DNA from: a virus
Length of the DNA: 60,796 bases
IMG/VR virus record: IMGVR_UViG_3300030450_002344
Span: 1-60,796 of that record
Direction: 5' to 3' (one strand)
Positions 1-60,796 of this stretch are shown one piece after another; positions within the stretch are counted from its first letter, which is position 1; each line of letters opens with the position of its first letter. Under the pieces are notes generated by a model, which did no database searches, was not told where the DNA came from, and worked only from the letters and a program-made list of their open reading frames with translations. A program made the position numbers and the translations under genes.

Positions 1-100
1 TTGCACTAAAGCAAGCGGAGCTAGGTAAGATTATAGCGGCCAGCTCTAACATAATAGAGGCGGTTAATAATCCTGACTATCAAGAACTGCTTAATACTTC
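1..100. repeat. Terminal direct repeat, left copy
   Basis: These 100 bases recur at 60697-60796 with a single mismatch (t at 99, a at 60795). The gene that runs off the right end continues in frame through this copy, so the repeat is most simply the assembly overlap of a circular or circularly permuted molecule rather than a biological long terminal repeat. Confidence 0.9.
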
Positions 101-350
101 GCTGACTCTACATAGTATAGAGGTTACTAAAGGTATGAAACGGGCAGCACTTAACGCGCTATTAGGTAAGAACAAAGGGCTTAAAGGTAATAAGCAAACT
201 CGTAAACAGCTAAGAGCTTTTAAGAAAGCCATTGAACCTTATACAGACCGGCCTGAAATTAAGAATCTAATAGAGATTATGACAGCTAAAAGCCTAGAGG
301 TTTCTGATAATAACTTAGAGGCTGAGGTTACTAGATGGAAGGGGAGGTAG
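1..350 (+). CDS. C-terminal part of the sigma region-2-like protein (continues from 59745)
   Basis: When the window is closed through the 100-bp overlap, the frame opened at 59745 continues here (first full codon at 3) and stops at 348-350, giving a protein of about 433 residues. This part is basic and helical, rich in Lys, Asn and Leu, with no domain I recognise. It does not look like a sigma region 4, which would carry a helix-turn-helix. An ATG at 135 lies in the same frame, but treating it as a separate 71-residue gene is unnecessary once the ends are joined. Confidence 0.8.
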   Translation, partial: ALKQAELGKIIAASSNIIEAVNNPDYQELLNTSLTLHSIEVTKGMKRAALNALLGKNKGLKGNKQTRKQLRAFKKAIEPYTDRPEIKNLIEIMTAKSLEVSDNNLEAEVTRWKGR

Positions 351-436
351 TATATATACAACTATACTATATACTGCTGACTATAATATATCCCGGCTAT
401 AACTATACCGAAGACTTTAAATGCTTCTTTAGAACT

Positions 437-490
437 CTCCCCCGTAGGGGGAGGTCAGCCGGTGTCGCAGTTAAGTGGCCGACGAGCCGA
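437..490 (+). ncRNA. Hairpin element copy A (GC-rich hairpin plus conserved 3' tail)
   Basis: A 7-bp perfect GC hairpin (437-443 with 447-453, loop GTA) is followed by GGT, about eight variable bases and the motif YGCAGTTAA, then a second GC-rich segment. The same arrangement occurs at 2102 and 59501. It lies in the 218-base gap before the gene at 569. A second small hairpin (stem GCACA/TGTGC, about 491-504) follows. There is no T tract, so it is not a standard intrinsic terminator. The rest of the gap is AT-rich with short inverted repeats. Confidence 0.5.
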
Positions 491-568
491 GCACAGCGTT
501 GTGCTTAGGTGAATAAATAATATCTTATGTGTCGGTTTGATATGTACATGGTATGAAAGGAGTTTGAT

Positions 569-793
569 ATGCCTAACATAGATATAGATTACACAGTATT
601 AATCACTGATGAGGGGGAATTCTGTGTAAGGGGCGGGGTATTATATTGTAATAATATCCCTATGCCTTACGTGGATGAACCAGAACAAGAGTTCTATACA
701 CTAGTATCGCAGGAGATTGATAACCTGCAAGAGGGTAAAGATACGGGCAGCTATATAGAAGTTCGTAGAATGCAAGTATGGGAGGAAGCATAA
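569..793 (+). CDS. Small acidic protein of unknown function
   Basis: A 74-residue acidic protein that I do not recognise. The start has a good AAGGAG ribosome binding site at about 556-561. The stop codon overlaps the next start by one base (TAATG), indicating translational coupling in the early operon. There is no signal peptide, membrane segment or metal-binding motif beyond two separated cysteines. Confidence 0.8.
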   Translation: MPNIDIDYTVLITDEGEFCVRGGVLYCNNIPMPYVDEPEQEFYTLVSQEIDNLQEGKDTGSYIEVRRMQVWEEA

Positions 794-1050
794 TGCCATT
801 CGTAGAGTACGGTAAACATGGGATGAAGCGATGGGTTAATACCTATCAGGTTGGTGATGTAATATACGCTAACCATAAGGCTAAGGGCCTTGAAGATATG
901 GAAGGGTCTTGTGTAGAAACTAAGTTAGTTACTACGCAGGGTTACTGGCCGCCAGAGTACGATAAGAATACAGCCTATCGTATAGTGCAATACTTTAAGT
1001 GTGCTGTATGTGGTGTAGCTATAGAGGATAAGGAGTTTATAGATGGGTAA
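793..1050 (+). CDS. Small protein of unknown function
   Basis: I place the start at the ATG at 793, not the in-frame ATG at 778, because GGAGG at 780-784 sits correctly for 793. The result is an 85-residue protein with a C-terminal CxxC pair and one upstream Cys, so a metal site is possible but incomplete. It overlaps the previous gene by one base and the next by eight. Function is unknown. Confidence 0.75.
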   Translation: MPFVEYGKHGMKRWVNTYQVGDVIYANHKAKGLEDMEGSCVETKLVTTQGYWPPEYDKNTAYRIVQYFKCAVCGVAIEDKEFIDG

Positions 1051-1393
1051 TTTATACTCACTTCAGTGTGAACTTAATCTAATCGCTGATGGGTTAAAAA
1101 CTTATGAAGACGTTATAGATTTTAATCATGCTGATGAACATACAAAGTCTATAATGGCACAGCTTTGGGACGTATATGTAGAGCCTCCGTCTCAGTCTTG
1201 GTACACATATCAAGGATGTTGGGAAAGTGAGGATGAATTTGCTGCGGATTTAGCAAGTGAAACAGGGTTTCTTGATAGTGATTGGAGTACATACTTTGAT
1301 TATGACCTGTGGACTAATGACTTATTCATAAGTGACTACACGTCATTAGACTGTAGGCAATGTGGTGACTTAATGATAGTGAGGTATGACTGA
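1043..1393 (+). CDS. ArdA-like antirestriction protein (C-terminal lobe only)
   Basis: A 116-residue, very acidic protein (rich in Asp and Glu). From about residue 60 it reads FAADLASETG, then YFDYDLWTNDLF, matching the C-terminal pattern of ArdA (FA-x-E-x-ETG, then a DYE/DYD-x-W-x-x-DL block). ArdA proteins are DNA mimics that occupy type I restriction enzymes. Typical ArdA is about 165 residues; the N-terminal third is missing or unrecognisable here, and a terminal CRQC pair is added. It sits in the early operon, where antirestriction genes are expected. The assignment rests on motif similarity only. Confidence 0.5.
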   Translation: MGNLYSLQCELNLIADGLKTYEDVIDFNHADEHTKSIMAQLWDVYVEPPSQSWYTYQGCWESEDEFAADLASETGFLDSDWSTYFDYDLWTNDLFISDYTSLDCRQCGDLMIVRYD

Positions 1394-2097
1394 TGGAAAC
1401 TAAACGCAAAACAATTAGGATACCTAATACTGGGGCATGGTTGTCTCAGATAGTAATGGATGCCATGGGATACGGAGGTGCTGAATGGCGTAGGTATAAG
1501 ATGCAAGGTATCATACGGTTGGTAACTCGTGATGGTACTAGCAAGCCTGAAGTATGTAGTAGGGCTAGGGATGAGGACTTATGGGTAATGACCGGGACTA
1601 CTGTATATATTGGTAGGTCTATAGAGATTGAAGTATTAGGAGAGATTATGGAAGGCACTGCAAAGTGGACAACAGGTAAGGATGAAGACCAAGCTGTTGT
1701 TACCACGGCGGAAAGAGATAAACTGCTAAGGGATTATTGGAATCATGCTAGGTATGTTAGTCGTGTACAAGAGTTATCTCGTGAGTCTATTAAGCGTATG
1801 CTTGATAAGTCTGAGAAACTAACCGAAGCGATTGTAAATACAGTGTACCCTGCTATTAGGCTTATGGCAGATGGCAGTTGGTACATAGATAAGGAAGGTA
1901 ACGCTCATGTAGGTTACAATCCACCAAAGACAGCTATGATTATGTATAGTCACAACTGGAAATCTAGTGAGAAGTGGGATGACTTCCGTAAGGCAGAGGT
2001 CGCACTGACTGAGGATGTACGGATATACATCCGTAACCATATAGAAGAACTTGCAGATGCTAGAGAGATAGCACACATAGTAAAGTTAATGGCTTAA
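1393..2097 (+). CDS. Hypothetical protein, 234 residues
   Basis: I do not recognise this protein. It starts with a basic segment, contains many Trp and Tyr residues and ends in a helical acidic region. The start overlaps the previous stop (TGATG), so it is translationally coupled. No catalytic motif or membrane segment is visible. It is the last gene before hairpin element B. Confidence 0.8.
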   Translation: METKRKTIRIPNTGAWLSQIVMDAMGYGGAEWRRYKMQGIIRLVTRDGTSKPEVCSRARDEDLWVMTGTTVYIGRSIEIEVLGEIMEGTAKWTTGKDEDQAVVTTAERDKLLRDYWNHARYVSRVQELSRESIKRMLDKSEKLTEAIVNTVYPAIRLMADGSWYIDKEGNAHVGYNPPKTAMIMYSHNWKSSEKWDDFRKAEVALTEDVRIYIRNHIEELADAREIAHIVKLMA

Positions 2098-2101
2098 CCC
2101 T

Positions 2102-2150
2102 CTGCCCCGAAGGGGCAGGTCACAGGGTGCCGCAGTTAACCGTGGCTCGG
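2102..2150 (+). ncRNA. Hairpin element copy B
   Basis: A 7-bp GC hairpin with a GAA loop (2102-2108 with 2112-2118), then GGT, spacer, CGCAGTTAA and GTGGCTCGG. It matches copies A (437) and C (59501) in layout: hairpin, GGT, a fixed spacer to the GCAGTTA-like core, then a GC-rich tail. It lies between the stop at 2097 and the gene at 2197, in a probable leader. Confidence 0.5.
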
Positions 2151-2196
2151 TGGGGTCACAAAGATAAAAATGATTGGTCAACGGAAGGATAATAGA

Positions 2197-2484
2197 ATGG
2201 CTAAAAGTTTTGTTGAAGTACCACAAGATGCGGTACGAATTAGAGTCGGTGAGAACACCGAGTTGGTTGCTTGGCAATCAGAGTATAATGGGGAGAAGCA
2301 GATTAGCTTCGGCAAATCTACCCAATACAAAGAAGGTGGAGATGTCTACACTAAGATGGCTCCTCCTATCACAGCTTCTACATTCCACATGCTAGTTAAC
2401 CTAGCTAATGGACACCTCTTTGGTGGTGATGTAGATGCTCACGACGGTGTAGCTATTGAGGCTCCACGTCGGGGTGAACGTTAA
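2197..2484 (+). CDS. Small protein of unknown function upstream of the structured RNA
   Basis: I chose the ATG at 2197 because GGAAGG at 2183-2188 is spaced eight bases from it; the in-frame ATG at 2170 has no ribosome binding site. The 95-residue product looks soluble and beta-rich. It has no motif I can name. It lies between hairpin element B and the large structured RNA region, so it may share that transcript. Confidence 0.75.
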   Translation: MAKSFVEVPQDAVRIRVGENTELVAWQSEYNGEKQISFGKSTQYKEGGDVYTKMAPPITASTFHMLVNLANGHLFGGDVDAHDGVAIEAPRRGER

Positions 2485-2499
2485 TAAAGTCTAGCAAGT

Positions 2500-3135
2500 G
2501 GGAGCCTACCACCGTCAGGTTCCCCCTTACTAGTGAGATTCTTAATCTATCTCCTCTCGTCCTAGGTTAGGAGTCTCACTAGTAAGGTCTTGATAGCATA
2601 TAACGATTGTAGTTTATTAATTTAACAATTATTATTATTAAGACTTTACTATAGTAAGGCTAATAGGAGATGATCTTGACAGCCATAGCTTATTAGACTT
2701 ACTGCCTCATAAGGGTGGACAAGTAACGTGACTTCCTCACACCCCCAAGTTACTTGTACATCCCTATGAGGTACCATAGTTGCTCCTTATTATGGGACCT
2801 CTAACCATGTTGGTGCTAGGTTGGCAGGTAAAAGGTTTAAGCCATTGGCTGAGTATCCTCACCTGTCGGCCTAGTATTATAGTGGTATGTAAAGGCGCGT
2901 TTCCTGTCGGGTGGGTTTATAAGCACCCTATAAACAACGTAAGAGATTGGCATAAGCGATTAGTACAGGAAGCCAGTCCGCCTTACTCTATTAGTTACAA
3001 GTGGATTCAGTAGTTACTATCCGATGGTAAAATGCCTAGCATGACCTCCGTGGATATGACTAAGGGTGAACTCCTTACCTTTGCTGAAGCGTAGTGCACA
3101 CTAAGGGCGCTGAGGCTGCTACTGGATCCACTTGT
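2500..3135 (+). ncRNA. Large structured non-coding RNA candidate (about 640 nt)
   Basis: The 676-base gap between 2484 and 3161 has no credible gene but is packed with complementary segments: 2500-2507/2517-2524 (8 bp), 2526-2538/2574-2586 (13 bp, perfect), 2587-2594/2637-2644 (8 bp, directly stacked on the previous stem), 2660-2665/2691-2696, 2705-2727/2749-2771 (about 21 bp with small bulges), 2823-2829/2861-2867, 2915-2921/2929-2935 and a long-range 2997-3013/3119-3135 (17 bp). Several stems contain G-U wobbles, which suggests RNA rather than DNA palindromes. Size and ornateness recall phage-borne GOLLD and ROOL RNAs, but I cannot assign it to either. No clear promoter was found, so the ends are approximate. 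Confidence 0.7.
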
Positions 3136-3160
3136 ATCTAAAAGAATGGGAGGAAGATAC

Positions 3161-3376
3161 ATGCAAATAGGGATTGAAGCACACAATGATATGACTCTAA
3201 TTGAGATCATACAAGCAGTGGAGGATGGCTTTACTGACGGAGGGGTGGAAATTTCCTTAGAGGAGGAAGTATGTAGACATGACATAGAAGCCATGGCTAT
3301 ACAGATATGGAAAGATATGTACGGAGATTTTGAGATTGATGGTTTATACATCGCAGGTGTAAGGGATAGAGAATAA
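3161..3376 (+). CDS. Small acidic protein of unknown function
   Basis: The start at 3161 is preferred over the in-frame ATG at 3146 because GGAGG at 3149-3153 fits 3161 with a seven-base spacer. The 71-residue acidic product is mostly helical and unrecognised. It is the first gene after the structured RNA, and its stop overlaps the next start (TAATG). Confidence 0.75.
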   Translation: MQIGIEAHNDMTLIEIIQAVEDGFTDGGVEISLEEEVCRHDIEAMAIQIWKDMYGDFEIDGLYIAGVRDRE

Positions 3377-3795
3377 TGACTGACTATGCAACAGTAAGAA
3401 ACAAGGTAGAGACAGATGATACTTTAGTATTTGCTGCGGGGCATGAGACCTTAGATGATAGACCGCATAAGATTACTAAAGAACAACTGGATGCTATCCC
3501 TGACTTCATCCTAAGATGGGATGATTATATACCTGTCGATGCAGTACGAGCATGGATAGAGTACCACCAAGATGGACAGAGTGAGATACATGACCAAGGT
3601 TTATTCATAAGTTCTGCTAGTTCAGATGAGTACTTTGCTAAGGTAGTCTATGAGTATGATGAGTCATTAAACAAACTCGATGATGTCTTAGCATTTGCTA
3701 TTGATTGGGAAGTTGTAGCGCATGAGCTACTTAGGGAGGACTATATTAAGTTGGAATACAACGGTAGTAACTATTACTTTAGGAGTGTTGCATGA
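3376..3795 (+). CDS. Acidic ArdA-like protein (second candidate antirestriction protein)
   Basis: A 139-residue, strongly acidic protein. Its C-terminal part reads AIDWEVVAHELLREDY, then a hydrophobic strand with YYF, which resembles the last block of ArdA (IDYE/IDWE-x-x-ARDL). The rest is too divergent to align by eye. It would be the second ArdA-like protein in this early block; the other is at 1043. Charge and size fit DNA mimicry, but a plain acidic early protein is possible. Confidence 0.4.
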   Translation: MTDYATVRNKVETDDTLVFAAGHETLDDRPHKITKEQLDAIPDFILRWDDYIPVDAVRAWIEYHQDGQSEIHDQGLFISSASSDEYFAKVVYEYDESLNKLDDVLAFAIDWEVVAHELLREDYIKLEYNGSNYYFRSVA

Positions 3796-4019
3796 GTATG
3801 GAAGGATTGACTGACAACGGGGTAGCTCCTGAAGAGGGGAACGTAACGAGGGAAGGCTTACTGCTATACCGATTAGAGGGATACTTAAATAAGCTGAGGT
3901 ACTCGTTACAACAATTAGAAGATACATTTGAAGGCACTGACCATGAAGGATTGTTCCGTAACATACAGGACATGTCTGAATGGGTAGAAGAAATAAGAAA
4001 AGAGATTAAGAATGGCTAA
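3792..4019 (+). CDS. Small coiled-coil protein
   Basis: A 75-residue acidic protein with a leucine-patterned helix from about residue 25 to the end, likely a coiled coil. The start overlaps the preceding stop (ATGA), and the end overlaps the next gene by eight bases. Function unknown. Confidence 0.75.
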   Translation: MSMEGLTDNGVAPEEGNVTREGLLLYRLEGYLNKLRYSLQQLEDTFEGTDHEGLFRNIQDMSEWVEEIRKEIKNG

Positions 4020-4260
4020 CATTACATTAACAGAGAGCACAATAGAAGAGATAGCATCCGCATTAGAGAGACACTTAGCACCAGCTATTGAAGATCCGGG
4101 TAATATTATTGATTACGACTACGAAATAAATGTCAGTGGTGAAGGTGATGGGTACAGTAATACAGATGTAGACATAACCTTACGTGTTGATGAGACATCA
4201 TTGAAGGCTGTGATAAAAGAGATACTAGAAGATGACTTAGGTGAAAACAGCGACGCTTAA
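4012..4260 (+). CDS. Small acidic protein of unknown function
   Basis: An 82-residue, very acidic protein with alternating helix- and strand-like stretches. It overlaps the previous gene by eight bases. No recognisable motif. Its charge resembles the other acidic products of this operon. Confidence 0.75.
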   Translation: MANITLTESTIEEIASALERHLAPAIEDPGNIIDYDYEINVSGEGDGYSNTDVDITLRVDETSLKAVIKEILEDDLGENSDA

Positions 4261-4272
4261 GAGGAGGTTGTA

Positions 4273-4548
4273 ATGGGTTGGAGAGCGATGTATCCAAAGT
4301 TTTATGTAGAGTTCTTTAACGAGAATGGACATCAAGCTATCATCGAGATGCCAGATCATATCATCACTGATGCTATAGGAAACTTTGTACAAGATGAGAT
4401 AGATAATGATGACCTGCTACGTGGTGGTAGGTGGCGCTTACTGTCTGATGAAGAGGCCGAACAATGGGAACGTGACCAAGATGATAAGGCTAACCTTTAC
4501 GATGATGAGCGCCAGTATGATAATGAAGACTGGAATTGGGAGAAGTAG
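4273..4548 (+). CDS. Small acidic protein of unknown function
   Basis: A 91-residue protein with a strong GAGGAGG site at about 4260-4266. The N-terminal half looks like a small alpha/beta fold; the C-terminal third is almost entirely charged (Asp, Glu, Arg, Trp) and probably disordered. Function unknown. Confidence 0.75.
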   Translation: MGWRAMYPKFYVEFFNENGHQAIIEMPDHIITDAIGNFVQDEIDNDDLLRGGRWRLLSDEEAEQWERDQDDKANLYDDERQYDNEDWNWEK

Positions 4549-4549
4549 T

Positions 4550-4780
4550 ATGGGTGTAATACATGACACAAATGATAGGCAACTAGCACTTGCTATCTTT
4601 GCAACATTAAATAGAGAAGTAATGGATAGTATAGGACGGCAGGATCCAAAGGCAGATACAGTTAATGAGCTGTTCCAGTATTGGATTCGTCTGTATTATA
4701 AACAGACTACACCTACAACGGAGAAGGTATGGAATTATGTCAGAGATTTACCACGAAGATTGTTTAAACACAATCAATAG
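4550..4780 (+). CDS. Small basic helical protein
   Basis: Starts at the ATG at 4550, one base after the upstream stop. The 76-residue helical product turns basic at its C-terminus, so nucleic-acid binding is possible. The last 44 bases overlap the start of the DNA methyltransferase gene, an unusually long overlap here. Confidence 0.7.
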   Translation: MGVIHDTNDRQLALAIFATLNREVMDSIGRQDPKADTVNELFQYWIRLYYKQTTPTTEKVWNYVRDLPRRLFKHNQ

Positions 4781-5489
4781 GTTGAGATGGGAACATGTAC
4801 GAGATAATAAAAAGACTAGGCAGCCTGTCGATTTGGTAGTAACATCACCCCCTTACAATATGAATCTACGTATACAAAATGGTAAGTATCGTAGCCGCCA
4901 GATTACTGAAGAGTTTAGTAATAAGTATGATGGCTTCACAGATAACATGCCGATTGATGAGTACACAAACTTTCATAGCTTAGTACTTGAAAGTCTATTT
5001 GGTATCTCTGACCTAATCTTTTATAATGTGGGCATTGTTACTGGCAGTAAACGTGCATGGTTTAAAATAATTGGAGACTTCTCTAAGTATCTAAAGGAGA
5101 TTATTATCTGGGATAAGGGGAACGGACAGCCCGCTATGCAACAACAAGTATTGAATCGGCGCTCTGAACTTATACTGGTGTTTGATAATGACTATGCTAT
5201 TAGCAGACAGTTTAGAGATAAGGGTACGTTTGAACGTGGTACGTTGGATGATGTATGGAATATAGGTAGGCCACTACCACATGAGAAGGTAGATAATCAT
5301 GCTGCACAAATGCCTGAAGCATTAGTAGAAAGAATCCTCTTGAACTTCAGCGAAGAAGGTGATACAATCTATGATCCATTCATGGGTACAGGTACCACTG
5401 GTGTTGTAGCTAAGAGGTTGAATAGAAAATTCATAGGCAGTGAGCTAGTAAAAAGCTACTACAATACTGCACAAAAAAGATTGGGTTGA
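4737..5489 (+). CDS. Orphan DNA N4-cytosine/N6-adenine methyltransferase
   Basis: Transfers a methyl group from SAM to an exocyclic amino group in DNA. The catalytic motif TSPPYN is at about residues 40-45, and the SAM-binding motif DPFMGTGTTG is near the C-terminus at about 220-230, so motif IV precedes motif I (beta-class order). At 250 residues it is a compact enzyme. I chose the ATG at 4737, which has GGAGAAGG nine bases upstream. No partner endonuclease is nearby, so the likely role is protecting phage DNA from host restriction. SPPY is common in N4-cytosine enzymes, but adenine specificity cannot be excluded. Confidence 0.9.
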   Translation: MSEIYHEDCLNTINRLRWEHVRDNKKTRQPVDLVVTSPPYNMNLRIQNGKYRSRQITEEFSNKYDGFTDNMPIDEYTNFHSLVLESLFGISDLIFYNVGIVTGSKRAWFKIIGDFSKYLKEIIIWDKGNGQPAMQQQVLNRRSELILVFDNDYAISRQFRDKGTFERGTLDDVWNIGRPLPHEKVDNHAAQMPEALVERILLNFSEEGDTIYDPFMGTGTTGVVAKRLNRKFIGSELVKSYYNTAQKRLG

Positions 5490-5490
5490 T

Positions 5491-6000
5491 ATGAGTACCT
5501 TTATAAACAAAGAACGTGCTGAATCTTTCACTAATATACTGAATGACCTTTCTGTAAGAGTGTTCGGTAAAGAACCTTCGGAAGCTATACTAGCTGGTGA
5601 ATGCCTAGGTTGTGGCATCACTGTAGATTTAGATTCAATGCACATTGCTAGACAAGAACGCTATGGGATATGTGGTATGTGTAGTGACTGCCAAGCCAAT
5701 TGGTTACCCGCAGAAATCTTTGATTCTCCTCAGAATGAGGAACAGTTGAAGGGACAGTGGGGTGTACCTAAAAGGTTTAAGCAACCACGCTATAAAAAAT
5801 CACGAGAGAAAATTGTACGTGCTATGAAAAAGAATCATCCGTATAAGCCAATTGAAATTGAAGAACGATCTGGCGTAGCAGGTACTACTATCATGCGGCA
5901 CCTAAAAGATATGCAACAGCATAGGAAAGTATCACAAATAGAAGTTTTTGGCAAGGTAATGTATGTAAGATTGGTGGGTATAAAAGATGCAATGTCCTAA
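5491..6000 (+). CDS. Zn-finger and winged-helix-like DNA-binding protein
   Basis: A 169-residue protein with an N-terminal zinc-binding unit (a CxxC pair near residue 40 and CxxCxxC near residues 60-67). A basic linker follows, then a segment at about 115-150 (IEIEERSGVAGTTIMRHL) that reads as a helix-turn-helix or winged helix. It is probably a phage transcription regulator or DNA-binding factor. It starts just after the methyltransferase stop and overlaps the next gene by 14 bases. Confidence 0.6.
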   Translation: MSTFINKERAESFTNILNDLSVRVFGKEPSEAILAGECLGCGITVDLDSMHIARQERYGICGMCSDCQANWLPAEIFDSPQNEEQLKGQWGVPKRFKQPRYKKSREKIVRAMKKNHPYKPIEIEERSGVAGTTIMRHLKDMQQHRKVSQIEVFGKVMYVRLVGIKDAMS

Positions 6001-6184
6001 CTGTAAGTCCCGGTCAGTACGTGAAGATGATCCGGGAGAATACATATGTAATATATGTGGTCATATGATATACGATAAGGACACAATGATACGTGTCATG
6101 ACAGCACTATCAAGCGACATCGTACTAACGGCCACAGAAACACAACGTAGAAGGTTCCCCACTATAGGAGGGCAGAAGTTATGA
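5987..6184 (+). CDS. Small zinc-ribbon protein
   Basis: A 65-residue protein with CPNC near the N-terminus and CNIC about 17 residues later, a classic TFIIB-like zinc ribbon. The remaining residues are helical. It could be a transcription cofactor or DNA-binding protein. It overlaps both neighbours, so it is co-translated with the regulator upstream. Confidence 0.7.
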   Translation: MQCPNCKSRSVREDDPGEYICNICGHMIYDKDTMIRVMTALSSDIVLTATETQRRRFPTIGGQKL

Positions 6185-6345
6185 GTAAGATAGTATATGA
6201 TAGTGAGTGTATATTCTGTGAGGAAGGCATAGAGAAGGGTGAAGAATCATGGTGTACGGCTGATGGCTATGATGCTCACAAGTTTTGTTGGGAGTCAGCC
6301 GCAGATAGTCCAGATGTATGGACAGCGAGACAGATATATGGATAA
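6181..6345 (+). CDS. Tiny Cys/His-rich protein (54 residues)
   Basis: A short gene starting at ATG 6181, overlapping the previous stop by four bases (ATGA), and stopping at 6343-6345. It has C10-x2-C13, then C25, H33 and C36, enough ligands for one zinc site. AGGAGGG at about 6166-6172 serves as the ribosome binding site. It is the third Zn-type protein in a row. Confidence 0.65.
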   Translation: MSKIVYDSECIFCEEGIEKGEESWCTADGYDAHKFCWESAADSPDVWTARQIYG

Positions 6346-6383
6346 AGTATGGATAAGTTACGTACCTTTTGAGGAGGTTGAGT

Positions 6384-8729
6384 ATGATATTACTATTCGA
6401 CCTGCCAAGTCTACACAAGATGATGAGTCCTCCATTAGATACCAAGCTGGTAAATCTAATAGCACTGAGGATGTCATACAAACTAAAGATGGTGCACTAC
6501 CCTGATACTATTGTAGTGTTTAATACTGAGGATAATCGTGGTGCTTTCTTTCAAGACTGCCACTACACCACCAATGTATTAAACAGTATTAAACGTGCGG
6601 GGATATCATTCGATGATGCAGTTATTATGTCAGCTAATCCTGAAGTGCTGGCTTTGAATAACTATGGTGCCACTAGCTATAGACCATCTGAGAACTGGCT
6701 AGACCCACAAGAAGTTACTGCCAACAGAGTTAAGCTTGACCTAGGGTATGACCCTAGAGATGTTAGCTTCTTTGCCAAGCAGAAGATTGTGGAGCCTAGC
6801 AAGGCAGCTAAGATGAAGGCAGGTCAGACAAGAAAGAAGCGATGGGATTGGGCTGAGAATCCTATGGAAGGAGAGATCAAGTTGAAATCTATCGCAGATA
6901 ATATACATGTCAAGGTGGGTAGGGAATCATTCTCTAATTATGAGGTGATACAAGACCTCCCTGACTTCTTGACAAAACTATCTAAAGTTGATATAGTAGG
7001 GTGGGATACGGAAACTAATGGACTTAGTTGGCAGAACAACCATATCGTAGGAGAATCATTTAGCTTCGACGGTAAGCATGGGTACTACCTGCCAGTATCT
7101 CACAATACAGAAGGTGAATATAAGAATGTACCATGGGGTGAGGTGAAGGATAAGCTTCATCCTATGTTGGCTAAGAAAACCTTAGTCGGTGCCAACCTCT
7201 CTTTTGATGTGCTGATGGCAGCTGAACATGGACTAGGGTTCCCTACTAATCTATTAGATGTGCAAGGGTTTGCCTATATGTTAGGTATGCATGTACCACA
7301 ACCTAACAAACTAGGGCTGAAGGCATTGTCGGCTGACATACTCGGTGATGTTATGGAAGAGTTTGGTGCAGTAACAAAGGGGGATACCTTTGATAACATT
7401 GACATTGCTCGTGGTGCTCCTTACGCTGCTGATGATGCCGTCAAGTCGTTTAGATTAGGACAAGTATTAGGTAAGCGATTAACTGAGGAGCAACACAAAA
7501 GATACACAGAGATAGAGATGCCATTCTTATCAGCATGTATACGCATGTCTTACAATGGTATGTTCTTAAATATGGAGAAGCTAAGTCCTCTGCTCCATGA
7601 GTTAGAGGGTCGTGCTGAACTATTAAACAGTAGGATACAGATGTACAATGGCGAAGAGATGAATGTCAATAGCCCGGTACAGCTAGGTAAGCTACTGTTC
7701 AAGAAGCTAGGGTTACCTACAACAGCACGTACTAAGACAGGGTACTCCACATCAAAGGCAGAGCTTGAACGTATCGAGAACACACATGAAGTGGTTGGTA
7801 TTATACTAGAGTATAGAGAGTTAGCAAAGTTAATTAACACCTATCTCAAGGGATACCCTGACCACATCGGTACGGACAATCGGATACATTCAAGGCTTAA
7901 TCCATTCAGAGTAATAACAGGTAGGCTGGCATCAACCGAGCCAAACCTAATGAACATACCGATAAGGACAGACAATGGCAAATCAATCAGAAGGTTATTT
8001 GAAGGTGAGGGGGAACACGTACTCTTGTCAGCTGATGCAGCACAACTTGAGTATAGGATTCTTGCACACTACTCTAAAAACCGGACCCTCGTTGACGCTT
8101 TCTCTGACGAGACAAGAGATGTCCACAAAGAAATGGCATCGCTTATCTTTGAAGTTCCTGTTAGTGAGATTACCGGAGACCAAAGAAGTGCAGCTAAAAA
8201 TATCGTATACGCCGTTATCTACGGGGCCTCTCCCATAAAGATATCGATGATGTTGAATAGACCAGTGGATTATGCAGCCAATGTACTTAACAAGATTGCA
8301 TCGAACATACCAGAGATTGAACGATTACGTACAGCAGTTATTACTGATGCTCGCAAGTATGGGTATGTTGAATCACTTGGAGGTCACAGGTCATACATAC
8401 ACGGCATCAATTCATACAATAGTTCTGAACGTGGCGCAGCAGAACGGTCAGCATTTGATTCCCTCTTCCAAGGAACAGCAAGTGGTGACATCACAAAGAT
8501 AGCAACCAACAAGATACAAGAATTACTTGACAAAATATATCCGGATAAGTTTAATCCCGGTATAAAGTTGGTGCAACAAATACACGATGAAGTATTACTG
8601 GAGGGAGATGAACAAGAACTTACAAGTATAGCACCGGAGGTACTGTTAGCATTTGAAGATGCAATGTCATTAGACGTACCGCTTGTTGCAGAGTACTCGA
8701 TAGGAAAAAACTGGGGCGATATACACTAG
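6384..8729 (+). CDS. polA: Family A DNA polymerase with 3'-5' exonuclease
   Basis: The replicative polymerase of the phage. The start at 6384 is fixed by GAGGAGG at 6371-6377; a further ATG at 6369 lies upstream of this site. After roughly 200 unassigned residues come the exonuclease motifs: WDTETNG (about 207), ANLSFDVL and YAADDA. Polymerase motif A is DAAQLEYR (about 551), motif B is KNIVYAVIYGA (about 605) and motif C is QIHDEV (about 732). The residue equivalent to E. coli F762 is Tyr, the state often found in virulent phages. There is no 5'-3' exonuclease domain. Confidence 0.97.
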   Translation: MILLFDLPSLHKMMSPPLDTKLVNLIALRMSYKLKMVHYPDTIVVFNTEDNRGAFFQDCHYTTNVLNSIKRAGISFDDAVIMSANPEVLALNNYGATSYRPSENWLDPQEVTANRVKLDLGYDPRDVSFFAKQKIVEPSKAAKMKAGQTRKKRWDWAENPMEGEIKLKSIADNIHVKVGRESFSNYEVIQDLPDFLTKLSKVDIVGWDTETNGLSWQNNHIVGESFSFDGKHGYYLPVSHNTEGEYKNVPWGEVKDKLHPMLAKKTLVGANLSFDVLMAAEHGLGFPTNLLDVQGFAYMLGMHVPQPNKLGLKALSADILGDVMEEFGAVTKGDTFDNIDIARGAPYAADDAVKSFRLGQVLGKRLTEEQHKRYTEIEMPFLSACIRMSYNGMFLNMEKLSPLLHELEGRAELLNSRIQMYNGEEMNVNSPVQLGKLLFKKLGLPTTARTKTGYSTSKAELERIENTHEVVGIILEYRELAKLINTYLKGYPDHIGTDNRIHSRLNPFRVITGRLASTEPNLMNIPIRTDNGKSIRRLFEGEGEHVLLSADAAQLEYRILAHYSKNRTLVDAFSDETRDVHKEMASLIFEVPVSEITGDQRSAAKNIVYAVIYGASPIKISMMLNRPVDYAANVLNKIASNIPEIERLRTAVITDARKYGYVESLGGHRSYIHGINSYNSSERGAAERSAFDSLFQGTASGDITKIATNKIQELLDKIYPDKFNPGIKLVQQIHDEVLLEGDEQELTSIAPEVLLAFEDAMSLDVPLVAEYSIGKNWGDIH

Positions 8730-8741
8730 AAAGGAATTAGT

Positions 8742-9734
8742 ATGGCTCACTTAGTAGAAGAAGGTTCTGCGGTATACGCAGAGAAACCAGCGTGGCATGG
8801 AGTAGGTATAACAGTACCTGAGAACTTCACCACTGAACAGGCATTGAAGTTAGGGAACTTTGATTATAAAGTATCTAAGTCTCCTCTCTTTATTAAAGAT
8901 GGATGGCGTGATGTACCTGTACCAAATCAGGTAGCAGTTGTACGAGAAGATACACAACAGATTCTCGGTATCACATCTGATAAGTATGAACCGTTTCAAA
9001 ACATAGAGGCAATCAACTGGGCAGATAGTCTGCTACAAGATGGTATTGCTCGTTGGGAATCAATGATGGTTCTTGATGGTGGTAAGAAGTTTGCCGGGCT
9101 TATGAAGCTTGAGGAAGATATGCGAGTTGGTGATGAAGATTACTGGCAGTACTTCCTTATCTCAACGGGACATGATGGTAAGTATGCTATCCACCTGCTC
9201 CCAACAAATGTTCGGGTAGTGTGCTATAATACACTTACCGCTGCAACACAGAGCAGATACTGGACACAGAGTAAAGCATCCTTTAAGGTACGCCACAATA
9301 CTAACATGCGTACCAACCTTGAAATTGCACGGGAATCAGTACTAATAACTACTGCGGCAAACAGACGTATGAAAGAGTGGCTAGAGAAAGCTATGCTCGT
9401 TAACTTAGCAGCCTCTAGAGAGAAGGATATTCTCAACCACTTATTCGGTGACCCTACAGGGGATGACATGACTAGCTGGCAAAAGAATCAGCGTAACATC
9501 TTTGTTACTCAGTTCCTTGATGAGGAATATGATCGTAACGGAGAGACCGCATACTCATTCTTACAGGCTGCTTCAGGTTATGCTGACCACGGTATCCCGT
9601 TTAACAAGCGTGAGTCTGCTACCGTTAGAACACAGAGTGAACGTAGGTTTGCATCTGCTATGGTAGGTGGTCGTGGGGAACAGATAAAGAAAAAGACATT
9701 CGCAGCACTAGACGCATTAGGAGTTGGTAGTTGA
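8742..9734 (+). CDS. DUF932/TIGR03299-like phage protein
   Basis: A 330-residue protein whose start (GSAVYAEKPAWHGVG) and middle (WQYFLISTGHDGKYAI, then VRVVCYNTL) match the DUF932 / phage-plasmid-like TIGR03299 family, found beside replication and recombination genes in many phages and plasmids. The biochemical role is unknown. The next gene starts within its stop (TTGA). Confidence 0.8.
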   Translation: MAHLVEEGSAVYAEKPAWHGVGITVPENFTTEQALKLGNFDYKVSKSPLFIKDGWRDVPVPNQVAVVREDTQQILGITSDKYEPFQNIEAINWADSLLQDGIARWESMMVLDGGKKFAGLMKLEEDMRVGDEDYWQYFLISTGHDGKYAIHLLPTNVRVVCYNTLTAATQSRYWTQSKASFKVRHNTNMRTNLEIARESVLITTAANRRMKEWLEKAMLVNLAASREKDILNHLFGDPTGDDMTSWQKNQRNIFVTQFLDEEYDRNGETAYSFLQAASGYADHGIPFNKRESATVRTQSERRFASAMVGGRGEQIKKKTFAALDALGVGS

Positions 9735-10075
9735 GCATACTAGATGAGATTGAAGAGATAGCAAAGAAAGAGTTTGATTCATGGACACAAGACATGTATA
9801 TGAATGCTGTTCTAAGGTTAATAACTCTTGAGCTATTTATTAGAATGCAGCAAACAGAAGATGGAACACTCCGTCATATCTGGTTGACTAGTTCCAATCA
9901 TCCTCTATTACTTAACATCTTTAATCAGACAGAACACGTACCGTTTTCAGATGAACTGCTTGACGCAATAACAAAGGCGTACTCTAAGCTTTTAGGTTTA
10001 GATGACATGGAAGTTGCAGCATTAATACAATCAATAATAACACCTGAAGATATGGAAGGAGACTTGGAATATTAG
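9731..10075 (+). CDS. Small helical protein with a TTG start
   Basis: A 114-residue helical, acidic protein. The start is TTG at 9731, supported by AGGAG seven bases upstream and by overlap with the previous stop. No motif is recognised. Its position directly before the helicase suggests an accessory to replication or recombination. Confidence 0.7.
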   Translation: MSILDEIEEIAKKEFDSWTQDMYMNAVLRLITLELFIRMQQTEDGTLRHIWLTSSNHPLLLNIFNQTEHVPFSDELLDAITKAYSKLLGLDDMEVAALIQSIITPEDMEGDLEY

Positions 10076-11649
10076 TAGCATCAACCCCAAGAGAATACGG
10101 GTTAGATGAGAATGAATGGTATCCTAATCAGCAAGACTTAGCTCAAAAGATTTTGGACTGGTATGAAACTGATAAACGATTCCTTGTTCTCGTCGCCCCA
10201 ACAGGTACTGGCAAATCTCTATTGTCAGTGGTAGCACAACGAGCGTTAGAGAAACGTACTCATGTTGTGGTATCTACACTTAGGTTGCAGGATCAACTAC
10301 GTTCCTCCTTTTCCTTTGCACCTGTGCTAAAAGGTAGAGATAATTATGAGTGTCTTATTGCAGATGTGGCTGTAACACAAGCACCCTGTCAAGTAGGGTT
10401 TCAATGTGCAGTCAAATCATCATGTGATTACTTCATAGATAGGGAGAGTGCATACGTTTCAGACTTTGCAATCTTTAATTACCCTCTGTATATGTACACG
10501 TCAGAGTTCTCAACAACATTCAAACAGCCTGAACTGCTGTTTTGTGATGAGGCACACTTAGCTAACTTAGAGTTAGAGAAGCATGTGTCTGCTGAGATAT
10601 CTGACCGGGATATAGGCTCAATGTCATGGCGTAGACCACGTAATCTTACGGTGGAAGGTATGTCAGACTGGGCTGCAGAAAATATGCCAGAGATAGAAGA
10701 AGAGCTACAACGTGCTCGATTATGGATTTATGGTATAACTGGTGGGGCTGCTGGAGATAGAATCAAAGGTAGTACAACCGATTATAAACGAGCCATGTCG
10801 AGATACGGTAAGTATCAGAGGCTTGCTCGTAACCTGACCTTGATGATACGAGCCGGTGTAGATTTAGAAAATGGCAAGCCGTGGGTATTTGATAAGATTG
10901 GTTCTGTGTATAAGTTGCGGCCTGTATTCGTAAGGGACTACACAAACTATCTCTTCGGAGATGTACCCAAGGTAGTACTAATGACCGCTACTATGAATCA
11001 CGATGATATTGATAGACTCGGTATAGAGGACTATGATATAATAGAGACAGAGAGTGTCTATGAAGTGAGACGTAGACCTGTTTATTACAGGCCAGTGGGC
11101 AGAATGTCTACTAAGTCTGAGTCTGGTTTAATGCCAGCCATGATAGATGAAATTGATACTATCATTGGTGCGCACATGGCTAGACAACACAAAGGAATTA
11201 TTCACACTGTAAGTTATGCTCGAGCCGAGTTGATTAGAAACAATTCTAAATACAGACGACTCATGATGACACATAGTGCGAGTAATAAAAATGAAATTAT
11301 TCGGGAATTCAAAGAATCGGAGGAGGCTAGTATACTTTTATCGCCCTCTATCTTAGAAGGCGAAGACTTCCCGCATGATGAATGTCGTTACGTCATTATG
11401 CCCAAGGTACCTTACCTGTCTCTTGGGGATAAAGTAGTACGAGAACGGCTCTCTGAAGACCCTGATTGGTACACATGGAAAGCAATTTCAGATATCATTC
11501 AAGGCTCAGGAAGAGGTATGAGGAATGAGAAAGACTTTTGTTCTATCTATATCCTTGACGCAATGTTTGAGGACATAGCTAGGAAACATAAGGCTGACAT
11601 TCCGCAGTGGTTTCTTGAAGCCATCAAGTACCTAGAAATAGATTTGTAA
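10069..11649 (+). CDS. XPD/DinG-like superfamily 2 helicase with predicted Fe-S cluster
   Basis: Contains a Q-motif-like segment (WYPNQQDLAQ), Walker A (APTGTGKS), a four-Cys insertion (cysteines in YECL, PCQ, FQC and SSC) typical of the 4Fe-4S domain of XPD/DinG helicases, DEAH, a TATM motif and QGSGRGMR (motif VI). It should be a 5'-3' DNA helicase. The open frame runs back to 10048 with no ATG, GTG or TTG before TTG at 10153, which would remove the Q motif. ATA at 10069 has AAGGAG (10056-10061) seven bases upstream and overlaps the previous stop, so I place the start there. If that is wrong, the protein starts at 10153. Confidence 0.9.
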   Translation: MLVASTPREYGLDENEWYPNQQDLAQKILDWYETDKRFLVLVAPTGTGKSLLSVVAQRALEKRTHVVVSTLRLQDQLRSSFSFAPVLKGRDNYECLIADVAVTQAPCQVGFQCAVKSSCDYFIDRESAYVSDFAIFNYPLYMYTSEFSTTFKQPELLFCDEAHLANLELEKHVSAEISDRDIGSMSWRRPRNLTVEGMSDWAAENMPEIEEELQRARLWIYGITGGAAGDRIKGSTTDYKRAMSRYGKYQRLARNLTLMIRAGVDLENGKPWVFDKIGSVYKLRPVFVRDYTNYLFGDVPKVVLMTATMNHDDIDRLGIEDYDIIETESVYEVRRRPVYYRPVGRMSTKSESGLMPAMIDEIDTIIGAHMARQHKGIIHTVSYARAELIRNNSKYRRLMMTHSASNKNEIIREFKESEEASILLSPSILEGEDFPHDECRYVIMPKVPYLSLGDKVVRERLSEDPDWYTWKAISDIIQGSGRGMRNEKDFCSIYILDAMFEDIARKHKADIPQWFLEAIKYLEIDL

Positions 11650-11670
11650 ATAGATAAGGAAATATATATA

Positions 11671-12219
11671 ATGGCTACAGAAGAAATTGAGGTGTTGGAA
11701 TTGGGTGAAGATCTTCTTGACGCAAACAACGTCTCTGACCGAACGGTCATCTTAGCAGAAATTGCAGGGGAACCTGTGTTTCAAAAGCGAACGATCACTT
11801 ACAACGACAAGGAAACTGGTGAAGAGCGTTCATTCCCTAAAGTGGAATTGAAATGGTCTTACCGCCAGATACACCCTGAAGTTTCGAGTCCTGATCGTGA
11901 CATATACATCAACATTAGTCGAGCGCAAGCTGAAGCGTTGGAAGCAGGTAAGTCTCCATCCATGCATGCCAAGACTGATCTTGGTAGGATAACCAGACAG
12001 TGTTCAGACGCTGGATTGCCGAACCCCGGTAGTTCTGACCTAGTTGGTAAAGTCCTAGTACTTGCATCGTACACTGAGGAATTCCGTGGTCGTACTGAGC
12101 GCAAGTATGATGTGCTAGCAACTGTTGGAAGTGCAGAAGACTTTGACCTTGAGCGTGGCATTGCCATTGTTCAAGACGAAGCTCTTGCATCAAAGCAGCA
12201 AGTATCAGCTAGCTACTAG
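11671..12219 (+). CDS. Possible single-stranded DNA-binding or recombination accessory protein
   Basis: A 182-residue soluble acidic protein with a beta-rich middle. It is not confidently assigned. Its place between a helicase and a RecB-like nuclease, and its size, fit an SSB-like or recombinase accessory protein, but this is context only. The gene is followed directly by a promoter and structured leader. Confidence 0.45.
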   Translation: MATEEIEVLELGEDLLDANNVSDRTVILAEIAGEPVFQKRTITYNDKETGEERSFPKVELKWSYRQIHPEVSSPDRDIYINISRAQAEALEAGKSPSMHAKTDLGRITRQCSDAGLPNPGSSDLVGKVLVLASYTEEFRGRTERKYDVLATVGSAEDFDLERGIAIVQDEALASKQQVSASY

Positions 12220-12243
12220 CGAATAACTCCTCCGATTAGGGGG

Positions 12244-12272
12244 TTGCCAAATGTCTGCAGATATGTTATAAT
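12244..12272 (+). promoter_or_regulatory. Sigma-70-type promoter upstream of the recombination genes
   Basis: TTGCCA (12244-12249), a 17-base spacer, and TATAAT (12267-12272) preceded by TGT, an extended -10. The predicted start near 12279 leads into the structured leader and the nuclease gene at 12458. Confidence 0.75.
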
Positions 12273-12295
12273 TATGTGTAGACATATTGGTGACC

Positions 12296-12437
12296 TCTTT
12301 GGAAGTTATCAAGGATTATTGAGTCTCATACTTACATGATTCCCCAATCATATGAGACAACATTTAAGGTGACGCGAAGGGGGAACTCGCTGAATAAGTC
12401 CTTACGTGCCTAGCACATTCTTGATAGTTTCCAAAGA
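12296..12437 (+). ncRNA. Structured leader RNA closed by an 18-bp stem
   Basis: Between the promoter and the ATG at 12458, 12296-12313 pairs with 12420-12437 over 18 bp, including two G-U pairs. Inside are a hairpin at 12323-12358 (7-bp and 6-bp helices separated by a 6-base bulge, CCCC loop), a second arm (TAAGG/CCTTA with an inner GCGA/TCGC stem) and a small GTGC/GCAC hairpin. This multi-branched fold resembles a riboswitch or an independent small RNA in size. I recognise no known class. Confidence 0.6.
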
Positions 12438-12457
12438 AGTCATCAATAGGATCAAAT

Positions 12458-13255
12458 ATGAAAACATTATCATACAGTGGCTTATCACTCTTCTCAGAAT
12501 GTCCAGAACGATTTCGACGAGAGAAGATGTCGGATTTGGAACTGGACTACCAAGTCACACAGAATACTGTGCGTGGAACAATCATCCACAAGTTCATGGA
12601 AGACGTTATCAATATATACATCAAGTCTGGAAACTGGCTTGATCAAGATATTGCTATTGAACATATGGAAACAATCTGGAACGAAGGCTTTGATAACGAT
12701 AACGGTGTTAACGTATTAGACACCTGTCCGTGGAACAGTGATTTTCTAGAGAAGTCCATAGAAGATTCAAAGCTACTCGTACCCCAGATGTACGATGAGA
12801 TATTCCCCTACCTAAGTAACCCTATAGCAACTGAACAACATCTTGAGATGAACATCAACAAGAAGTGGAAGCTTCATGGGTACCTTGATTATATGGGGGA
12901 ACCCGCTACAATAATAGACTGGAAGACTAAGACAAGCCCAATGAATGAACGGTGGCTTGACCAAGACTTACAGGCTACAGTATATGCTGCGCTTAGTGCA
13001 TGGGAGAAAGTGTCCGTTCACTTTGTACAGTTTATATTCTTAAAAACAAAAGGCCCACGTATTGTGTGGTCAACAACGAATAGAGATAGGAGGCATACTG
13101 ATTGGTTATTAAATGACATGATACCACAAGTCATTCGGTCACTAGATGAGAAGATTACTCCTCCTACTCCCGGATGGTGGTGTGGCAACTGTCCATTACC
13201 GTGTGATGCATTACCAAATGTGTCAGTGAATGTAGAAAGTTTAACGTATGTATAA
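12458..13255 (+). CDS. RecB/Cas4-like PD-(D/E)XK exonuclease
   Basis: A 265-residue nuclease of the AddB/RecB/Cas4 group. Visible motifs are SLFSECPERF near the N-terminus, RGTIIHKFMED (active-site His), HGYLDY followed by IIDWKTKT (the D...DxK core) and DLQATVYAAL (QxxxY motif). One N-terminal Cys (C15) and three C-terminal cysteines (CGNCPLPC) would ligate a 4Fe-4S cluster, as in Cas4. It probably resects double-stranded ends for recombination with the ATPase encoded next, which overlaps it by eight bases. Confidence 0.88.
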   Translation: MKTLSYSGLSLFSECPERFRREKMSDLELDYQVTQNTVRGTIIHKFMEDVINIYIKSGNWLDQDIAIEHMETIWNEGFDNDNGVNVLDTCPWNSDFLEKSIEDSKLLVPQMYDEIFPYLSNPIATEQHLEMNINKKWKLHGYLDYMGEPATIIDWKTKTSPMNERWLDQDLQATVYAALSAWEKVSVHFVQFIFLKTKGPRIVWSTTNRDRRHTDWLLNDMIPQVIRSLDEKITPPTPGWWCGNCPLPCDALPNVSVNVESLTYV

Positions 13256-14036
13256 AGAAACAATATTAATAGTAGGTCCAGATAGTTCCGGCAAGTCATC
13301 ATCACTGTTGGATATTGCAGACAAGCATCCAGATTCTAAGATCTTTATGATAGATCTAGAAAACAAACTAGGCAAGTTACTTGATGGTTTGTACCCTGAC
13401 CTTGAGATTGAGGTCGAACCGTGCTTGAACTGGGATCAGTTAGCTGATGCTTTCAACAAAGCAAAGCAGACACTAAAGGCTGGTGACTGGCTCATGATAG
13501 ATGGGTTGGATAAAGCATGGGACCTAGTACAAGCAGATTATGAAATGAAAGTCAACGGTATCACACTCTCTAATAGAGTGGAGGAACTACGACTAGGTAC
13601 GTCAGCTCCGGGTATTGACAAGTGGGGTTGGTGTAAAACAAAGCACAACAAAGATTTCTTAGATGTAGCTACGGGCCGTGCACCGTTTCATGTAGCTGCT
13701 ACAGCATGGGCACATCCAGTAGATATAGAGGGTGTAGGTGCTGACAAAGATATAACAGTACGTGAGACCACAGCTATGTGGAAGCAAGCAGGGTTTAAAC
13801 CCGGCGGAGAGAAACGTAATACTCAACGCTTCGATACTGTGTTCGCACTGAATCTAAAGATGGCTCCGGTTAGTTACCAGATAGCCACAATGAAAGACAA
13901 GGTACGTCCGTACCTAGGCAACAACAAGTCTAGTCTTTGGTCTACGTTCGACATTGAACAAGGACTATGGGATACTTATGTACAGGCTTGTGAAGATGTA
14001 AAGGCAAGTGGAGGGCGAGTTATACTACCCGCATAA
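13248..14036 (+). CDS. Sak4-like RecA-family ATPase
   Basis: A 262-residue P-loop ATPase with Walker A GPDSSGKSSS near the N-terminus and Walker B WLMIDGLDKAW near residue 85. Size, the absence of a helicase domain and the partnership with a RecB-like nuclease match phage Sak4/AAA_24 proteins, which promote single-strand annealing and strand exchange. It overlaps the nuclease gene and is followed four bases later by the ERCC4 nuclease. Confidence 0.85.
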   Translation: MYKETILIVGPDSSGKSSSLLDIADKHPDSKIFMIDLENKLGKLLDGLYPDLEIEVEPCLNWDQLADAFNKAKQTLKAGDWLMIDGLDKAWDLVQADYEMKVNGITLSNRVEELRLGTSAPGIDKWGWCKTKHNKDFLDVATGRAPFHVAATAWAHPVDIEGVGADKDITVRETTAMWKQAGFKPGGEKRNTQRFDTVFALNLKMAPVSYQIATMKDKVRPYLGNNKSSLWSTFDIEQGLWDTYVQACEDVKASGGRVILPA

Positions 14037-14039
14037 GTA

Positions 14040-14741
14040 ATGCTTACAATCGACTCAAGAGAGCAGGGGTCTATAGACATTGTTCGAGAAGCTTTCAAGG
14101 CTTCTAAGATCCCTGTCTCTGTCGAGAAGCTTGAGTATGGTGACTATCGTATGGACATCACTCAAGACAACGGTAATAAGCGTACTATCCTTGTCGAAAG
14201 AAAAACTCCTACAGACTTCATCTCGTCAACAAATCCCACTATGAGAGATCCCGGTAGTAAGATAGCTAGACAACTAAATGGTTGTCTTCAGTCTGATGCG
14301 GATGTCGTAGTGTTGTTGGTGGATGGTTACTATCAGTGGATGAAGGGCGGTAAGATTAAGACTAAGAAGATTAATCTACAGCACTCACCAGATGCATTTG
14401 TATCTAAGCTACGCACGATACAGTCCCATGCAGTACGAGTGGAGTACAATCCTAGTGATTGGTACCTGCCCTTTCATCTGCTTAGTCTGTACAAGTATGA
14501 AACTAGAAGTGAGCACAGCACACTGGCGTTGTCTCCTAAACCGTTTGCCGTTCCCCCTAGGTCACAATCTAAGTGGACAGTTCTTATGGGTATGAGAGGA
14601 GTAGGGCCGAAGATGGCACAGTTGCTCCTAAGTGAATTTGGTAGTATAAAGAATCTTGCCAATGCAGAGAAGACAGAACTGACACAAGTTAAAGGCGTGG
14701 GAGAGAAAACAGCGGAAGAAATATTATGGTATCTCAATTAA
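14040..14741 (+). CDS. ERCC4/XPF-like nuclease with helix-hairpin-helix domain
   Basis: A 233-residue structure-specific nuclease. The N-terminal half has the ERCC4 pattern DSREQ, EYGDY and VERKTPTDF (catalytic ERKxxxD). The C-terminus has tandem helix-hairpin-helix signatures, GMRGVGPKMAQLL and VKGVGEKTAEEIL. This is the minimal nuclease plus HhH2 arrangement of XPF/Mus81/Hef without the helicase. It likely cleaves branched recombination or replication intermediates. Confidence 0.92.
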   Translation: MLTIDSREQGSIDIVREAFKASKIPVSVEKLEYGDYRMDITQDNGNKRTILVERKTPTDFISSTNPTMRDPGSKIARQLNGCLQSDADVVVLLVDGYYQWMKGGKIKTKKINLQHSPDAFVSKLRTIQSHAVRVEYNPSDWYLPFHLLSLYKYETRSEHSTLALSPKPFAVPPRSQSKWTVLMGMRGVGPKMAQLLLSEFGSIKNLANAEKTELTQVKGVGEKTAEEILWYLN

Positions 14742-15091
14742 TAGTAGAAGATGAGACAGGACAGAAGTGGGTGCTAGATCCAACTGATCCTGTATATGAA
14801 TTAGTAGAAGGATTGCCTGTGGCATTTATCAAAATACCTAGGGCATTGCTCGTAGAGTTACATGAAAGTCAAACAGAGAATACATCCATACTAGACCAGA
14901 AAGATGTACTAAACGATAGCAAAGTAGGAGAAGTGATTAAGACACAGGTGTACAATCACTTAACAAAGAATGTCAGAAACCCGAACAATCAAACCAGACG
15001 ATTACCTTCCGAGTTCCTCCTTCATGTGGAAGGACGGGACGAAGGATCAGTACACTCACCCACCTCTGATGGAGATATCACGTCCTCCTGA
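14726..15091 (+). CDS. Hypothetical protein (121 residues, long overlap with next gene)
   Basis: Starts at ATG 14726, inside the end of the nuclease gene, and reads as a plausible small alpha/beta protein for about 80 residues. Its last 40 residues share DNA with the following gene (122-base overlap) and look less protein-like. The true product may be shorter or may end by frameshift. Function unknown. Confidence 0.55.
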   Translation: MVSQLIVEDETGQKWVLDPTDPVYELVEGLPVAFIKIPRALLVELHESQTENTSILDQKDVLNDSKVGEVIKTQVYNHLTKNVRNPNNQTRRLPSEFLLHVEGRDEGSVHSPTSDGDITSS

Positions 15092-15545
15092 AGTAGAAAC
15101 CAAAGATGGCTTACATGATATAGTATTTGTTCTCTTTGGAGATATAGACTTCTCTATACAAATTATAAATATAGATGCATTCATGGGATTTTTGATACAT
15201 CATATATCCAAGATGCCTCTGTTCAGTGTCAACATAACTACTACATATGCTAGGTTATACAAGCACCAAGAAGATACAGGACATGATCATATATTAGCGT
15301 TTAGTCCTAATCAAGATTTAGGTAACTCGTATATAATGTACTCTTCTAATGATCTTGAAGAAGTAAAAGAAGAGTTTGAAAGAAACATACGCCTTATAGA
15401 GAAAGGATTACTTGAACGATTAATAGTAGAAGACAACCCAGTGTTTAAATTTGAGGAGAAGCCAAAATTCTTAATATCAAAGACTACGTTTTATGGAGAT
15501 CATCCAGAGGAACCAAGCCAAGACTTGATGGACCATCGGAGTTAG
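14970..15545 (+). CDS. Hypothetical protein (191 residues)
   Basis: Starts at ATG 14970 with only a weak ribosome binding site, probably by coupling to the preceding frame. The middle is a hydrophobic alpha/beta segment and the C-terminus is charged. Composition is natural throughout, so I consider it a real gene. Function unknown. It overlaps the metallopeptidase-like gene by about 79 bases if that gene starts at ATT. Confidence 0.65.
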   Translation: MSETRTIKPDDYLPSSSFMWKDGTKDQYTHPPLMEISRPPEVETKDGLHDIVFVLFGDIDFSIQIINIDAFMGFLIHHISKMPLFSVNITTTYARLYKHQEDTGHDHILAFSPNQDLGNSYIMYSSNDLEEVKEEFERNIRLIEKGLLERLIVEDNPVFKFEEKPKFLISKTTFYGDHPEEPSQDLMDHRS

Positions 15546-15961
15546 GTGTCACTAAAGCAGAATGGAAAGCGTTTATAGACTTATCTAATTTTATTGTAGA
15601 TAAGATGGGACTGGAACCGCAATGGGTAATCAATATAATATTACCTTCTAAACCAGAGAAAGATAAAAGAATAGATGCAACAACATCATGGATACCACAC
15701 TATAGAGAAGCAACAATAATAATTAAGCAAGACCTTGTAACAAACCTAGATAGATTTACCAAGACACTTATACACGAGCTAATACATGTACGAATGGCAG
15801 ATATACACGACTGGATTATAGAACAAACACCATCAGGTAGACGAGAAGATGCTGTGAATATTATTGAGCAGACCGTTAGTGAAGTATCAAACCTGTACAC
15901 TAATGAGTTCTTGAAGGTGTATGCTGATGAACTAGACAAGTTCGCAACACCTACGAAATAA
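15467..15961 (+). CDS. Zincin-like metallopeptidase with HELIH motif, possible ATT start
   Basis: Contains LIHELIHVRMAD, the HExxH zinc-binding signature of a metallopeptidase-like fold. The frame is open and protein-like from about 15455 but has no ATG, GTG or TTG before ATG 15605, which lacks a ribosome binding site. ATT at 15467 has GAGGAG (15454-15459) seven bases upstream, giving a 164-residue protein. If translation starts at 15605 the product is 118 residues and still contains HELIH. Possible roles include a protease or a SprT-like DNA-protein crosslink protease; the sequence does not decide. Confidence 0.7.
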   Translation: MLNIKDYVLWRSSRGTKPRLDGPSELGVTKAEWKAFIDLSNFIVDKMGLEPQWVINIILPSKPEKDKRIDATTSWIPHYREATIIIKQDLVTNLDRFTKTLIHELIHVRMADIHDWIIEQTPSGRREDAVNIIEQTVSEVSNLYTNEFLKVYADELDKFATPTK

Positions 15962-15988
15962 CTACGAAACATCCCCGAAACAATTATA

Positions 15989-15997
15989 TGTTATAAT
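15989..15997 (+). promoter_or_regulatory. Extended -10 promoter for the RNR gene
   Basis: TGTTATAAT, an extended -10 element identical to that in the promoter at 12264-12272. The -35 region is poor, as is usual with extended -10 promoters. The predicted leader is about 55 bases. Confidence 0.55.
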
Positions 15998-16042
15998 TAG
16001 AATAATCAGTATTTCCCACTGAATTCTCATCCCATTTTTCTA

Positions 16043-16056
16043 CGCCAAGGAGGGCG
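16043..16056 (+). promoter_or_regulatory. Shine-Dalgarno presented in a hairpin loop before the RNR
   Basis: CGCC (16043-16046) pairs with GGCG (16053-16056) around the loop AAGGAG, placing the core of a near-perfect ribosome binding site in the loop, five bases before the ATG at 16059. This may tune RNR translation. Confidence 0.45.
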
Positions 16057-16058
16057 CA

Positions 16059-18038
16059 ATGACCGTTTTCGCTTTAAACCAACAATTCCTAGACACATAC
16101 AAAGATAAACAACCTGAGTTTGGTTGGAATGGTTTAGGTGAAGTAGTCTTCTTACGTACCTACTCACGATCAGATAACCCTAAGACACAGGGTTTAGAGA
16201 AGTGGCATGATGTATGTGAGCGTGTCATCAATGGCATGTATCAGATACAACAAGATCATATGACTAAAGAGTCATGGGATTCTGATAAGGCACAGCGTTC
16301 AGCACAAGAAGCGTTCGACCTTATGTTCAGGATGAAGTGGTCACCTCCGGGCCGTGGCTTATGGATGATGGGTACTGACTTTGTAATGAACAGAGGAGTA
16401 TCTGAGTGCCTACAAAACTGTGCGTTCATTTCATCTAAGCACATCTACAAAGAAAAAGGATCATTCTTCTCATGGATAATGCACATGAGTATGCTCGGTG
16501 TAGGTGTGGGCTTTGATACTGAGGGTAAAGATATCCTTACAATTAACAAACCAGAAAAGACTAGGGCTATTATAACAATTCCTGATACAAGAGAAGGATG
16601 GGTCAAGTCAGTTGAGCTACTCATAAACTCGTATCTCATGCCGGAGCGTATGGCTACAATCGAATTTGATTACAAAGATATACGACCAAAGGGGGAACCG
16701 ATTAATGGATTTGGTGGTATTGCTAGTGGGCCTGACCCTCTACGCCAGCTGCATCGTAGTATCCGAGAGGTACTAAACAATAAGATTGGTGAGAAGCTAG
16801 GCACCAGAGAGATAGTAGACTTAGCAAACATGATAGGTCGCTGCGTTATTGCAGGGAATGTTCGACGTTCTGCTGAGATAGCATTTGGTCAAGAGGATGA
16901 TGAGACATTCATAGACCTAAAGGATTACAACAAGTACCCTGAGCGTATAGATTATGGGTGGGCATCTAACAACAGCGTGTTCATAACACCTGAGTCGGAC
17001 GTTAGCAAATTAGCTGAACGCACATGGCACAATGGTGAGCCGGGATTTGCTTGGTTAGATAACGTACATAACTATGGACGAATGAATGGTATAATAGATA
17101 CAACGGATGAACATGCACTAGGCTTTAACCCATGTGGTGAACAGCCTTTAGGACACAAAGAAATGTGTACGCTTGTTGAAATCTACTTGCCGCATATCAA
17201 AAGCAAGGAAGAGTTCAGAAGAGTTATCAAGTTCGCTTACTTATATGGTAAGACTGTCACTCTCGCCTCCTCTAACATAGAGGATGGAACATCCAGAGAG
17301 ATTATGGCAAACAACAGACGTATTGGTTTGTCCCTTACTGGTATCACACAGTTCGTAGGTAAGCATGGTAACGAAGTACTTAAGGATTGGATGGACCATG
17401 GATATCATTGGAGTGGTGACTATGATCGAATCTATTCCCAGTGGTTTGATGTACCTACGAGTATACGCAGGACATCTGTTAAGCCGAGTGGTACGGTATC
17501 TCTCGTAGCCGGTGTAACTCCCGGTATTCACTACAATGTAGAGGGACGATTCCATATCAGACGTGTCACATTAGCTGACAATAGCCCCCTTGTAGAGCCA
17601 CTACAGGCTGCAGGATACCACGTAGAACCTGCTGTGATTGACCCTGATAACTCCGTAATAGTAGAATTCCCTGTAGATGCAGGTGTAGGTGTACGCTCTG
17701 AAGCAGATGTAGAACCTATGGAACACCTAGAGTTGATAGCTGACGTAGCTAGATTCTGGGCAGACAATGCAGTGAGTGCTACTGTTAAGTTCGACAAAGA
17801 AGAATACGGACCTGAACAACTAACAGAGATGATTAACTGGAGTAAGGATAAGGTAAAGGATATAGCGTTCCTACCCCTTAGTCCTACTGGTGCATACCAA
17901 CAGGCTCCATACGAGAGTATTACCGAAGAGGAGTACAACGCTAAGAAACAAAACCTACAACCATTGGTACTATCAGCTATTGGTGATGGCGATAAGCAAG
18001 CGGACCTATACTGTGATGGAGATGCTTGTGAAATATAG
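16059..18038 (+). CDS. nrdJ: Class II (adenosylcobalamin-dependent) ribonucleoside-triphosphate reductase
   Basis: A 659-residue monomeric RTPR-type enzyme that makes dNTPs from NTPs using B12. It shows LRTYSR near the N-terminus, ECLQNCAF (about 116-123, first active-site Cys), FNPCGEQ (about 356-362, radical Cys and Glu), KPSGTVSL and a terminal YCDGDACEI with the two Cys that relay electrons from thioredoxin. It is somewhat shorter than the 739-residue Lactobacillus enzyme. No separate activase or radical-generating subunit is needed. It implies a host that makes or imports B12. Confidence 0.95.
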   Translation: MTVFALNQQFLDTYKDKQPEFGWNGLGEVVFLRTYSRSDNPKTQGLEKWHDVCERVINGMYQIQQDHMTKESWDSDKAQRSAQEAFDLMFRMKWSPPGRGLWMMGTDFVMNRGVSECLQNCAFISSKHIYKEKGSFFSWIMHMSMLGVGVGFDTEGKDILTINKPEKTRAIITIPDTREGWVKSVELLINSYLMPERMATIEFDYKDIRPKGEPINGFGGIASGPDPLRQLHRSIREVLNNKIGEKLGTREIVDLANMIGRCVIAGNVRRSAEIAFGQEDDETFIDLKDYNKYPERIDYGWASNNSVFITPESDVSKLAERTWHNGEPGFAWLDNVHNYGRMNGIIDTTDEHALGFNPCGEQPLGHKEMCTLVEIYLPHIKSKEEFRRVIKFAYLYGKTVTLASSNIEDGTSREIMANNRRIGLSLTGITQFVGKHGNEVLKDWMDHGYHWSGDYDRIYSQWFDVPTSIRRTSVKPSGTVSLVAGVTPGIHYNVEGRFHIRRVTLADNSPLVEPLQAAGYHVEPAVIDPDNSVIVEFPVDAGVGVRSEADVEPMEHLELIADVARFWADNAVSATVKFDKEEYGPEQLTEMINWSKDKVKDIAFLPLSPTGAYQQAPYESITEEEYNAKKQNLQPLVLSAIGDGDKQADLYCDGDACEI

Positions 18039-18055
18039 GGGGTGATCCATATCTA

Positions 18056-18187
18056 ATGTTAGTAAAAGATTATGAAAAACTTTTGGCGGGGAAACCAAAA
18101 GAAATGACGTTTGGCACATGGGCCAAGCTGATGAATAGAAAGGCATTGTATGAGCGTAGGAGACCAATCAACCACCCATTTATCTGA
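18056..18187 (+). CDS. Very small basic protein (43 residues)
   Basis: ATG 18056 to TGA 18185-18187, between the RNR and the uracil-DNA glycosylase, overlapping the latter by 38 bases in another frame. The product is basic and helical with no cysteines. A G-rich ribosome binding site lies somewhat far upstream. It could instead be only leader sequence. Confidence 0.45.
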   Translation: MLVKDYEKLLAGKPKEMTFGTWAKLMNRKALYERRRPINHPFI

Positions 18188-18752
18188 TATAGAGAATAGG
18201 ATTAGAGCCTGTCGCCAGTGTGGATTACACAACAATAGGACATTTGGCGTAGCAGGTGAAGGCCCTGTAAACGCTGATATAGTAATTATAGGAGAAGCTC
18301 CCGGTGATCAAGAGAACCGCACAGGTAAACCGTTCATTGGTTATTCGGGGCAACTCCTTACAAAGATACTGCAAGATGCAGGATACTCCAGAGCAGATAC
18401 ATATATAACAAACATGGTGAAGTGTTGGGTAGGTGATGGCAACCCTGACCCCAAGCAGCACGAGATAGATGCATGTGCACCATGGCTCGATCAACAATTA
18501 AAACTTATTAAACCAAAGGGTGTGATTACTTTCGGTAGGTTCTCTACCAACAAGTTTATTGACTTTCCAAACAAGGGCGGAATAGGAAAAATACAAGGGC
18601 ATATACGTCGGGGGTGGTGGGACTCCACACATCCAACATATATTATGCCCCTATATCACCCTGCTTATCTAGCAAGGTCTCGTGACGAAATACCTAATAC
18701 AATGGAACATCTAGTTAAATTCAGACAACTTATTGATGATTTGATTTGGTAG
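18150..18752 (+). CDS. Family 4 uracil-DNA glycosylase
   Basis: A 200-residue Fe-S UDG that removes uracil from DNA. Motif 1 is GEAPGDQENRTGKPF, motif 2 is HPAYLA, and the Fe-S ligands are CRQC near the N-terminus plus Cys in KCW and DACAPW. AGAAAGG precedes the start. Its stop is immediately next to the stop of the convergent minus-strand operon, with no terminator between. Next to the RNR, it fits a role in keeping phage DNA free of uracil. Confidence 0.92.
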   Translation: MSVGDQSTTHLSDIENRIRACRQCGLHNNRTFGVAGEGPVNADIVIIGEAPGDQENRTGKPFIGYSGQLLTKILQDAGYSRADTYITNMVKCWVGDGNPDPKQHEIDACAPWLDQQLKLIKPKGVITFGRFSTNKFIDFPNKGGIGKIQGHIRRGWWDSTHPTYIMPLYHPAYLARSRDEIPNTMEHLVKFRQLIDDLIW

Positions 18753-18938
18753 CTAGGCCAGATTGTTTTCCGGCGCTGACTCATTCCATAACTTATCATC
18801 ATAGAATTCCAGCTGCTTTTCTAGCTGTGCAATCTTCTCATCTTTTTGTTTAATCGTCTGCTCTAAGATACGACACTGTATGCCTAGCTCACCATAAGCT
18901 AGTATCAATTCGTCAGGTGATATCTCAAGTTGGTTCAT
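18753..18938 (-). CDS. Small coiled-coil protein at the end of the lysis cluster
   Basis: A 61-residue protein with a long heptad-patterned helix at about residues 22-48 (QTIKQKDEKIAQLEKQLEFY). It is last in the leftward operon, one base after the holin-like gene. Function unknown; it may be a lysis accessory. Confidence 0.7.
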   Translation of the reverse strand: MNQLEISPDELILAYGELGIQCRILEQTIKQKDEKIAQLEKQLEFYDDKLWNESAPENNLA

Positions 18939-18939
18939 G

Positions 18940-19155
18940 CTACTTTAATAGGTTTCCTGACTTGTCACCTGAGTGCTGTGCTACGTAAGTCTTTACAACT
19001 GACAGTACGGCTGCAACACCTGCAGCTGCCCCTGCTTTCATAGGCTCAACATCCATACCAACCATAGGGCCAGCAGCAACGATACCTAGAAAAGCCTGAG
19101 CAAATGTCATCACACAGCGTTCTCCTAAATCCTGCAATTTTTCTTTCTCAAACAT
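18940..19155 (-). CDS. Holin, r1t-like
   Basis: A 71-residue membrane protein with LGERCVMTFAQAFLGIVAAG and a second, Ala/Val-rich segment (about residues 38-57), and a charged C-terminal tail. The R-x-x-x-TF-x-QA pattern and two short membrane helices resemble r1t-family holins. It is close to the endolysin, as expected for a lysis cassette. Confidence 0.7.
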   Translation of the reverse strand: MFEKEKLQDLGERCVMTFAQAFLGIVAAGPMVGMDVEPMKAGAAAGVAAVLSVVKTYVAQHSGDKSGNLLK

Positions 19156-19164
19156 TTGTACCTC

Positions 19165-19968
19165 CTACAGTACTATATCCATATCAACAGACGCATCTTC
19201 CGTCTTGATATCTATTTTAATTCCGCCTAATGCGGCGGGGGACATCATACCCTTCTCAACATATGTGGAAGAATTTTCCATGTATCCCTTCAACCAACTT
19301 CCTGTACACGCTAGGATAACATCCTTGTGTGCCAGCCTCTTTGCACTACTTGCATACAGCTTTTGTACCTTCGTCGCTATCTTCTTATGGTGGTGACCTA
19401 TGAGATATATGTCTGCGTCAAAAGAATGTAGCATCTTTTCCAACTGAGTAATTGGCCCGGCAATAGACGAACCTCCACCTCTACCGTGGTGTAACCATAT
19501 AGAGCATGATGGGGTTGCGTTCTTAATGCGTGGGAATTTCATGGTAACAATACCTGAAGTACCTAGGAATTCACATCCTAGATAGTTAGCCAATTCCTCA
19601 TCTGTAGTCGTACCATCTTCGTACTCCCAATAGTGATGACCCTCAACAAGACCTAACCATTTTCCTTGTGTGGGTTTCAGAATGTCCTTAACTGTATTGA
19701 GGAACTCCGTTGACTTCATATCCAACGCTTGTTGAATAGTGTCGTAAAGGTTCCCCCTCTTTACTTCAGCAACGATACTGTTTCTATTTGATGGACTGCC
19801 CAAGTCAATGTAATCCCCAGTACCTATAAACTTTGGATTCTTATGCGACATTGCATAATCTATCCATCGTTGGAATCCATTGATATCACAAGCGGGTGGC
19901 CCATACTGTACGTCCCCTATTGGGAACAGCTGAACATCACTGTCAGCTTTCAAAGTCACGAGTTTCAT
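19165..19968 (-). CDS. Calcineurin-like metallophosphoesterase
   Basis: A 267-residue enzyme with metal-binding motifs IGDVQ (about 17-21), GTGDYIDLG, VEGHHYWEY, WLHHGRGGG and LIGHHHKK, all at expected spacing for a two-metal phosphoesterase. The first motif has Gln where most families have His (DxH), and GHH replaces GNH, so metal choice or specificity may differ. It sits among lysis genes. A promoter places the transcript start almost at the ATG. Phosphodiesterase, nuclease or phosphatase activity are all possible. Confidence 0.85.
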   Translation of the reverse strand: MKLVTLKADSDVQLFPIGDVQYGPPACDINGFQRWIDYAMSHKNPKFIGTGDYIDLGSPSNRNSIVAEVKRGNLYDTIQQALDMKSTEFLNTVKDILKPTQGKWLGLVEGHHYWEYEDGTTTDEELANYLGCEFLGTSGIVTMKFPRIKNATPSCSIWLHHGRGGGSSIAGPITQLEKMLHSFDADIYLIGHHHKKIATKVQKLYASSAKRLAHKDVILACTGSWLKGYMENSSTYVEKGMMSPAALGGIKIDIKTEDASVDMDIVL

Positions 19969-19974
19969 GATATA

Positions 19975-20003
19975 ATTATACCATAGATAAAAAATAATTT
20001 CAA
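19975..20003 (-). promoter_or_regulatory. Minus-strand promoter for the phosphoesterase and holin genes
   Basis: On the minus strand TTGAAA (20003-19998), a 17-base spacer and TATAAT (19980-19975) end seven bases before the start codon at 19968, so the transcript would be leaderless or nearly so. The -10 shares bases with a possible plus-strand TATAAT at 19971-19976, which would serve the gene at 20012 but has only a weak -35. Confidence 0.6.
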
Positions 20004-20011
20004 GGAGCTGG

Positions 20012-20266
20012 ATGCTAAAAGTTGAGTATCTTGATATTGTTGAAGGACCATGTACCTTTTGTGGTATAGAGCCGGTTGACGGTTCAATCCGTATCTCCAG
20101 AGATGAATCAGAGTTCTACACTAGCATCTGTTCCGAAGAGTGTATGGATCTTTTTGTTAGACTATCTGACAATGACAAGGTACCAGTAGACTGGAGAGGG
20201 TCATACTATGATGCATATATTGAAAAAGATAACAAGATTACTCTCGGCGCAATCAAGGACGATTAA
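20012..20266 (+). CDS. Small Zn-finger-like protein transcribed against the virion operon
   Basis: An 84-residue protein with CTFC (about 14-17) and CSEEC (about 40-44), a four-Cys zinc site. AAGGAG at 20002-20006 is well placed. It is the only plus-strand gene inside the leftward structural and lysis block, and its stop overlaps the endolysin stop by four bases. Its transcription would be antisense to any read-through from the endolysin gene. Confidence 0.7.
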   Translation: MLKVEYLDIVEGPCTFCGIEPVDGSIRISRDESEFYTSICSEECMDLFVRLSDNDKVPVDWRGSYYDAYIEKDNKITLGAIKDD

Positions 20267-20940
20267 AAGGCCCTATGTGACTGGACCCATTCTTCTAGTA
20301 TGTCTAGTCGTTCTTTTATACTGGCAAGTTCATCGGAACTTACAGATGGTTGAGAGCTACTTGAACCCCCACCCCCGTTAATCCTACTAAGTAAATCTTC
20401 TCTACTCCATTGAGGACCGGGATCATTAGCACGACTAACAGCATCCGTTTCAAAGTGTCCGATAACTGTCTGGTCATTAGCCTCTAAGCCTAGTTCCCCC
20501 AGTATCCACTTATGTACCTTAGCTGATGCATCCATCATAGCTTCAGGCCAACTACCATCATAAATATAATCATAACCGTAGCCGGGATCTACACTGAATC
20601 CTTCATGCTCTATACCCACAGTATACTTATTCGGGTTACCACCGGGAAATGACTTCCACGATTCTTTAGCAGTACGACCAGCATGCCAAGCAGGAGAGTA
20701 TATACTCACTGTCTGAGTAATGTTTCCTTCCCTGTCAATAATGAAGTGCGCTGATTTCTGTACGCTATTATTCGTAGCCCAATCAATCATAGTTCTTGCA
20801 TACCCCTGCATGATGTGGTTAATAACTGCTATAGGTTTCATGGTTTCGGGGGGAACATCGGTGTAACCGTACATAGTAGTGCCTATGTGGTCGATGTCAG
20901 GCATCCAGCCTTTTGAACCCTTGTATTGATTGTATGTCAT
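20263..20940 (-). CDS. Endolysin: N-acetylmuramoyl-L-alanine amidase (Amidase_2/PGRP fold)
   Basis: A 225-residue amidase. Typical Amidase_2 landmarks are VINHIMQG (first Zn His), SAHFIIDREGNITQ, WHAG, VGIEHEG and IGHFETD, then DPGPQW. It cuts the amide between muramic acid and the stem peptide. A Ser-rich linker near residue 195 leads to a short C-terminal helix. There is no signal peptide, so export probably relies on a holin. Confidence 0.93.
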   Translation of the reverse strand: MTYNQYKGSKGWMPDIDHIGTTMYGYTDVPPETMKPIAVINHIMQGYARTMIDWATNNSVQKSAHFIIDREGNITQTVSIYSPAWHAGRTAKESWKSFPGGNPNKYTVGIEHEGFSVDPGYGYDYIYDGSWPEAMMDASAKVHKWILGELGLEANDQTVIGHFETDAVSRANDPGPQWSREDLLSRINGGGGSSSSQPSVSSDELASIKERLDILEEWVQSHRAF

Positions 20941-20953
20941 GATAGCCTCCTAG

Positions 20954-21469
20954 CTATATTCTACCTTCTAGTATAACATTTAATTTGTTTTCTAGAAACT
21001 CATCACTAATGTATATTTCGCTTTCCCAAATTTCATAGTACAAGTACCCTTCACGTCTAACAGCCATCTCACGCTCTAGGTCAGCGGCCTTCTCGTAAGC
21101 CTGATGCCAATAATCACCCAGTATTTCAATTACTAAGTATGGCAGCTTATCCGTTATTAGAAAGTCAAGAACAAAACCACCGATATAGTTACGCCCACCA
21201 CCTTCTGTTCTCTGGAAGATAAAATTATGGGAGCCTTGCATCATTTGACTAAGCTTTTTATACATAATTCGCTCAGGTAATGTAGCATAAAAACCCTGTG
21301 ATGCTCTTCCTTCTAACTCCTCTGGTCCAAATACAGGTTTAGGTCTACGACGGTCTCTAAGAACTGTCTCTGTATTACTTTTAATATAAGTTCTAGGAAA
21401 CTTAGGTAGCTGAGAAGCTTGCCGCTTCCCTCTTAATGGTTTAATACCCTTTAATGGACCCAAACCCAT
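20954..21469 (-). CDS. PD-(D/E)XK (DUF559/Vsr-like) endonuclease in the virion operon
   Basis: A 171-residue protein with a basic N-terminus followed by a Vsr/DUF559-like core: LPERIMYKKL, GGFVLDFLI, LVIEILGDYWH, then DLEREMAVRREGY and a final strand. The Asp, Glu and GDYWH His are the expected catalytic set. It starts at the stop of the 946-residue tail gene. It may be a homing-type or repair nuclease, or a virion-associated DNA-processing factor. Confidence 0.75.
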   Translation of the reverse strand: MGLGPLKGIKPLRGKRQASQLPKFPRTYIKSNTETVLRDRRRPKPVFGPEELEGRASQGFYATLPERIMYKKLSQMMQGSHNFIFQRTEGGGRNYIGGFVLDFLITDKLPYLVIEILGDYWHQAYEKAADLEREMAVRREGYLYYEIWESEIYISDEFLENKLNVILEGRI

Positions 21470-24309
21470 TAGGAAACCTCACGAAGACTCAATGTTATCT
21501 CACTATCGAAGGTTGTAGTACTCTCCTTGACCTCTGGGTATCGCAATGATTCAGTCATACCAGTGATATAGACCTGATAACCAGATTGACGAACACTTTC
21601 AGAGTTATGTGGTGTACCCAACCATCTACATCGTAGCTGGTCTCCATCGACATAGTCATAGTTTGGAATCTTTAGATTGTTAGGACCATTGTTAGAGAAC
21701 TCTACAGTGTCAACATAGAAGGGTGCAACTGTATCTGCGTCAGCAGACTTACGAAGAATTCTAAAGGTGTAGTTAGCTGCGGAGGTTACTCCTTCATAGA
21801 AAACATAACCACGTACCCATCGAGTGTGGTTCGCTAAGTATATATCTCCAAAATCACCGGATGCAGTCATTGGAGTAAACTCTTTTTCTGCGAGTATAGA
21901 ACTATCTGAAGTCTTTATTACTTGTAGATACACGTTATCCGTTCCATTTGGTACATAGATATTCGCAGCTGCAAACACGTTATCACTTAGGTCTAAATCA
22001 AATGTTCCAATAGACACACCTGCATCTCCAGTTGCAGCATCAGGCACTACTTTCATTGACCTAAAGCCGTGTGCTCTATAGATAGATGTTGTTGATAAGG
22101 TTGAACTAATTGCGGAGTACCCAGTAGGAGGAGTTCCTTCTACACCAGTTAAATATTCCATAGATGGATTAGTTACTTTATTTTTAATTTGGTGTAGTTC
22201 AGTACCATCGTGGAAGATAATAGGTATCTTCTGGTCACGAAGTGAATACAGATACTGTCTTAATTCAGCTGCACTTTTAGATTCTTGCCTACGCTGTAGG
22301 TCAATAAGATTATCATAACATTTAACTGTTACGTTCCAACCATACCGAGACTCAGGACGTACAACAAAATGATACGCCCATGATTTAAGTACTGGTGTAG
22401 TGTAGTAAGCAGTACCTCCAGTTGTTGCACGAGTTAACGTAAACTTTAATCTAATTTTCTTAGCATAGATAGATTTGTCTAGATTACCATTATCAGGAAA
22501 GGTAAGTTTTTGTAGTGGGCTAGAAATAATTAGGTCAGGATTGGCTGCTGTTATATCTGATTGTTGATGTAGTTCATTCCAAACATCTATATCATCTACT
22601 TGATATTCAACTTTTATATGGTTATTTGTAGTACCTAATCCAATATTTTGTGCCGCAACAACGACATCAAAGAAAGTTTTTTCAACATCAGGTAGACCTC
22701 CATCGAACCATGAAGTGATTAGGTAACCAGAAGGCTGAAAAGCTAATGCGTAATCTTGACCAGATACGAGATCATCTAATAGATTTTGTCCCCATCTAGG
22801 CAGATATGCCATTAGTATCCTATCTTCTTTTTCTACCCCATCTTCCGCAGCATTCGTTACAGCCTCGTTTCCTATAATAATGCGTGGATAGTTTTCCCAT
22901 CCTGCGTTCCCCTTCCTAGGAATAAAGCCAACAAATTGTGTACGGTAATCTCCCGGCCCATGGTTAGCACTGTACCACTCATTAGTAGAGTATATTTGGT
23001 GCCAACCAGAACTTCCAAAAGCCATTACACGAGATTCAAGACCAGAACCTCCTGTGGCATCGCCACCAGAATCAACTGCAACATAGATGTTTGTGCCATC
23101 GTGTGTCATAGAACGAATAGTACCTACTGCACCAGAGTTGAGTGAAGCTGCTTCTGCATTTATATCTTGTGGTAATGCTGTATCATATACAGATTGTAAT
23201 TGCATAGTGTTCTCTGTTGCATTGGAGCCTTTATCTGGTCCCATGTATTGTATTGTAGCACCATCATATTTACCTAAACCACGATCTACAGTAAAGTATA
23301 AATTCCCACCAAAACTCATCATAGCTTGCCCATTAAATTCACTAATAACATGAGATAAATCAATTACCTTTTCACATGTCCAAATCTCCGTAGCAGAAGT
23401 AGATGAATTATAGATTCGATATATACCATCGTCTTTACCTATCCATAATGATCTATCATGAACACACATTCCTCTAATAACATAGGTTGAATCCCCTACA
23501 GTACCATCATTCATCCCTGTAGGTGCTGTCCATGTAGCACTACCATCACTATGAGGATCTGAGGAGTAATAAATTTCGTTTAGGTTATCTGCTCTCCATA
23601 ATTTTCCAGCAAAGGATTCTAAAAATTTAGCAGGTACACCATTATCTGCGTGTGTAGCTAAATCTGAGTTAAATCGTCTCATATTAACCGCTTCACCTTG
23701 TGCAATATACAGATTAGTATTAGCACCAGTTCCAAATGCCTGTAAGTCTCTTGGGCTAGCTGAACCTGACGTACTCATTCCTGCTGTAGCTGCAGATTGA
23801 ATCCACTTATCATGGGTATCATTCCAATAAAACAGTTTATTATAAGAACCAGAGTCACCTTCAACTAATATGTATGTATTGGCACCAAACTCAGCCTGAG
23901 CACGAATAACTCCATTTACGTCTGTATATGAACTACTTCCATCAGCGTTAGCACTAAAAGGATGTGAGTTCCAATAAGGTGCGAGAGTTACTTGGTCTGG
24001 TACTAATGTCCATACACCTTCTGATTTAAAAAACTTTGCACGGTCAGAGAAGTTTAACTCTCCAAATCCATGATGGTATGTCTTCTGTCCAAATGTATCT
24101 CGCTCAGAGAAGTCTGTGTGTTGTCGCTGTTCAGAACCAATAGAGATACGTGGGATGGCAGTAGTAATATCAGAACGAGATGGTACACCAGCGGTCATAA
24201 GACCAACATTGTCCATAACTATGTTATGGGTAACTCCAGCCTCATCTCGTGTTCCTATGGGAGGTGAGTAGGTTTCTTCTCCATATTTAAATTCACCAAA
24301 TATAGCCAT
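21469..24309 (-). CDS. Large tail nozzle or tail protein, beta-rich
   Basis: A 946-residue, Gly/Ser/Thr/Asp-rich, beta-structured protein. Position directly after the adaptor-like gene matches a T7 gp12-type nozzle. The middle has repeated W- and YYS-containing blades that look propeller-like. Residues of about 700-870 resemble a carbohydrate-binding jelly-roll (NPSMEY, then paired strands ending in DTVEFSNNGP). It could instead be a receptor-binding tail protein. Confidence 0.65.
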   Translation of the reverse strand: MAIFGEFKYGEETYSPPIGTRDEAGVTHNIVMDNVGLMTAGVPSRSDITTAIPRISIGSEQRQHTDFSERDTFGQKTYHHGFGELNFSDRAKFFKSEGVWTLVPDQVTLAPYWNSHPFSANADGSSSYTDVNGVIRAQAEFGANTYILVEGDSGSYNKLFYWNDTHDKWIQSAATAGMSTSGSASPRDLQAFGTGANTNLYIAQGEAVNMRRFNSDLATHADNGVPAKFLESFAGKLWRADNLNEIYYSSDPHSDGSATWTAPTGMNDGTVGDSTYVIRGMCVHDRSLWIGKDDGIYRIYNSSTSATEIWTCEKVIDLSHVISEFNGQAMMSFGGNLYFTVDRGLGKYDGATIQYMGPDKGSNATENTMQLQSVYDTALPQDINAEAASLNSGAVGTIRSMTHDGTNIYVAVDSGGDATGGSGLESRVMAFGSSGWHQIYSTNEWYSANHGPGDYRTQFVGFIPRKGNAGWENYPRIIIGNEAVTNAAEDGVEKEDRILMAYLPRWGQNLLDDLVSGQDYALAFQPSGYLITSWFDGGLPDVEKTFFDVVVAAQNIGLGTTNNHIKVEYQVDDIDVWNELHQQSDITAANPDLIISSPLQKLTFPDNGNLDKSIYAKKIRLKFTLTRATTGGTAYYTTPVLKSWAYHFVVRPESRYGWNVTVKCYDNLIDLQRRQESKSAAELRQYLYSLRDQKIPIIFHDGTELHQIKNKVTNPSMEYLTGVEGTPPTGYSAISSTLSTTSIYRAHGFRSMKVVPDAATGDAGVSIGTFDLDLSDNVFAAANIYVPNGTDNVYLQVIKTSDSSILAEKEFTPMTASGDFGDIYLANHTRWVRGYVFYEGVTSAANYTFRILRKSADADTVAPFYVDTVEFSNNGPNNLKIPNYDYVDGDQLRCRWLGTPHNSESVRQSGYQVYITGMTESLRYPEVKESTTTFDSEITLSLREVS

Positions 24310-24312
24310 TCA

Positions 24313-25173
24313 CTACCCCCTTACGCCTCTCTTCCTGTAACGCATAGGTCTAGCTCTATTCCTCATTGGCTTGGCAGGTCGCTTAGATCTCATACGATGC
24401 TCACGTATCCACGGTCGTAGAGAATCCATAATCTCTCGCATGACTGTAATGTTTCCACCTATATCAGAAGAAGGCGCATCAACAATACGCATACGGTTTA
24501 GATAGGCAATGGCAATATCCCGGACACCATCAAAGAATATCTCTTTCTCAACTATGTTAACGAAAGAAAGAAGAGACGATGTACCATGTGCGGCAGCAGC
24601 AGTATCCATTTTTGCTCTAGCTACTGTCAATGTTTCAGGAGAAGCAGTACGGGTAATAGCACTATACGACATTACCTCATTATCAATTTTTAAGTACCCT
24701 GTAGCGGGCCAATCAATAGTATTAGTACTAGACGAAATAGGAATAGAGGTCACTGAATCATTAATAGTTGCATTCATCGTCAAGTCAGAGGGGAACGGAG
24801 TAGGGTGACGCTCATACCATACGTGTATAGTGGCGCTCGCCGTATGACTCTCTAGGAAGTATAGGTCTGTCCCTGCTATATTCTTTTCCTCATACCAGTC
24901 AGACGCAATTTGGGGTGGACTCGTAGCTGAATCCACAAAGTCTACACGGTATATATCTTTTACAGGGTCGTTGTATGTGTACTGAAATGTACCAGTTGTA
25001 AAGCTTTTAGTTGTATCTTTGTCTTCGTACCAGAAGTACTCAGATAGATAGTTAGTTGCCCTGCGTATAGCAAGGTCTATTTCTGCATCGGTATACCGAG
25101 ATGCCGTAGTAGGGTTTCTCAACTCAGTAGTAATATCCGACCTCAAATCCGCAAGGGAATGGTGTCTACTCAT
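24313..25173 (-). CDS. Head-tail adaptor-like protein (T7 gp11-like)
   Basis: A 286-residue protein starting with a helical segment (LADLRSDITTEL, then YTDAEIDLAIRRA) typical of podoviral adaptors that bind beneath the portal, followed by beta-rich insertions and a very basic C-terminal tail of Arg, Lys and Pro. Gene order adaptor then nozzle supports the call. Confidence 0.65.
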   Translation of the reverse strand: MSRHHSLADLRSDITTELRNPTTASRYTDAEIDLAIRRATNYLSEYFWYEDKDTTKSFTTGTFQYTYNDPVKDIYRVDFVDSATSPPQIASDWYEEKNIAGTDLYFLESHTASATIHVWYERHPTPFPSDLTMNATINDSVTSIPISSSTNTIDWPATGYLKIDNEVMSYSAITRTASPETLTVARAKMDTAAAAHGTSSLLSFVNIVEKEIFFDGVRDIAIAYLNRMRIVDAPSSDIGGNITVMREIMDSLRPWIREHRMRSKRPAKPMRNRARPMRYRKRGVRG

Positions 25174-25475
25174 TAACGCGCTCCTCTCCCCTGACTCTTC
25201 TCTAAGGATCTTGCAGCAATTTCAGCGCGTCTTACTAATGAATCCAATTGCTGTTGTGTATGTACTAACGACTGTTGCGATTGTTCTATCCGTCGTATTC
25301 TTTGTTCCCAATGTTCATACTCGCGGATGATAGGATGATTGAGCAAGCCTTCTATTTCAGGGGAGTTTCGCAACAATTGCTCTAGATCTTCTCTAATTTT
25401 TCTGAATTCTACGTCCAGTTCTTTTACACGCTGTCCGTACCATCCACGGGGTTTCTTATCTTTAGTATCCTCCAC
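25173..25475 (-). CDS. Small coiled-coil structural protein
   Basis: A 100-residue, almost fully helical protein with heptad patterns (Gln, Arg and Leu-rich, about residues 15-95) and basic ends. It overlaps the adaptor start by one base and the following tiny gene by 14 bases. Perhaps a tail or head completion component; unrecognised. Confidence 0.65.
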   Translation of the reverse strand: MEDTKDKKPRGWYGQRVKELDVEFRKIREDLEQLLRNSPEIEGLLNHPIIREYEHWEQRIRRIEQSQQSLVHTQQQLDSLVRRAEIAARSLEKSQGRGAR

Positions 25476-25587
25476 GTTTTGTACTCTTTCTCATAGTCTT
25501 CTTCCGATCTTTCCGTTTCCTAGCTTTCAGATACTTAGCCTTTCCAGCCTTTGTATACGCAAACTTTTTGCCATCAAGCATCGGCAT
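25462..25587 (-). CDS. Tiny, very basic protein (41 residues)
   Basis: A 41-residue protein with about half Lys and Arg. AGGAG lies eight bases before the ATG at 25587, and it fits exactly between two neighbours. Such peptides may bind DNA or act as small virion components. Function unknown. Confidence 0.65.
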   Translation of the reverse strand: MPMLDGKKFAYTKAGKAKYLKARKRKDRKKTMRKSTKRGGY

Positions 25588-25590
25588 TGA

Positions 25591-25797
25591 CTACACTCCT
25601 ATCAGTACCCATATGGCACTACTACCGGCCAATGCTGTAAGTAGGGTTCCCCCTCCTACAATACCAGCTCTCCATCTTTCCAAACTGCTAATCCTTCCGT
25701 TAGTAATTGCAGTATTCTTTTCTATTCTCCGAACGTGCTCTATCACATCTTCTAATTGTTCTTCAATTCGTGCGATAGCCTCACGCTGTGTAGACAT
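25591..25797 (-). CDS. XhlA-like membrane protein (holin-associated)
   Basis: A 68-residue protein with an N-terminal amphipathic helix (ARIEEQLEDVIEHVRRIEKN), a short linker and one C-terminal transmembrane helix (about 48-67). This is the layout of haemolysin XhlA proteins, which assist holins. It lies within the tail gene block, so a structural membrane-interacting role is also possible. Confidence 0.6.
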   Translation of the reverse strand: MSTQREAIARIEEQLEDVIEHVRRIEKNTAITNGRISSLERWRAGIVGGGTLLTALAGSSAIWVLIGV

Positions 25798-26369
25798 TAT
25801 GCTTCAACCCAACCTTTTGTGTTGTCACCTTGATAAGTGCTTTCGCTCCAGTTGTATGTCTTTCCATCATTAGGGTAGTCAACAGGAGATTCATATGTAC
25901 CTTTATCTCTATTCCAAACCCAAGAAGCATAATCAGCTACAGGGGTTATCTCTAACCAGCCCTTTGTATTATCAGATTGGTATAAGGACTCATCCCACCT
26001 AAACAACTTACCTCCTTTATTAGAGAGTGACCAATGATCAGGATCACTAAGAGGTGCTTTCCATTTTCCAGTTGACGTATCAAGAGTCCACGAGTTACAG
26101 GTATCTCCATCATCATCTACTGGTTTATTTGGGTCATAAAAAATATCATTTGTTGCATCATATTTATAACCAATATTAGCGTGTTGACCTCTTATATTAT
26201 CGTTAATGGAGGTTTGAATCCACGTAGTGTCACTGCCAAAAAGACTCTTACAAAATGCAATTCCGACTGCTTCAGATTCTTTGTTGTCTCCATCTAGACA
26301 ATCTTCATCTGCAATCTTTGCAGTTTCAATTACTATATTAGAATCATTTAGTTGTGCAAAAGTAGCCAT
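25797..26369 (-). CDS. Tail-associated protein with WIQTS and WxW repeat segments
   Basis: A 190-residue acidic, Trp- and Asp-rich protein. TWIQTSINDN followed by ANIGYKYD resembles small tail or structural proteins of marine phages, where WIQTS precedes a GYTYDE-like motif. The C-terminal half contains two similar segments ending in NTKGWLEI and NTKGWVEA, preceded by YQSD and YQGD, an internal duplication. Likely fibre-associated. Confidence 0.6.
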   Translation of the reverse strand: MATFAQLNDSNIVIETAKIADEDCLDGDNKESEAVGIAFCKSLFGSDTTWIQTSINDNIRGQHANIGYKYDATNDIFYDPNKPVDDDGDTCNSWTLDTSTGKWKAPLSDPDHWSLSNKGGKLFRWDESLYQSDNTKGWLEITPVADYASWVWNRDKGTYESPVDYPNDGKTYNWSESTYQGDNTKGWVEA

Positions 26370-27388
26370 TAAACGAATACCCTCACTATAACTTCTCCGG
26401 CTGAACCGCTTCCAGAGGTGCCTCCATAGACACCGCCTCCACCGCCGCCTGTATTTTGATTTGCTGATTTATTGTCGACCGCACCTGATCCGCCTCTCCC
26501 ACCAGCAATTCTACCACTAGCAGTTCCATTAACATCCCAATCTGTTTGAGAGTAGCCTGTGTCCCAACTGCCACTGCCGTCAGTCCTACTAGCAGCTCCA
26601 CCACTTGCATAAGATAAGTTACTGCCTTCTTTCCACTCATTATAACTACCACGTACAGTTCCGGGAGAGTATGCGCTAGTTCCAGTAGAAGGAGAAACGT
26701 CTACCTTGCCACCACCGTGTCCAGCTGTCGCCCAGTTGCCTGATTGACTTGAATTAGCACCTGCTCCACCATACTCACCTGCAGAACCGCCAGAGTATGT
26801 ACTTACACCTGATCCAGTCCACAGACCTAAGATAGCAGCACCACCTCCAGCACCACCATCTCCATCATTATACCTATTCGAAACGTCTCCGTTACCGTTA
26901 CCCGCACCACCGCCACCACCACCACTGTGGTAATCTATGCTTCCTCCGTTGATTCGACTGAAACCACCTTGTCCACCAGTAGAACCACTACCGGGAGTAC
27001 CTGCAGCACCTACAGTGACAGTATAAGTTGTTCCTGCATCAAGTGTTACCTCTTCTATTAAGCGGAATCCACCGGCTCCACCACCTCCCGGTTGTTTAGA
27101 ACCAGAGTAGGCTGCACCAGCACCGCCGCCACCAACTAATAGAATGTCTGCTAGACCTCCCTTGTCAGTTACAAATGACCCACTAGCTTGGAAAGAGTAG
27201 GCTTTGTATGTGGTTTGGTCGTGTTCAGTTCCCCCAGAAGCTCGTGTAGCGTAAGCAGGACCAGTTACAAGGCCATTTGGTCCAAACTCTGATACAGATT
27301 TGGAAGGATGCGCTCTTTGCATATCATATCTTCCTTTAAAAGAAGATATAGCCTTAGAAGGATTGAGTCTGAATTGATTTGTACTCAT
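26369..27388 (-). CDS. Glycine-rich tail fibre or adhesin
   Basis: A 339-residue protein. After an N-terminal region of about 80 residues, the rest is dominated by Gly with Ser, Ala and Asn, including several runs of four to six Gly separated by strands. This composition is typical of polyglycine adhesin tips, such as gp38-like proteins that recognise the host surface. Such proteins vary quickly between relatives. The ATG-initiated end begins ten bases after the upstream gene. Confidence 0.7.
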   Translation of the reverse strand: MSTNQFRLNPSKAISSFKGRYDMQRAHPSKSVSEFGPNGLVTGPAYATRASGGTEHDQTTYKAYSFQASGSFVTDKGGLADILLVGGGGAGAAYSGSKQPGGGGAGGFRLIEEVTLDAGTTYTVTVGAAGTPGSGSTGGQGGFSRINGGSIDYHSGGGGGGAGNGNGDVSNRYNDGDGGAGGGAAILGLWTGSGVSTYSGGSAGEYGGAGANSSQSGNWATAGHGGGKVDVSPSTGTSAYSPGTVRGSYNEWKEGSNLSYASGGAASRTDGSGSWDTGYSQTDWDVNGTASGRIAGGRGGSGAVDNKSANQNTGGGGGGVYGGTSGSGSAGEVIVRVFV

Positions 27389-27398
27389 TAACCACCTA

Positions 27399-27752
27399 TT
27401 ACATGTCTATTTTGTTCACAAATCCATAAATCATTACGACGTTTGTAGTTGCACAAAAGGCTGTAATTGCTGCACCATTTTGAAGCGGAAGTCCCGGACA
27501 AATTAAGGTAAGTCCTGCTTCTGCTGTGATAGTTTGTTCAATTAAGTTATCCGGAGAAGATGTTCCTCCGAACTCAATTGTAAGTTTTCTATCACTTGAG
27601 TCAGAATTTACAGCGTATAACCACACTTCATCAATGTCTGTTGTACCTGCTACTGCTGTATGTACTGCGGTGCCCGTACTTGAGGTAGCTGCTATTTTAA
27701 TGCCCTTACCATCTGTACTACCGCTTAATTTTGCTTTTGTTATTGTAGCCAT
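27399..27752 (-). CDS. Small beta-rich virion protein
   Basis: A 117-residue Thr/Ala/Gly-rich protein predicted to be all beta, with no charged clusters. Position among fibre genes and composition suggest a trimeric or decorating tail component. No family can be named confidently. Confidence 0.6.
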   Translation of the reverse strand: MATITKAKLSGSTDGKGIKIAATSSTGTAVHTAVAGTTDIDEVWLYAVNSDSSDRKLTIEFGGTSSPDNLIEQTITAEAGLTLICPGLPLQNGAAITAFCATTNVVMIYGFVNKIDM

Positions 27753-27762
27753 TTATTTCCTC

Positions 27763-28566
27763 CTAAGAAAATACCTGTGAATGTAAAAGAACATTTGCGT
27801 CTGGGCTACCAGTAACATTTAAGGCACCTGTAACATGTGCATCACCGAAAATATACGCATCTGCATCTTCATCTACTAGAAATCTTGTAACATCTGCACT
27901 ACCAACACGAGCACGTACAGAGAATACGTTTCCATCCGCTGTAATATCTGCTAATGCGTTAGAGCCATTGTGCTCTGCTACATAAATATCAACAAGACCT
28001 ACACCAGATGTAGTCTTAGTTGTCATAGCAGTACCACCAATAGAATGTATTTGGGTTACTTGGTCTTCTGCAGCGTCCTCTGCCATAGATGTTATTTTTA
28101 ATCCACCTAATGTAGCAGAAGATTTTTGGAAAGCTGCGTAGGTGTCTGTTTCACCACCTGTAGTATACCCGTGTGCAATATCACTTGACTTAAATGCAAG
28201 TACTTCATTGTCATTTGCACCTTGGTTAATTGTTACACCGAGCGTCATACTACCGTTAGCAGATTCATTCACGTAGAGGGTGGAAGCAAATGTTCCCCCA
28301 GTTACAGTAACTACACCTGCGTTTGTAATCGTTGCGTTACCAGATAATGTCTGCCATTCACTTGTTCCCGCTGACGAGCCACCAATAAGCACTTTGGCGC
28401 TAGTAGGAGTACTTGCAGTAATACCTACTTTAGCTTGTGTTGCTTTAATCGCAGCGTTCTGGTTATTTTGGTGAGCAGCAGCAACGGTATCTACGTTATC
28501 CGCAAGGTTCTCATTAAGGTTAGTATTATCATCTAACGCAGCGGGATAAGCTGTCGTTCCTGCCAT
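27763..28566 (-). CDS. Tail fibre-like protein
   Basis: A 267-residue protein. The N-terminal ~75 residues are helical and Asn/Ala-rich (DTVAAAHQNNQNAAIKATQ), common at the base of phage fibres. The remainder is repetitive beta structure. It is followed by two further tail genes in the same operon. Confidence 0.65.
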   Translation of the reverse strand: MAGTTAYPAALDDNTNLNENLADNVDTVAAAHQNNQNAAIKATQAKVGITASTPTSAKVLIGGSSAGTSEWQTLSGNATITNAGVVTVTGGTFASTLYVNESANGSMTLGVTINQGANDNEVLAFKSSDIAHGYTTGGETDTYAAFQKSSATLGGLKITSMAEDAAEDQVTQIHSIGGTAMTTKTTSGVGLVDIYVAEHNGSNALADITADGNVFSVRARVGSADVTRFLVDEDADAYIFGDAHVTGALNVTGSPDANVLLHSQVFS

Positions 28567-28576
28567 TCCCTCTCCT

Positions 28577-28741
28577 CTAGGCTAATCGCCTTCTTCTTAT
28601 TCTTCTGTATATATTCTGAATCTCTACAGCAGAGTATTTAAACTTAGCATATAAGTTATCGCTTCCACCGTATTGTTCTTGACTACCAGTGTTACCAGCA
28701 GCAATACCTACGTTACCTGCGCCTGTTGTAAGATCCGGCAT
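28577..28741 (-). CDS. Small protein with Gly-rich N-terminus and Arg-rich C-terminus (54 residues)
   Basis: ATG at 28741 overlaps the stop of the preceding gene by one base (TAATG) and the frame stops at 28579-28577. The first half is Gly/Asn-rich and the end is RRIRRRRLA. Perhaps a small capsid or tail peptide. Missing it would leave a 170-base hole in an otherwise gap-free operon. Confidence 0.65.
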   Translation of the reverse strand: MPDLTTGAGNVGIAAGNTGSQEQYGGSDNLYAKFKYSAVEIQNIYRRIRRRRLA

Positions 28742-29211
28742 TATACTCTAAACGTCCCTGTTACTGAAAAAGTAAATGAAGCGTTATCCGTGCTAACATC
28801 TGTCACTGTCCACTTCACACGGAGTGCATCACCCCATGCAAGGTCAGCAACTGAACCAGCTGTCAACGCACCATCATTAATTGTTCCAGACGTTTCACCG
28901 CCTGTAGCACCGGGGTACACATCAGCACGATATTTCTTTGCACCCCCATTACCTAAGACTTCTGCAAAGGATACAATATCCATCCAGTCACCATTAGGCA
29001 TCTCTCGCTGAATAAATACAGCAAGTTTGTCACCTGCTTCTGTGGCCGCTACTGAAACATCAAGCATGAAATAAGCACTCGTATATGGAGCAAGTCCTCT
29101 CACAGTTGTTGTATCGCTTGCCGTTCGTGCAGCGGATGCCACTAAAGTTAAGTTGTCCATATAGGGCATAGAATTTTGTAAATTGTGCCCATGAGATACT
29201 CCACCTGACAT
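28741..29211 (-). CDS. Beta-rich virion protein
   Basis: A 156-residue Thr/Ala/Asp-rich protein predicted to fold as a beta sandwich. It follows a 6-bp GC hairpin that separates it from the 141-residue protein. Possibly a head fibre, decoration or tail-completion protein; unassigned. Confidence 0.6.
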   Translation of the reverse strand: MSGGVSHGHNLQNSMPYMDNLTLVASAARTASDTTTVRGLAPYTSAYFMLDVSVAATEAGDKLAVFIQREMPNGDWMDIVSFAEVLGNGGAKKYRADVYPGATGGETSGTINDGALTAGSVADLAWGDALRVKWTVTDVSTDNASFTFSVTGTFRV

Positions 29212-29234
29212 TTTTCACTTCCTTTATAGTAGCA

Positions 29235-29254
29235 GGGGGGAACTTAATCCCCCC
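29235..29254 (-). promoter_or_regulatory. Intercistronic GC hairpin downstream of the capsid genes
   Basis: Six G (29254-29249 on the minus strand) pair with six C (29240-29235) around an eight-base loop. No T tract follows, so it is more likely an RNA stabiliser or attenuator of the abundant capsid message than a terminator. Confidence 0.5.
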
Positions 29255-29266
29255 TAACTAACTATA

Positions 29267-29692
29267 CTAAACTCTCATATGAAAGATCATCGTTGTATCA
29301 ACAGCGTGAGTCCCGTGTGAGGACTGCACATCGACTTGAACTACGTCACCCTTTGTGAAATAAGTTTCATCAGAGGCTGCAATAGCCGTGCCAAAAGCAC
29401 CATCCACTCCAGCTGCCAATGTCAGCGTAGAGTATGAAGATGTTGTAGCATTAGTAAGTCGTATTACTGTATCAGTGCCGCCATCTTGGACACCAACGTA
29501 CCAGTCATACATATCTATATATCCCGAAGCAGGAGCAGAGAAAGCAGCAACAACACCAGTGGTGAGGTCACTATAGCCTTCATCTTCTGCCAAGTTTCCG
29601 GGAATGTGTACTGTTATCGGTAATCGAAAGTGATCGTCAACCTTGGGCATAGTGTGACCAAAGAACCGATATGATTCTGCAGTGTTACCCAT
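29267..29692 (-). CDS. Possible capsid decoration protein
   Basis: A 141-residue beta-rich protein encoded directly downstream of the major capsid gene, the usual place of decoration or head-stabilisation proteins. Composition is Asp, Thr, Val and Gly-rich. No family-specific motif is visible, so the role is inferred from position. Confidence 0.5.
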   Translation of the reverse strand: MGNTAESYRFFGHTMPKVDDHFRLPITVHIPGNLAEDEGYSDLTTGVVAAFSAPASGYIDMYDWYVGVQDGGTDTVIRLTNATTSSYSTLTLAAGVDGAFGTAIAASDETYFTKGDVVQVDVQSSHGTHAVDTTMIFHMRV

Positions 29693-29709
29693 TTATATCA
29701 CCTCCCCCT

Positions 29710-30942
29710 TTAACTTAGTGTTGTACTCAACGAGTGAATCCAGCCGTGGGCCTTAGTCGCGTTTCGTACTTCCATTGTGTACTCACCAGTGATTGTAGCA
29801 ATCTGTCGGTCGCCGTCAACTGGAACTGGTGTAGTGAAGAATGAACGGTCATTGCCGTTACCCTTAAGTGCACCAATACCTAGGTATTCTTTCTGAACGA
29901 TAATCAAGTCAGCTGGCTTAACGTATCGGTCAAGAACAATGTCTAGGTTACCAAACTCAGACTCGTAAGTACCAACGATAACACCGAGTGCGTTCTCATT
30001 TCGGTCAGTCCGTACATACGGGCTAGCGAAAGAAGAGAGAACTCGCTTCTGTGTTGCGTTTACTAGGATAGTATCTGGATTACCACCATCATCCCAGATG
30101 TCTTGCAGACAATCTACAAGAAGTTTCTCAGTCAATTTGGCTGAAGAAGCATCCTGCAAGTTTGCAGTGGCATCGTTACGGATGTAGGAGAACAGTCCAC
30201 CCATTCGTCTTACGTTTGTCAAGTCAGTGTTATCGGATGGCAAGCTGTTTGCCAAACCATAGTGAGCAGCTCTTTCGAGCTTAATTACAACCTCTTGGAA
30301 CTTCTTAGCGAATTCTCGGTCGAACTCGTTTGTTATACCAAACTTCTCAGTTGCCTCGGAAGTACCAGAAACTGATACTGCGTCGTGGAAAATCTGAGTG
30401 TAGTTTGATGCAGAAGTTAGGTCAGTTGATGAGTAAACGGTCGTGAATGCTGCACCGTCAAATCGTAGACTACCAAGGTTATATACTACATCACCAACAG
30501 CGTTAGCTGCTAGTGAGGCTGAACCATCAGCCTGAACGATGGTGAAAGCACCACCGGATGTATTTACGGCTGAAATTTCACCGTAAGTACCATTTAATTC
30601 AACAAGGTCACCAATGTTAAAGTAGTTGATGGCAGTAGTGCCAACTGTTACTGTAGTATATGGTGAACCTGAGTCAGCACCTGTTAGGGTTGCTTTGGAA
30701 GGGATTAATTCATCACTCTGCCATGTGTGTGTTGGGTTAATACAAGGGAATGCTAGTGAATCAGCACCTGCTACTGCAGTTCCTGCTTCTGATCCCATGC
30801 CCAACATGGAGAGTAGTGGAATATCCCTAGGGTCGATTGCGTCAATAAAGTCCGAAACGTTCTGCTTCTGAGTATAGGCACTATCAAATATAGTCCTCAT
30901 ACCACCAGCAGCACCGTCATCGGCTCTGTTTACTGCTACCAT
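29710..30942 (-). CDS. Major capsid protein (DUF5309/SU10-like HK97 fold)
   Basis: A 410-residue protein. The N-terminus (FIDAIDPRDIPLLSMLG) and later blocks (NPDTILVNATQKRVLSSF, GTYESEFGNLDIVLDRY) match the DUF5309/SU10-type capsid group. Residues of about 95-160 form a beta-rich insertion within the HK97 fold. The scaffold gene lies immediately upstream and the small beta protein downstream, the standard head module order. Confidence 0.85.
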   Translation of the reverse strand: MVAVNRADDGAAGGMRTIFDSAYTQKQNVSDFIDAIDPRDIPLLSMLGMGSEAGTAVAGADSLAFPCINPTHTWQSDELIPSKATLTGADSGSPYTTVTVGTTAINYFNIGDLVELNGTYGEISAVNTSGGAFTIVQADGSASLAANAVGDVVYNLGSLRFDGAAFTTVYSSTDLTSASNYTQIFHDAVSVSGTSEATEKFGITNEFDREFAKKFQEVVIKLERAAHYGLANSLPSDNTDLTNVRRMGGLFSYIRNDATANLQDASSAKLTEKLLVDCLQDIWDDGGNPDTILVNATQKRVLSSFASPYVRTDRNENALGVIVGTYESEFGNLDIVLDRYVKPADLIIVQKEYLGIGALKGNGNDRSFFTTPVPVDGDRQIATITGEYTMEVRNATKAHGWIHSLSTTLS

Positions 30943-30966
30943 TTAGGTATTCCTCCAAATTTTATA

Positions 30967-31779
30967 TTATTGGAGTCCGTGTTGTCTCTTGTAAGAGATT
31001 ATTTCCCCTTGAAGCGCAACAGCCATTGCGAGTTTCTTTCCCTTTCGGGCGGTTTCGTATCTTTCCTCCAGCTCAATTAGCCCTGCGTGGGCACTATCAG
31101 TGCCGTCGCGCCTACTCGTTGAGGCAGTTTCAGATCCTCGCGAAGTTCCCGGTGTACGGGAAGCCTCTTCTTGTGCGGGTACTTCTGCATCTCTACTGGG
31201 TTTGACTGCGGCTAGTAACTCTTCTTTCAAAGCGTTCATCCTATCATCAAGTTTAGATTCTTGTGCTTTTGCACTTAAATCTCCAGCCATACGCCACACT
31301 TCTTGTGGTGTCGATGCAGATTGTAACGCACTTGGGTCAACATCAGGAAACGAGCCTACCGCTTGCTGAATAGCCTGTGTAAGAATACGTTGGCGGTTAG
31401 CCGATTGTTCCCTACGCTCTTGTTCAGCTTGTTGTATAGCTTGCTCACGTTGTTGTCTCTCTTCAAGAACCAATTTGGCTCCGTCTGCGTCGTCGGCTTC
31501 AATCAAGCGTTGTTCAAGAGTGTTGATAGCAACATCTTTAGTTTTAATTTGCTCGTCATAATAGGTTTGTAAACCTTGGTACCACTCTTGGTACTTACCT
31601 TCAAGGTCACGTTCTTGTTCCCCCATTTTACGAGCCATATCACCGACTCTTGAGTTCAAGTCTTTTTTCTCAGCCTCTAATTCTGCGATTTTGGCTTGCA
31701 TCTCATCTGATGACAGATTGGGATTATCGGGGAGTGAGTCAGCAGACTGCTCCATAATATCCTCTGTTTCGTTTGACAT
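30967..31779 (-). CDS. Scaffolding protein
   Basis: A 270-residue, highly charged, Glu/Gln-rich protein predicted as long coiled coils (about residues 25-140) with a disordered Ser/Thr/Arg linker and a basic C-terminal helix. This composition and its position before the capsid gene are typical of scaffold proteins. It is preceded by its own promoter. Confidence 0.8.
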   Translation of the reverse strand: MSNETEDIMEQSADSLPDNPNLSSDEMQAKIAELEAEKKDLNSRVGDMARKMGEQERDLEGKYQEWYQGLQTYYDEQIKTKDVAINTLEQRLIEADDADGAKLVLEERQQREQAIQQAEQERREQSANRQRILTQAIQQAVGSFPDVDPSALQSASTPQEVWRMAGDLSAKAQESKLDDRMNALKEELLAAVKPSRDAEVPAQEEASRTPGTSRGSETASTSRRDGTDSAHAGLIELEERYETARKGKKLAMAVALQGEIISYKRQHGLQ

Positions 31780-31800
31780 ACTAATCCTCCATTCTTATTT

Positions 31801-31829
31801 ATTATAACACTTTTGTCAAGGTTTGACAA
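31801..31829 (-). promoter_or_regulatory. Minus-strand promoter for scaffold and capsid genes
   Basis: On the minus strand TTGTCA (31829-31824), a 17-base spacer and TATAAT (31806-31801) with TGT before it (extended -10). It lies in the 53-base gap between the giant gene and the scaffold, allowing high capsid expression independent of the 11-kb gene upstream. Confidence 0.8.
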
Positions 31830-31832
31830 GTG

Positions 31833-34800
31833 TTAATCTCTATATCTTGCAAACCTTGGAGTATCACTTGGGTATGAGAAGGTAGGAGAGCGACCATATG
31901 GTGTGAAACTACCTCTACCTCCCAAACCGAGCATTTCCTTAGTTTGATAGATCAATTTTAATGCCTGTACCCACTGTTCAAATGAATAGTTTGTGCCTAC
32001 AGGGAACGTTCTAAACATAGCACGTAACATACGTTCATGGTTACGAGTTAACTTCTGGCTTGGGTTTGTAAAGAAGTTGGTAAGTGCATCTTCAAATGAA
32101 GCATCATGGAATACCATATTGATATGCTTAGATACTTCACTCCATTCAGGTAAGCCACCGACCCCAGAAGTTGTTGGTGCCGCTTGTCTACCACTCGCAG
32201 CAGGTTTAGACCATTTACGAGTAGGCAATGCTACCTTAGTAGGTGTTCTTTCATTTCTCTTACGTCCAGTAGCTATTCCTACTATAGCTGAAAGAGCATC
32301 AATATACTGGAAAGAAGCAATCTTAGCATCTTTATCTGCTACTCCACTTGCACCTGTTAGTCGTAGTAGAGTGGCTACTTCTCTAATGTTTGATAAGTCA
32401 CCATACATTCGACTAATCTGGGGGAACAGACTTTCCCACATATCTTTAATGTCTTCAATATCTGCAACACCGTTTCTTGCAAATGTTTCAAATATAAAAT
32501 CTCCGGGCATAAGGTTCTGTGTCTGCCTGTAATACCGTGAGGCGATAGATGCTTTAATATTTTGGGCCTCTTCAGAAAGTCTAGGGTGTTGTGCTAAATC
32601 ATACAACTGGTACTTTCTACCAATATTCCTCGCATCATCGCTTACTGAAGGGTAACCGCTTTGTGGTTTGCCTCTAATAGTTTGTGGTATACCTGTTACA
32701 TCATCAAATTCAGGTAAATCCATCTCTTCTTCAACAGCAGCTACAACACCTAGTGGCGTTTCTGATTTATCCCTCTCAGCATACATTCGTTTTAAGTGTT
32801 CTGCTTGTTCCCACTTACCAGCGTCTTCTAATTTTTTGATTGATAAAGCTTCTGCAATAATTTTATCTGCGTCCTGTTGAAAGTATTTAAGATATAATTT
32901 GTGTTCATCCAGAGTTGGATCAAGTTTGTTATAAATGTCATAAAGTGATACAAACTTCATAAGTTCTTTGACTTCTAAAGCTGCCTTAAACTCTTCAAGT
33001 GTTTCTGCGTCATAGATTCCAAGTTGCTGGTTTGGTGCCATAAAGTGATACTGTTCATCCCACGGAGCAGCTTGATCAAGGTCGGTTTGTAACCGTGTTA
33101 CCTTCTCATCCCATGCACCATTCTTCATGTCCATATATGTAATGTTCTTTACATCACCAAGTCTTTCTGTTATGTGTTTTACAAGGTCAGATTGTGTATA
33201 CTCATTACGTTCCATCCAAACTTTGCCATACTCGTTGGTCTCCAACCAGTCCATAACACCTTCAACTGTAGGTGGCTTCCACATATCTATAGTAGTTTGT
33301 ACTGAATTTGCCATAGAAGCTACATCTCTAAGCTCACCTTCGTAGATTCCGTTAATCTCTGTTTGTATCTCTCTCATAACAGATTCAATAGCTTTGTCTA
33401 CTATTTGTGGCATACTTGCCGATGAAGCTTCTACTATTTTGTATAGACGGAATTGCTCAGGATCTTTAGCTTCCATCGCAGTTTCCCACTCTTCTACTTC
33501 TTTAAGATATTGGCCCCAGTTGACAATGTTTGTTGTCCTACCATCCTTAGCCACCACAGAGAACTCATCTTTTCTAGCAGTAAATTCTTCTGAGAATAAT
33601 GTAGGAGCTGTCTTACGCTTGTCTTCTCGCATAAGTTCAACAAAGCTCTCAAGCTGCCATGCGTTAAACATGTCTACACTTATAAACCTTGGGTCGTATC
33701 TAACTCCAGTTTTTTCATACTTCCAGTCAGACATGTCTTGTAGAACTTGCTCAACATCTTCTCGTTTTATCTCACGGTACTCACCATCAACGAACAAGGT
33801 GTCCATCACTTCTTCAACTTTGTGTACTCCTGCCATAGGATCATCCGCAAACAATGTCATGAACCATTCATCTTTGATAAGTTTATCGCGTGTCAGTTGC
33901 CTCCATAGTTGCGTAGAACCGAATGAAGTTTTATCCATAATGTGATTCGGGTCAATAGGTACACCACCGACCTCTTCAGGAGATAGACCTACGTTTACAC
34001 CTGTTGTTTCAAATATACGTAACTTAGCTTCTTTAAGTTGTTCATTCTTTCGGTTGTTAACAGTCTCTAAATCTCTAAAGAAGGTCTCATCCATTGCAGG
34101 AGGATCTTGTATTTCAAGTCCAAACTCACTAAGGTTTGGTCTATCTTCACTTCTACCACTTGGTATTGAAGGACGTTCACCGGGAATTGCAGCTATACCT
34201 GCATCGTACTCGGCATTTATATCTTCGGCAACCTGATAGAACATACTCGAAGCTTGTGCACGGTTAATTGCGTTATGTTCAAACTTCTTATTATTCAACC
34301 AGTTTCTTGCCCAAGGTGTTCCCTCAAAGAACTCAGAGTACTTTTTACTCTTTTGTGCTTCAGTTAAAGACCTACTTCTTACAATATCATAGTAGTTATT
34401 CATAACATCCGCAGGATATACTTTTTTACCAGTGGAAGGATCTAAAGTATATTCACGTCCCGGTTTGAAAGAAAACCCTAATAGAAGAGAAGATGAATCT
34501 TGTATACCACGCCTAGAACCTGCCGCCCTTTCCATATCATTATGTACTTGGTTAAGAACAGACATGTCTACTTTCTTACCTGTAATAGGGTCAATAAGTT
34601 CTGCCTCTGGGTCTAGCTTATGTCCAAATATTTTTTGACCAGTATCCCCTATTGTGTGCAATAACGGAATATTTATCACGTTATTCTGTTTTTGACGACT
34701 CCATGCATCCCAAGCAAGAAGAAGCAAATACAACTTCTCATTTGTTTCAGGGTTCGGGTCAGGTGATTGTACCTGTACTTCTCTACCATTCTCATCAATT

Positions 34801-37800
34801 GTAACTGTGTAGTTATTCATTATAGCTGCGTGAGCTGCGTTCATATATGCATAATCAATTTCTCGAATATCTCTGTTTGTTCGGATAAGTTGCGTTGTAC
34901 TAAAAGCTCCCGTAAGACCTGCTGTTACACTCATCGCTGTATCTATAGGACGAGTAAATGAACCAATAGTCTTTTCAAGCTTATCAACGTTCTCACCATA
35001 TTGACCAGTAACAGTCATAGCGGTTGTAATAGCTGGATTAAGTGGTAGCTTAAGCATACCAGAGTACACTTCAGCCATCTTACCTAACCGACTAAAGTCA
35101 TCCATAGCATTTAATGGATCTTCACCAGCTCTAATTCTTCCTCTACCTGATGGGTAGTAATCAAACATGTCATTCCAGAAGAGTACTGCATCAACATTAA
35201 GAGATGCTCCATCTGAGTATTTTTCTGCTACAGAAACCCATCCGCCGGGATCTATGCCAAGCGACTTGGACAAACTAAAGAATGGTTGTAGTGCCTGACC
35301 AATTGGTATATCACGTTGCGCCCATTTTGAGGAACCTAAGTCTCTATTTACATCTCGTATAGATTGTAGGTACTGTGTAACCCTATTTAGTAGCTTTGGG
35401 TTATCCATGAGTGTCATAGCTGTCTTACCAGCTGTACGTGTTTGCCAAATATGCCACGGACCAAGCCACCTAATGAGGTAATCAAGATTACTTGTATTGC
35501 TGTAATCATGTAGAATCCAGTCAGCCTGTGCCTGTGCAAGTTTAGCAGAAGTTCTACGCAGTTGATTAGTCTGTACTTCTAACTCATCCATTAGCGTTCG
35601 TAGTTTGGTTACATCTTCTCTTGATATGACTCTAGCTGGACCATCATCAACAGGTGTGTATGGTTTAGTTCTATCTGCATATGCAGCAGCACGATCTCTT
35701 ATATCACTTACAGCCATACGCTGTTGTGCTCTAGCTTTTTCAAATACTTTCTGCTCTCTAACAAACAGATCAAGAATTTCGTCTCGTGATGTATTAGGTC
35801 GTCCATATATAGGCCAACCTTTATCCCACTGGTCCATCATATAGTTTGAAAGATTTTTAAGAGCACGTCTACGTACAGCTATTTCGTAAGCTAGATTATC
35901 TTTAGTTTTTCGCCTTCTGAACCATGCTATAAACCCTTTATAAACATCTGAGTCTTGATCTTTCAAGTCAGCAATCTCATCAAGAACCTCTTTTAGTTCT
36001 TTTTGTGCAAATTCAGGAGTCATTCTTCGGTTGGTTTGTAATCCTGCTGAACCTGACCATGATACTTGGAAACCTGTCCAGTTCTCAGTACCACGCGATT
36101 CTTGTCGATACTTCCAACCAATCTTCTCGTTATCTTTTTTCAGTCTATCTCGATATTCTGCAAGACGCTTAATACCAGCTTCAATTTCTGCCTCATTAGC
36201 ATCTTTTCTTACAAAAACTGCAAGACGGTTCATAGCCAGCTCACCACTTTGATTCCACGAATCGTCTGTAATAAGGGGAACATACCCATCAGGTGCTTGT
36301 TGCATAGGAACACGCCCATGAACACCTTGTGGTGGGAATTGATCTAGTACAGTACCGTCTGTTCTAGTCTGTGGGTCCATACCAAAGTTCATTGGGAGTA
36401 CTGCTTCATCTCCACTAAATTTTATATGCTTTCCTTCTACAGGATCTGGTAATGTCCATGTGTAATTAGGGTCACTCTTAGCTTTACTTATTGCACGTTG
36501 GGCCGGACCAAATGTACGAGAACGAGTAATATCCTCAGTCTGTCCTCTAGGAATTATCATACGCATAAGAGGTATGCTAAAAGTTCTCCCCTTTGCAGAC
36601 GGTCTTCCAAGAAGACTTTCTAATTGTAGTCTTTTTTCAGGATTAAAGGCATTTTCACGAACATCTTCAAAGTTATTACGACGGGGCATCCCTCGGTAAT
36701 TAATATCTTTACCAAGATCAAACTCTCGTGTCTTATGCATTGGGTCAATCGCTTCTATTTGATCTGCAAAATCATCAAGTAAGTCCGCGTCTAACTCTGT
36801 GTCAAGATATAAACCACTCCAAGCTCTTGCCTCTGCTTCTTTATACTTGCTTAAATTATCTATGAAAGCACCAAGACTATCACTTACAGGTTCTCTTCCG
36901 GGTAGGAAAGGAACTTGATCGAAGGCTTCTGTTGTTCCTCCTGCTGTGTAATCATCATCGAGTTTTCTTTGCCACTTCCGTAAAAAGCCCAATACAGGAA
37001 CTTTTTCTAATAAGATACGATCAAATGCATGTTGACCTTGATCATGCCAAACATCCATACCAGCTTCATCTGCACGACTTATCCCATGCTTACGTCGTAA
37101 GTCTGTTGATTTTGGTTCTAATCCAAGTGCGCTACGAACTTCATTTAATCGATTAATACTATCCTCTATATAAGAATCTTTACCTTGTAGTCTTTTTTGT
37201 ATTGCATCAAGTAGTTTTTCTTTAGCTCTTCTAGCATCTTGTCTAGAATAAACAGATCTAGGACGTGTGTTTCCCCCTGCATTAGATAAGAACTGTTCTG
37301 TTAATACACGTATATCTTCGATGGCTTTTTTAGAAGATTCATTTAAGCTCTTTGCAAGCTCATCAATTTGATCTCTAGTATTTCTTTTAGCAAATGCTCT
37401 TTCTGTTACAGCATCTGCTAGTGTACCTAATTCCTCTCCAAGCTCATTTGCTTTTTCAATTAACTCTTTCTCACTAAGTGGTGGCCTCGTCGGATTCGGT
37501 TCTATTGTTACAAATTTACTCTTTGTTGCAGTACGTTTTGGTTGGAAGAATGTACCATCGTCAATACGTCGTTGTATCGCCATGTTTACATCAGCATTGC
37601 TAAAGGTCATTTTAGCATTTTTAGTAAAGTATTTATTACGGATAAATTGTGCATCTAGTAATTTAGTATCTGAACCGTTAAATAAAATATCCATCAGTGT
37701 TTCATCAATAAGTTTTTCTTTTACAATATCGTCAGCTGTTGCAAAATCTATGCCCTTAATACGGTCATCGAGACGTTCTTTTAGCTGCTTAGTAGGTATC

Positions 37801-40800
37801 GCACCGACGTTGACTTTTGACCCCTGACTTATACTCTCTGCTCGGAATTCTCCAAGAAGTTTTTCTGCGTTAAATGCAGCAAGTTCTATTGCATTTTCCT
37901 CAAAATCAGGATTAATAGCATTATCAATAAATCTTTGGCCCTCAAACGGTTCTCGTGCTTCATCAATTAGACTCTGTATCTCGTTGAATCCAAGCATCTC
38001 ATCGCCATTTTGTATTTGCTCAAACATACTTGCACGTTGTGTAGGGGGAACAAAGTTAAGCATCTCTTCTTCATCAACTGTTCCTAGTTCTCTTAGTCTC
38101 CTTACAAACTCAAAACGCTCACTTCTGTATGTTTCCTTATCTGTCATGATTGTGATAAGGTAATTCTTCTGCTCTTCCATAGCTCGAAGAGGCTTAATGA
38201 GTTCAAGCATAATTTCTTGTGTAGCATCATGGGCAGCTTTGATTGTCTCTTCACTAACAGGCCCAGTGCCGTTATGTAAGTAACCTTTTATTGCATCAAA
38301 CAATCCTTCTTGCTCTTGAGTTCCCCCAAAAAGAGTGAGAATATTTGTAAGTAAGTCATTAGTATCTGGATCTGTAACCCCAATTAGTGTATGATCTTCT
38401 CCAGCAGCTTTACGTGCCTTTCGTAGTACACTTGGATTTGTATCATATGTTACGTCAATACCTGCTTCCATTGCGTCTTCTCGAAGTTCACGAAGAATGT
38501 TGTCATACTCTTCTTTCAAAGTATTCCTAATAAGTTCTGCTGCCTGAAGATTTGGGTCAGTTATAACTTGTACAGTACCATCAGGTAGAACTTTTTCTAC
38601 TGCTCTATGATCAGGGGTATGGTATTTAACACCATCAAGTATTCTATTTATAAGGTCATCTACTTTTGCATCTTCTAGCGCATTAGCGTGAAAACCTAGT
38701 GAACGTATATATGTACGTGCGCTCTGTCTCATTTCTAAGAACGCTTCTCCTGTGTCCGTAACACCTTCTACAATATTAATAACATCATCTAAGTTTAGAG
38801 TTCCCGGTGATTGAACAGCTTCTACCATTGTTTTCCACAATGTGCCATCACCATCTTTAAGGATTTCTATTGATTCTGGACTAATTTGTCTAACTAAGTT
38901 TTCAATTTGATCTTCAGAAGATAATAATCTATACCATCTGTAAGAAGCCGAGTCAATGATGCGCATACGGTCTACAGATTCTGCATAACCTGAAAGCTGT
39001 CGTGCGTACACAAAAGGTAAACCACCACCAATAAGGGCAACACCACCACCCTTAGCTCTAGTAAGTAGTTTTTTCCAACCTTCTCTTTTTTGTACGTTTT
39101 CGTCGGCACCACCGAACATAATTTTCCATGATTTCATAACACCTCTTACGGGTGCAAGTGCTGCCACGTCTACATCAAGCGATGCTCTGGTATGTCCCTT
39201 TACGGCAAGATCCACATCTCCCCAAACACTCTGCCACTGCTTGTCTCGTGCTCTAAGCATATCTCCTCTAGCCATACCATCCATGAGCATTAAGGTTTTG
39301 TTTGTTACCCAGTTTCGCACAGCAAATGCAGGTCGCTCTAAGAATAATTTAGATGTCCAACTATTAATAGCATTTTGTAAGCCAAGTGCTTCACCTGCTT
39401 TTTCATCCAAACCATACCGCTTAAGCATTACATTTTGTGTTTCAAGTTTTACTTCTTCATTAAATCGTGACCACCACTCAGCTGGTGTAAGACCATCAGG
39501 GTCTATATCAGATGGATCGAGACCATTTTTGAGGGAAGGAACCTTATCTAAATCGATATCCTTTAGAATATCCAGTGCTTTACCAGTTTCAGCATGTAAC
39601 TGTGAGCTTATTTTTTTACTCTGTAGCATCATTAAATATGCCATAGGGTCATCTGCTTTACCGACTCTTTTTATTTCCTCAAGTAACTCTCTAACTATAT
39701 TTGCATGATCATGCGACAGAGTTTTTTGGAATCTCGGACCCCAAGCACCAAGCATGGAGCTAAGTTCGTTCATTGTTGTGTAAATATTAGACACCATTCG
39801 GTCTCGTGTAGCGCCCTCTGTTGTTGCACTAAATGCTTTATTTCGTAGCCAACGTGTAGCTTTGAACGCACTATATGTTGATCGCTCTGGCTCTTGTACA
39901 ACATGTTTCAAATCTTCGGGACCAAACTTATTTACTGCACGAAACTCATCAATATTCATTGAAGCAAGTTTTTCAGCTTTGCTCATTGCTTTAGTAATCT
40001 TAAAGAAATCTTTTATGCTGCCGCCAGTATCTATATATTGATCTGCGCGTAATATTGCTTTACCAATATCGTCATAGCCTTTAACTATAAGTTCATCAGT
40101 TGGAGAGTATCTTAGAGCGTCCTCTATTTCATCAGCTAATTTAGTTAATTGGTTAGCTTCATCACCAAACTCAGAGACCTTAGTTGGGAGGGAACCAGCG
40201 TCCACAGTAAGTTTCCCTCTTAAATTTTGTCCTACTCTACCAAGGAAAGTATCAGAAACTTCAACAAGTTCACCTACATCAACTTGTCTTTGTTCTTGTT
40301 TTCTAGTCAGTTGTTTGGGTTTAAAGATTTCTTGGGGACGGCGAAGGGGAATTTTATCGATTCTTCTACGCGCTTTAGGGTCTACGATAACTGCTTGATC
40401 AGCTCTGGTTACGTCACCCATTTGTGCTTTTGAACTAATAAAGTCTTGTTGTGTCTCAGGAGTAAATTTTGGATCCTTTTTAATAACTGGGACTACACCT
40501 AGTTCATCTATTGCTTCTGCCTGTAAATTATCCATAGCATGTGCTTTTTGGCGTAGTGCACTCACAATTGTCTCAGCACTTTTTCTATCAGTTAAATTAA
40601 TACGACCTGTTTCTACAACAGCACGGATAAGTCCGTTCTGAGTAGCACCAGAAACTCTTGACATTCGAGCACCTTTTACAGCCGCTGTGACACCTACTTG
40701 AGCACCTTTTGCTCCTATACCACCGAATACATCAAATAGGTTGAATGTACCGTAAGCAAAACCAGCCCGCATACGTTCACCCATCCCCATTGCTTCGGAA

Positions 40801-43109
40801 AGTGCTTCGTTCACGGAGTATATTCTATTTCCATTGTCGTCTTTTAAGTCGTATATAGAGATAAACTCAGCAGCATTAGCAAGGTACCACTGACCACCCT
40901 CGTCTAACTCATAAGACATAAGGCCACCAATAGCATCTTCTATCTCGTTCTTTTCATCTTCGCCAAGACCCATATAAATTCTTGTAAGATTCTTCCTGAT
41001 AGCACCACCTTCTCTAGAATCTTCACGTCTCATACTATTACGAATAGTAGAGTATGCAGTTAGTGGACTAACATTCTTTAACTCAGGAAATTCATCCATG
41101 TACGATTTATATGTGTACTTTCCAATATATTTGTCTTGAAATGCCTCACCAGTAAACTCGATTTGCTCCCAACTAGGTCCGAATTCGTTAGCTCCAGAAC
41201 CTTTAATGTTTGCTCTACTTAGTAAGTTCCTAGTGACTTCGTATGTTCCCCCTATTCCAAGCCAAATAGCGGCAAATGTTTTTTGTTCACCAACCGTCAA
41301 TCCTTTCATCAAATTTGTAAAAGGCTCTAGAGTAGGGTTATTCTTTGCAATTTCGTCCCAATCTTCAGCACTCTTCAAAGTTATACCAGAAAGTATTCCA
41401 AGGTCAGTTCTACCAGCTTGTTTATAGGGGTCATCTTCTAATGACCAGCCCGTTTCTGCGGAGGGGTCTATTAATACTTTTTCAGCAATACCATCTACGA
41501 CGTATTCATCAGCAGCAATAAGAGCACCCATGGCATCACCACCAATACCGAATGCTTTACTTAAACCCTTTTGGAACCAGTTACGTCTATCTACTGTCTG
41601 CAACCCTTGACTCAATAAGAACTCATTAGAGATGTTGTCTGTAATTGGAGCGCCGTCAAGAGGCAATGCCTCTGAGGGAGGCCATTCATCGCCAGCCCGG
41701 ATACGCTCATCACGTACTCTATTAATCCATTTAAGGAGATTTAATTCATCTTCTGCTTTCTCATCTGCAGCTTGTGCCGCCTTTGATAATGAACCAGATA
41801 ACCCTGTTTGTGCACCTTGAGTAATGGCTGCTCGTAAACTATTCTGTTGCGAAGTGGATAATCCTAAGTGTGTCCACATGTCTTCTACTTGAGTAGCTAT
41901 ACCACTCATACCTAGATTCGATGAGTACGGATTTATATCAGAAGGGGTTACCATAAGCGCACGTAAGAATGTATCTGCATCCAAGCCTCTAAGTGCGCCT
42001 ATACGCTTCATTGCTACTAAGTCAGACGGCTCGATAGAAAGTAAGTAAAAGTTCTCTTCTTTAGAACCAAAGTCTTGTAAAGAACTTAAAACATGTTTAC
42101 GTGCTTCAAGTAAATCATTTTCTTCTATTACTGCTTCGTTACCAAACTTACTAAATGCATCCGCAACAATGTTTAAAGTTTCAACACGATAAAAAGGTGT
42201 CTTTGAAAGACTTATATCTTCATCTGTAATATACCTAGAGAAAGCCGAACGTAGCGCCTCTATACTACCATCATTATTCAGCTGATCATCAAGTGCCTTA
42301 GCAAACCTAGGCTCTAAGTTTGACAGATCCTTTGGAATTTGAATAGGTTCTTTGGTTGTCGTAACAGCAGCTTTATCTTTAATTATTTTGTACTGTCTAT
42401 AAAATTGTTGGAGGTCTTTACCAGCTTTAGCATCATTAATAGTATAGTCAAGCATAGCAGAGAATATTTCTGCCTCACCTTCTTCACTACCCATTCGGCT
42501 TCTAACGAAGTAACGTGCTTCTGGATGGTCTATGCGCTCTACCTCAGCTGTAACTATTCCTAAGAACTGACTTTTTATATCTTCTCCTAGAAACTCATAA
42601 GCATTTTTAGCGAGTTCTTGTGCAACATCTTTTCCTGTGCGATTTTTGGTCTCATTCGCCCATTTTCTTCGAGCAACACCATCAGTGTATGCTTCTTTAG
42701 TACCTGTAATAATTCCTGTAAGATTTTCACCTACCTCAAAGTTGGATTCCTTTGTGTAGTAGTTAAAGTTAGAATCTACTTGCTTAAGTGCCTCGTCTAC
42801 CTCATTCGTAACGAAGGAATCAACACCATACTTATCATATCGAAGAGAAGTTCCTGTGTTTTCTTCAGGAAGTTCATGACTTGGAATAAGTGTTTCCGTT
42901 GTTAGACTATCTGTAGTTTCTACAAAATCTGGTTTAACACTTTCTGTAAGGGGGTCAGCAGTTGCTAACTGACTTTCAGCACCAAGTTCAGTTGTACTGC
43001 TAGTTGGACTAGTAGTACGTATCTTTTCCATCATCTTTTTAGATTGTTCTGGAGTGGCTTTACCAGAACCTAGTTCACCTAACCAACCGTCTATTTCTTC
43101 AATTGACAT
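31833..43109 (-). CDS. Giant virion protein, 3758 residues (candidate ejected polyprotein)
   Basis: The largest gene, about 18 percent of the genome and uninterrupted. It is mainly helical and acidic with an Arg/Lys-rich C-terminus. Segments near residues 785-810, 1255-1280 (RPAFAVRNWVTNKTLM), 1355-1375 (GVALIGGGLPFVYARQL) and 2540-2560 (LIRWLGPWHIWQTRTAG) are hydrophobic or Trp-rich islands recalling helical domains of large polyvalent and ejection proteins (LPD38-like). I see no N4-type RNA polymerase motifs, protease or lysozyme signature. Placed between portal and scaffold, it is probably packaged and delivered with DNA. Its exact activities are unknown. Confidence 0.7.
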   Translation of the reverse strand: MSIEEIDGWLGELGSGKATPEQSKKMMEKIRTTSPTSSTTELGAESQLATADPLTESVKPDFVETTDSLTTETLIPSHELPEENTGTSLRYDKYGVDSFVTNEVDEALKQVDSNFNYYTKESNFEVGENLTGIITGTKEAYTDGVARRKWANETKNRTGKDVAQELAKNAYEFLGEDIKSQFLGIVTAEVERIDHPEARYFVRSRMGSEEGEAEIFSAMLDYTINDAKAGKDLQQFYRQYKIIKDKAAVTTTKEPIQIPKDLSNLEPRFAKALDDQLNNDGSIEALRSAFSRYITDEDISLSKTPFYRVETLNIVADAFSKFGNEAVIEENDLLEARKHVLSSLQDFGSKEENFYLLSIEPSDLVAMKRIGALRGLDADTFLRALMVTPSDINPYSSNLGMSGIATQVEDMWTHLGLSTSQQNSLRAAITQGAQTGLSGSLSKAAQAADEKAEDELNLLKWINRVRDERIRAGDEWPPSEALPLDGAPITDNISNEFLLSQGLQTVDRRNWFQKGLSKAFGIGGDAMGALIAADEYVVDGIAEKVLIDPSAETGWSLEDDPYKQAGRTDLGILSGITLKSAEDWDEIAKNNPTLEPFTNLMKGLTVGEQKTFAAIWLGIGGTYEVTRNLLSRANIKGSGANEFGPSWEQIEFTGEAFQDKYIGKYTYKSYMDEFPELKNVSPLTAYSTIRNSMRREDSREGGAIRKNLTRIYMGLGEDEKNEIEDAIGGLMSYELDEGGQWYLANAAEFISIYDLKDDNGNRIYSVNEALSEAMGMGERMRAGFAYGTFNLFDVFGGIGAKGAQVGVTAAVKGARMSRVSGATQNGLIRAVVETGRINLTDRKSAETIVSALRQKAHAMDNLQAEAIDELGVVPVIKKDPKFTPETQQDFISSKAQMGDVTRADQAVIVDPKARRRIDKIPLRRPQEIFKPKQLTRKQEQRQVDVGELVEVSDTFLGRVGQNLRGKLTVDAGSLPTKVSEFGDEANQLTKLADEIEDALRYSPTDELIVKGYDDIGKAILRADQYIDTGGSIKDFFKITKAMSKAEKLASMNIDEFRAVNKFGPEDLKHVVQEPERSTYSAFKATRWLRNKAFSATTEGATRDRMVSNIYTTMNELSSMLGAWGPRFQKTLSHDHANIVRELLEEIKRVGKADDPMAYLMMLQSKKISSQLHAETGKALDILKDIDLDKVPSLKNGLDPSDIDPDGLTPAEWWSRFNEEVKLETQNVMLKRYGLDEKAGEALGLQNAINSWTSKLFLERPAFAVRNWVTNKTLMLMDGMARGDMLRARDKQWQSVWGDVDLAVKGHTRASLDVDVAALAPVRGVMKSWKIMFGGADENVQKREGWKKLLTRAKGGGVALIGGGLPFVYARQLSGYAESVDRMRIIDSASYRWYRLLSSEDQIENLVRQISPESIEILKDGDGTLWKTMVEAVQSPGTLNLDDVINIVEGVTDTGEAFLEMRQSARTYIRSLGFHANALEDAKVDDLINRILDGVKYHTPDHRAVEKVLPDGTVQVITDPNLQAAELIRNTLKEEYDNILRELREDAMEAGIDVTYDTNPSVLRKARKAAGEDHTLIGVTDPDTNDLLTNILTLFGGTQEQEGLFDAIKGYLHNGTGPVSEETIKAAHDATQEIMLELIKPLRAMEEQKNYLITIMTDKETYRSERFEFVRRLRELGTVDEEEMLNFVPPTQRASMFEQIQNGDEMLGFNEIQSLIDEAREPFEGQRFIDNAINPDFEENAIELAAFNAEKLLGEFRAESISQGSKVNVGAIPTKQLKERLDDRIKGIDFATADDIVKEKLIDETLMDILFNGSDTKLLDAQFIRNKYFTKNAKMTFSNADVNMAIQRRIDDGTFFQPKRTATKSKFVTIEPNPTRPPLSEKELIEKANELGEELGTLADAVTERAFAKRNTRDQIDELAKSLNESSKKAIEDIRVLTEQFLSNAGGNTRPRSVYSRQDARRAKEKLLDAIQKRLQGKDSYIEDSINRLNEVRSALGLEPKSTDLRRKHGISRADEAGMDVWHDQGQHAFDRILLEKVPVLGFLRKWQRKLDDDYTAGGTTEAFDQVPFLPGREPVSDSLGAFIDNLSKYKEAEARAWSGLYLDTELDADLLDDFADQIEAIDPMHKTREFDLGKDINYRGMPRRNNFEDVRENAFNPEKRLQLESLLGRPSAKGRTFSIPLMRMIIPRGQTEDITRSRTFGPAQRAISKAKSDPNYTWTLPDPVEGKHIKFSGDEAVLPMNFGMDPQTRTDGTVLDQFPPQGVHGRVPMQQAPDGYVPLITDDSWNQSGELAMNRLAVFVRKDANEAEIEAGIKRLAEYRDRLKKDNEKIGWKYRQESRGTENWTGFQVSWSGSAGLQTNRRMTPEFAQKELKEVLDEIADLKDQDSDVYKGFIAWFRRRKTKDNLAYEIAVRRRALKNLSNYMMDQWDKGWPIYGRPNTSRDEILDLFVREQKVFEKARAQQRMAVSDIRDRAAAYADRTKPYTPVDDGPARVISREDVTKLRTLMDELEVQTNQLRRTSAKLAQAQADWILHDYSNTSNLDYLIRWLGPWHIWQTRTAGKTAMTLMDNPKLLNRVTQYLQSIRDVNRDLGSSKWAQRDIPIGQALQPFFSLSKSLGIDPGGWVSVAEKYSDGASLNVDAVLFWNDMFDYYPSGRGRIRAGEDPLNAMDDFSRLGKMAEVYSGMLKLPLNPAITTAMTVTGQYGENVDKLEKTIGSFTRPIDTAMSVTAGLTGAFSTTQLIRTNRDIREIDYAYMNAAHAAIMNNYTVTIDENGREVQVQSPDPNPETNEKLYLLLLAWDAWSRQKQNNVINIPLLHTIGDTGQKIFGHKLDPEAELIDPITGKKVDMSVLNQVHNDMERAAGSRRGIQDSSSLLLGFSFKPGREYTLDPSTGKKVYPADVMNNYYDIVRSRSLTEAQKSKKYSEFFEGTPWARNWLNNKKFEHNAINRAQASSMFYQVAEDINAEYDAGIAAIPGERPSIPSGRSEDRPNLSEFGLEIQDPPAMDETFFRDLETVNNRKNEQLKEAKLRIFETTGVNVGLSPEEVGGVPIDPNHIMDKTSFGSTQLWRQLTRDKLIKDEWFMTLFADDPMAGVHKVEEVMDTLFVDGEYREIKREDVEQVLQDMSDWKYEKTGVRYDPRFISVDMFNAWQLESFVELMREDKRKTAPTLFSEEFTARKDEFSVVAKDGRTTNIVNWGQYLKEVEEWETAMEAKDPEQFRLYKIVEASSASMPQIVDKAIESVMREIQTEINGIYEGELRDVASMANSVQTTIDMWKPPTVEGVMDWLETNEYGKVWMERNEYTQSDLVKHITERLGDVKNITYMDMKNGAWDEKVTRLQTDLDQAAPWDEQYHFMAPNQQLGIYDAETLEEFKAALEVKELMKFVSLYDIYNKLDPTLDEHKLYLKYFQQDADKIIAEALSIKKLEDAGKWEQAEHLKRMYAERDKSETPLGVVAAVEEEMDLPEFDDVTGIPQTIRGKPQSGYPSVSDDARNIGRKYQLYDLAQHPRLSEEAQNIKASIASRYYRQTQNLMPGDFIFETFARNGVADIEDIKDMWESLFPQISRMYGDLSNIREVATLLRLTGASGVADKDAKIASFQYIDALSAIVGIATGRKRNERTPTKVALPTRKWSKPAASGRQAAPTTSGVGGLPEWSEVSKHINMVFHDASFEDALTNFFTNPSQKLTRNHERMLRAMFRTFPVGTNYSFEQWVQALKLIYQTKEMLGLGGRGSFTPYGRSPTFSYPSDTPRFARYRD

Positions 43110-43127
43110 TACAGTTTACCTGTTTCC

Positions 43128-46100
43128 TTAGTTATACTTTTTAAGCCAGTCCGAACCTTGTTTTTTGATTTGGGACTTTTTTACCGTATCTGCAGCAGTA
43201 CCTGTTGATCCGCCAGTAACTCCTTCATATGCTTCAAATGCAGCTTTATCCGCATCGTCTTGTGCCATGCCTGTGGCTGTTGTACCAGTATATGTTCCTT
43301 TAGCACCTTTGCTCTCGACTACTTGACCATAATGGGGTTTTGCAGGAATGCCAAGCACACCACCACTGCCCTTATATTCAGTATATGCCTTAGCAGCATC
43401 TGTACCTGTAACTCCCGTTTGTCCTGTACTTGCTAGGTAGTCTTGCCATTGTTGCTCTGCATACGCATCTGACTTTTGACTTGCTGCTGCCCTAGATGCA
43501 TCTTGAGCAGCCTTTGTTGCAGCAGCTTTTGCAGCTATATCTGCAGCACTATCTCCTACTTGATTAACTTCAATACCGCCTGTCCAGTCCATAAATGTAT
43601 CTTCTTCTTTTTCTTCTGTACCCGCTGGAGCTGGAGCAGTTGAAGCTTCATATGCTTCAAAAGCTGCCTTTTCTTGTGCTTCTCGTTGTGCAGCTTCTGC
43701 AGCTAACCGCGCAGCTTTCTCTGTCTCAGTTTCCCCAGTCGGTTGAGTATCCTCATCAGGTTGTTTACCCGATTCAAGATCAGCGAGTCGTTGTGCTTCA
43801 GCAGCAGCAGCTGCGGCGGCAGCCGCTTGCGCTAATCTCTGCGCCTCTGCTTCTTTTGCCTTTGCTAACTCTTCAAGTCTTTTCTTCTCTGCTGCATCTG
43901 CTGCTGCATCTGCCGCTTTTGCCAATCTGTCTGCCTCTGCTTTTGCTGCCGCAGCTTTATCCGCATCTGCTTTATCTGTAACACTCTTGTCATATGCAGC
44001 CGCTTGATCTATAAGATTTGTGACAGTCCCAACATACTGTTGAAGTGCTGGATCTCGTAACATTTCATTTTCCCAATCACCAGCTGCTATTGCTCGCATC
44101 CAATCAGGAACATCTTCTCCAAGCTTTTCTAATCTCGCTATCTCAGCAAGAGAACCTGTTTTAAAACTGTTTAATTGACTAAGAACAAAATTGTACTCTT
44201 CTTGTTCTTCTGTTGGGTAGTTCGCTGCCCATATTTCTTTTTCAGCTTCAGTGCCATACAAGTCCAACCAACGTAGTCGTGCAGCTCTATCTGATGTACC
44301 GGGATTTCTAGATAAAACATTACCCTCGGCATCTGTATTTACCCAAACAGCTAAATTATCAGGAGATGTGTCCCAGTAACCTAATACGTTTCCCTCCGCA
44401 TCATACTCTCTATCCAAGAAAGCCGAACTACTATACTTACCTTGCCCTGTAGTATTGTACTGCCACATATTACCTGCTATTCCAGTTCCTCCCGCGTCTT
44501 TATTAGCCGCTTCGGTAGTTCCCGGCATTGGCTTTGCATTTGAAGGAATCAAGCTAGCCCTAATGTCATCTATTATATCTTTTGCGTCCATAACAGGAAC
44601 ACCATCTACTGTAGGCTTTCCGGCAGTATCACCTCTATCACTAAAGTAAAGTGGTGGGAAGTTACCTTGACGGCCTTCAGAACCTATCTGTTCATATCGG
44701 TCCATAGCGTTCCACTGGTCATACCAACTACCTGCCGTTTGTAATAGACTATCTGCCCCTAGTGCAGCTGCCGCTCTTGTGCCTAGCCCAAAGTCACTTC
44801 CACTTCCTGTTGAATTGACAAAGTTAGGATACTTAATATCAAAACCCGCCACACTAATTGGGGGTTCCCCCATTCCCATAGGAATTTCTACTGGCTGCAT
44901 AGCATACTTTGGGTCACTAGCGAGTCGAGCTTGCCCTAATAAATAACCTACCCAATGCTTTACAGAATCTTTTCTTTTTATAATATTCTGTTGATCTGGA
45001 GATAATCCAGCCATTTCATCGGCAGAAAGATTACGAAGTTCTGCTGGAATAGCACCATCAATAACGGTCATGTCTCCACCTGAATTCAGCACAGCATTTA
45101 GCCATGGGCGCACAGATGCGGGAACGCCCTCTAGCATACTTTTACCTACTTGTGCTTCATTTGCTTGGTCAATTTCCCATGAGCCACGTCCAGTGGGATT
45201 GTTTGGGTCTTTCGGAATCCAACGCAATGATGATGGAGATGGTCCAACCCACGGCAAGGTATCGATTAGTTCTGGTCGTTTAGTTATTGGGTCATAAGAC
45301 CATGCAATTCCTGTCTTTATCAGTTCTGCAGGAAGCGCGGGCATCTGGTCTTCTCTTGGGTTATATGGGTTTGCCTGTTCGACTACACCATTTAGTCTAC
45401 TATATATTCTAGCAAGTGCTGGAACATCTGTTTCATCTACACCGAGTATATCGGGGTTTAATAGACCGTCTTTCAGGTCCCACCAACCTCCAGCATGTAT
45501 ATCAATTGTTTTTACGTTACCATCAGCACTCTCAGTAACTTTACCAAGATAATCCCTAATAAGTGTGGAATTTTTCAGGATATTCCATGAATCTTCATCA
45601 AGTACTATTTCTGCAGTATCGGGTGTCATCGTTCCGTCACCCTCTTGCTTCATTATCTCTATTCTAATAGTGTACGGCTCAGGAGCTTGAATAAATGCGT
45701 CGCCCTCTAATTGAGTTCCCTCTGGTGCAGGACTGTCTACTTTTGCACTTGCTGAGATTAGTGCCGTCCAACGAGCTATAGTATCCGAACCGACTGGCCT
45801 ATCTGTATCATTTCTGTGGTCTCTTATTGTTTCCTCTGCATCAAACATGTATGAGAATCTTTTCTCATACCATGAGTACCAAGCTAAAAACTGATTTAAC
45901 TTCTCCGTATCAACATTTGGATCTTGCCATTTTTTCATAACATCCATTACTTGCTTTAATGTGATACCGTTACTAAGCATATAGGGCGTTTGAGTAGCTT
46001 TACCTTGTCCACCACTAGCAGGAGGTGTTGCTCCCGCATTATCAGCACTGCCCATTGCACTCATCCATGCATCATAATCTGCTTGGCTATTCCAATAATT

Positions 46101-46151
46101 GGGGTCATTCTCTGTTCCTTCAGGTCCAAAGTGAGTATCTATATGTGTCAT
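43128..46151 (-). CDS. Large virion protein with Ala/Glu-rich coiled coil (1007 residues)
   Basis: The first ~700 residues are of mixed fold with many Trp and Pro residues and no recognised domain. Residues of about 720-870 form an extreme Ala/Glu/Lys coiled coil containing runs of Ala, followed by an acidic linker and short repeated pieces (AAFEAYE recurs). Such rods are seen in ejection or internal head proteins. It lies between the portal cluster and the giant gene, suggesting a shared role in DNA delivery. Confidence 0.6.
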   Translation of the reverse strand: MTHIDTHFGPEGTENDPNYWNSQADYDAWMSAMGSADNAGATPPASGGQGKATQTPYMLSNGITLKQVMDVMKKWQDPNVDTEKLNQFLAWYSWYEKRFSYMFDAEETIRDHRNDTDRPVGSDTIARWTALISASAKVDSPAPEGTQLEGDAFIQAPEPYTIRIEIMKQEGDGTMTPDTAEIVLDEDSWNILKNSTLIRDYLGKVTESADGNVKTIDIHAGGWWDLKDGLLNPDILGVDETDVPALARIYSRLNGVVEQANPYNPREDQMPALPAELIKTGIAWSYDPITKRPELIDTLPWVGPSPSSLRWIPKDPNNPTGRGSWEIDQANEAQVGKSMLEGVPASVRPWLNAVLNSGGDMTVIDGAIPAELRNLSADEMAGLSPDQQNIIKRKDSVKHWVGYLLGQARLASDPKYAMQPVEIPMGMGEPPISVAGFDIKYPNFVNSTGSGSDFGLGTRAAAALGADSLLQTAGSWYDQWNAMDRYEQIGSEGRQGNFPPLYFSDRGDTAGKPTVDGVPVMDAKDIIDDIRASLIPSNAKPMPGTTEAANKDAGGTGIAGNMWQYNTTGQGKYSSSAFLDREYDAEGNVLGYWDTSPDNLAVWVNTDAEGNVLSRNPGTSDRAARLRWLDLYGTEAEKEIWAANYPTEEQEEYNFVLSQLNSFKTGSLAEIARLEKLGEDVPDWMRAIAAGDWENEMLRDPALQQYVGTVTNLIDQAAAYDKSVTDKADADKAAAAKAEADRLAKAADAAADAAEKKRLEELAKAKEAEAQRLAQAAAAAAAAAEAQRLADLESGKQPDEDTQPTGETETEKAARLAAEAAQREAQEKAAFEAYEASTAPAPAGTEEKEEDTFMDWTGGIEVNQVGDSAADIAAKAAATKAAQDASRAAASQKSDAYAEQQWQDYLASTGQTGVTGTDAAKAYTEYKGSGGVLGIPAKPHYGQVVESKGAKGTYTGTTATGMAQDDADKAAFEAYEGVTGGSTGTAADTVKKSQIKKQGSDWLKKYN

Positions 46152-46402
46152 TAGCTTGCCCCTTGCTTATCAATTTCACCAAGTTTCTTCTCTACTTCGG
46201 CGGCAATCTTGACCATCCAATCAGGTCCGAGTTTGTCTACTATCTGTACTTGCTCCGTTGGCTGCATTGTAATAAATGATTGTCGTACCATTGAGTTAAT
46301 TAGTGTGTCTTCAGGATATCTATCCAAAATATGCCCGCGTACTTTTAGTACCGCGTCAAATATATGGTTATCTAGTTTTTCTGGATATGACTCTTTCGCC
46401 AT
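46151..46402 (-). CDS. Small helical protein next to the portal
   Basis: An 83-residue helical protein, translationally coupled to the portal stop and to the next start by one-base overlaps. Perhaps a portal-associated or head-completion factor; unrecognised. Confidence 0.65.
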   Translation of the reverse strand: MAKESYPEKLDNHIFDAVLKVRGHILDRYPEDTLINSMVRQSFITMQPTEQVQIVDKLGPDWMVKIAAEVEKKLGEIDKQGAS

Positions 46403-48363
46403 TAAACGCCCATCCCCGGTGGTAAGTTTCCTAAAGGATTTTCTTCAGGTACTGGTAATGGTGTCGCATTATCTGCCATACCCTGATCGGCCCCTATTTG
46501 GGCTAATAATCCTTCCATTTGCATTTGGTCTGGTGGAGGTCCCATTGGAGCTGGAGCCTCTGGTGTACCTTGTTGGCTCATTTGACCCCGCATAGCAAGA
46601 TCCTCTGGAGTCATCGGAGCTGCTGGTGGTTCTTCACCTTGTTCAGCAAGTGCTGAGAGTTCCTCTTGTACCATTTGCTGTACTGTCGAACGCTGTGCAA
46701 TTGTCTGTAATTGTGTATCAATAAGTTGTTGCATAACCATTGGGTTATCCTCAGCCCGTGTCGAAAGAATCTCATCACGCCATGTTTCAGGATCTTGAGC
46801 ATGTAGCAGTCGTTTCATAACAACCTTAGCTGGCATAAGCTCTGAGTTCTTAAGTGTAGCCGCAGCTGCAACATTTCGCAGTTCTTCGAGAGGGAACCGT
46901 GCTCGGAGATGTACTTTTGTATTACGCATCCCCTTTGTATCTTTGCCCTTTATATTAAAGGCAAACGATTCTACATTGTCTTCTGAATCCATACGACCCA
47001 TAACTTCAATAGGAGTCTCCCATGAGTATCGTTGTGTTAGACCGACTATTTTAGCATTGACATCTTCAAGGGCCATTTGGACATTCTCTACAGGTTTGAA
47101 TACTTTAATAAGCGAAGCCTGTTGCTGCGCAATAGTATCAATTCCACTTGAACCTGCTTGTGGTAGTGAAAATCCTTCCTCGTCTATCTGCACACGGAAG
47201 AATTGTGTAAGTTGGTCTAGATCAGGCAGTGTTCCCCTAAATTGTAGGTAGTACACATCCTCGCCTTCGAGAATCTCGATTGTACCTGATCCCGGTTCGA
47301 TGTCTACCGGCTCGTCATTAACGCGCCTAATAACCATTGTGGGATCTGCATACAAGTCTGCGATACGCATGTGCCTATTGAGTAACCACTCCATTTCGGC
47401 TACGCTATCGACAAGAGCATAGTTTACAGATAAACCCATATTCCCACCTACTTTTGAGGTGGTCTTTGCACAATGGAATATTGTGAAGGGTAGACAATCA
47501 TAGAATTTCATCACTGAAGGACGCATTACAAACTGACTATGTGCTGTAACAGCGTGGATAATCTGGTCACCTTCCCATGCCCAGTAATCAACTACTTCAA
47601 CTTCCTTTTCTGGGTGCAGTGGTGTTGTCCAATCTAAATCTTCGTCTTCACGGTCAGCATCATTGTAGTTTAGTTGAACATCCCACTGCTCTTCAACTTC
47701 ATATACTTTCATCCAAGTACGATGTACAATAGCTTTCCACTGCTCATGTGTTCCTCCTGCAATGGGGAACACCTCACTAGGGTCAATATTCTTTATTTCA
47801 ATTGGAAAGTGATACATAGGTTTATCACCTTGGAAATCATCATCATCATCTTCGTAAGTATTACGCGACCATGTAGTTCTTAAAATACCCCAACCATACA
47901 ATAGCTGATTAAAAATAGCATCATGTACAGGATTAGCACCCCATTTACGGGTGTTTAGTTGGTAAACACTATGAAGTAACCTTACTACTTTATCCGCACG
48001 AGATGAACCAGAAAGTACTTCTATTACAGGTTCTTCACCAGTCATCATAGTATGTGCTCGTTGTACAGACGAAAAAGGTATATTAAGTGTGACTAGGTGC
48101 TCATTCTCAATGTTTGTTGTATTATCAATCTGTTCAGAAATAGGTACATCAGCTGTCTTTGGTACAGAACGGTCATAATGGTCACGGTAGTACCAACGCT
48201 CTTGCCGCTGGAATTCTTGGTCGCGTTCAAAATAGAAACTCAGACCAAACTTCAGGTCTGACATCATGCGATCTAGAAATTTATCATCACGTTCCTCATT
48301 GGCCTCAATTTCGGCTTCACCTTCACCGACATCGACTCCCTTAGCGTACAGTATTTCTCTCAT
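46402..48363 (-). CDS. Portal protein
   Basis: A 653-residue protein of podovirus-portal size. The N-terminal domain contains YYRDHYDRS, NIPFSSVQRAHTMMTGEEP and FNQLLYGWGILRTTW, followed by the wing and a C-terminal Gln/Glu/Pro/Met-rich crown region. It forms the dodecameric ring at the capsid vertex. It follows the large terminase directly. Confidence 0.85.
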   Translation of the reverse strand: MREILYAKGVDVGEGEAEIEANEERDDKFLDRMMSDLKFGLSFYFERDQEFQRQERWYYRDHYDRSVPKTADVPISEQIDNTTNIENEHLVTLNIPFSSVQRAHTMMTGEEPVIEVLSGSSRADKVVRLLHSVYQLNTRKWGANPVHDAIFNQLLYGWGILRTTWSRNTYEDDDDDFQGDKPMYHFPIEIKNIDPSEVFPIAGGTHEQWKAIVHRTWMKVYEVEEQWDVQLNYNDADREDEDLDWTTPLHPEKEVEVVDYWAWEGDQIIHAVTAHSQFVMRPSVMKFYDCLPFTIFHCAKTTSKVGGNMGLSVNYALVDSVAEMEWLLNRHMRIADLYADPTMVIRRVNDEPVDIEPGSGTIEILEGEDVYYLQFRGTLPDLDQLTQFFRVQIDEEGFSLPQAGSSGIDTIAQQQASLIKVFKPVENVQMALEDVNAKIVGLTQRYSWETPIEVMGRMDSEDNVESFAFNIKGKDTKGMRNTKVHLRARFPLEELRNVAAAATLKNSELMPAKVVMKRLLHAQDPETWRDEILSTRAEDNPMVMQQLIDTQLQTIAQRSTVQQMVQEELSALAEQGEEPPAAPMTPEDLAMRGQMSQQGTPEAPAPMGPPPDQMQMEGLLAQIGADQGMADNATPLPVPEENPLGNLPPGMGV

Positions 48364-49952
48364 TATCTATGCCTCGTGCCAAAGTGCTTTTTCATAATTT
48401 GTTTTCGTCGTGGTCGTCCTCGGCTAGTAATTGCAACTATATCTTTAGCCATAAGTGCCACTCCCATACTGCTTACTCTATCATCGTGACCTGAACCTTC
48501 TGCACCTGTTCGTTGTCCAGTTCTTACATATGATTGAGCCTCGTACACAAATTCCATGTCTCTTGCTTTTAAGCTACGTTGAGCGATTTCAGTTTGTAAC
48601 CGACTCTCCATAATTGCTTTTGTCTTGGAATTTGTAGGCCACCCCTCTTTATTATCTCCATCGCCTGTCTTACGGTCTTTCTTATAGATAAAGATATTCT
48701 CGTAATTAAAGACATTCTTCAATGCAGATAGCACTGCATAGCCGTGGTTATTTCTTTCCACAGCTAGCAATGCACGATTAAAACTTCTACCTAACGCCGC
48801 AAGAAGTCCTGCGAAAGTATCCGGGTCATAACGTCCTGCAATACTCGCATACTGTTCCCCAGTTGCGGCATCAATCACTTGTGCCACTGAAAAATCTCCG
48901 TTAGGTTCACCACCTGCAGGATCCGCCCCAACTATAAAACCTTGACCTACTCTTGGTAATGACCAGATTTTTAACTCCGGCCAATCACGCTGCAAATCGT
49001 GTAAGTATCCATTTCTACTGAAAACTTCACCTACAGTTAAGGGTTCTCTACAATGTGTCTCTGCTATATATTGTAACCCATCTAAGTCAAAAATGCAACC
49101 CCCTGTAGTAATAAAAGATTCTAAAGGGCTGGAAGGGTACTCTTGTTGGAAAAGCTTCTCATCTGTATAACTAGATTTCTTTTCTTCATACCAGTCATCG
49201 TCTCTTCCCGGTCTTAAGTGATATGGGAGGAACACGCCTTTAAACCCATTTTCATTTGCTTCTGCACCCTTCCACATTTTATAGTAGAAATTCCCTAACC
49301 CATTTGCAGTGCTAACCCCGATGAACTGACCGCCCGCATCAATCGTTGGTGATAGAGCAGCCCAGTTTTTTTCAGCATGTGGATGGAACGCCCACTCATC
49401 TGCAATAACGACAGATGCAGTTTCTGAACGTCCTGCGTCTTCAGTAGCGGGAAGTGCAAATACGACAGAGTGATGTGTCACGTTCCCCTTCTTATTACGC
49501 TGTTCGATTTCAAATTCTTTTTTGTTATCGTTGATTAGCGGTCGCCATTTGCGTATCCACTGGGGTAATCGTGAGTATTGGAACTTTACTTTTAACAGGA
49601 GTTTCTGAGCTTCATCTTCTCGTTTGGAAAGCATAAGCACGTTTGCGTTATTATAGAACAAAGCTTTATGTAGTGCGTAGGATGAGGCACACCAAGATAC
49701 TCCTAGTTGCCTTCCCTTTAATACAATTATCCTATCGTGATTTTGGAAGTCACGTAGTAGTTCTTTCTGAAAGTCCCAAAGTTTAAACGGAAATGTTTCA
49801 AAAGTTTGCGGGTCGTTGATTTCACAGTAAGTTTCAAGAAAATAAGCTATATCTTCTTTACACTTCAGAATCTCCTCCAGCTGCTCCTTCTGATTCAGCT
49901 CTTCGTTCTTCAAGTCTTTCGAGGATGTCATCGAGGTCGTCTGTGCTACCAC
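48363..49952 (-). CDS. terL: Terminase large subunit
   Basis: A 529-residue packaging motor. The ATPase has a deviant Walker A (KGRQLGVSW, about 79-87), Walker B VVIADEWAF (Asp-Glu) and a C-motif-like STANG. The nuclease domain shows GADPAGGEPNGDFS and HDDRVSS, the RNase H-fold Asp residues. GTG at 49952 appears to be the start, with GGAGG about 12 bases upstream; the coding region overlaps terS by 95 bases. Confidence 0.93.
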   Translation of the reverse strand: MVAQTTSMTSSKDLKNEELNQKEQLEEILKCKEDIAYFLETYCEINDPQTFETFPFKLWDFQKELLRDFQNHDRIIVLKGRQLGVSWCASSYALHKALFYNNANVLMLSKREDEAQKLLLKVKFQYSRLPQWIRKWRPLINDNKKEFEIEQRNKKGNVTHHSVVFALPATEDAGRSETASVVIADEWAFHPHAEKNWAALSPTIDAGGQFIGVSTANGLGNFYYKMWKGAEANENGFKGVFLPYHLRPGRDDDWYEEKKSSYTDEKLFQQEYPSSPLESFITTGGCIFDLDGLQYIAETHCREPLTVGEVFSRNGYLHDLQRDWPELKIWSLPRVGQGFIVGADPAGGEPNGDFSVAQVIDAATGEQYASIAGRYDPDTFAGLLAALGRSFNRALLAVERNNHGYAVLSALKNVFNYENIFIYKKDRKTGDGDNKEGWPTNSKTKAIMESRLQTEIAQRSLKARDMEFVYEAQSYVRTGQRTGAEGSGHDDRVSSMGVALMAKDIVAITSRGRPRRKQIMKKHFGTRHR

Positions 49953-50406
49953 TCTTATGTGTAACCTCCACTTTGCTCTTTGTTATCCCGCCAAGATCAA
50001 TTAGCCTGTCAATTGCGTACTGTACCACACGAACATTCTGATGGTCAAGCATTAATAGTAATTTGTGTATTGCTTTTGCAAGTCCAAACGCTGTAACTTC
50101 TGCAGCCATAATTACTGGTTGCGTAGTAACCTTCTCGTATACGATACGAAAGTTTTCATTATTTTGTTTCCAAGAATATGCTGTAGTAGGTGAAATATTA
50201 CAAGCTTCTGCAGCTTGCTTATCTGATAGTCCGTATAATTTACCGACCAAGAAATTCTCTTGATTATCATTAAGTGTTTCAATCAGACCACCTGCACCAA
50301 TAAGTGGGTTAGGTGTTACTGATTGCTCTACGTCCATTTCAGAATGGTCAAGGTCATAGTCCCCATCCATCATCTGAGTTAACGCTGTAAGCGGATTTGC
50401 TGGCAT
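49858..50406 (-). CDS. terS: Terminase small subunit
   Basis: A 182-residue protein with a helix-turn-helix at about 60-80 (LSDKQAAEACNISPTTAYSW), an oligomerising helical middle and an acidic C-terminus, the standard TerS layout. It would recognise the packaging site. It is the first gene of the leftward virion operon, about 38 bases after the predicted transcript start. Confidence 0.85.
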   Translation of the reverse strand: MPANPLTALTQMMDGDYDLDHSEMDVEQSVTPNPLIGAGGLIETLNDNQENFLVGKLYGLSDKQAAEACNISPTTAYSWKQNNENFRIVYEKVTTQPVIMAAEVTAFGLAKAIHKLLLMLDHQNVRVVQYAIDRLIDLGGITKSKVEVTHKSGSTDDLDDILERLEERRAESEGAAGGDSEV

Positions 50407-50417
50407 TTTTACTCCAT

Positions 50418-50446
50418 TTGCATGTTTGTGCCATGTATGCTATACT
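50418..50446 (+). promoter_or_regulatory. Rightward promoter, face-to-face with the terminase promoter
   Basis: TTGCAT (50418-50423), a 17-base spacer and TATACT (50441-50446) with TGC before it (extended -10). The transcript would start near 50453 and reach the ATG at 50479 after a leader of about 26 bases. Confidence 0.65.
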
Positions 50447-50450
50447 TTTT

Positions 50451-50479
50451 ATAATAACATAAGATTGGAGAAATGTCAA
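50451..50479 (-). promoter_or_regulatory. Leftward consensus promoter of the virion operon
   Basis: On the minus strand TTGACA (50479-50474), a 17-base spacer and TATTAT (50456-50451) preceded by TGT. It is nearly consensus. It points towards and overlaps the transcription start of the rightward promoter, so the two cannot be occupied by polymerase together. Confidence 0.8.
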
Positions 50480-50715
50480 TGCCTAATTACAATGATATGG
50501 TACACAAGCGTGTTCATATACACAAATCTACTTCTATGCTCTTAAGTACTATGTCAGAACTTATGGGAGAATCATATAGAGATACATTTGAAGCAGCTTT
50601 ATTGTATGGACTTGCATACATGAATGAATACAACAATATGCATATGACTCAGTGGCTAGATGAAGTTAAGTTACCTAAAATAGAAGATGTTGACAAATTC
50701 ATAAAAGTCAGTTAA
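50479..50715 (+). CDS. Small helical protein, possible ribbon-helix-helix type
   Basis: I prefer ATG 50479 over the in-frame ATG at 50473 because GGAG (50467-50470) is eight bases from 50479. The 78-residue product has a short strand (KRVHIHKST) followed by helices (STMSELMGESYRDTFEAAL), which resembles a ribbon-helix-helix fold. Placed at the divergent control region, it could be a local regulator, but this is inference. Confidence 0.6.
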   Translation: MPNYNDMVHKRVHIHKSTSMLLSTMSELMGESYRDTFEAALLYGLAYMNEYNNMHMTQWLDEVKLPKIEDVDKFIKVS

Positions 50716-50725
50716 ACTAAAACTA

Positions 50726-51448
50726 ATGTCAAAGTTAACACCACGAGAATTATACCGTGTTCTTATTAAAGCTGGTTGGGGCAAAGATGCTGAAAAAGCA
50801 TTTAAAGTATCCTATTTAGAAAGCACACTAGAGGCTGATGCTATAAATGATGCGGATCCCCTCCCTGATGGAACTCCCGGTAAAGCATATGGTCTTTTTC
50901 AAATACACTCTCAACACATCAAAAATCTGGAAAAAGAGTTTGGTGATGACTGGAAAGAAGAAATATTAGACCCTGTAAAAAATGCAGAATTTGCTCTTAA
51001 GTACCCCTTTGCTGAAGTTGGTTGGGATGCTTGGTATAATGCTACTCTATTAATAGATAATGATGACACAACAGATGAAAACTACGCAGCTAGTGTAACT
51101 GCATGGGAAACTGCCCGTAAAGATGCTAGAGATGATGTAGATATTCAAAACGAAGCTAATTTTATGCTAGAAGGTTATGGTAATGGAGACGGTTCTTTTT
51201 CTTTTGCAAAAGGAACTCAAGAGCCTCCTGAAATGTTGCCTGACGATTCTATGGAATGGGAAGTAAGTCCTACTCCAATTGAAAGTCCTGTTGGACCTCC
51301 TTCAATGCCTACAGAAGAACCCGTTACAGCTTATACAAACCCCGATGTTCCCCTACCTCAATTTGTACGGGATCAAACAGCAGAACAAACAGACCCTAGA
51401 CAATCGCCAGAATTTCAACCCAACTTTATGCAGAATATGGTACGATAG
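50726..51448 (+). CDS. Lytic transglycosylase/lysozyme-fold protein
   Basis: A 240-residue protein. SYLESTLEADAI (catalytic Glu about residue 32) followed by KAYGLFQIHSQH matches the SLT lysozyme fold (ESx...GLFQI). The C-terminal ~90 residues are Pro/Glu-rich and disordered. No signal peptide is evident. It may be virion-associated for local wall penetration or a second lysis enzyme. No clear ribosome binding site precedes the start. Confidence 0.75.
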   Translation: MSKLTPRELYRVLIKAGWGKDAEKAFKVSYLESTLEADAINDADPLPDGTPGKAYGLFQIHSQHIKNLEKEFGDDWKEEILDPVKNAEFALKYPFAEVGWDAWYNATLLIDNDDTTDENYAASVTAWETARKDARDDVDIQNEANFMLEGYGNGDGSFSFAKGTQEPPEMLPDDSMEWEVSPTPIESPVGPPSMPTEEPVTAYTNPDVPLPQFVRDQTAEQTDPRQSPEFQPNFMQNMVR

Positions 51449-51738
51449 TGTTTATGAAGAAAAACGTCTGTCCAGTATGTGAAGGCCATCTCGTATTCGA
51501 GCCCGGACATATGAGCTACAATAACCAAGGTATGTTTTTAATTCATGCGGAGAATCGCATTGTTTGTCTTATGTGCGCTCGATACCGTTACTTAGATGAA
51601 TACAAGGGCTGTCAAGCGGTGATGGGCCGAACCTCTGCTCTCCCACACTACGTGCTAGAATATGCCCCAGAAGGTGCTAAAGAACAAACCGCTGCTGCCG
51701 AGCGCAGAGCACAATATCTATTGACAAAATCCCCCTAA
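51448..51738 (+). CDS. Small zinc-ribbon-like protein
   Basis: A 96-residue protein with CPVC (about 8-11) and CLMC (about 38-41), a probable zinc ribbon. GTG at 51448 overlaps the previous stop (TAGTG), consistent with coupling; ATG at 51454 is an alternative. The end contains the -35 of the next promoter. Confidence 0.65.
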   Translation: MFMKKNVCPVCEGHLVFEPGHMSYNNQGMFLIHAENRIVCLMCARYRYLDEYKGCQAVMGRTSALPHYVLEYAPEGAKEQTAAAERRAQYLLTKSP

Positions 51739-51749
51739 TTTGTTATAAT
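51721..51749 (+). promoter_or_regulatory. Consensus sigma-70 promoter
   Basis: TTGACA (51721-51726), exactly 17 bases, then TATAAT (51744-51749) with TGT before it. It is a fully consensus promoter, probably strong, feeding the gene at 51790 and those beyond. Confidence 0.9.
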
Positions 51750-51789
51750 GAAAATGACAAGATACCGGCAATAATCGGAGGATATATTT

Positions 51790-51987
51790 ATGTCTGAAAC
51801 TTCAGAACAGCGCAAAGCACAAGATAGATACATTACAGACCTACGTGCTAAACACATGGCTGAACAACGTAATAAAATCGATGGTATGAGAAGTGGAGCA
51901 ACTGATAAAATTGCTCAGATGGCAGCAGACTCTTTTGACCGTGTTATCAATGCCAAAGTAGCGAAAGGCAAGAAAAAAGGCAAGTAA
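51790..51987 (+). CDS. Small basic helical protein
   Basis: A 65-residue helical protein with a Lys-rich C-terminal tail (KGKKKGK). GGAGG is well placed. It is first behind a consensus promoter, so it is likely abundant. It could bind nucleic acid or be a small internal virion protein. Confidence 0.7.
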   Translation: MSETSEQRKAQDRYITDLRAKHMAEQRNKIDGMRSGATDKIAQMAADSFDRVINAKVAKGKKKGK

Positions 51988-51992
51988 GTGTA

Positions 51993-52403
51993 ATGGACTT
52001 CAGCAATATAAAAGTATCTATTGGTATTGTCGTTGCAATAATCGCCCAAGCCTTTGGAATAATCTGGTATGTTGCACAGCTCGATTCAACAGTTGGAAAC
52101 CTTAGCACGACTGTTGATACTATTCAAGAAGAAAAAACCACTGTTGATGTTGCAGTGTTACAAAACGACATCGAAGCACTCAAGGAAAAGATTGCCATGG
52201 CTGAAGAGTTTGACGCATCTGATCTTGAGGAAGCCGTTGAAGAACTTGAAGATAAGGTAGCTGACTTAGAGACTAAAGATGCTATTATCGAGAATGAAAT
52301 GAGAACTATAATGTCTGACCACATGGGCTTTAATAAAGTGCTAGAAGACATGGGGAAATCTGGTTATTCAGATAATAGACAGTATGGCAATTATAATGAC
52401 TAA
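51993..52403 (+). CDS. Single-pass membrane protein with coiled coil
   Basis: A 136-residue protein. Residues of about 8-28 form a transmembrane helix (VSIGIVVAIIAQAFGIIWYV), followed by a long acidic coiled coil (about 30-105). This resembles spanin or holin-accessory proteins with a cytoplasmic-side anchor. There is no lipoprotein signal nearby. Confidence 0.65.
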   Translation: MDFSNIKVSIGIVVAIIAQAFGIIWYVAQLDSTVGNLSTTVDTIQEEKTTVDVAVLQNDIEALKEKIAMAEEFDASDLEEAVEELEDKVADLETKDAIIENEMRTIMSDHMGFNKVLEDMGKSGYSDNRQYGNYND

Positions 52404-52416
52404 GGGGGAACTATGA

Positions 52417-53379
52417 ATGAAGTTTTTGAAAAGGTTGTTTACAATACCTAATATCCGGTTACCGGCGATTAAGTTTAAATCAAGAGATTGGCAAACACCA
52501 AAAGTAGACGTAGGTATGCCCAACGTCATGAATGTAGGAAAGGTGCCGGACATTAAAGTTCCAAGTTTAAAAGGTACTAGAATTGTAGGTGGTGTATGGA
52601 AAGTAGGTACATTTGGTGTCGTCATTGGTATCCTTGTCACAGGGTTCGCAATTGGCACCGCGATCAAGGGACTGAACGCAGCTCCGATATGGCCTGAACC
52701 TGCTAGTTATAACGCAGCAGCTGTTGAACCAGACCGAACCCTGCAAGTAGGTGATGAGTGGGTGTTTGCTGATAACACACCCGCTGACGAACGAGAGCTA
52801 CAAACTCACACGCTACAGCTAAACGTATCGGGTGCACGAGCCGCAGACATTACTATCTCTGGTCTAGAGATTGGTAAGGCTTCTGGGCTAACAGATGCAA
52901 TTCAGATAATAGGTACTGCTGATCATGTGCTTGCATGTGATACTGTTATCATTGACAATGTGGAAGCAACTACTTTTAACCTAGCTGCCACAAAGATATA
53001 TCAACTGAATATTACAAACGTAGCCGCTGATGGTCTTTCCATTGGGCCTACACTATCCAGCACTCCAAAAGACATCACAGTAACTTCTACTCGTGGTGCT
53101 GTTAAAATTCCGGGAGTCACTAATGGTTCCTTCGATAAGATTGTCATTAATACCGCGACTGCAGACAGCTTTTGCCGTACACTTACACTTAGTAACATAT
53201 CCGCCTTTGGTGGAGGGATTAACCTCGACAATATGGAGATTGGTACTTTAACAATTCAAAATAGTAAAATTGGTAATGGAACAGGCATTGATGCTCCAAG
53301 TTTCATAATTGATGCAACTACATTGATCCAATCAATGTCAGCAAGTAATAACTATGAGGCACCAATCACAGTCCAATAG
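52417..53379 (+). CDS. Membrane-anchored beta-helix-like protein
   Basis: A 320-residue protein with a basic N-terminus, one transmembrane helix at about 62-84 and then a repetitive beta region with regular ITI/LTI strands, suggesting a right-handed beta-helix. It has no enzyme motif. It may be a host-surface or envelope protein or a virion component. GGGGGA precedes the start. Confidence 0.6.
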   Translation: MKFLKRLFTIPNIRLPAIKFKSRDWQTPKVDVGMPNVMNVGKVPDIKVPSLKGTRIVGGVWKVGTFGVVIGILVTGFAIGTAIKGLNAAPIWPEPASYNAAAVEPDRTLQVGDEWVFADNTPADERELQTHTLQLNVSGARAADITISGLEIGKASGLTDAIQIIGTADHVLACDTVIIDNVEATTFNLAATKIYQLNITNVAADGLSIGPTLSSTPKDITVTSTRGAVKIPGVTNGSFDKIVINTATADSFCRTLTLSNISAFGGGINLDNMEIGTLTIQNSKIGNGTGIDAPSFIIDATTLIQSMSASNNYEAPITVQ

Positions 53380-53977
53380 GAGGATAAAATGGTTTCTTGC
53401 AATTGCGGCTGCTATGAGCCTGTTCGCACTGCTTCCGAGCGTCGTAGAATCGCCCTTAGCGGTCTTTCAACAAACGTACCCCAACCCGACTCCAGTATTA
53501 GTCAAGACGGTGGAGACGCATGGTTTGGAAACTACTCCTGTTGCTCAGAGGGCGGTGAAATCTGTACATGTGGAATTGACACCACAGCAATATGTCGTTG
53601 TTCTGGATAGGTGGGATTTTGCTATACACCTAGCAGAGACGAGTTGGAGACCGTACCTTGGCTGGTACGGCATGAGTAAGCATAAGGATGAAACAAGTGA
53701 GTTGTGGAGGTTCATTAGCTGTTTACATGATAGTGACCCTACAACTCCTTTAACTGTAAAGGCGGATACAGGAGATATCGTAGGCATTTTCCAAATAAAT
53801 ATAAATGAATATTTTTGGATGATAGATTGGTACAATCCATATGAGATTGAGGACAATATGCAATTAGGTTATTTGATTTGGCAACTCGACGGATGGGATG
53901 CATGGCCTAAAGAGTGTGCTCAAATGATAGAGGGAACTGACAGCAGCGTTCCAATCGAGTGGTTTAAAAATGACTGA
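53354..53977 (+). CDS. Membrane-anchored lysozyme-fold protein
   Basis: A 207-residue protein. Residues of about 11-31 form a signal anchor (RRIKWFLAIAAAMSLFALL). The C-terminal part shows AETSW (E95), then DIVGIFQIN (about 141-149), the pattern of SLT/goose-type lysozymes. It thus looks like a cell-wall hydrolase tethered to the membrane. ATG 53354 lacks an obvious ribosome binding site and overlaps the previous gene by 26 bases. Confidence 0.65.
   Translation: MRHQSQSNRRIKWFLAIAAAMSLFALLPSVVESPLAVFQQTYPNPTPVLVKTVETHGLETTPVAQRAVKSVHVELTPQQYVVVLDRWDFAIHLAETSWRPYLGWYGMSKHKDETSELWRFISCLHDSDPTTPLTVKADTGDIVGIFQININEYFWMIDWYNPYEIEDNMQLGYLIWQLDGWDAWPKECAQMIEGTDSSVPIEWFKND
53389..53610 (+). CDS. 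Possible nested Cys-rich gene (73 residues)
   Basis: Inside the lysozyme-fold gene in another frame. AGGAGG (53378-53383) precedes the ATG by five bases, a better site than that of the host gene. The product is Cys-rich (CNCGC, CC, CTCG) with no membrane helix. It is unclear whether this is translated or whether the ribosome binding site is coincidental. Confidence 0.3.
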   Translation: MVSCNCGCYEPVRTASERRRIALSGLSTNVPQPDSSISQDGGDAWFGNYSCCSEGGEICTCGIDTTAICRCSG

Positions 53978-54269
53978 AGAACAAGAAGTAAAAGAGGTTG
54001 TAGTTACACAGGAGCCGCCGCGTTCTGAGGGTACTACAATTACGGGTATTCAGCTCTTAACTGGTATTATCTTCGTTCCCGTTGTAATGGTCTGGCTTGC
54101 CCTCGGTGCAAGAATCATTTGGTCAGCTACTGAAAATCCAGAAACATTGAATTCTATTGAAGGGCTTCTCACAGCTTTGGCCGTGCTTTCGCTACCTGTG
54201 TCAGCAGGACTAAGTAAGCTCTTTGAAGCATTTGGTAACGAGGTAAGTAGCAAACAAAATGAAAAATGA
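53970..54269 (+). CDS. Two-helix membrane protein (holin-like)
   Basis: A 99-residue protein with an acidic N-terminus, a transmembrane helix at about 29-51 and a second hydrophobic segment at about 65-83. Its size and position after a lysozyme-fold gene suggest a holin or accessory. Confidence 0.6.
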   Translation: MTEEQEVKEVVVTQEPPRSEGTTITGIQLLTGIIFVPVVMVWLALGARIIWSATENPETLNSIEGLLTALAVLSLPVSAGLSKLFEAFGNEVSSKQNEK

Positions 54270-54507
54270 GATAGCTTTAATTGGTGCTTTTATTCCTATT
54301 ATCGCAATGGTAGCTTTAGCTATTTACCACATTAGCACAATACATGATACACTACAGACATATGAAGCAGCTCTTCAGTATAAAGATGCACAAATTGTAG
54401 AAATACATGATCATATAGTATATCTAGAAGAGGCTTTAGTAAACGTAGTGATAACCAGTGAAACAAATGAATACAGGTTAGATTTGATGGAGGAGATTTT
54501 CGACTAA
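54259..54507 (+). CDS. Small membrane protein with coiled coil
   Basis: An 82-residue protein with an N-terminal transmembrane helix (about 5-24) followed by an amphipathic helix to the end. It overlaps both neighbours. Possible lysis accessory or spanin-like factor. Confidence 0.6.
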   Translation: MKNEIALIGAFIPIIAMVALAIYHISTIHDTLQTYEAALQYKDAQIVEIHDHIVYLEEALVNVVITSETNEYRLDLMEEIFD

Positions 54508-54929
54508 TGGAAAAGATAGAAGAGAACGGTGAAGTACTATTTGAGTATGATGCAACAGGACGTGTTGTAGATGCTGAGGTAGACGAAGACGGTTGGGAGC
54601 AAATGGTATTTCCAGAGTGGCAGATGCGCTTTGACCCCGCCCTTGGATACGGTGTCACACGCATTAAAGACCGGGAGAGTTACGACAGTTGGAAAGCTGC
54701 CCGACCTACTTGGGATGTATATGATAATGACGAACGTGTCCGACTAGGATTAGAACCCTTTAAAACTGTAGAAGAGCACGAAGCAGAAATGGCCGAACGA
54801 TACGAAGCCGCTACTGCCGCTGGCGCTGCAGCTTGGGAAGCCTTCCTAGCAACCAAAGGTTTGAAAAACGACGGCAGTCCTGAAATGGCACAAGCTTGGA
54901 TGGAATATGCCCGAATAATGCAAAACTAG
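54507..54929 (+). CDS. Hypothetical acidic protein
   Basis: A 140-residue acidic, soluble protein, rich in Glu, Asp and Trp, with a helical Ala-rich C-terminus. Unrecognised. It lies immediately before the tRNA gene. Confidence 0.7.
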   Translation: MEKIEENGEVLFEYDATGRVVDAEVDEDGWEQMVFPEWQMRFDPALGYGVTRIKDRESYDSWKAARPTWDVYDNDERVRLGLEPFKTVEEHEAEMAERYEAATAAGAAAWEAFLATKGLKNDGSPEMAQAWMEYARIMQN

Positions 54930-54935
54930 GAGCGA

Positions 54936-55011
54936 CGCGGGGTGGAGCAGTGGTAGCTCGTCAGGTTCATTGTCTGAAGGTCGTCAGGTTCGATTCCGGC
55001 CCCCGCTACCA
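54936..55011 (+). tRNA. tRNA-Met(CAT), initiator-like
   Basis: A 76-nt cloverleaf with encoded CCA. The acceptor CGCGGGG, the D stem GAGC/GCTC and most of the T side match bacterial initiator tRNA. As in initiators, position 1 (C) cannot pair with position 72 (T). The anticodon loop TTCATTG gives CAT. Departures include an anticodon stem without the full three G-C pairs (A29-T41, G31-T39), T37 instead of A37, a D loop two bases shorter and an extra A in the T stem. It might also be lysidine-modified to read AUA. Confidence 0.75.
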
Positions 55012-55016
55012 AACTA

Positions 55017-55193
55017 ATGAAATTACTTAAAGATTATTTTCCGATACCGCTTATCCTCTTTGGGGGCATCATGGCTGATGTGTCCAGACACCTCTTTGAG
55101 GGTGTTATGACCATTCACATAATCTCGTGGACTTCCGTTGTTGTGGGAGTTATTGGGCTTGCACGAATTGTATGGCAGGTGGTACGAAAATGA
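55017..55193 (+). CDS. Small two-helix membrane protein (58 residues)
   Basis: ATG 55017 to TGA 55191-55193, just after the tRNA. It has two hydrophobic helices (about 8-19 and 34-55) and a basic C-terminus, resembling a minimal holin. The stop overlaps the next start (ATGA). Confidence 0.65.
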   Translation: MKLLKDYFPIPLILFGGIMADVSRHLFEGVMTIHIISWTSVVVGVIGLARIVWQVVRK

Positions 55194-55714
55194 GGATAGC
55201 ATTCTTTGGTTCTCCCGGCTGCGGTAAGTCAACATTGTCACGCCAGATGGCTGCACTGTATAGGGGAACTATGCTATCATTTGCAGCACCACTGAGAAAG
55301 TGCGTCAGTCAGACTTTCGACATTCCGATGGAAGACTTGACCACAGTGCCGGAAAAATACAAGTGGCGGCAATTGTTGCAGTTTTGTGGCAACAGGATGC
55401 GAGATGTAGATGCGAACTATTGGGTCGACATTATGGCCCGCACTATTGATAGCCACCCTCCAAGTACTCATATGTTTCTCGACGATGTTCGTTATCCTAA
55501 TGAGTATGATCTATTGCGGAAGCGTGGTTTTGAGATGGTCCACGTCGGTTCCAATCCCAGTGTCACATCCAACGCGATCACAGCCGACGAAAGAAGAGAT
55601 AGTAGCGAACAGCATTGGCGAGACTTCACAGAAGATTATTACGTTCCGTGGCGGCACGATAAAGCTATGAGATTACACAAATTGTGTGATATAAGAGAGA
55701 AGGTTTATGTATAA
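55190..55714 (+). CDS. Deoxynucleoside monophosphate kinase-like P-loop protein
   Basis: A 174-residue protein starting at ATG 55190. It has FFGSPGCGKSTLS (Walker A, about 5-17) and LDDVRYPNEYDLLRKRGF, the pattern of phage dNMP kinases related to T4 gp1. It would phosphorylate dNMPs to feed dNTP supply alongside the RNR. An in-frame ATG upstream at 55127 lies in the previous gene and is not needed. Confidence 0.8.
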   Translation: MRIAFFGSPGCGKSTLSRQMAALYRGTMLSFAAPLRKCVSQTFDIPMEDLTTVPEKYKWRQLLQFCGNRMRDVDANYWVDIMARTIDSHPPSTHMFLDDVRYPNEYDLLRKRGFEMVHVGSNPSVTSNAITADERRDSSEQHWRDFTEDYYVPWRHDKAMRLHKLCDIREKVYV

Positions 55715-56051
55715 TTATAGAGTTTATTTAGAGCGCGTCATTGACGGTGACACTTGCGACGTAACCATTGACTTGGGCTTCGACGTACAGATGAAACACC
55801 AGCGCATTCGATTTTTCGGCCTTAATACACCGGAGAGTCGCACAAGGGACCTCGAAGAAAAGGCTCGTGGGCTTGAAGCAAAAGAGTACACAAAGAAGAT
55901 GCTGGAAGAAGCCGAAGAGATAATACTTATTTCACACGAACGCGGCAAGTACGGCAGAATCTTGGGGGAACTCATTTGTGATGGAGTCAACCTAAACGAC
56001 AGCCTGATAGCCGACGGCCACGCCGTTCCCTACTTCGGAGGTAAGAGATGA
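55707..56051 (+). CDS. Staphylococcal nuclease (SNase)-like protein
   Basis: A 114-residue SNase fold with VIDGDTCDVT (metal-binding Asp), RIRFFGLNTPESR (catalytic Arg and Glu) and KYGRILGEL (catalytic Arg). All catalytic residues are present. It likely degrades host or other DNA/RNA, or processes nucleic acids. There is no signal peptide. Confidence 0.88.
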   Translation: MYNYRVYLERVIDGDTCDVTIDLGFDVQMKHQRIRFFGLNTPESRTRDLEEKARGLEAKEYTKKMLEEAEEIILISHERGKYGRILGELICDGVNLNDSLIADGHAVPYFGGKR

Positions 56052-56653
56052 GTACAGATGAAGATTTTTTCCTACAGGAAATGCCTGAAACTCCACAAAC
56101 AGATTTTATCTGGGGAGACTTTATTGATGAAGAAATTATTGACGATGTGATACATCTAGTACATGAAGACACTCATTACTTTCAAGTACGAGAGGGAAGA
56201 ACTGGTGAGGGTGTTGATAAAAACTTAAAAGATTCTACGGATATCTATTTACCAATTGCATTTAATCATGTTGCTATTCAGAATTACCTTGATGCATTAC
56301 AAGAAGTTCTTGTAAAGTATATAGAAAAATTTCCGTGGGCTGGTGCATATGGTAAATTCACAATAAAAAACAATATCTCTTATCAATGGTACGCTCCGGG
56401 AGGTGGTTTTAAAGTTTGGCATACAGAACGAACTGGTTCTGCTCCCTTTGCCGTAAATAGACATCTTGTATATATGACATACTTAAATGACGTACCTGAC
56501 GGTGGAACCGACTGGATTCACCAAAGTTTGTACGTTCCCGCCCAAAAGGGCTACACGGTCATTTGGCCCGCAGACTGGACATACACACATAGAAGCCATG
56601 TTTCAGAAACAAGTGAAAAGGCTATCCTTACTGGGTGGTATGAATTTACATAG
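56048..56653 (+). CDS. 2OG-Fe(II) oxygenase
   Basis: A 201-residue double-stranded beta-helix enzyme. Iron ligands are H125 and E127 (WHTE) and the distal H181 or H184; K191 or nearby Arg would bind 2-oxoglutarate. An HxE rather than HxD motif is a known but less common variant. Similar enzymes are frequent in marine phages; the substrate (protein, nucleic acid or metabolite) cannot be told. Confidence 0.8.
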   Translation: MSTDEDFFLQEMPETPQTDFIWGDFIDEEIIDDVIHLVHEDTHYFQVREGRTGEGVDKNLKDSTDIYLPIAFNHVAIQNYLDALQEVLVKYIEKFPWAGAYGKFTIKNNISYQWYAPGGGFKVWHTERTGSAPFAVNRHLVYMTYLNDVPDGGTDWIHQSLYVPAQKGYTVIWPADWTYTHRSHVSETSEKAILTGWYEFT

Positions 56654-56676
56654 TGGTGATAGAAAGGACTTAAAGT

Positions 56677-57471
56677 GTGGCTACACATTCCCCGCAAACA
56701 TATCTCAGTATCGCATCTGGAGTCGGAGGACTTGATCTGGCGGTTACGTCTGGGAGTTCTGGAACGGCTCATCCCGTCTGTTACATTGAAAACGAAATTA
56801 CTGCAGCCGCAGTATTGGCGGCGCGTATGGAAGACGGAACATTGGCTGAGGCACCTATATGGTCTGACCTTAAAACCTTCGATTATGGAAGCTGGAGCGG
56901 CCTCGTGGATGGCATCATTGCGGGCTTCCCGTGCCAACCCTATAGCATCTCAGGAAACAGAAGTGGGGAACACCACTCAGAATACGTTTGGCCCTCTCTC
57001 CGAGATGGAATTAGAGCTGCCAATCCAGCATGGGTATTTCTTGAAAACGTCAGTGGAATCCTTGGAGTCGGAGGATACGAAGTCTTTAGAGACCTTCAAG
57101 AACTGGGTTACGATGTTTCGGCAACACTCTTATCGGCGGAGGAGGTCGGCGCGTCGCATCGTAGGGTCCGACTCTTCATTTTGGCAAACTCCCACAGCAA
57201 GCGAGAAGCATCAGACGGCCAGATTTGGGGATCGACAGTCACTTACGAGCCAAGCAATACACTGCTCGAACAACTTGGACGAGGACCCGGAGAGTACGAT
57301 GGAGATTTACTCACTCAATCCGAATTTCGTGGAGGGCATTATGGGACTGCCGACGGACTGGACCTCACTCCAAAAGACCGAACCCACCTCCTTGGAAACT
57401 CAGTAGTTCCCCTACAAGCAGCCGTAGCATGGAGATTATTATGGCACAATTATGCCAGTGCTAGAAAATAG
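56677..57471 (+). CDS. Orphan C5-cytosine DNA methyltransferase
   Basis: A 264-residue enzyme with all core motifs: I LSIASGVGGLDLA, IV GFPCQPYS (catalytic Cys), VI ENV, VIII HRRVRLFILA and X LGNSVVPLQA. Only about 75 residues separate VIII and X, so the target recognition domain is short for this family. The start is GTG at 56677. There is no nuclease partner. It probably masks restriction sites, complementing the amino-methyltransferase at 4737. Confidence 0.93.
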   Translation: MATHSPQTYLSIASGVGGLDLAVTSGSSGTAHPVCYIENEITAAAVLAARMEDGTLAEAPIWSDLKTFDYGSWSGLVDGIIAGFPCQPYSISGNRSGEHHSEYVWPSLRDGIRAANPAWVFLENVSGILGVGGYEVFRDLQELGYDVSATLLSAEEVGASHRRVRLFILANSHSKREASDGQIWGSTVTYEPSNTLLEQLGRGPGEYDGDLLTQSEFRGGHYGTADGLDLTPKDRTHLLGNSVVPLQAAVAWRLLWHNYASARK

Positions 57472-57920
57472 TTGAAATTTCTGGATCTGTCGGCCTATAG
57501 TATTCTGTTCTTCTCAACTGCCAAGGGTACCCTACGTTCCTTCTCTACCTTTCCCACACGCGCGAAAAAAAATTTATGTCTATACTAACAAATATTATTA
57601 GCACACACTAACAATTATAGTTAGCACGTACATACAGATCCCGTCAGGCTGCCCATCAAATCCCGGGCAGCACACACTACAAAATCCAGCACGCTCACAC
57701 TACTATTTCCAGCGTGCCCATGCTATCAATGCCAGCCTCCACAGACTACAGAACTTGAGCAGCTAAAATAAACCTGAGTAAATAGGTCAGGTATTATGAT
57801 AGGTTTGCATAGATTCTACTCCAAAATTGGTAGGGGATAGGGGTTGTATTCTGAGAAAAGCTGTGCCCATAATGTATACAGGTTCAAACGGTAGACAGCC
57901 GAGAGAGGAGGTTAAAAAAA
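57472..57920 (+). other. Intergenic hairpin-rich region with no credible gene
   Basis: This 449-base gap has no convincing ORF. At 57585-57720 it carries consecutive hairpins: two of the type CTAA(C)-loop-(G)TTAG, one 7-bp (GCTGCCC/GGGCAGC) and one 7-bp (GCACGCT/AGCGTGC), separated by three CACACTA copies. The last 100 bases form the leader of the gene at 57921, ending in a strong GAGGAGG site. Confidence 0.55.
57597..57702. repeat. CACACTA repeat cluster 1
   Basis: Three copies of CACACTA at 57604, 57673 and 57696. The first is embedded in a ~30-bp sequence (TTAGCACACACTAA core) that recurs imperfectly at 58942-58974. Possibly iterons or protein binding sites. Confidence 0.5.
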
Positions 57921-58328
57921 ATGGATAAGCAAACAACTAAACTAGTTGAGGCTTTAGCGTCAAAAGCTTACATGTACAGCACTGTCAGAAAATCTGACCT
58001 TACTGTAACAGCTGTCAAGCATGCAGAGATTCCGCTAGCGGATTACACAGGGTTTATTACTGTAGAATCTACATCGGATTCAACGGTTAGGGTGAATTAC
58101 ATCCTAGACGGTGAAAACCTAGGCGGTCTTGATATCTCAAAAACTGTTAAAGGTTCGGGCGAATCGGTACAGTTCAACAAGAGTTATCTAACTCGGCAGG
58201 TAAGCGAATGGGTCGAGAGAGAAGGCGGGCTATTAGCTCCGGCGGATTATCTCAAGACTCTCTCGCCTGAAGAGGCTAAAGAGTTGGCCGACGCTCAAGC
58301 TATACTAGCTAAATACGGTCGCAAGTAG
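57921..58328 (+). CDS. Hypothetical protein of the repeat-flanked module
   Basis: A 135-residue alpha/beta protein with an acidic helical C-terminus. Very strong ribosome binding site (GAGGAGG). Unrecognised. With the two small genes at 58475 and 58712 it forms a module flanked by related CACACTA repeats. Confidence 0.75.
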   Translation: MDKQTTKLVEALASKAYMYSTVRKSDLTVTAVKHAEIPLADYTGFITVESTSDSTVRVNYILDGENLGGLDISKTVKGSGESVQFNKSYLTRQVSEWVEREGGLLAPADYLKTLSPEEAKELADAQAILAKYGRK

Positions 58329-58387
58329 CGAGGCAACCACATCGAGGGTCGTGACCACCACGGGCTAGCTACCACAGCTAAACAACA

Positions 58388-58418
58388 GGGGAGGCCTTCA
58401 GGAACCGGAGGCCTTCCC
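58388..58418 (+). promoter_or_regulatory. GC-rich hairpin in the leader of the next gene
   Basis: GGGGAGGCCT (58388-58397) pairs with AGGCCTTCCC (58409-58418) over 10 bp with one G-U pair. No T tract follows, so it is a structured leader or processing site rather than a terminator. Confidence 0.5.
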
Positions 58419-58474
58419 ACCACCAAGGGATTTAGACAAGCAGCAACCCTGGTTGTAGACAAGAGGAGCAAACA

Positions 58475-58702
58475 ATGAATTTACTACAGCGATACAGACA
58501 ATACAAGTATGATAGATGGAGAAAAAGGATCTTACCTAGCCTTAACAAGGTAGCAGGTCAAGACTTCGAGACATACGAGCAATGGCAACAATGGTACATC
58601 AAGCAAAAGTTCGTTGATAAGTTTTGGAGAATACACGTTGACCGCGGGCTACACGTTAACGCTGACGGTACACCTGTTAAGGGTGGACACTACGACAGAT
58701 AG
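58475..58702 (+). CDS. Small basic protein
   Basis: A 75-residue protein rich in Arg, Lys, Gln and Trp. GAGGAG precedes the start. The basic N-terminal helix suggests nucleic acid binding. Unrecognised. Confidence 0.7.
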   Translation: MNLLQRYRQYKYDRWRKRILPSLNKVAGQDFETYEQWQQWYIKQKFVDKFWRIHVDRGLHVNADGTPVKGGHYDR

Positions 58703-58711
58703 GAGGTAGAC

Positions 58712-58897
58712 ATGGATTACCCAATCGGTAAAAAGGAGAGAGATCTAGTTGATTGGATCTCGAGCGCACTAGAAAGAAAGGAGAGACTACTAGACCAGAT
58801 AATGACTGAGAATAGAATTATCTGTCAGTACGAAGCGCAGCTATCCGATGCGCAAAAGAGACCAATGGCCCAAAGGATACACGGTAAAGAACAATAA
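58712..58897 (+). CDS. Small helical protein
   Basis: A 61-residue charged helical protein, possibly a coiled coil. AGGAGG lies just upstream. It is the last gene before the terminator. Function unknown. Confidence 0.7.
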   Translation: MDYPIGKKERDLVDWISSALERKERLLDQIMTENRIICQYEAQLSDAQKRPMAQRIHGKEQ

Positions 58898-58902
58898 GAT
58901 AG

Positions 58903-58920
58903 GAGGGGCTTCGGCCCCTC
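58903..58920 (+). terminator. Rho-independent terminator with TTCG loop
   Basis: A 7-bp stem GAGGGGC/GCCCCTC closed by the very stable TTCG tetraloop, followed by TTCTCTT. It lies immediately after the last rightward gene. Confidence 0.85.
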
Positions 58921-58941
58921 TTCTCTTACCCCTAACATATC

Positions 58942-59026
58942 TTGTTAGCACACACTAATAATTTTTATTAGCCTACCCTAATTATTATTTTATGGTCACA
59001 CTAACCCGGGAATTATACACACACTA
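58942..59026. repeat. CACACTA repeat cluster 2
   Basis: Three copies of CACACTA at 58951, 58997 and 59020, with CTAAC/GTTAG-type small hairpins between. The first copy lies in a ~30-bp sequence related to that at 57597. Both clusters flank the three-gene module 57921-58897. Confidence 0.5.
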
Positions 59027-59094
59027 ATATATATTTTATGTTCATACATATTTTTTAATAACATCTCTCTTCTATAGTATATACTATAGTTAAA

Positions 59095-59152
59095 ACTATA
59101 GTAAAGATAAACTATAATAATATATAATATATATATAATATAATATAATATT
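59095..59152. other. Extreme A/T tract, candidate DNA-unwinding element
   Basis: Nearly all A and T with repeated TATAATA-like units. Together with the adjacent CACACTA repeats it resembles the layout of an iteron-type origin. This is inference from composition. Confidence 0.4.
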
Positions 59153-59500
59153 GTGGTGTGGTGCTAGTATGATGATGTAGTGTTGGTATAGTATAGTGAT
59201 GCTGTATTAATCCCACCCACCACCCTAGTATAGTATAGATATATGGTAGTGTCAAGTACATATGTTACCGGGATGTTACAGAATGATTACGATTGTGTTA
59301 CATACTGGTAGATTTAGGTAGGTTTGCTACGAAATTATGGTAAAACTAATCTAATCTGTCGGTATTACCTGAGCTTTAGTGTTCGTTTATATATCATTCA
59401 TAAGTTAGGTGGTGCTAACTAGGTGTATTAGTGCGTACTAACATGGCACATATGGTACTACTATGCCAGTCTATTGACTAATAGGTTCGGCTATATTATT

Positions 59501-59550
59501 CTGTCCCTTACGGGACAGGTTGCGGCTCGCTGCATTTAGGTGCGGCTCGG
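59501..59550 (+). ncRNA. Hairpin element copy C
   Basis: A 7-bp hairpin (59501-59507 with 59512-59518, loop TTAC), then GGT, spacer, TGCATTTAG and GCGGCTCGG. It is the most divergent of the three copies but keeps the order and spacing of A (437) and B (2102). It lies upstream of the sigma-like gene. Confidence 0.45.
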
Positions 59551-59678
59551 CCCTTTAGGGATCGTTGCTGTAATGTTTAATCACTTAACTGTTTAATAGT
59601 CTAGGTTCTATGCGGTTTCTTACTAGCTAATAGGACATATTAGATCGGCTATATAAACGAAGGGGGGTTGACAAGTTT

Positions 59679-59687
59679 TGATATACT
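59679..59687 (+). promoter_or_regulatory. Extended -10 promoter of the sigma-like gene
   Basis: TGATATACT, an extended -10, lies about 58 bases before ATG 59745. A TTGACA at 59668 is only eight bases away and cannot serve as its -35. A small GTCGT/ACGAC hairpin lies in the leader. Confidence 0.4.
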
Positions 59688-59744
59688 GGTCGTAAGTCGT
59701 TTAACGACGAACGGCCTAATAGGAATCGGAAGGAGTATTTAATT

Positions 59745-60796
59745 ATGATTCTTACTAACTTACAGTGTGGTTGTGAATATAAAGAGGATGAGGTCTTTCA
59801 TAGAAAGATATTAGAGAAGGATTGTGGTAGGCATATACCTAAGCCCGGCTTTAAAGCTCCTAAGAAAGAACCTGTTCTAGTAATGTGGCATCCCCCTTTA
59901 ATAAGTATATATTGTAGTGGCTGTGATAATCCATTCTATAAGAGACATCCTCATAGGATTACAGGGATGGGTCATGTAATAGAACATGGTGACTCTAATA
60001 CATTAGACGAAGCCTTTGAACTGTATCATGATAAGTGGGTTGACTGGTTTAGTAACCCCATGAATCATAAAGGGACGGTCAACTTTACAGGTATAGATTA
60101 CAAGACTGAGTTCTTAACTATTAACAAACCTGTTAGGGGACAGAGCCGTATTAACTTTATGAAATATAATTCTGATAGTAATGAGGGGAACGCGCCTATA
60201 CTTACAGAAGAACCTTATGTTATAAAGCAAGAGTTTACAGATGGACGGGTTAAGATTAAGCCTCTGTTCCCTGAGTTTACAGCGGCCAAGCTATTAAACT
60301 TTACATACTTCTATCTAGTAAAGCGTACCTATAACGGAGGTAAGTCTTCAGACCAAGAGATTTGGAATAAAGACTTTAAGGGTGAGGACATCCTAGAAGA
60401 TTTAGCCAACGATGTAATCTTAGAATTCTATGAACGTACAGCTAGAGGGGTGCCGATAAGATCTATATACGGATTCATTGCTATTATTGCTAGTCAGGTA
60501 CTAAATGACTGGCGTAAAACTAGAGCCGAGACTAGGTTAAGAACTATACCGGAGGCTATACTATCTCAATATGAGGACATAGATAATCCTATGGAACTCT
60601 ATGATATATACGCTGCCACTAAAGATACTCAGCGGGAGCATGAGTTAGATAGTTTAACTAAGTTACTAAATGATATTGATAGAGATAATGCCGAGCTTGC
60701 ACTAAAGCAAGCGGAGCTAGGTAAGATTATAGCGGCCAGCTCTAACATAATAGAGGCGGTTAATAATCCTGACTATCAAGAACTGCTTAATACTAC
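59745..60796 (+). CDS. Sigma-70 region 2-like protein (N-terminal part; continues at 1-350)
   Basis: AGGAG precedes the ATG by nine bases. The frame runs off the window and continues at position 3, giving about 433 residues. The N-terminus has CGC (8-10), C27 and CSGC (57-60), a possible zinc site. Residues of about 214-265 (EDLANDVILEFYE, then IYGFIAIIASQVLNDWRK) follow the sigma region 2.1-2.4 pattern: an acidic helix, an aromatic core and a basic helix ending in W-R-K. No region 4 helix-turn-helix is seen, so promoter recognition would be partial or use another partner. A non-sigma helical protein is possible. Confidence 0.5.
   Translation, partial: MILTNLQCGCEYKEDEVFHRKILEKDCGRHIPKPGFKAPKKEPVLVMWHPPLISIYCSGCDNPFYKRHPHRITGMGHVIEHGDSNTLDEAFELYHDKWVDWFSNPMNHKGTVNFTGIDYKTEFLTINKPVRGQSRINFMKYNSDSNEGNAPILTEEPYVIKQEFTDGRVKIKPLFPEFTAAKLLNFTYFYLVKRTYNGGKSSDQEIWNKDFKGEDILEDLANDVILEFYERTARGVPIRSIYGFIAIIASQVLNDWRKTRAETRLRTIPEAILSQYEDIDNPMELYDIYAATKDTQREHELDSLTKLLNDIDRDNAELALKQAELGKIIAASSNIIEAVNNPDYQELLNT
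60697..60796. repeat. Terminal direct repeat, right copy
   Basis: Repeats positions 1-100 with one mismatch at 60795. Removing it gives a circular length of 60696 bases and restores an uninterrupted gene across the junction. Confidence 0.9.

Follow-up and report, generated by a model that had tools for sequence, protein, structure and literature searches.

An uncultured phage carries, between two of its early genes, a structured RNA element of ~650 bases that comparison with its homologues identifies as a real, modular, and previously uncatalogued phage RNA. The element occupies positions 2486–3145 (+ strand) of the window, the whole 60,796-nt stretch of DNA analyzed here (IMG/VR record IMGVR_UViG_3300030450_002344). 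Its carriers are a group of uncultured tailed phages, in which it sits in the early operon and measures ~470–660 nt depending on the phage. With a probability of about 0.5, we favor the reading that it is a new class of non-coding RNA, transcribed together with the early operon and serving in trans as a structural RNA or ribonucleoprotein scaffold. Only a few large ornate phage RNAs have been described, none with an understood function. The element would add a further class, and its small conserved core (~160 nt), easy to make and probe, brings the function of large phage RNAs within test.

Results

A strongly folded RNA fills a gap in the early operon

The gene upstream of the element stops at 2484, the start codon of the downstream gene is at 3161 (alternatively 3146), and the element extends from that stop to the ribosome binding site and start of the next gene. 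A preliminary description, made from the sequence alone, had proposed a multi-hairpin non-coding RNA of ~640 nt at 2500–3135, filling a gene-free gap in the operon. The gap was confirmed, and the RNA itself is supported by compensatory changes in homologues and by the lack of a conserved open reading frame (ORF). The minimum free energy (MFE) of the + strand is −256.1 kcal/mol, against −182 to −185 on average for shuffled sequences, equivalent to z = −13.8 with 20 dinucleotide shuffles and −8.7 with 40, the gap between the two values being due to shuffle sampling; the minus strand gave z = −3.6 to −3.7. When both strands of all 60.8 kb were scanned in 200-nt segments, the element took ranks 1, 4, and 6 among 1212 and was the most extreme folding region of the window.

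Seven structural modules were defined. P1 (2500–2524) pairs GGGAGCC (2500–2506) with GGUUCCC (2518–2524). P2 (2526–2586) is a 24-bp hairpin (2526–2549/2563–2586) with a variable apical part; its base is a perfect 13-bp stem (2526–2538/2574–2586) that had been recognized at the outset. P2 abuts P3 (2587–2644; stem 2587–2595/2636–2644), so that the two helices stack end to end as proposed. P4 (2703–2773) is a long hairpin (2703–2727/2749–2773) plus a 4-bp apical stem, and P5 (2811–2879) is a 19-bp stem (2811–2829/2861–2879). Every helix in the preliminary description is present in the fold, including the long stems (P4, P5, and P7, which spans ~100 bases), and the G-U pairs it reported in several helices are common throughout. 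For the region 2901–2982, pseudoknots give a better account than a simple hairpin, which was beyond what the first inspection could see. P6 (2901–2978) is a nested double pseudoknot, in which UUCCUGU (2901–2907)/ACAGGAA (2965–2971) crosses GAUUGGC (2945–2951)/GCCAGUC (2972–2978), and GGGUG (2909–2913)/CACCC (2924–2928) crosses GUUUAUA (2915–2921)/UAUAAAC (2929–2935).

P7 (2987–3145) is the conserved 3′ core of ~160 nt, enclosed by a long stem (2987–3014/3118–3145) that comprises a closing stem (2996–3013/3119–3136) plus an outer UCU/AGA. Within it, P7a (3014–3030) is a short hairpin, UUACUA/UGGUAA, with a conserved CCGAU loop; it was registered by hand and has one mismatch in homologue L005. 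P7c (3065–3079) is a GGU/ACC stem with the invariant loop GAACUCCUU. P7d (3083–3116; stem 3083–3091/3108–3116) has an apical UAGU/ACUA and an invariant AGGG bulge, and two or three of its inner positions are unpaired in the window and L005. The UCCU of the P7c loop could pair with the AGGG bulge of P7d; both are invariant, so covariation does not decide the matter. Two further pairings were discarded: a long-range helix, P0 (2487–2499 with 2688–2700), is lost in relatives, and an MFE hairpin within P7 (3018–3027/3048–3056) conflicts with P7a.

Homologues share the 3′ core and the genomic location

Four full homologues were found in uncultured phages in IMG/VR: L005 (7093–7700), L008 (371–870), L009 (2631–3110), and L013 (914–1467, minus strand). 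L010 holds the 3′ end of a fifth. The P7 core is present in all five full copies, counting that of the window, whereas the 5′ hairpins are gained, lost, or wholly replaced. P3 is nearly unchanged in L005 and gives way to short, unrelated hairpins in L008 and L009. P4 is common to the window and L005 only and is missing from L008 and L009, as is P6; P5 is retained in L005, L008, and L009. L005 also lacks P6, which is confined to the window and L013. L013 has no P5, and its P2 is unrelated in sequence yet again folds into a long hairpin. The copies that lack P5 or P6 amount to natural "deletion mutants."

The element has the same syntenic position in the window and its four full homologues. Its upstream gene does not change; the downstream gene is of an MTLIE type in the window, L005, and L008, and of an MSKTSWNT type in L009, in L013, and after the L010 fragment. 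L013 3407–3212 runs across the ends of the window (60622 to 124), which points to a circularly permuted or terminally redundant genome and to a window that is probably near complete.

No convincing relative of the element was found in the phage or plasmid collections searched, and a scan of bacterial genomes with the core pattern gave no matches. No phage in the INPHARED collection matched, barring a weak hit to an AT-rich stretch of 50 bases; the corresponding 47 Acinetobacter phage BLAST matches (E = 5e-3) were judged to be chance. L012 was likewise set aside as a chance pattern match in an apparent coding region. Scans with the polymerase, the upstream protein, and the capsid returned only the same early-region contigs, and a capsid search for the host found nothing. 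The lack of the RNA in capsid relatives says nothing, because these are mostly short late-region fragments and no polymerase gene was found in the longer ones tested.

Base pairing is maintained by compensatory change

Changes on both sides of a pair were seen in P1, P2, P5, P7, P7c, P7d, and one P6 pseudoknot stem. In the P7 core, 97.3% of cells pair, compared with 23%–50% in slid controls, and four pairs changed on both sides compared with 1.6 in shuffles (5/500 as high). For P1 and P2 together, 100% of cells were paired (slid controls, 40%–54%), with four both-side pairs covering seven cells compared with 3.5 in shuffles (0/500 as high); the shuffle control is uncorrected for relatedness, and both-side figures are therefore to be read as counts, not probabilities. 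P1, in which all cells pair in four homologues, contributes a CG-UA change, with an A-U/G-U variant in L013, and P2 contributes three pairs. P5 is also fully paired (100%), with two both-side and three wobble changes. In P7, L013 has a UA to CG double change, and the outer UCU/AGA changes to CCU/AGG; P7c and P7d each show a UA-CG both-side change, the latter with G-U intermediates. For P6, the window and L013 have 51 of 52 cells paired and differ by one G-C/A-U exchange plus one-sided G-U changes, a comparison of two sequences that is statistically powerless alone.

The covariation, a test named in the preliminary description, is thus real, with compensatory changes in most helices and a drop from 97%–100% to 23%–54% paired when the structures are slid, but modest, because there are only five full copies, the cores of L008 and L009 are near-identical, and much of P7 is invariant. 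All five copies fold far below their shuffles, and the + strand folds better than the minus strand in each. Together with the frequent wobble changes, this argues for structure in RNA rather than DNA. Comparative evidence of this kind shows RNA-level structure under selection on the + strand, fixed synteny, a conserved 3′ core (P7, P7a, P7c, and P7d), and interchangeable 5′ modules (P2–P6).

The neighboring protein may have a PC4-like fold

The upstream gene (2197–2484, +) encodes a 95-aa protein, is next to the RNA in every homologue that reaches that far, and its product is 73%–99% identical to that of the window in the full copies. No Pfam family, nor any family by sequence searches, was assigned to the protein; it does not match the Pfam PC4 model (PF02229), for which a search of the genome gave only a sub-threshold match elsewhere. 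The PC4 fold has four strands followed by a helix; a low-confidence structure model from four aligned sequences predicted strands at residues 13–18, 21–30, 33–46, and 49–53 and a helix at 60–70. The eight best PDB matches in Foldseek were PC4 homologues (E 0.03–0.13; model pLDDT 57), and several named viral structural matches were single-stranded DNA (ssDNA)-binding and P15/PC4-type proteins (E ~0.01–0.03). The E-values behind the assignment range from 0.006 to 0.35 for this low-confidence model, and a PC4-like, ssDNA- or RNA-binding fold is treated as a tentative lead.

The early region contains further structured elements

A second structured non-coding RNA is located at 12220–12457 (+), between two + strand genes and oriented with the operon; its outer stem is 30 bp long, and z = −4.9. 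Homologues are present in L008 (10021–10260), L009 (13041–13280), and L010 (10289–10530). Pairing is found in 93.6% of cells (slid controls, near 42%), and four pairs changed on both sides (0/500 shuffles as high), a count that rests on essentially one comparison as three of the four sequences are near-identical. The motif TGACN(2-6)GGNGAACTC occurs in both RNAs (3057–3073 and 12370–12388), in every homologue that reaches those positions, and nowhere else in the window; this count is circular because the pattern was derived from those sites. By unbiased local alignment, the sharing was not significant (107/1000 and 161/1000 shuffles as good). We consider it unlikely that 2486–3145 and 12220–12457, sharing TGACN2-6GGNGAACUC, form a two-RNA ribonucleoprotein in which both are bound by the PC4-like protein for host takeover.

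A short structured intergenic element is found in two copies, at 440–510 and 2098–2165, ahead of early genes, with equivalents in L013, L005, and L009. It consists of a GC-rich hairpin followed by GGTCA and GCAGTTAA; the sequence varies, the pairing seems to be kept, and it is possibly a leader or put-like element. Positions 1043–1393 matched the antirestriction protein ArdA (PF07275) weakly, though above the cutoff, which suggests that the early region serves host takeover.

Discussion

Possible mode of action and alternatives

In the favored reading, the element would be one segment of the polycistronic early transcript, as no site resembling a promoter or terminator is conspicuous: within 6 kb there was no excess of either, and window positions 1–6000 contain no intrinsic-terminator-like site (shuffles average 2.6). 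By analogy, RNase III-type cleavage at the long perfect stems would probably then release the element, to act in trans as a structural RNA. The conserved core may carry the activity, through contacts with a protein, with the ribosome, or with other copies of the core, and the variable hairpins would be scaffold or specificity arms. The invariant single-stranded segments (CCGAU loop, GAACUCCUU loop, and AGGG bulge) would be the best candidates for contacts, and its fixed position makes the neighboring PC4-like protein the first candidate partner.

The main rival that remains is a role in cis in the early mRNA, as an antitermination element of the put kind, a transcript stabilizer, or a leader that controls the Shine-Dalgarno (SD) sequence of the next gene. 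This is possible, if clearly less probable than action in trans. The element is on the operon strand with no terminator in 6 kb, it has short structured elements upstream in the same operon (440–510 and 2098–2165), and the HK022 put RNA provides a precedent for action in cis in an early operon (PMC9378689). Control of the SD would operate through a GUAUCU/AGAUAC inverted repeat (3134–3160, +) that overlaps the foot of P7 and is kept, with differing loops, in all six sequences. In the window and L005, the SD lies inside the resulting 3′ hairpin, which competes with the P7 foot, but in L008, L009, L010, and L013 the SD is left uncovered, and the downstream gene itself varies among homologues. 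The put element is small, with two stem-loops, and 470–660 nt plus pseudoknots exceeds what it, or a simple leader, would need.

It is also conceivable, although improbable, that the hairpins function in DNA, as a replication origin, packaging site, or recombination island, and that RNA folding is a side effect. Long near-perfect inverted repeats and the possible ssDNA binding of the modeled adjoining protein would suit such a role; the wobble pairs found throughout would be mismatches in DNA, and the strand preference seen in all five copies extends to R1, a model built from the P7 core that scores 176 bits on the + strand compared with 41 on the minus strand.

Membership of a known family, GOLLD or ROOL, diverged beyond the reach of current models is less probable still. 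At the Rfam gathering score, only tRNA was detected in the window and likewise in its relatives. Neither GOLLD (RF02032) nor ROOL (RF03087) matched the window, whether at gathering score or with E-values of up to 10, nor did they match the relatives; no control genome responded in the dedicated ROOL search, which is weak alone, but this model is also included in the Rfam-wide scans. Relaxed matches, to generic long-hairpin microRNA models below threshold, were set aside. GOLLD is often near tRNA islands. The sole tRNA here, tRNA-Met at 54936, is ~8 kb off across the genome ends (~7 kb in L005 and L013), and no tRNA island adjoins the element. The preliminary description had suggested either a GOLLD or ROOL member or a new class; membership was not borne out, and a new class is consistent with all findings. 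That the region is instead one or more unrecognized small protein genes with incidental structure is scarcely credible, since a TTG-started ORF of 77 aa at 2780–3013 is cut in L005 by the loss of P6, and no ORF of at least 25 aa is common to all five copies, in which single-base indels are common and break the frame.

Comparison with known RNAs

The new-class reading fits the known kind of large structured phage RNA, and no test places the element in a known family. GOLLD accumulates in lytic growth and assembles into a cage. It resembles the element in its large size and layout, with P7 in all five copies and replaceable 5′ modules, and differs in sequence, covariance model, and helices; the core of the element is ~160 nt. 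GOLLD itself is a large phage or prophage RNA of unknown function whose 3′ region is conserved and 5′ region less so, and ROOL is a multi-helix phage RNA of ~600 nt with several pseudoknots, also of unknown function (PMC12286853). The element is like ROOL in size, many helices, and pseudoknots, and unlike it in model match and in standing away from any tRNA island. Together with an ~800-nt transcript of ICP1, they are examples of large phage RNAs of similar size that reach high levels (PMC12286853; PMC7567579). The ICP1 transcript has no ORF and lies away from tRNAs (PMC7567579); the likeness, of two very large non-coding phage RNAs, is one of description.

Two further systems bear on possible partners and function. 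OLE is an ornate bacterial RNA of ~600 nt that works as a ribonucleoprotein with Oap proteins. The element is similar in size and is adjoined by a small, possibly nucleic acid-binding protein, which by analogy suggests a candidate partner; OLE is bacterial, not phage, the element has no Rfam match, and its neighbor is not Oap by any search made. The HK022 put RNA, which acts in cis on RNA polymerase, is, like the element, structured and encoded in the early operon of a phage (PMC9378689), but the element is many times larger and contains pseudoknots.
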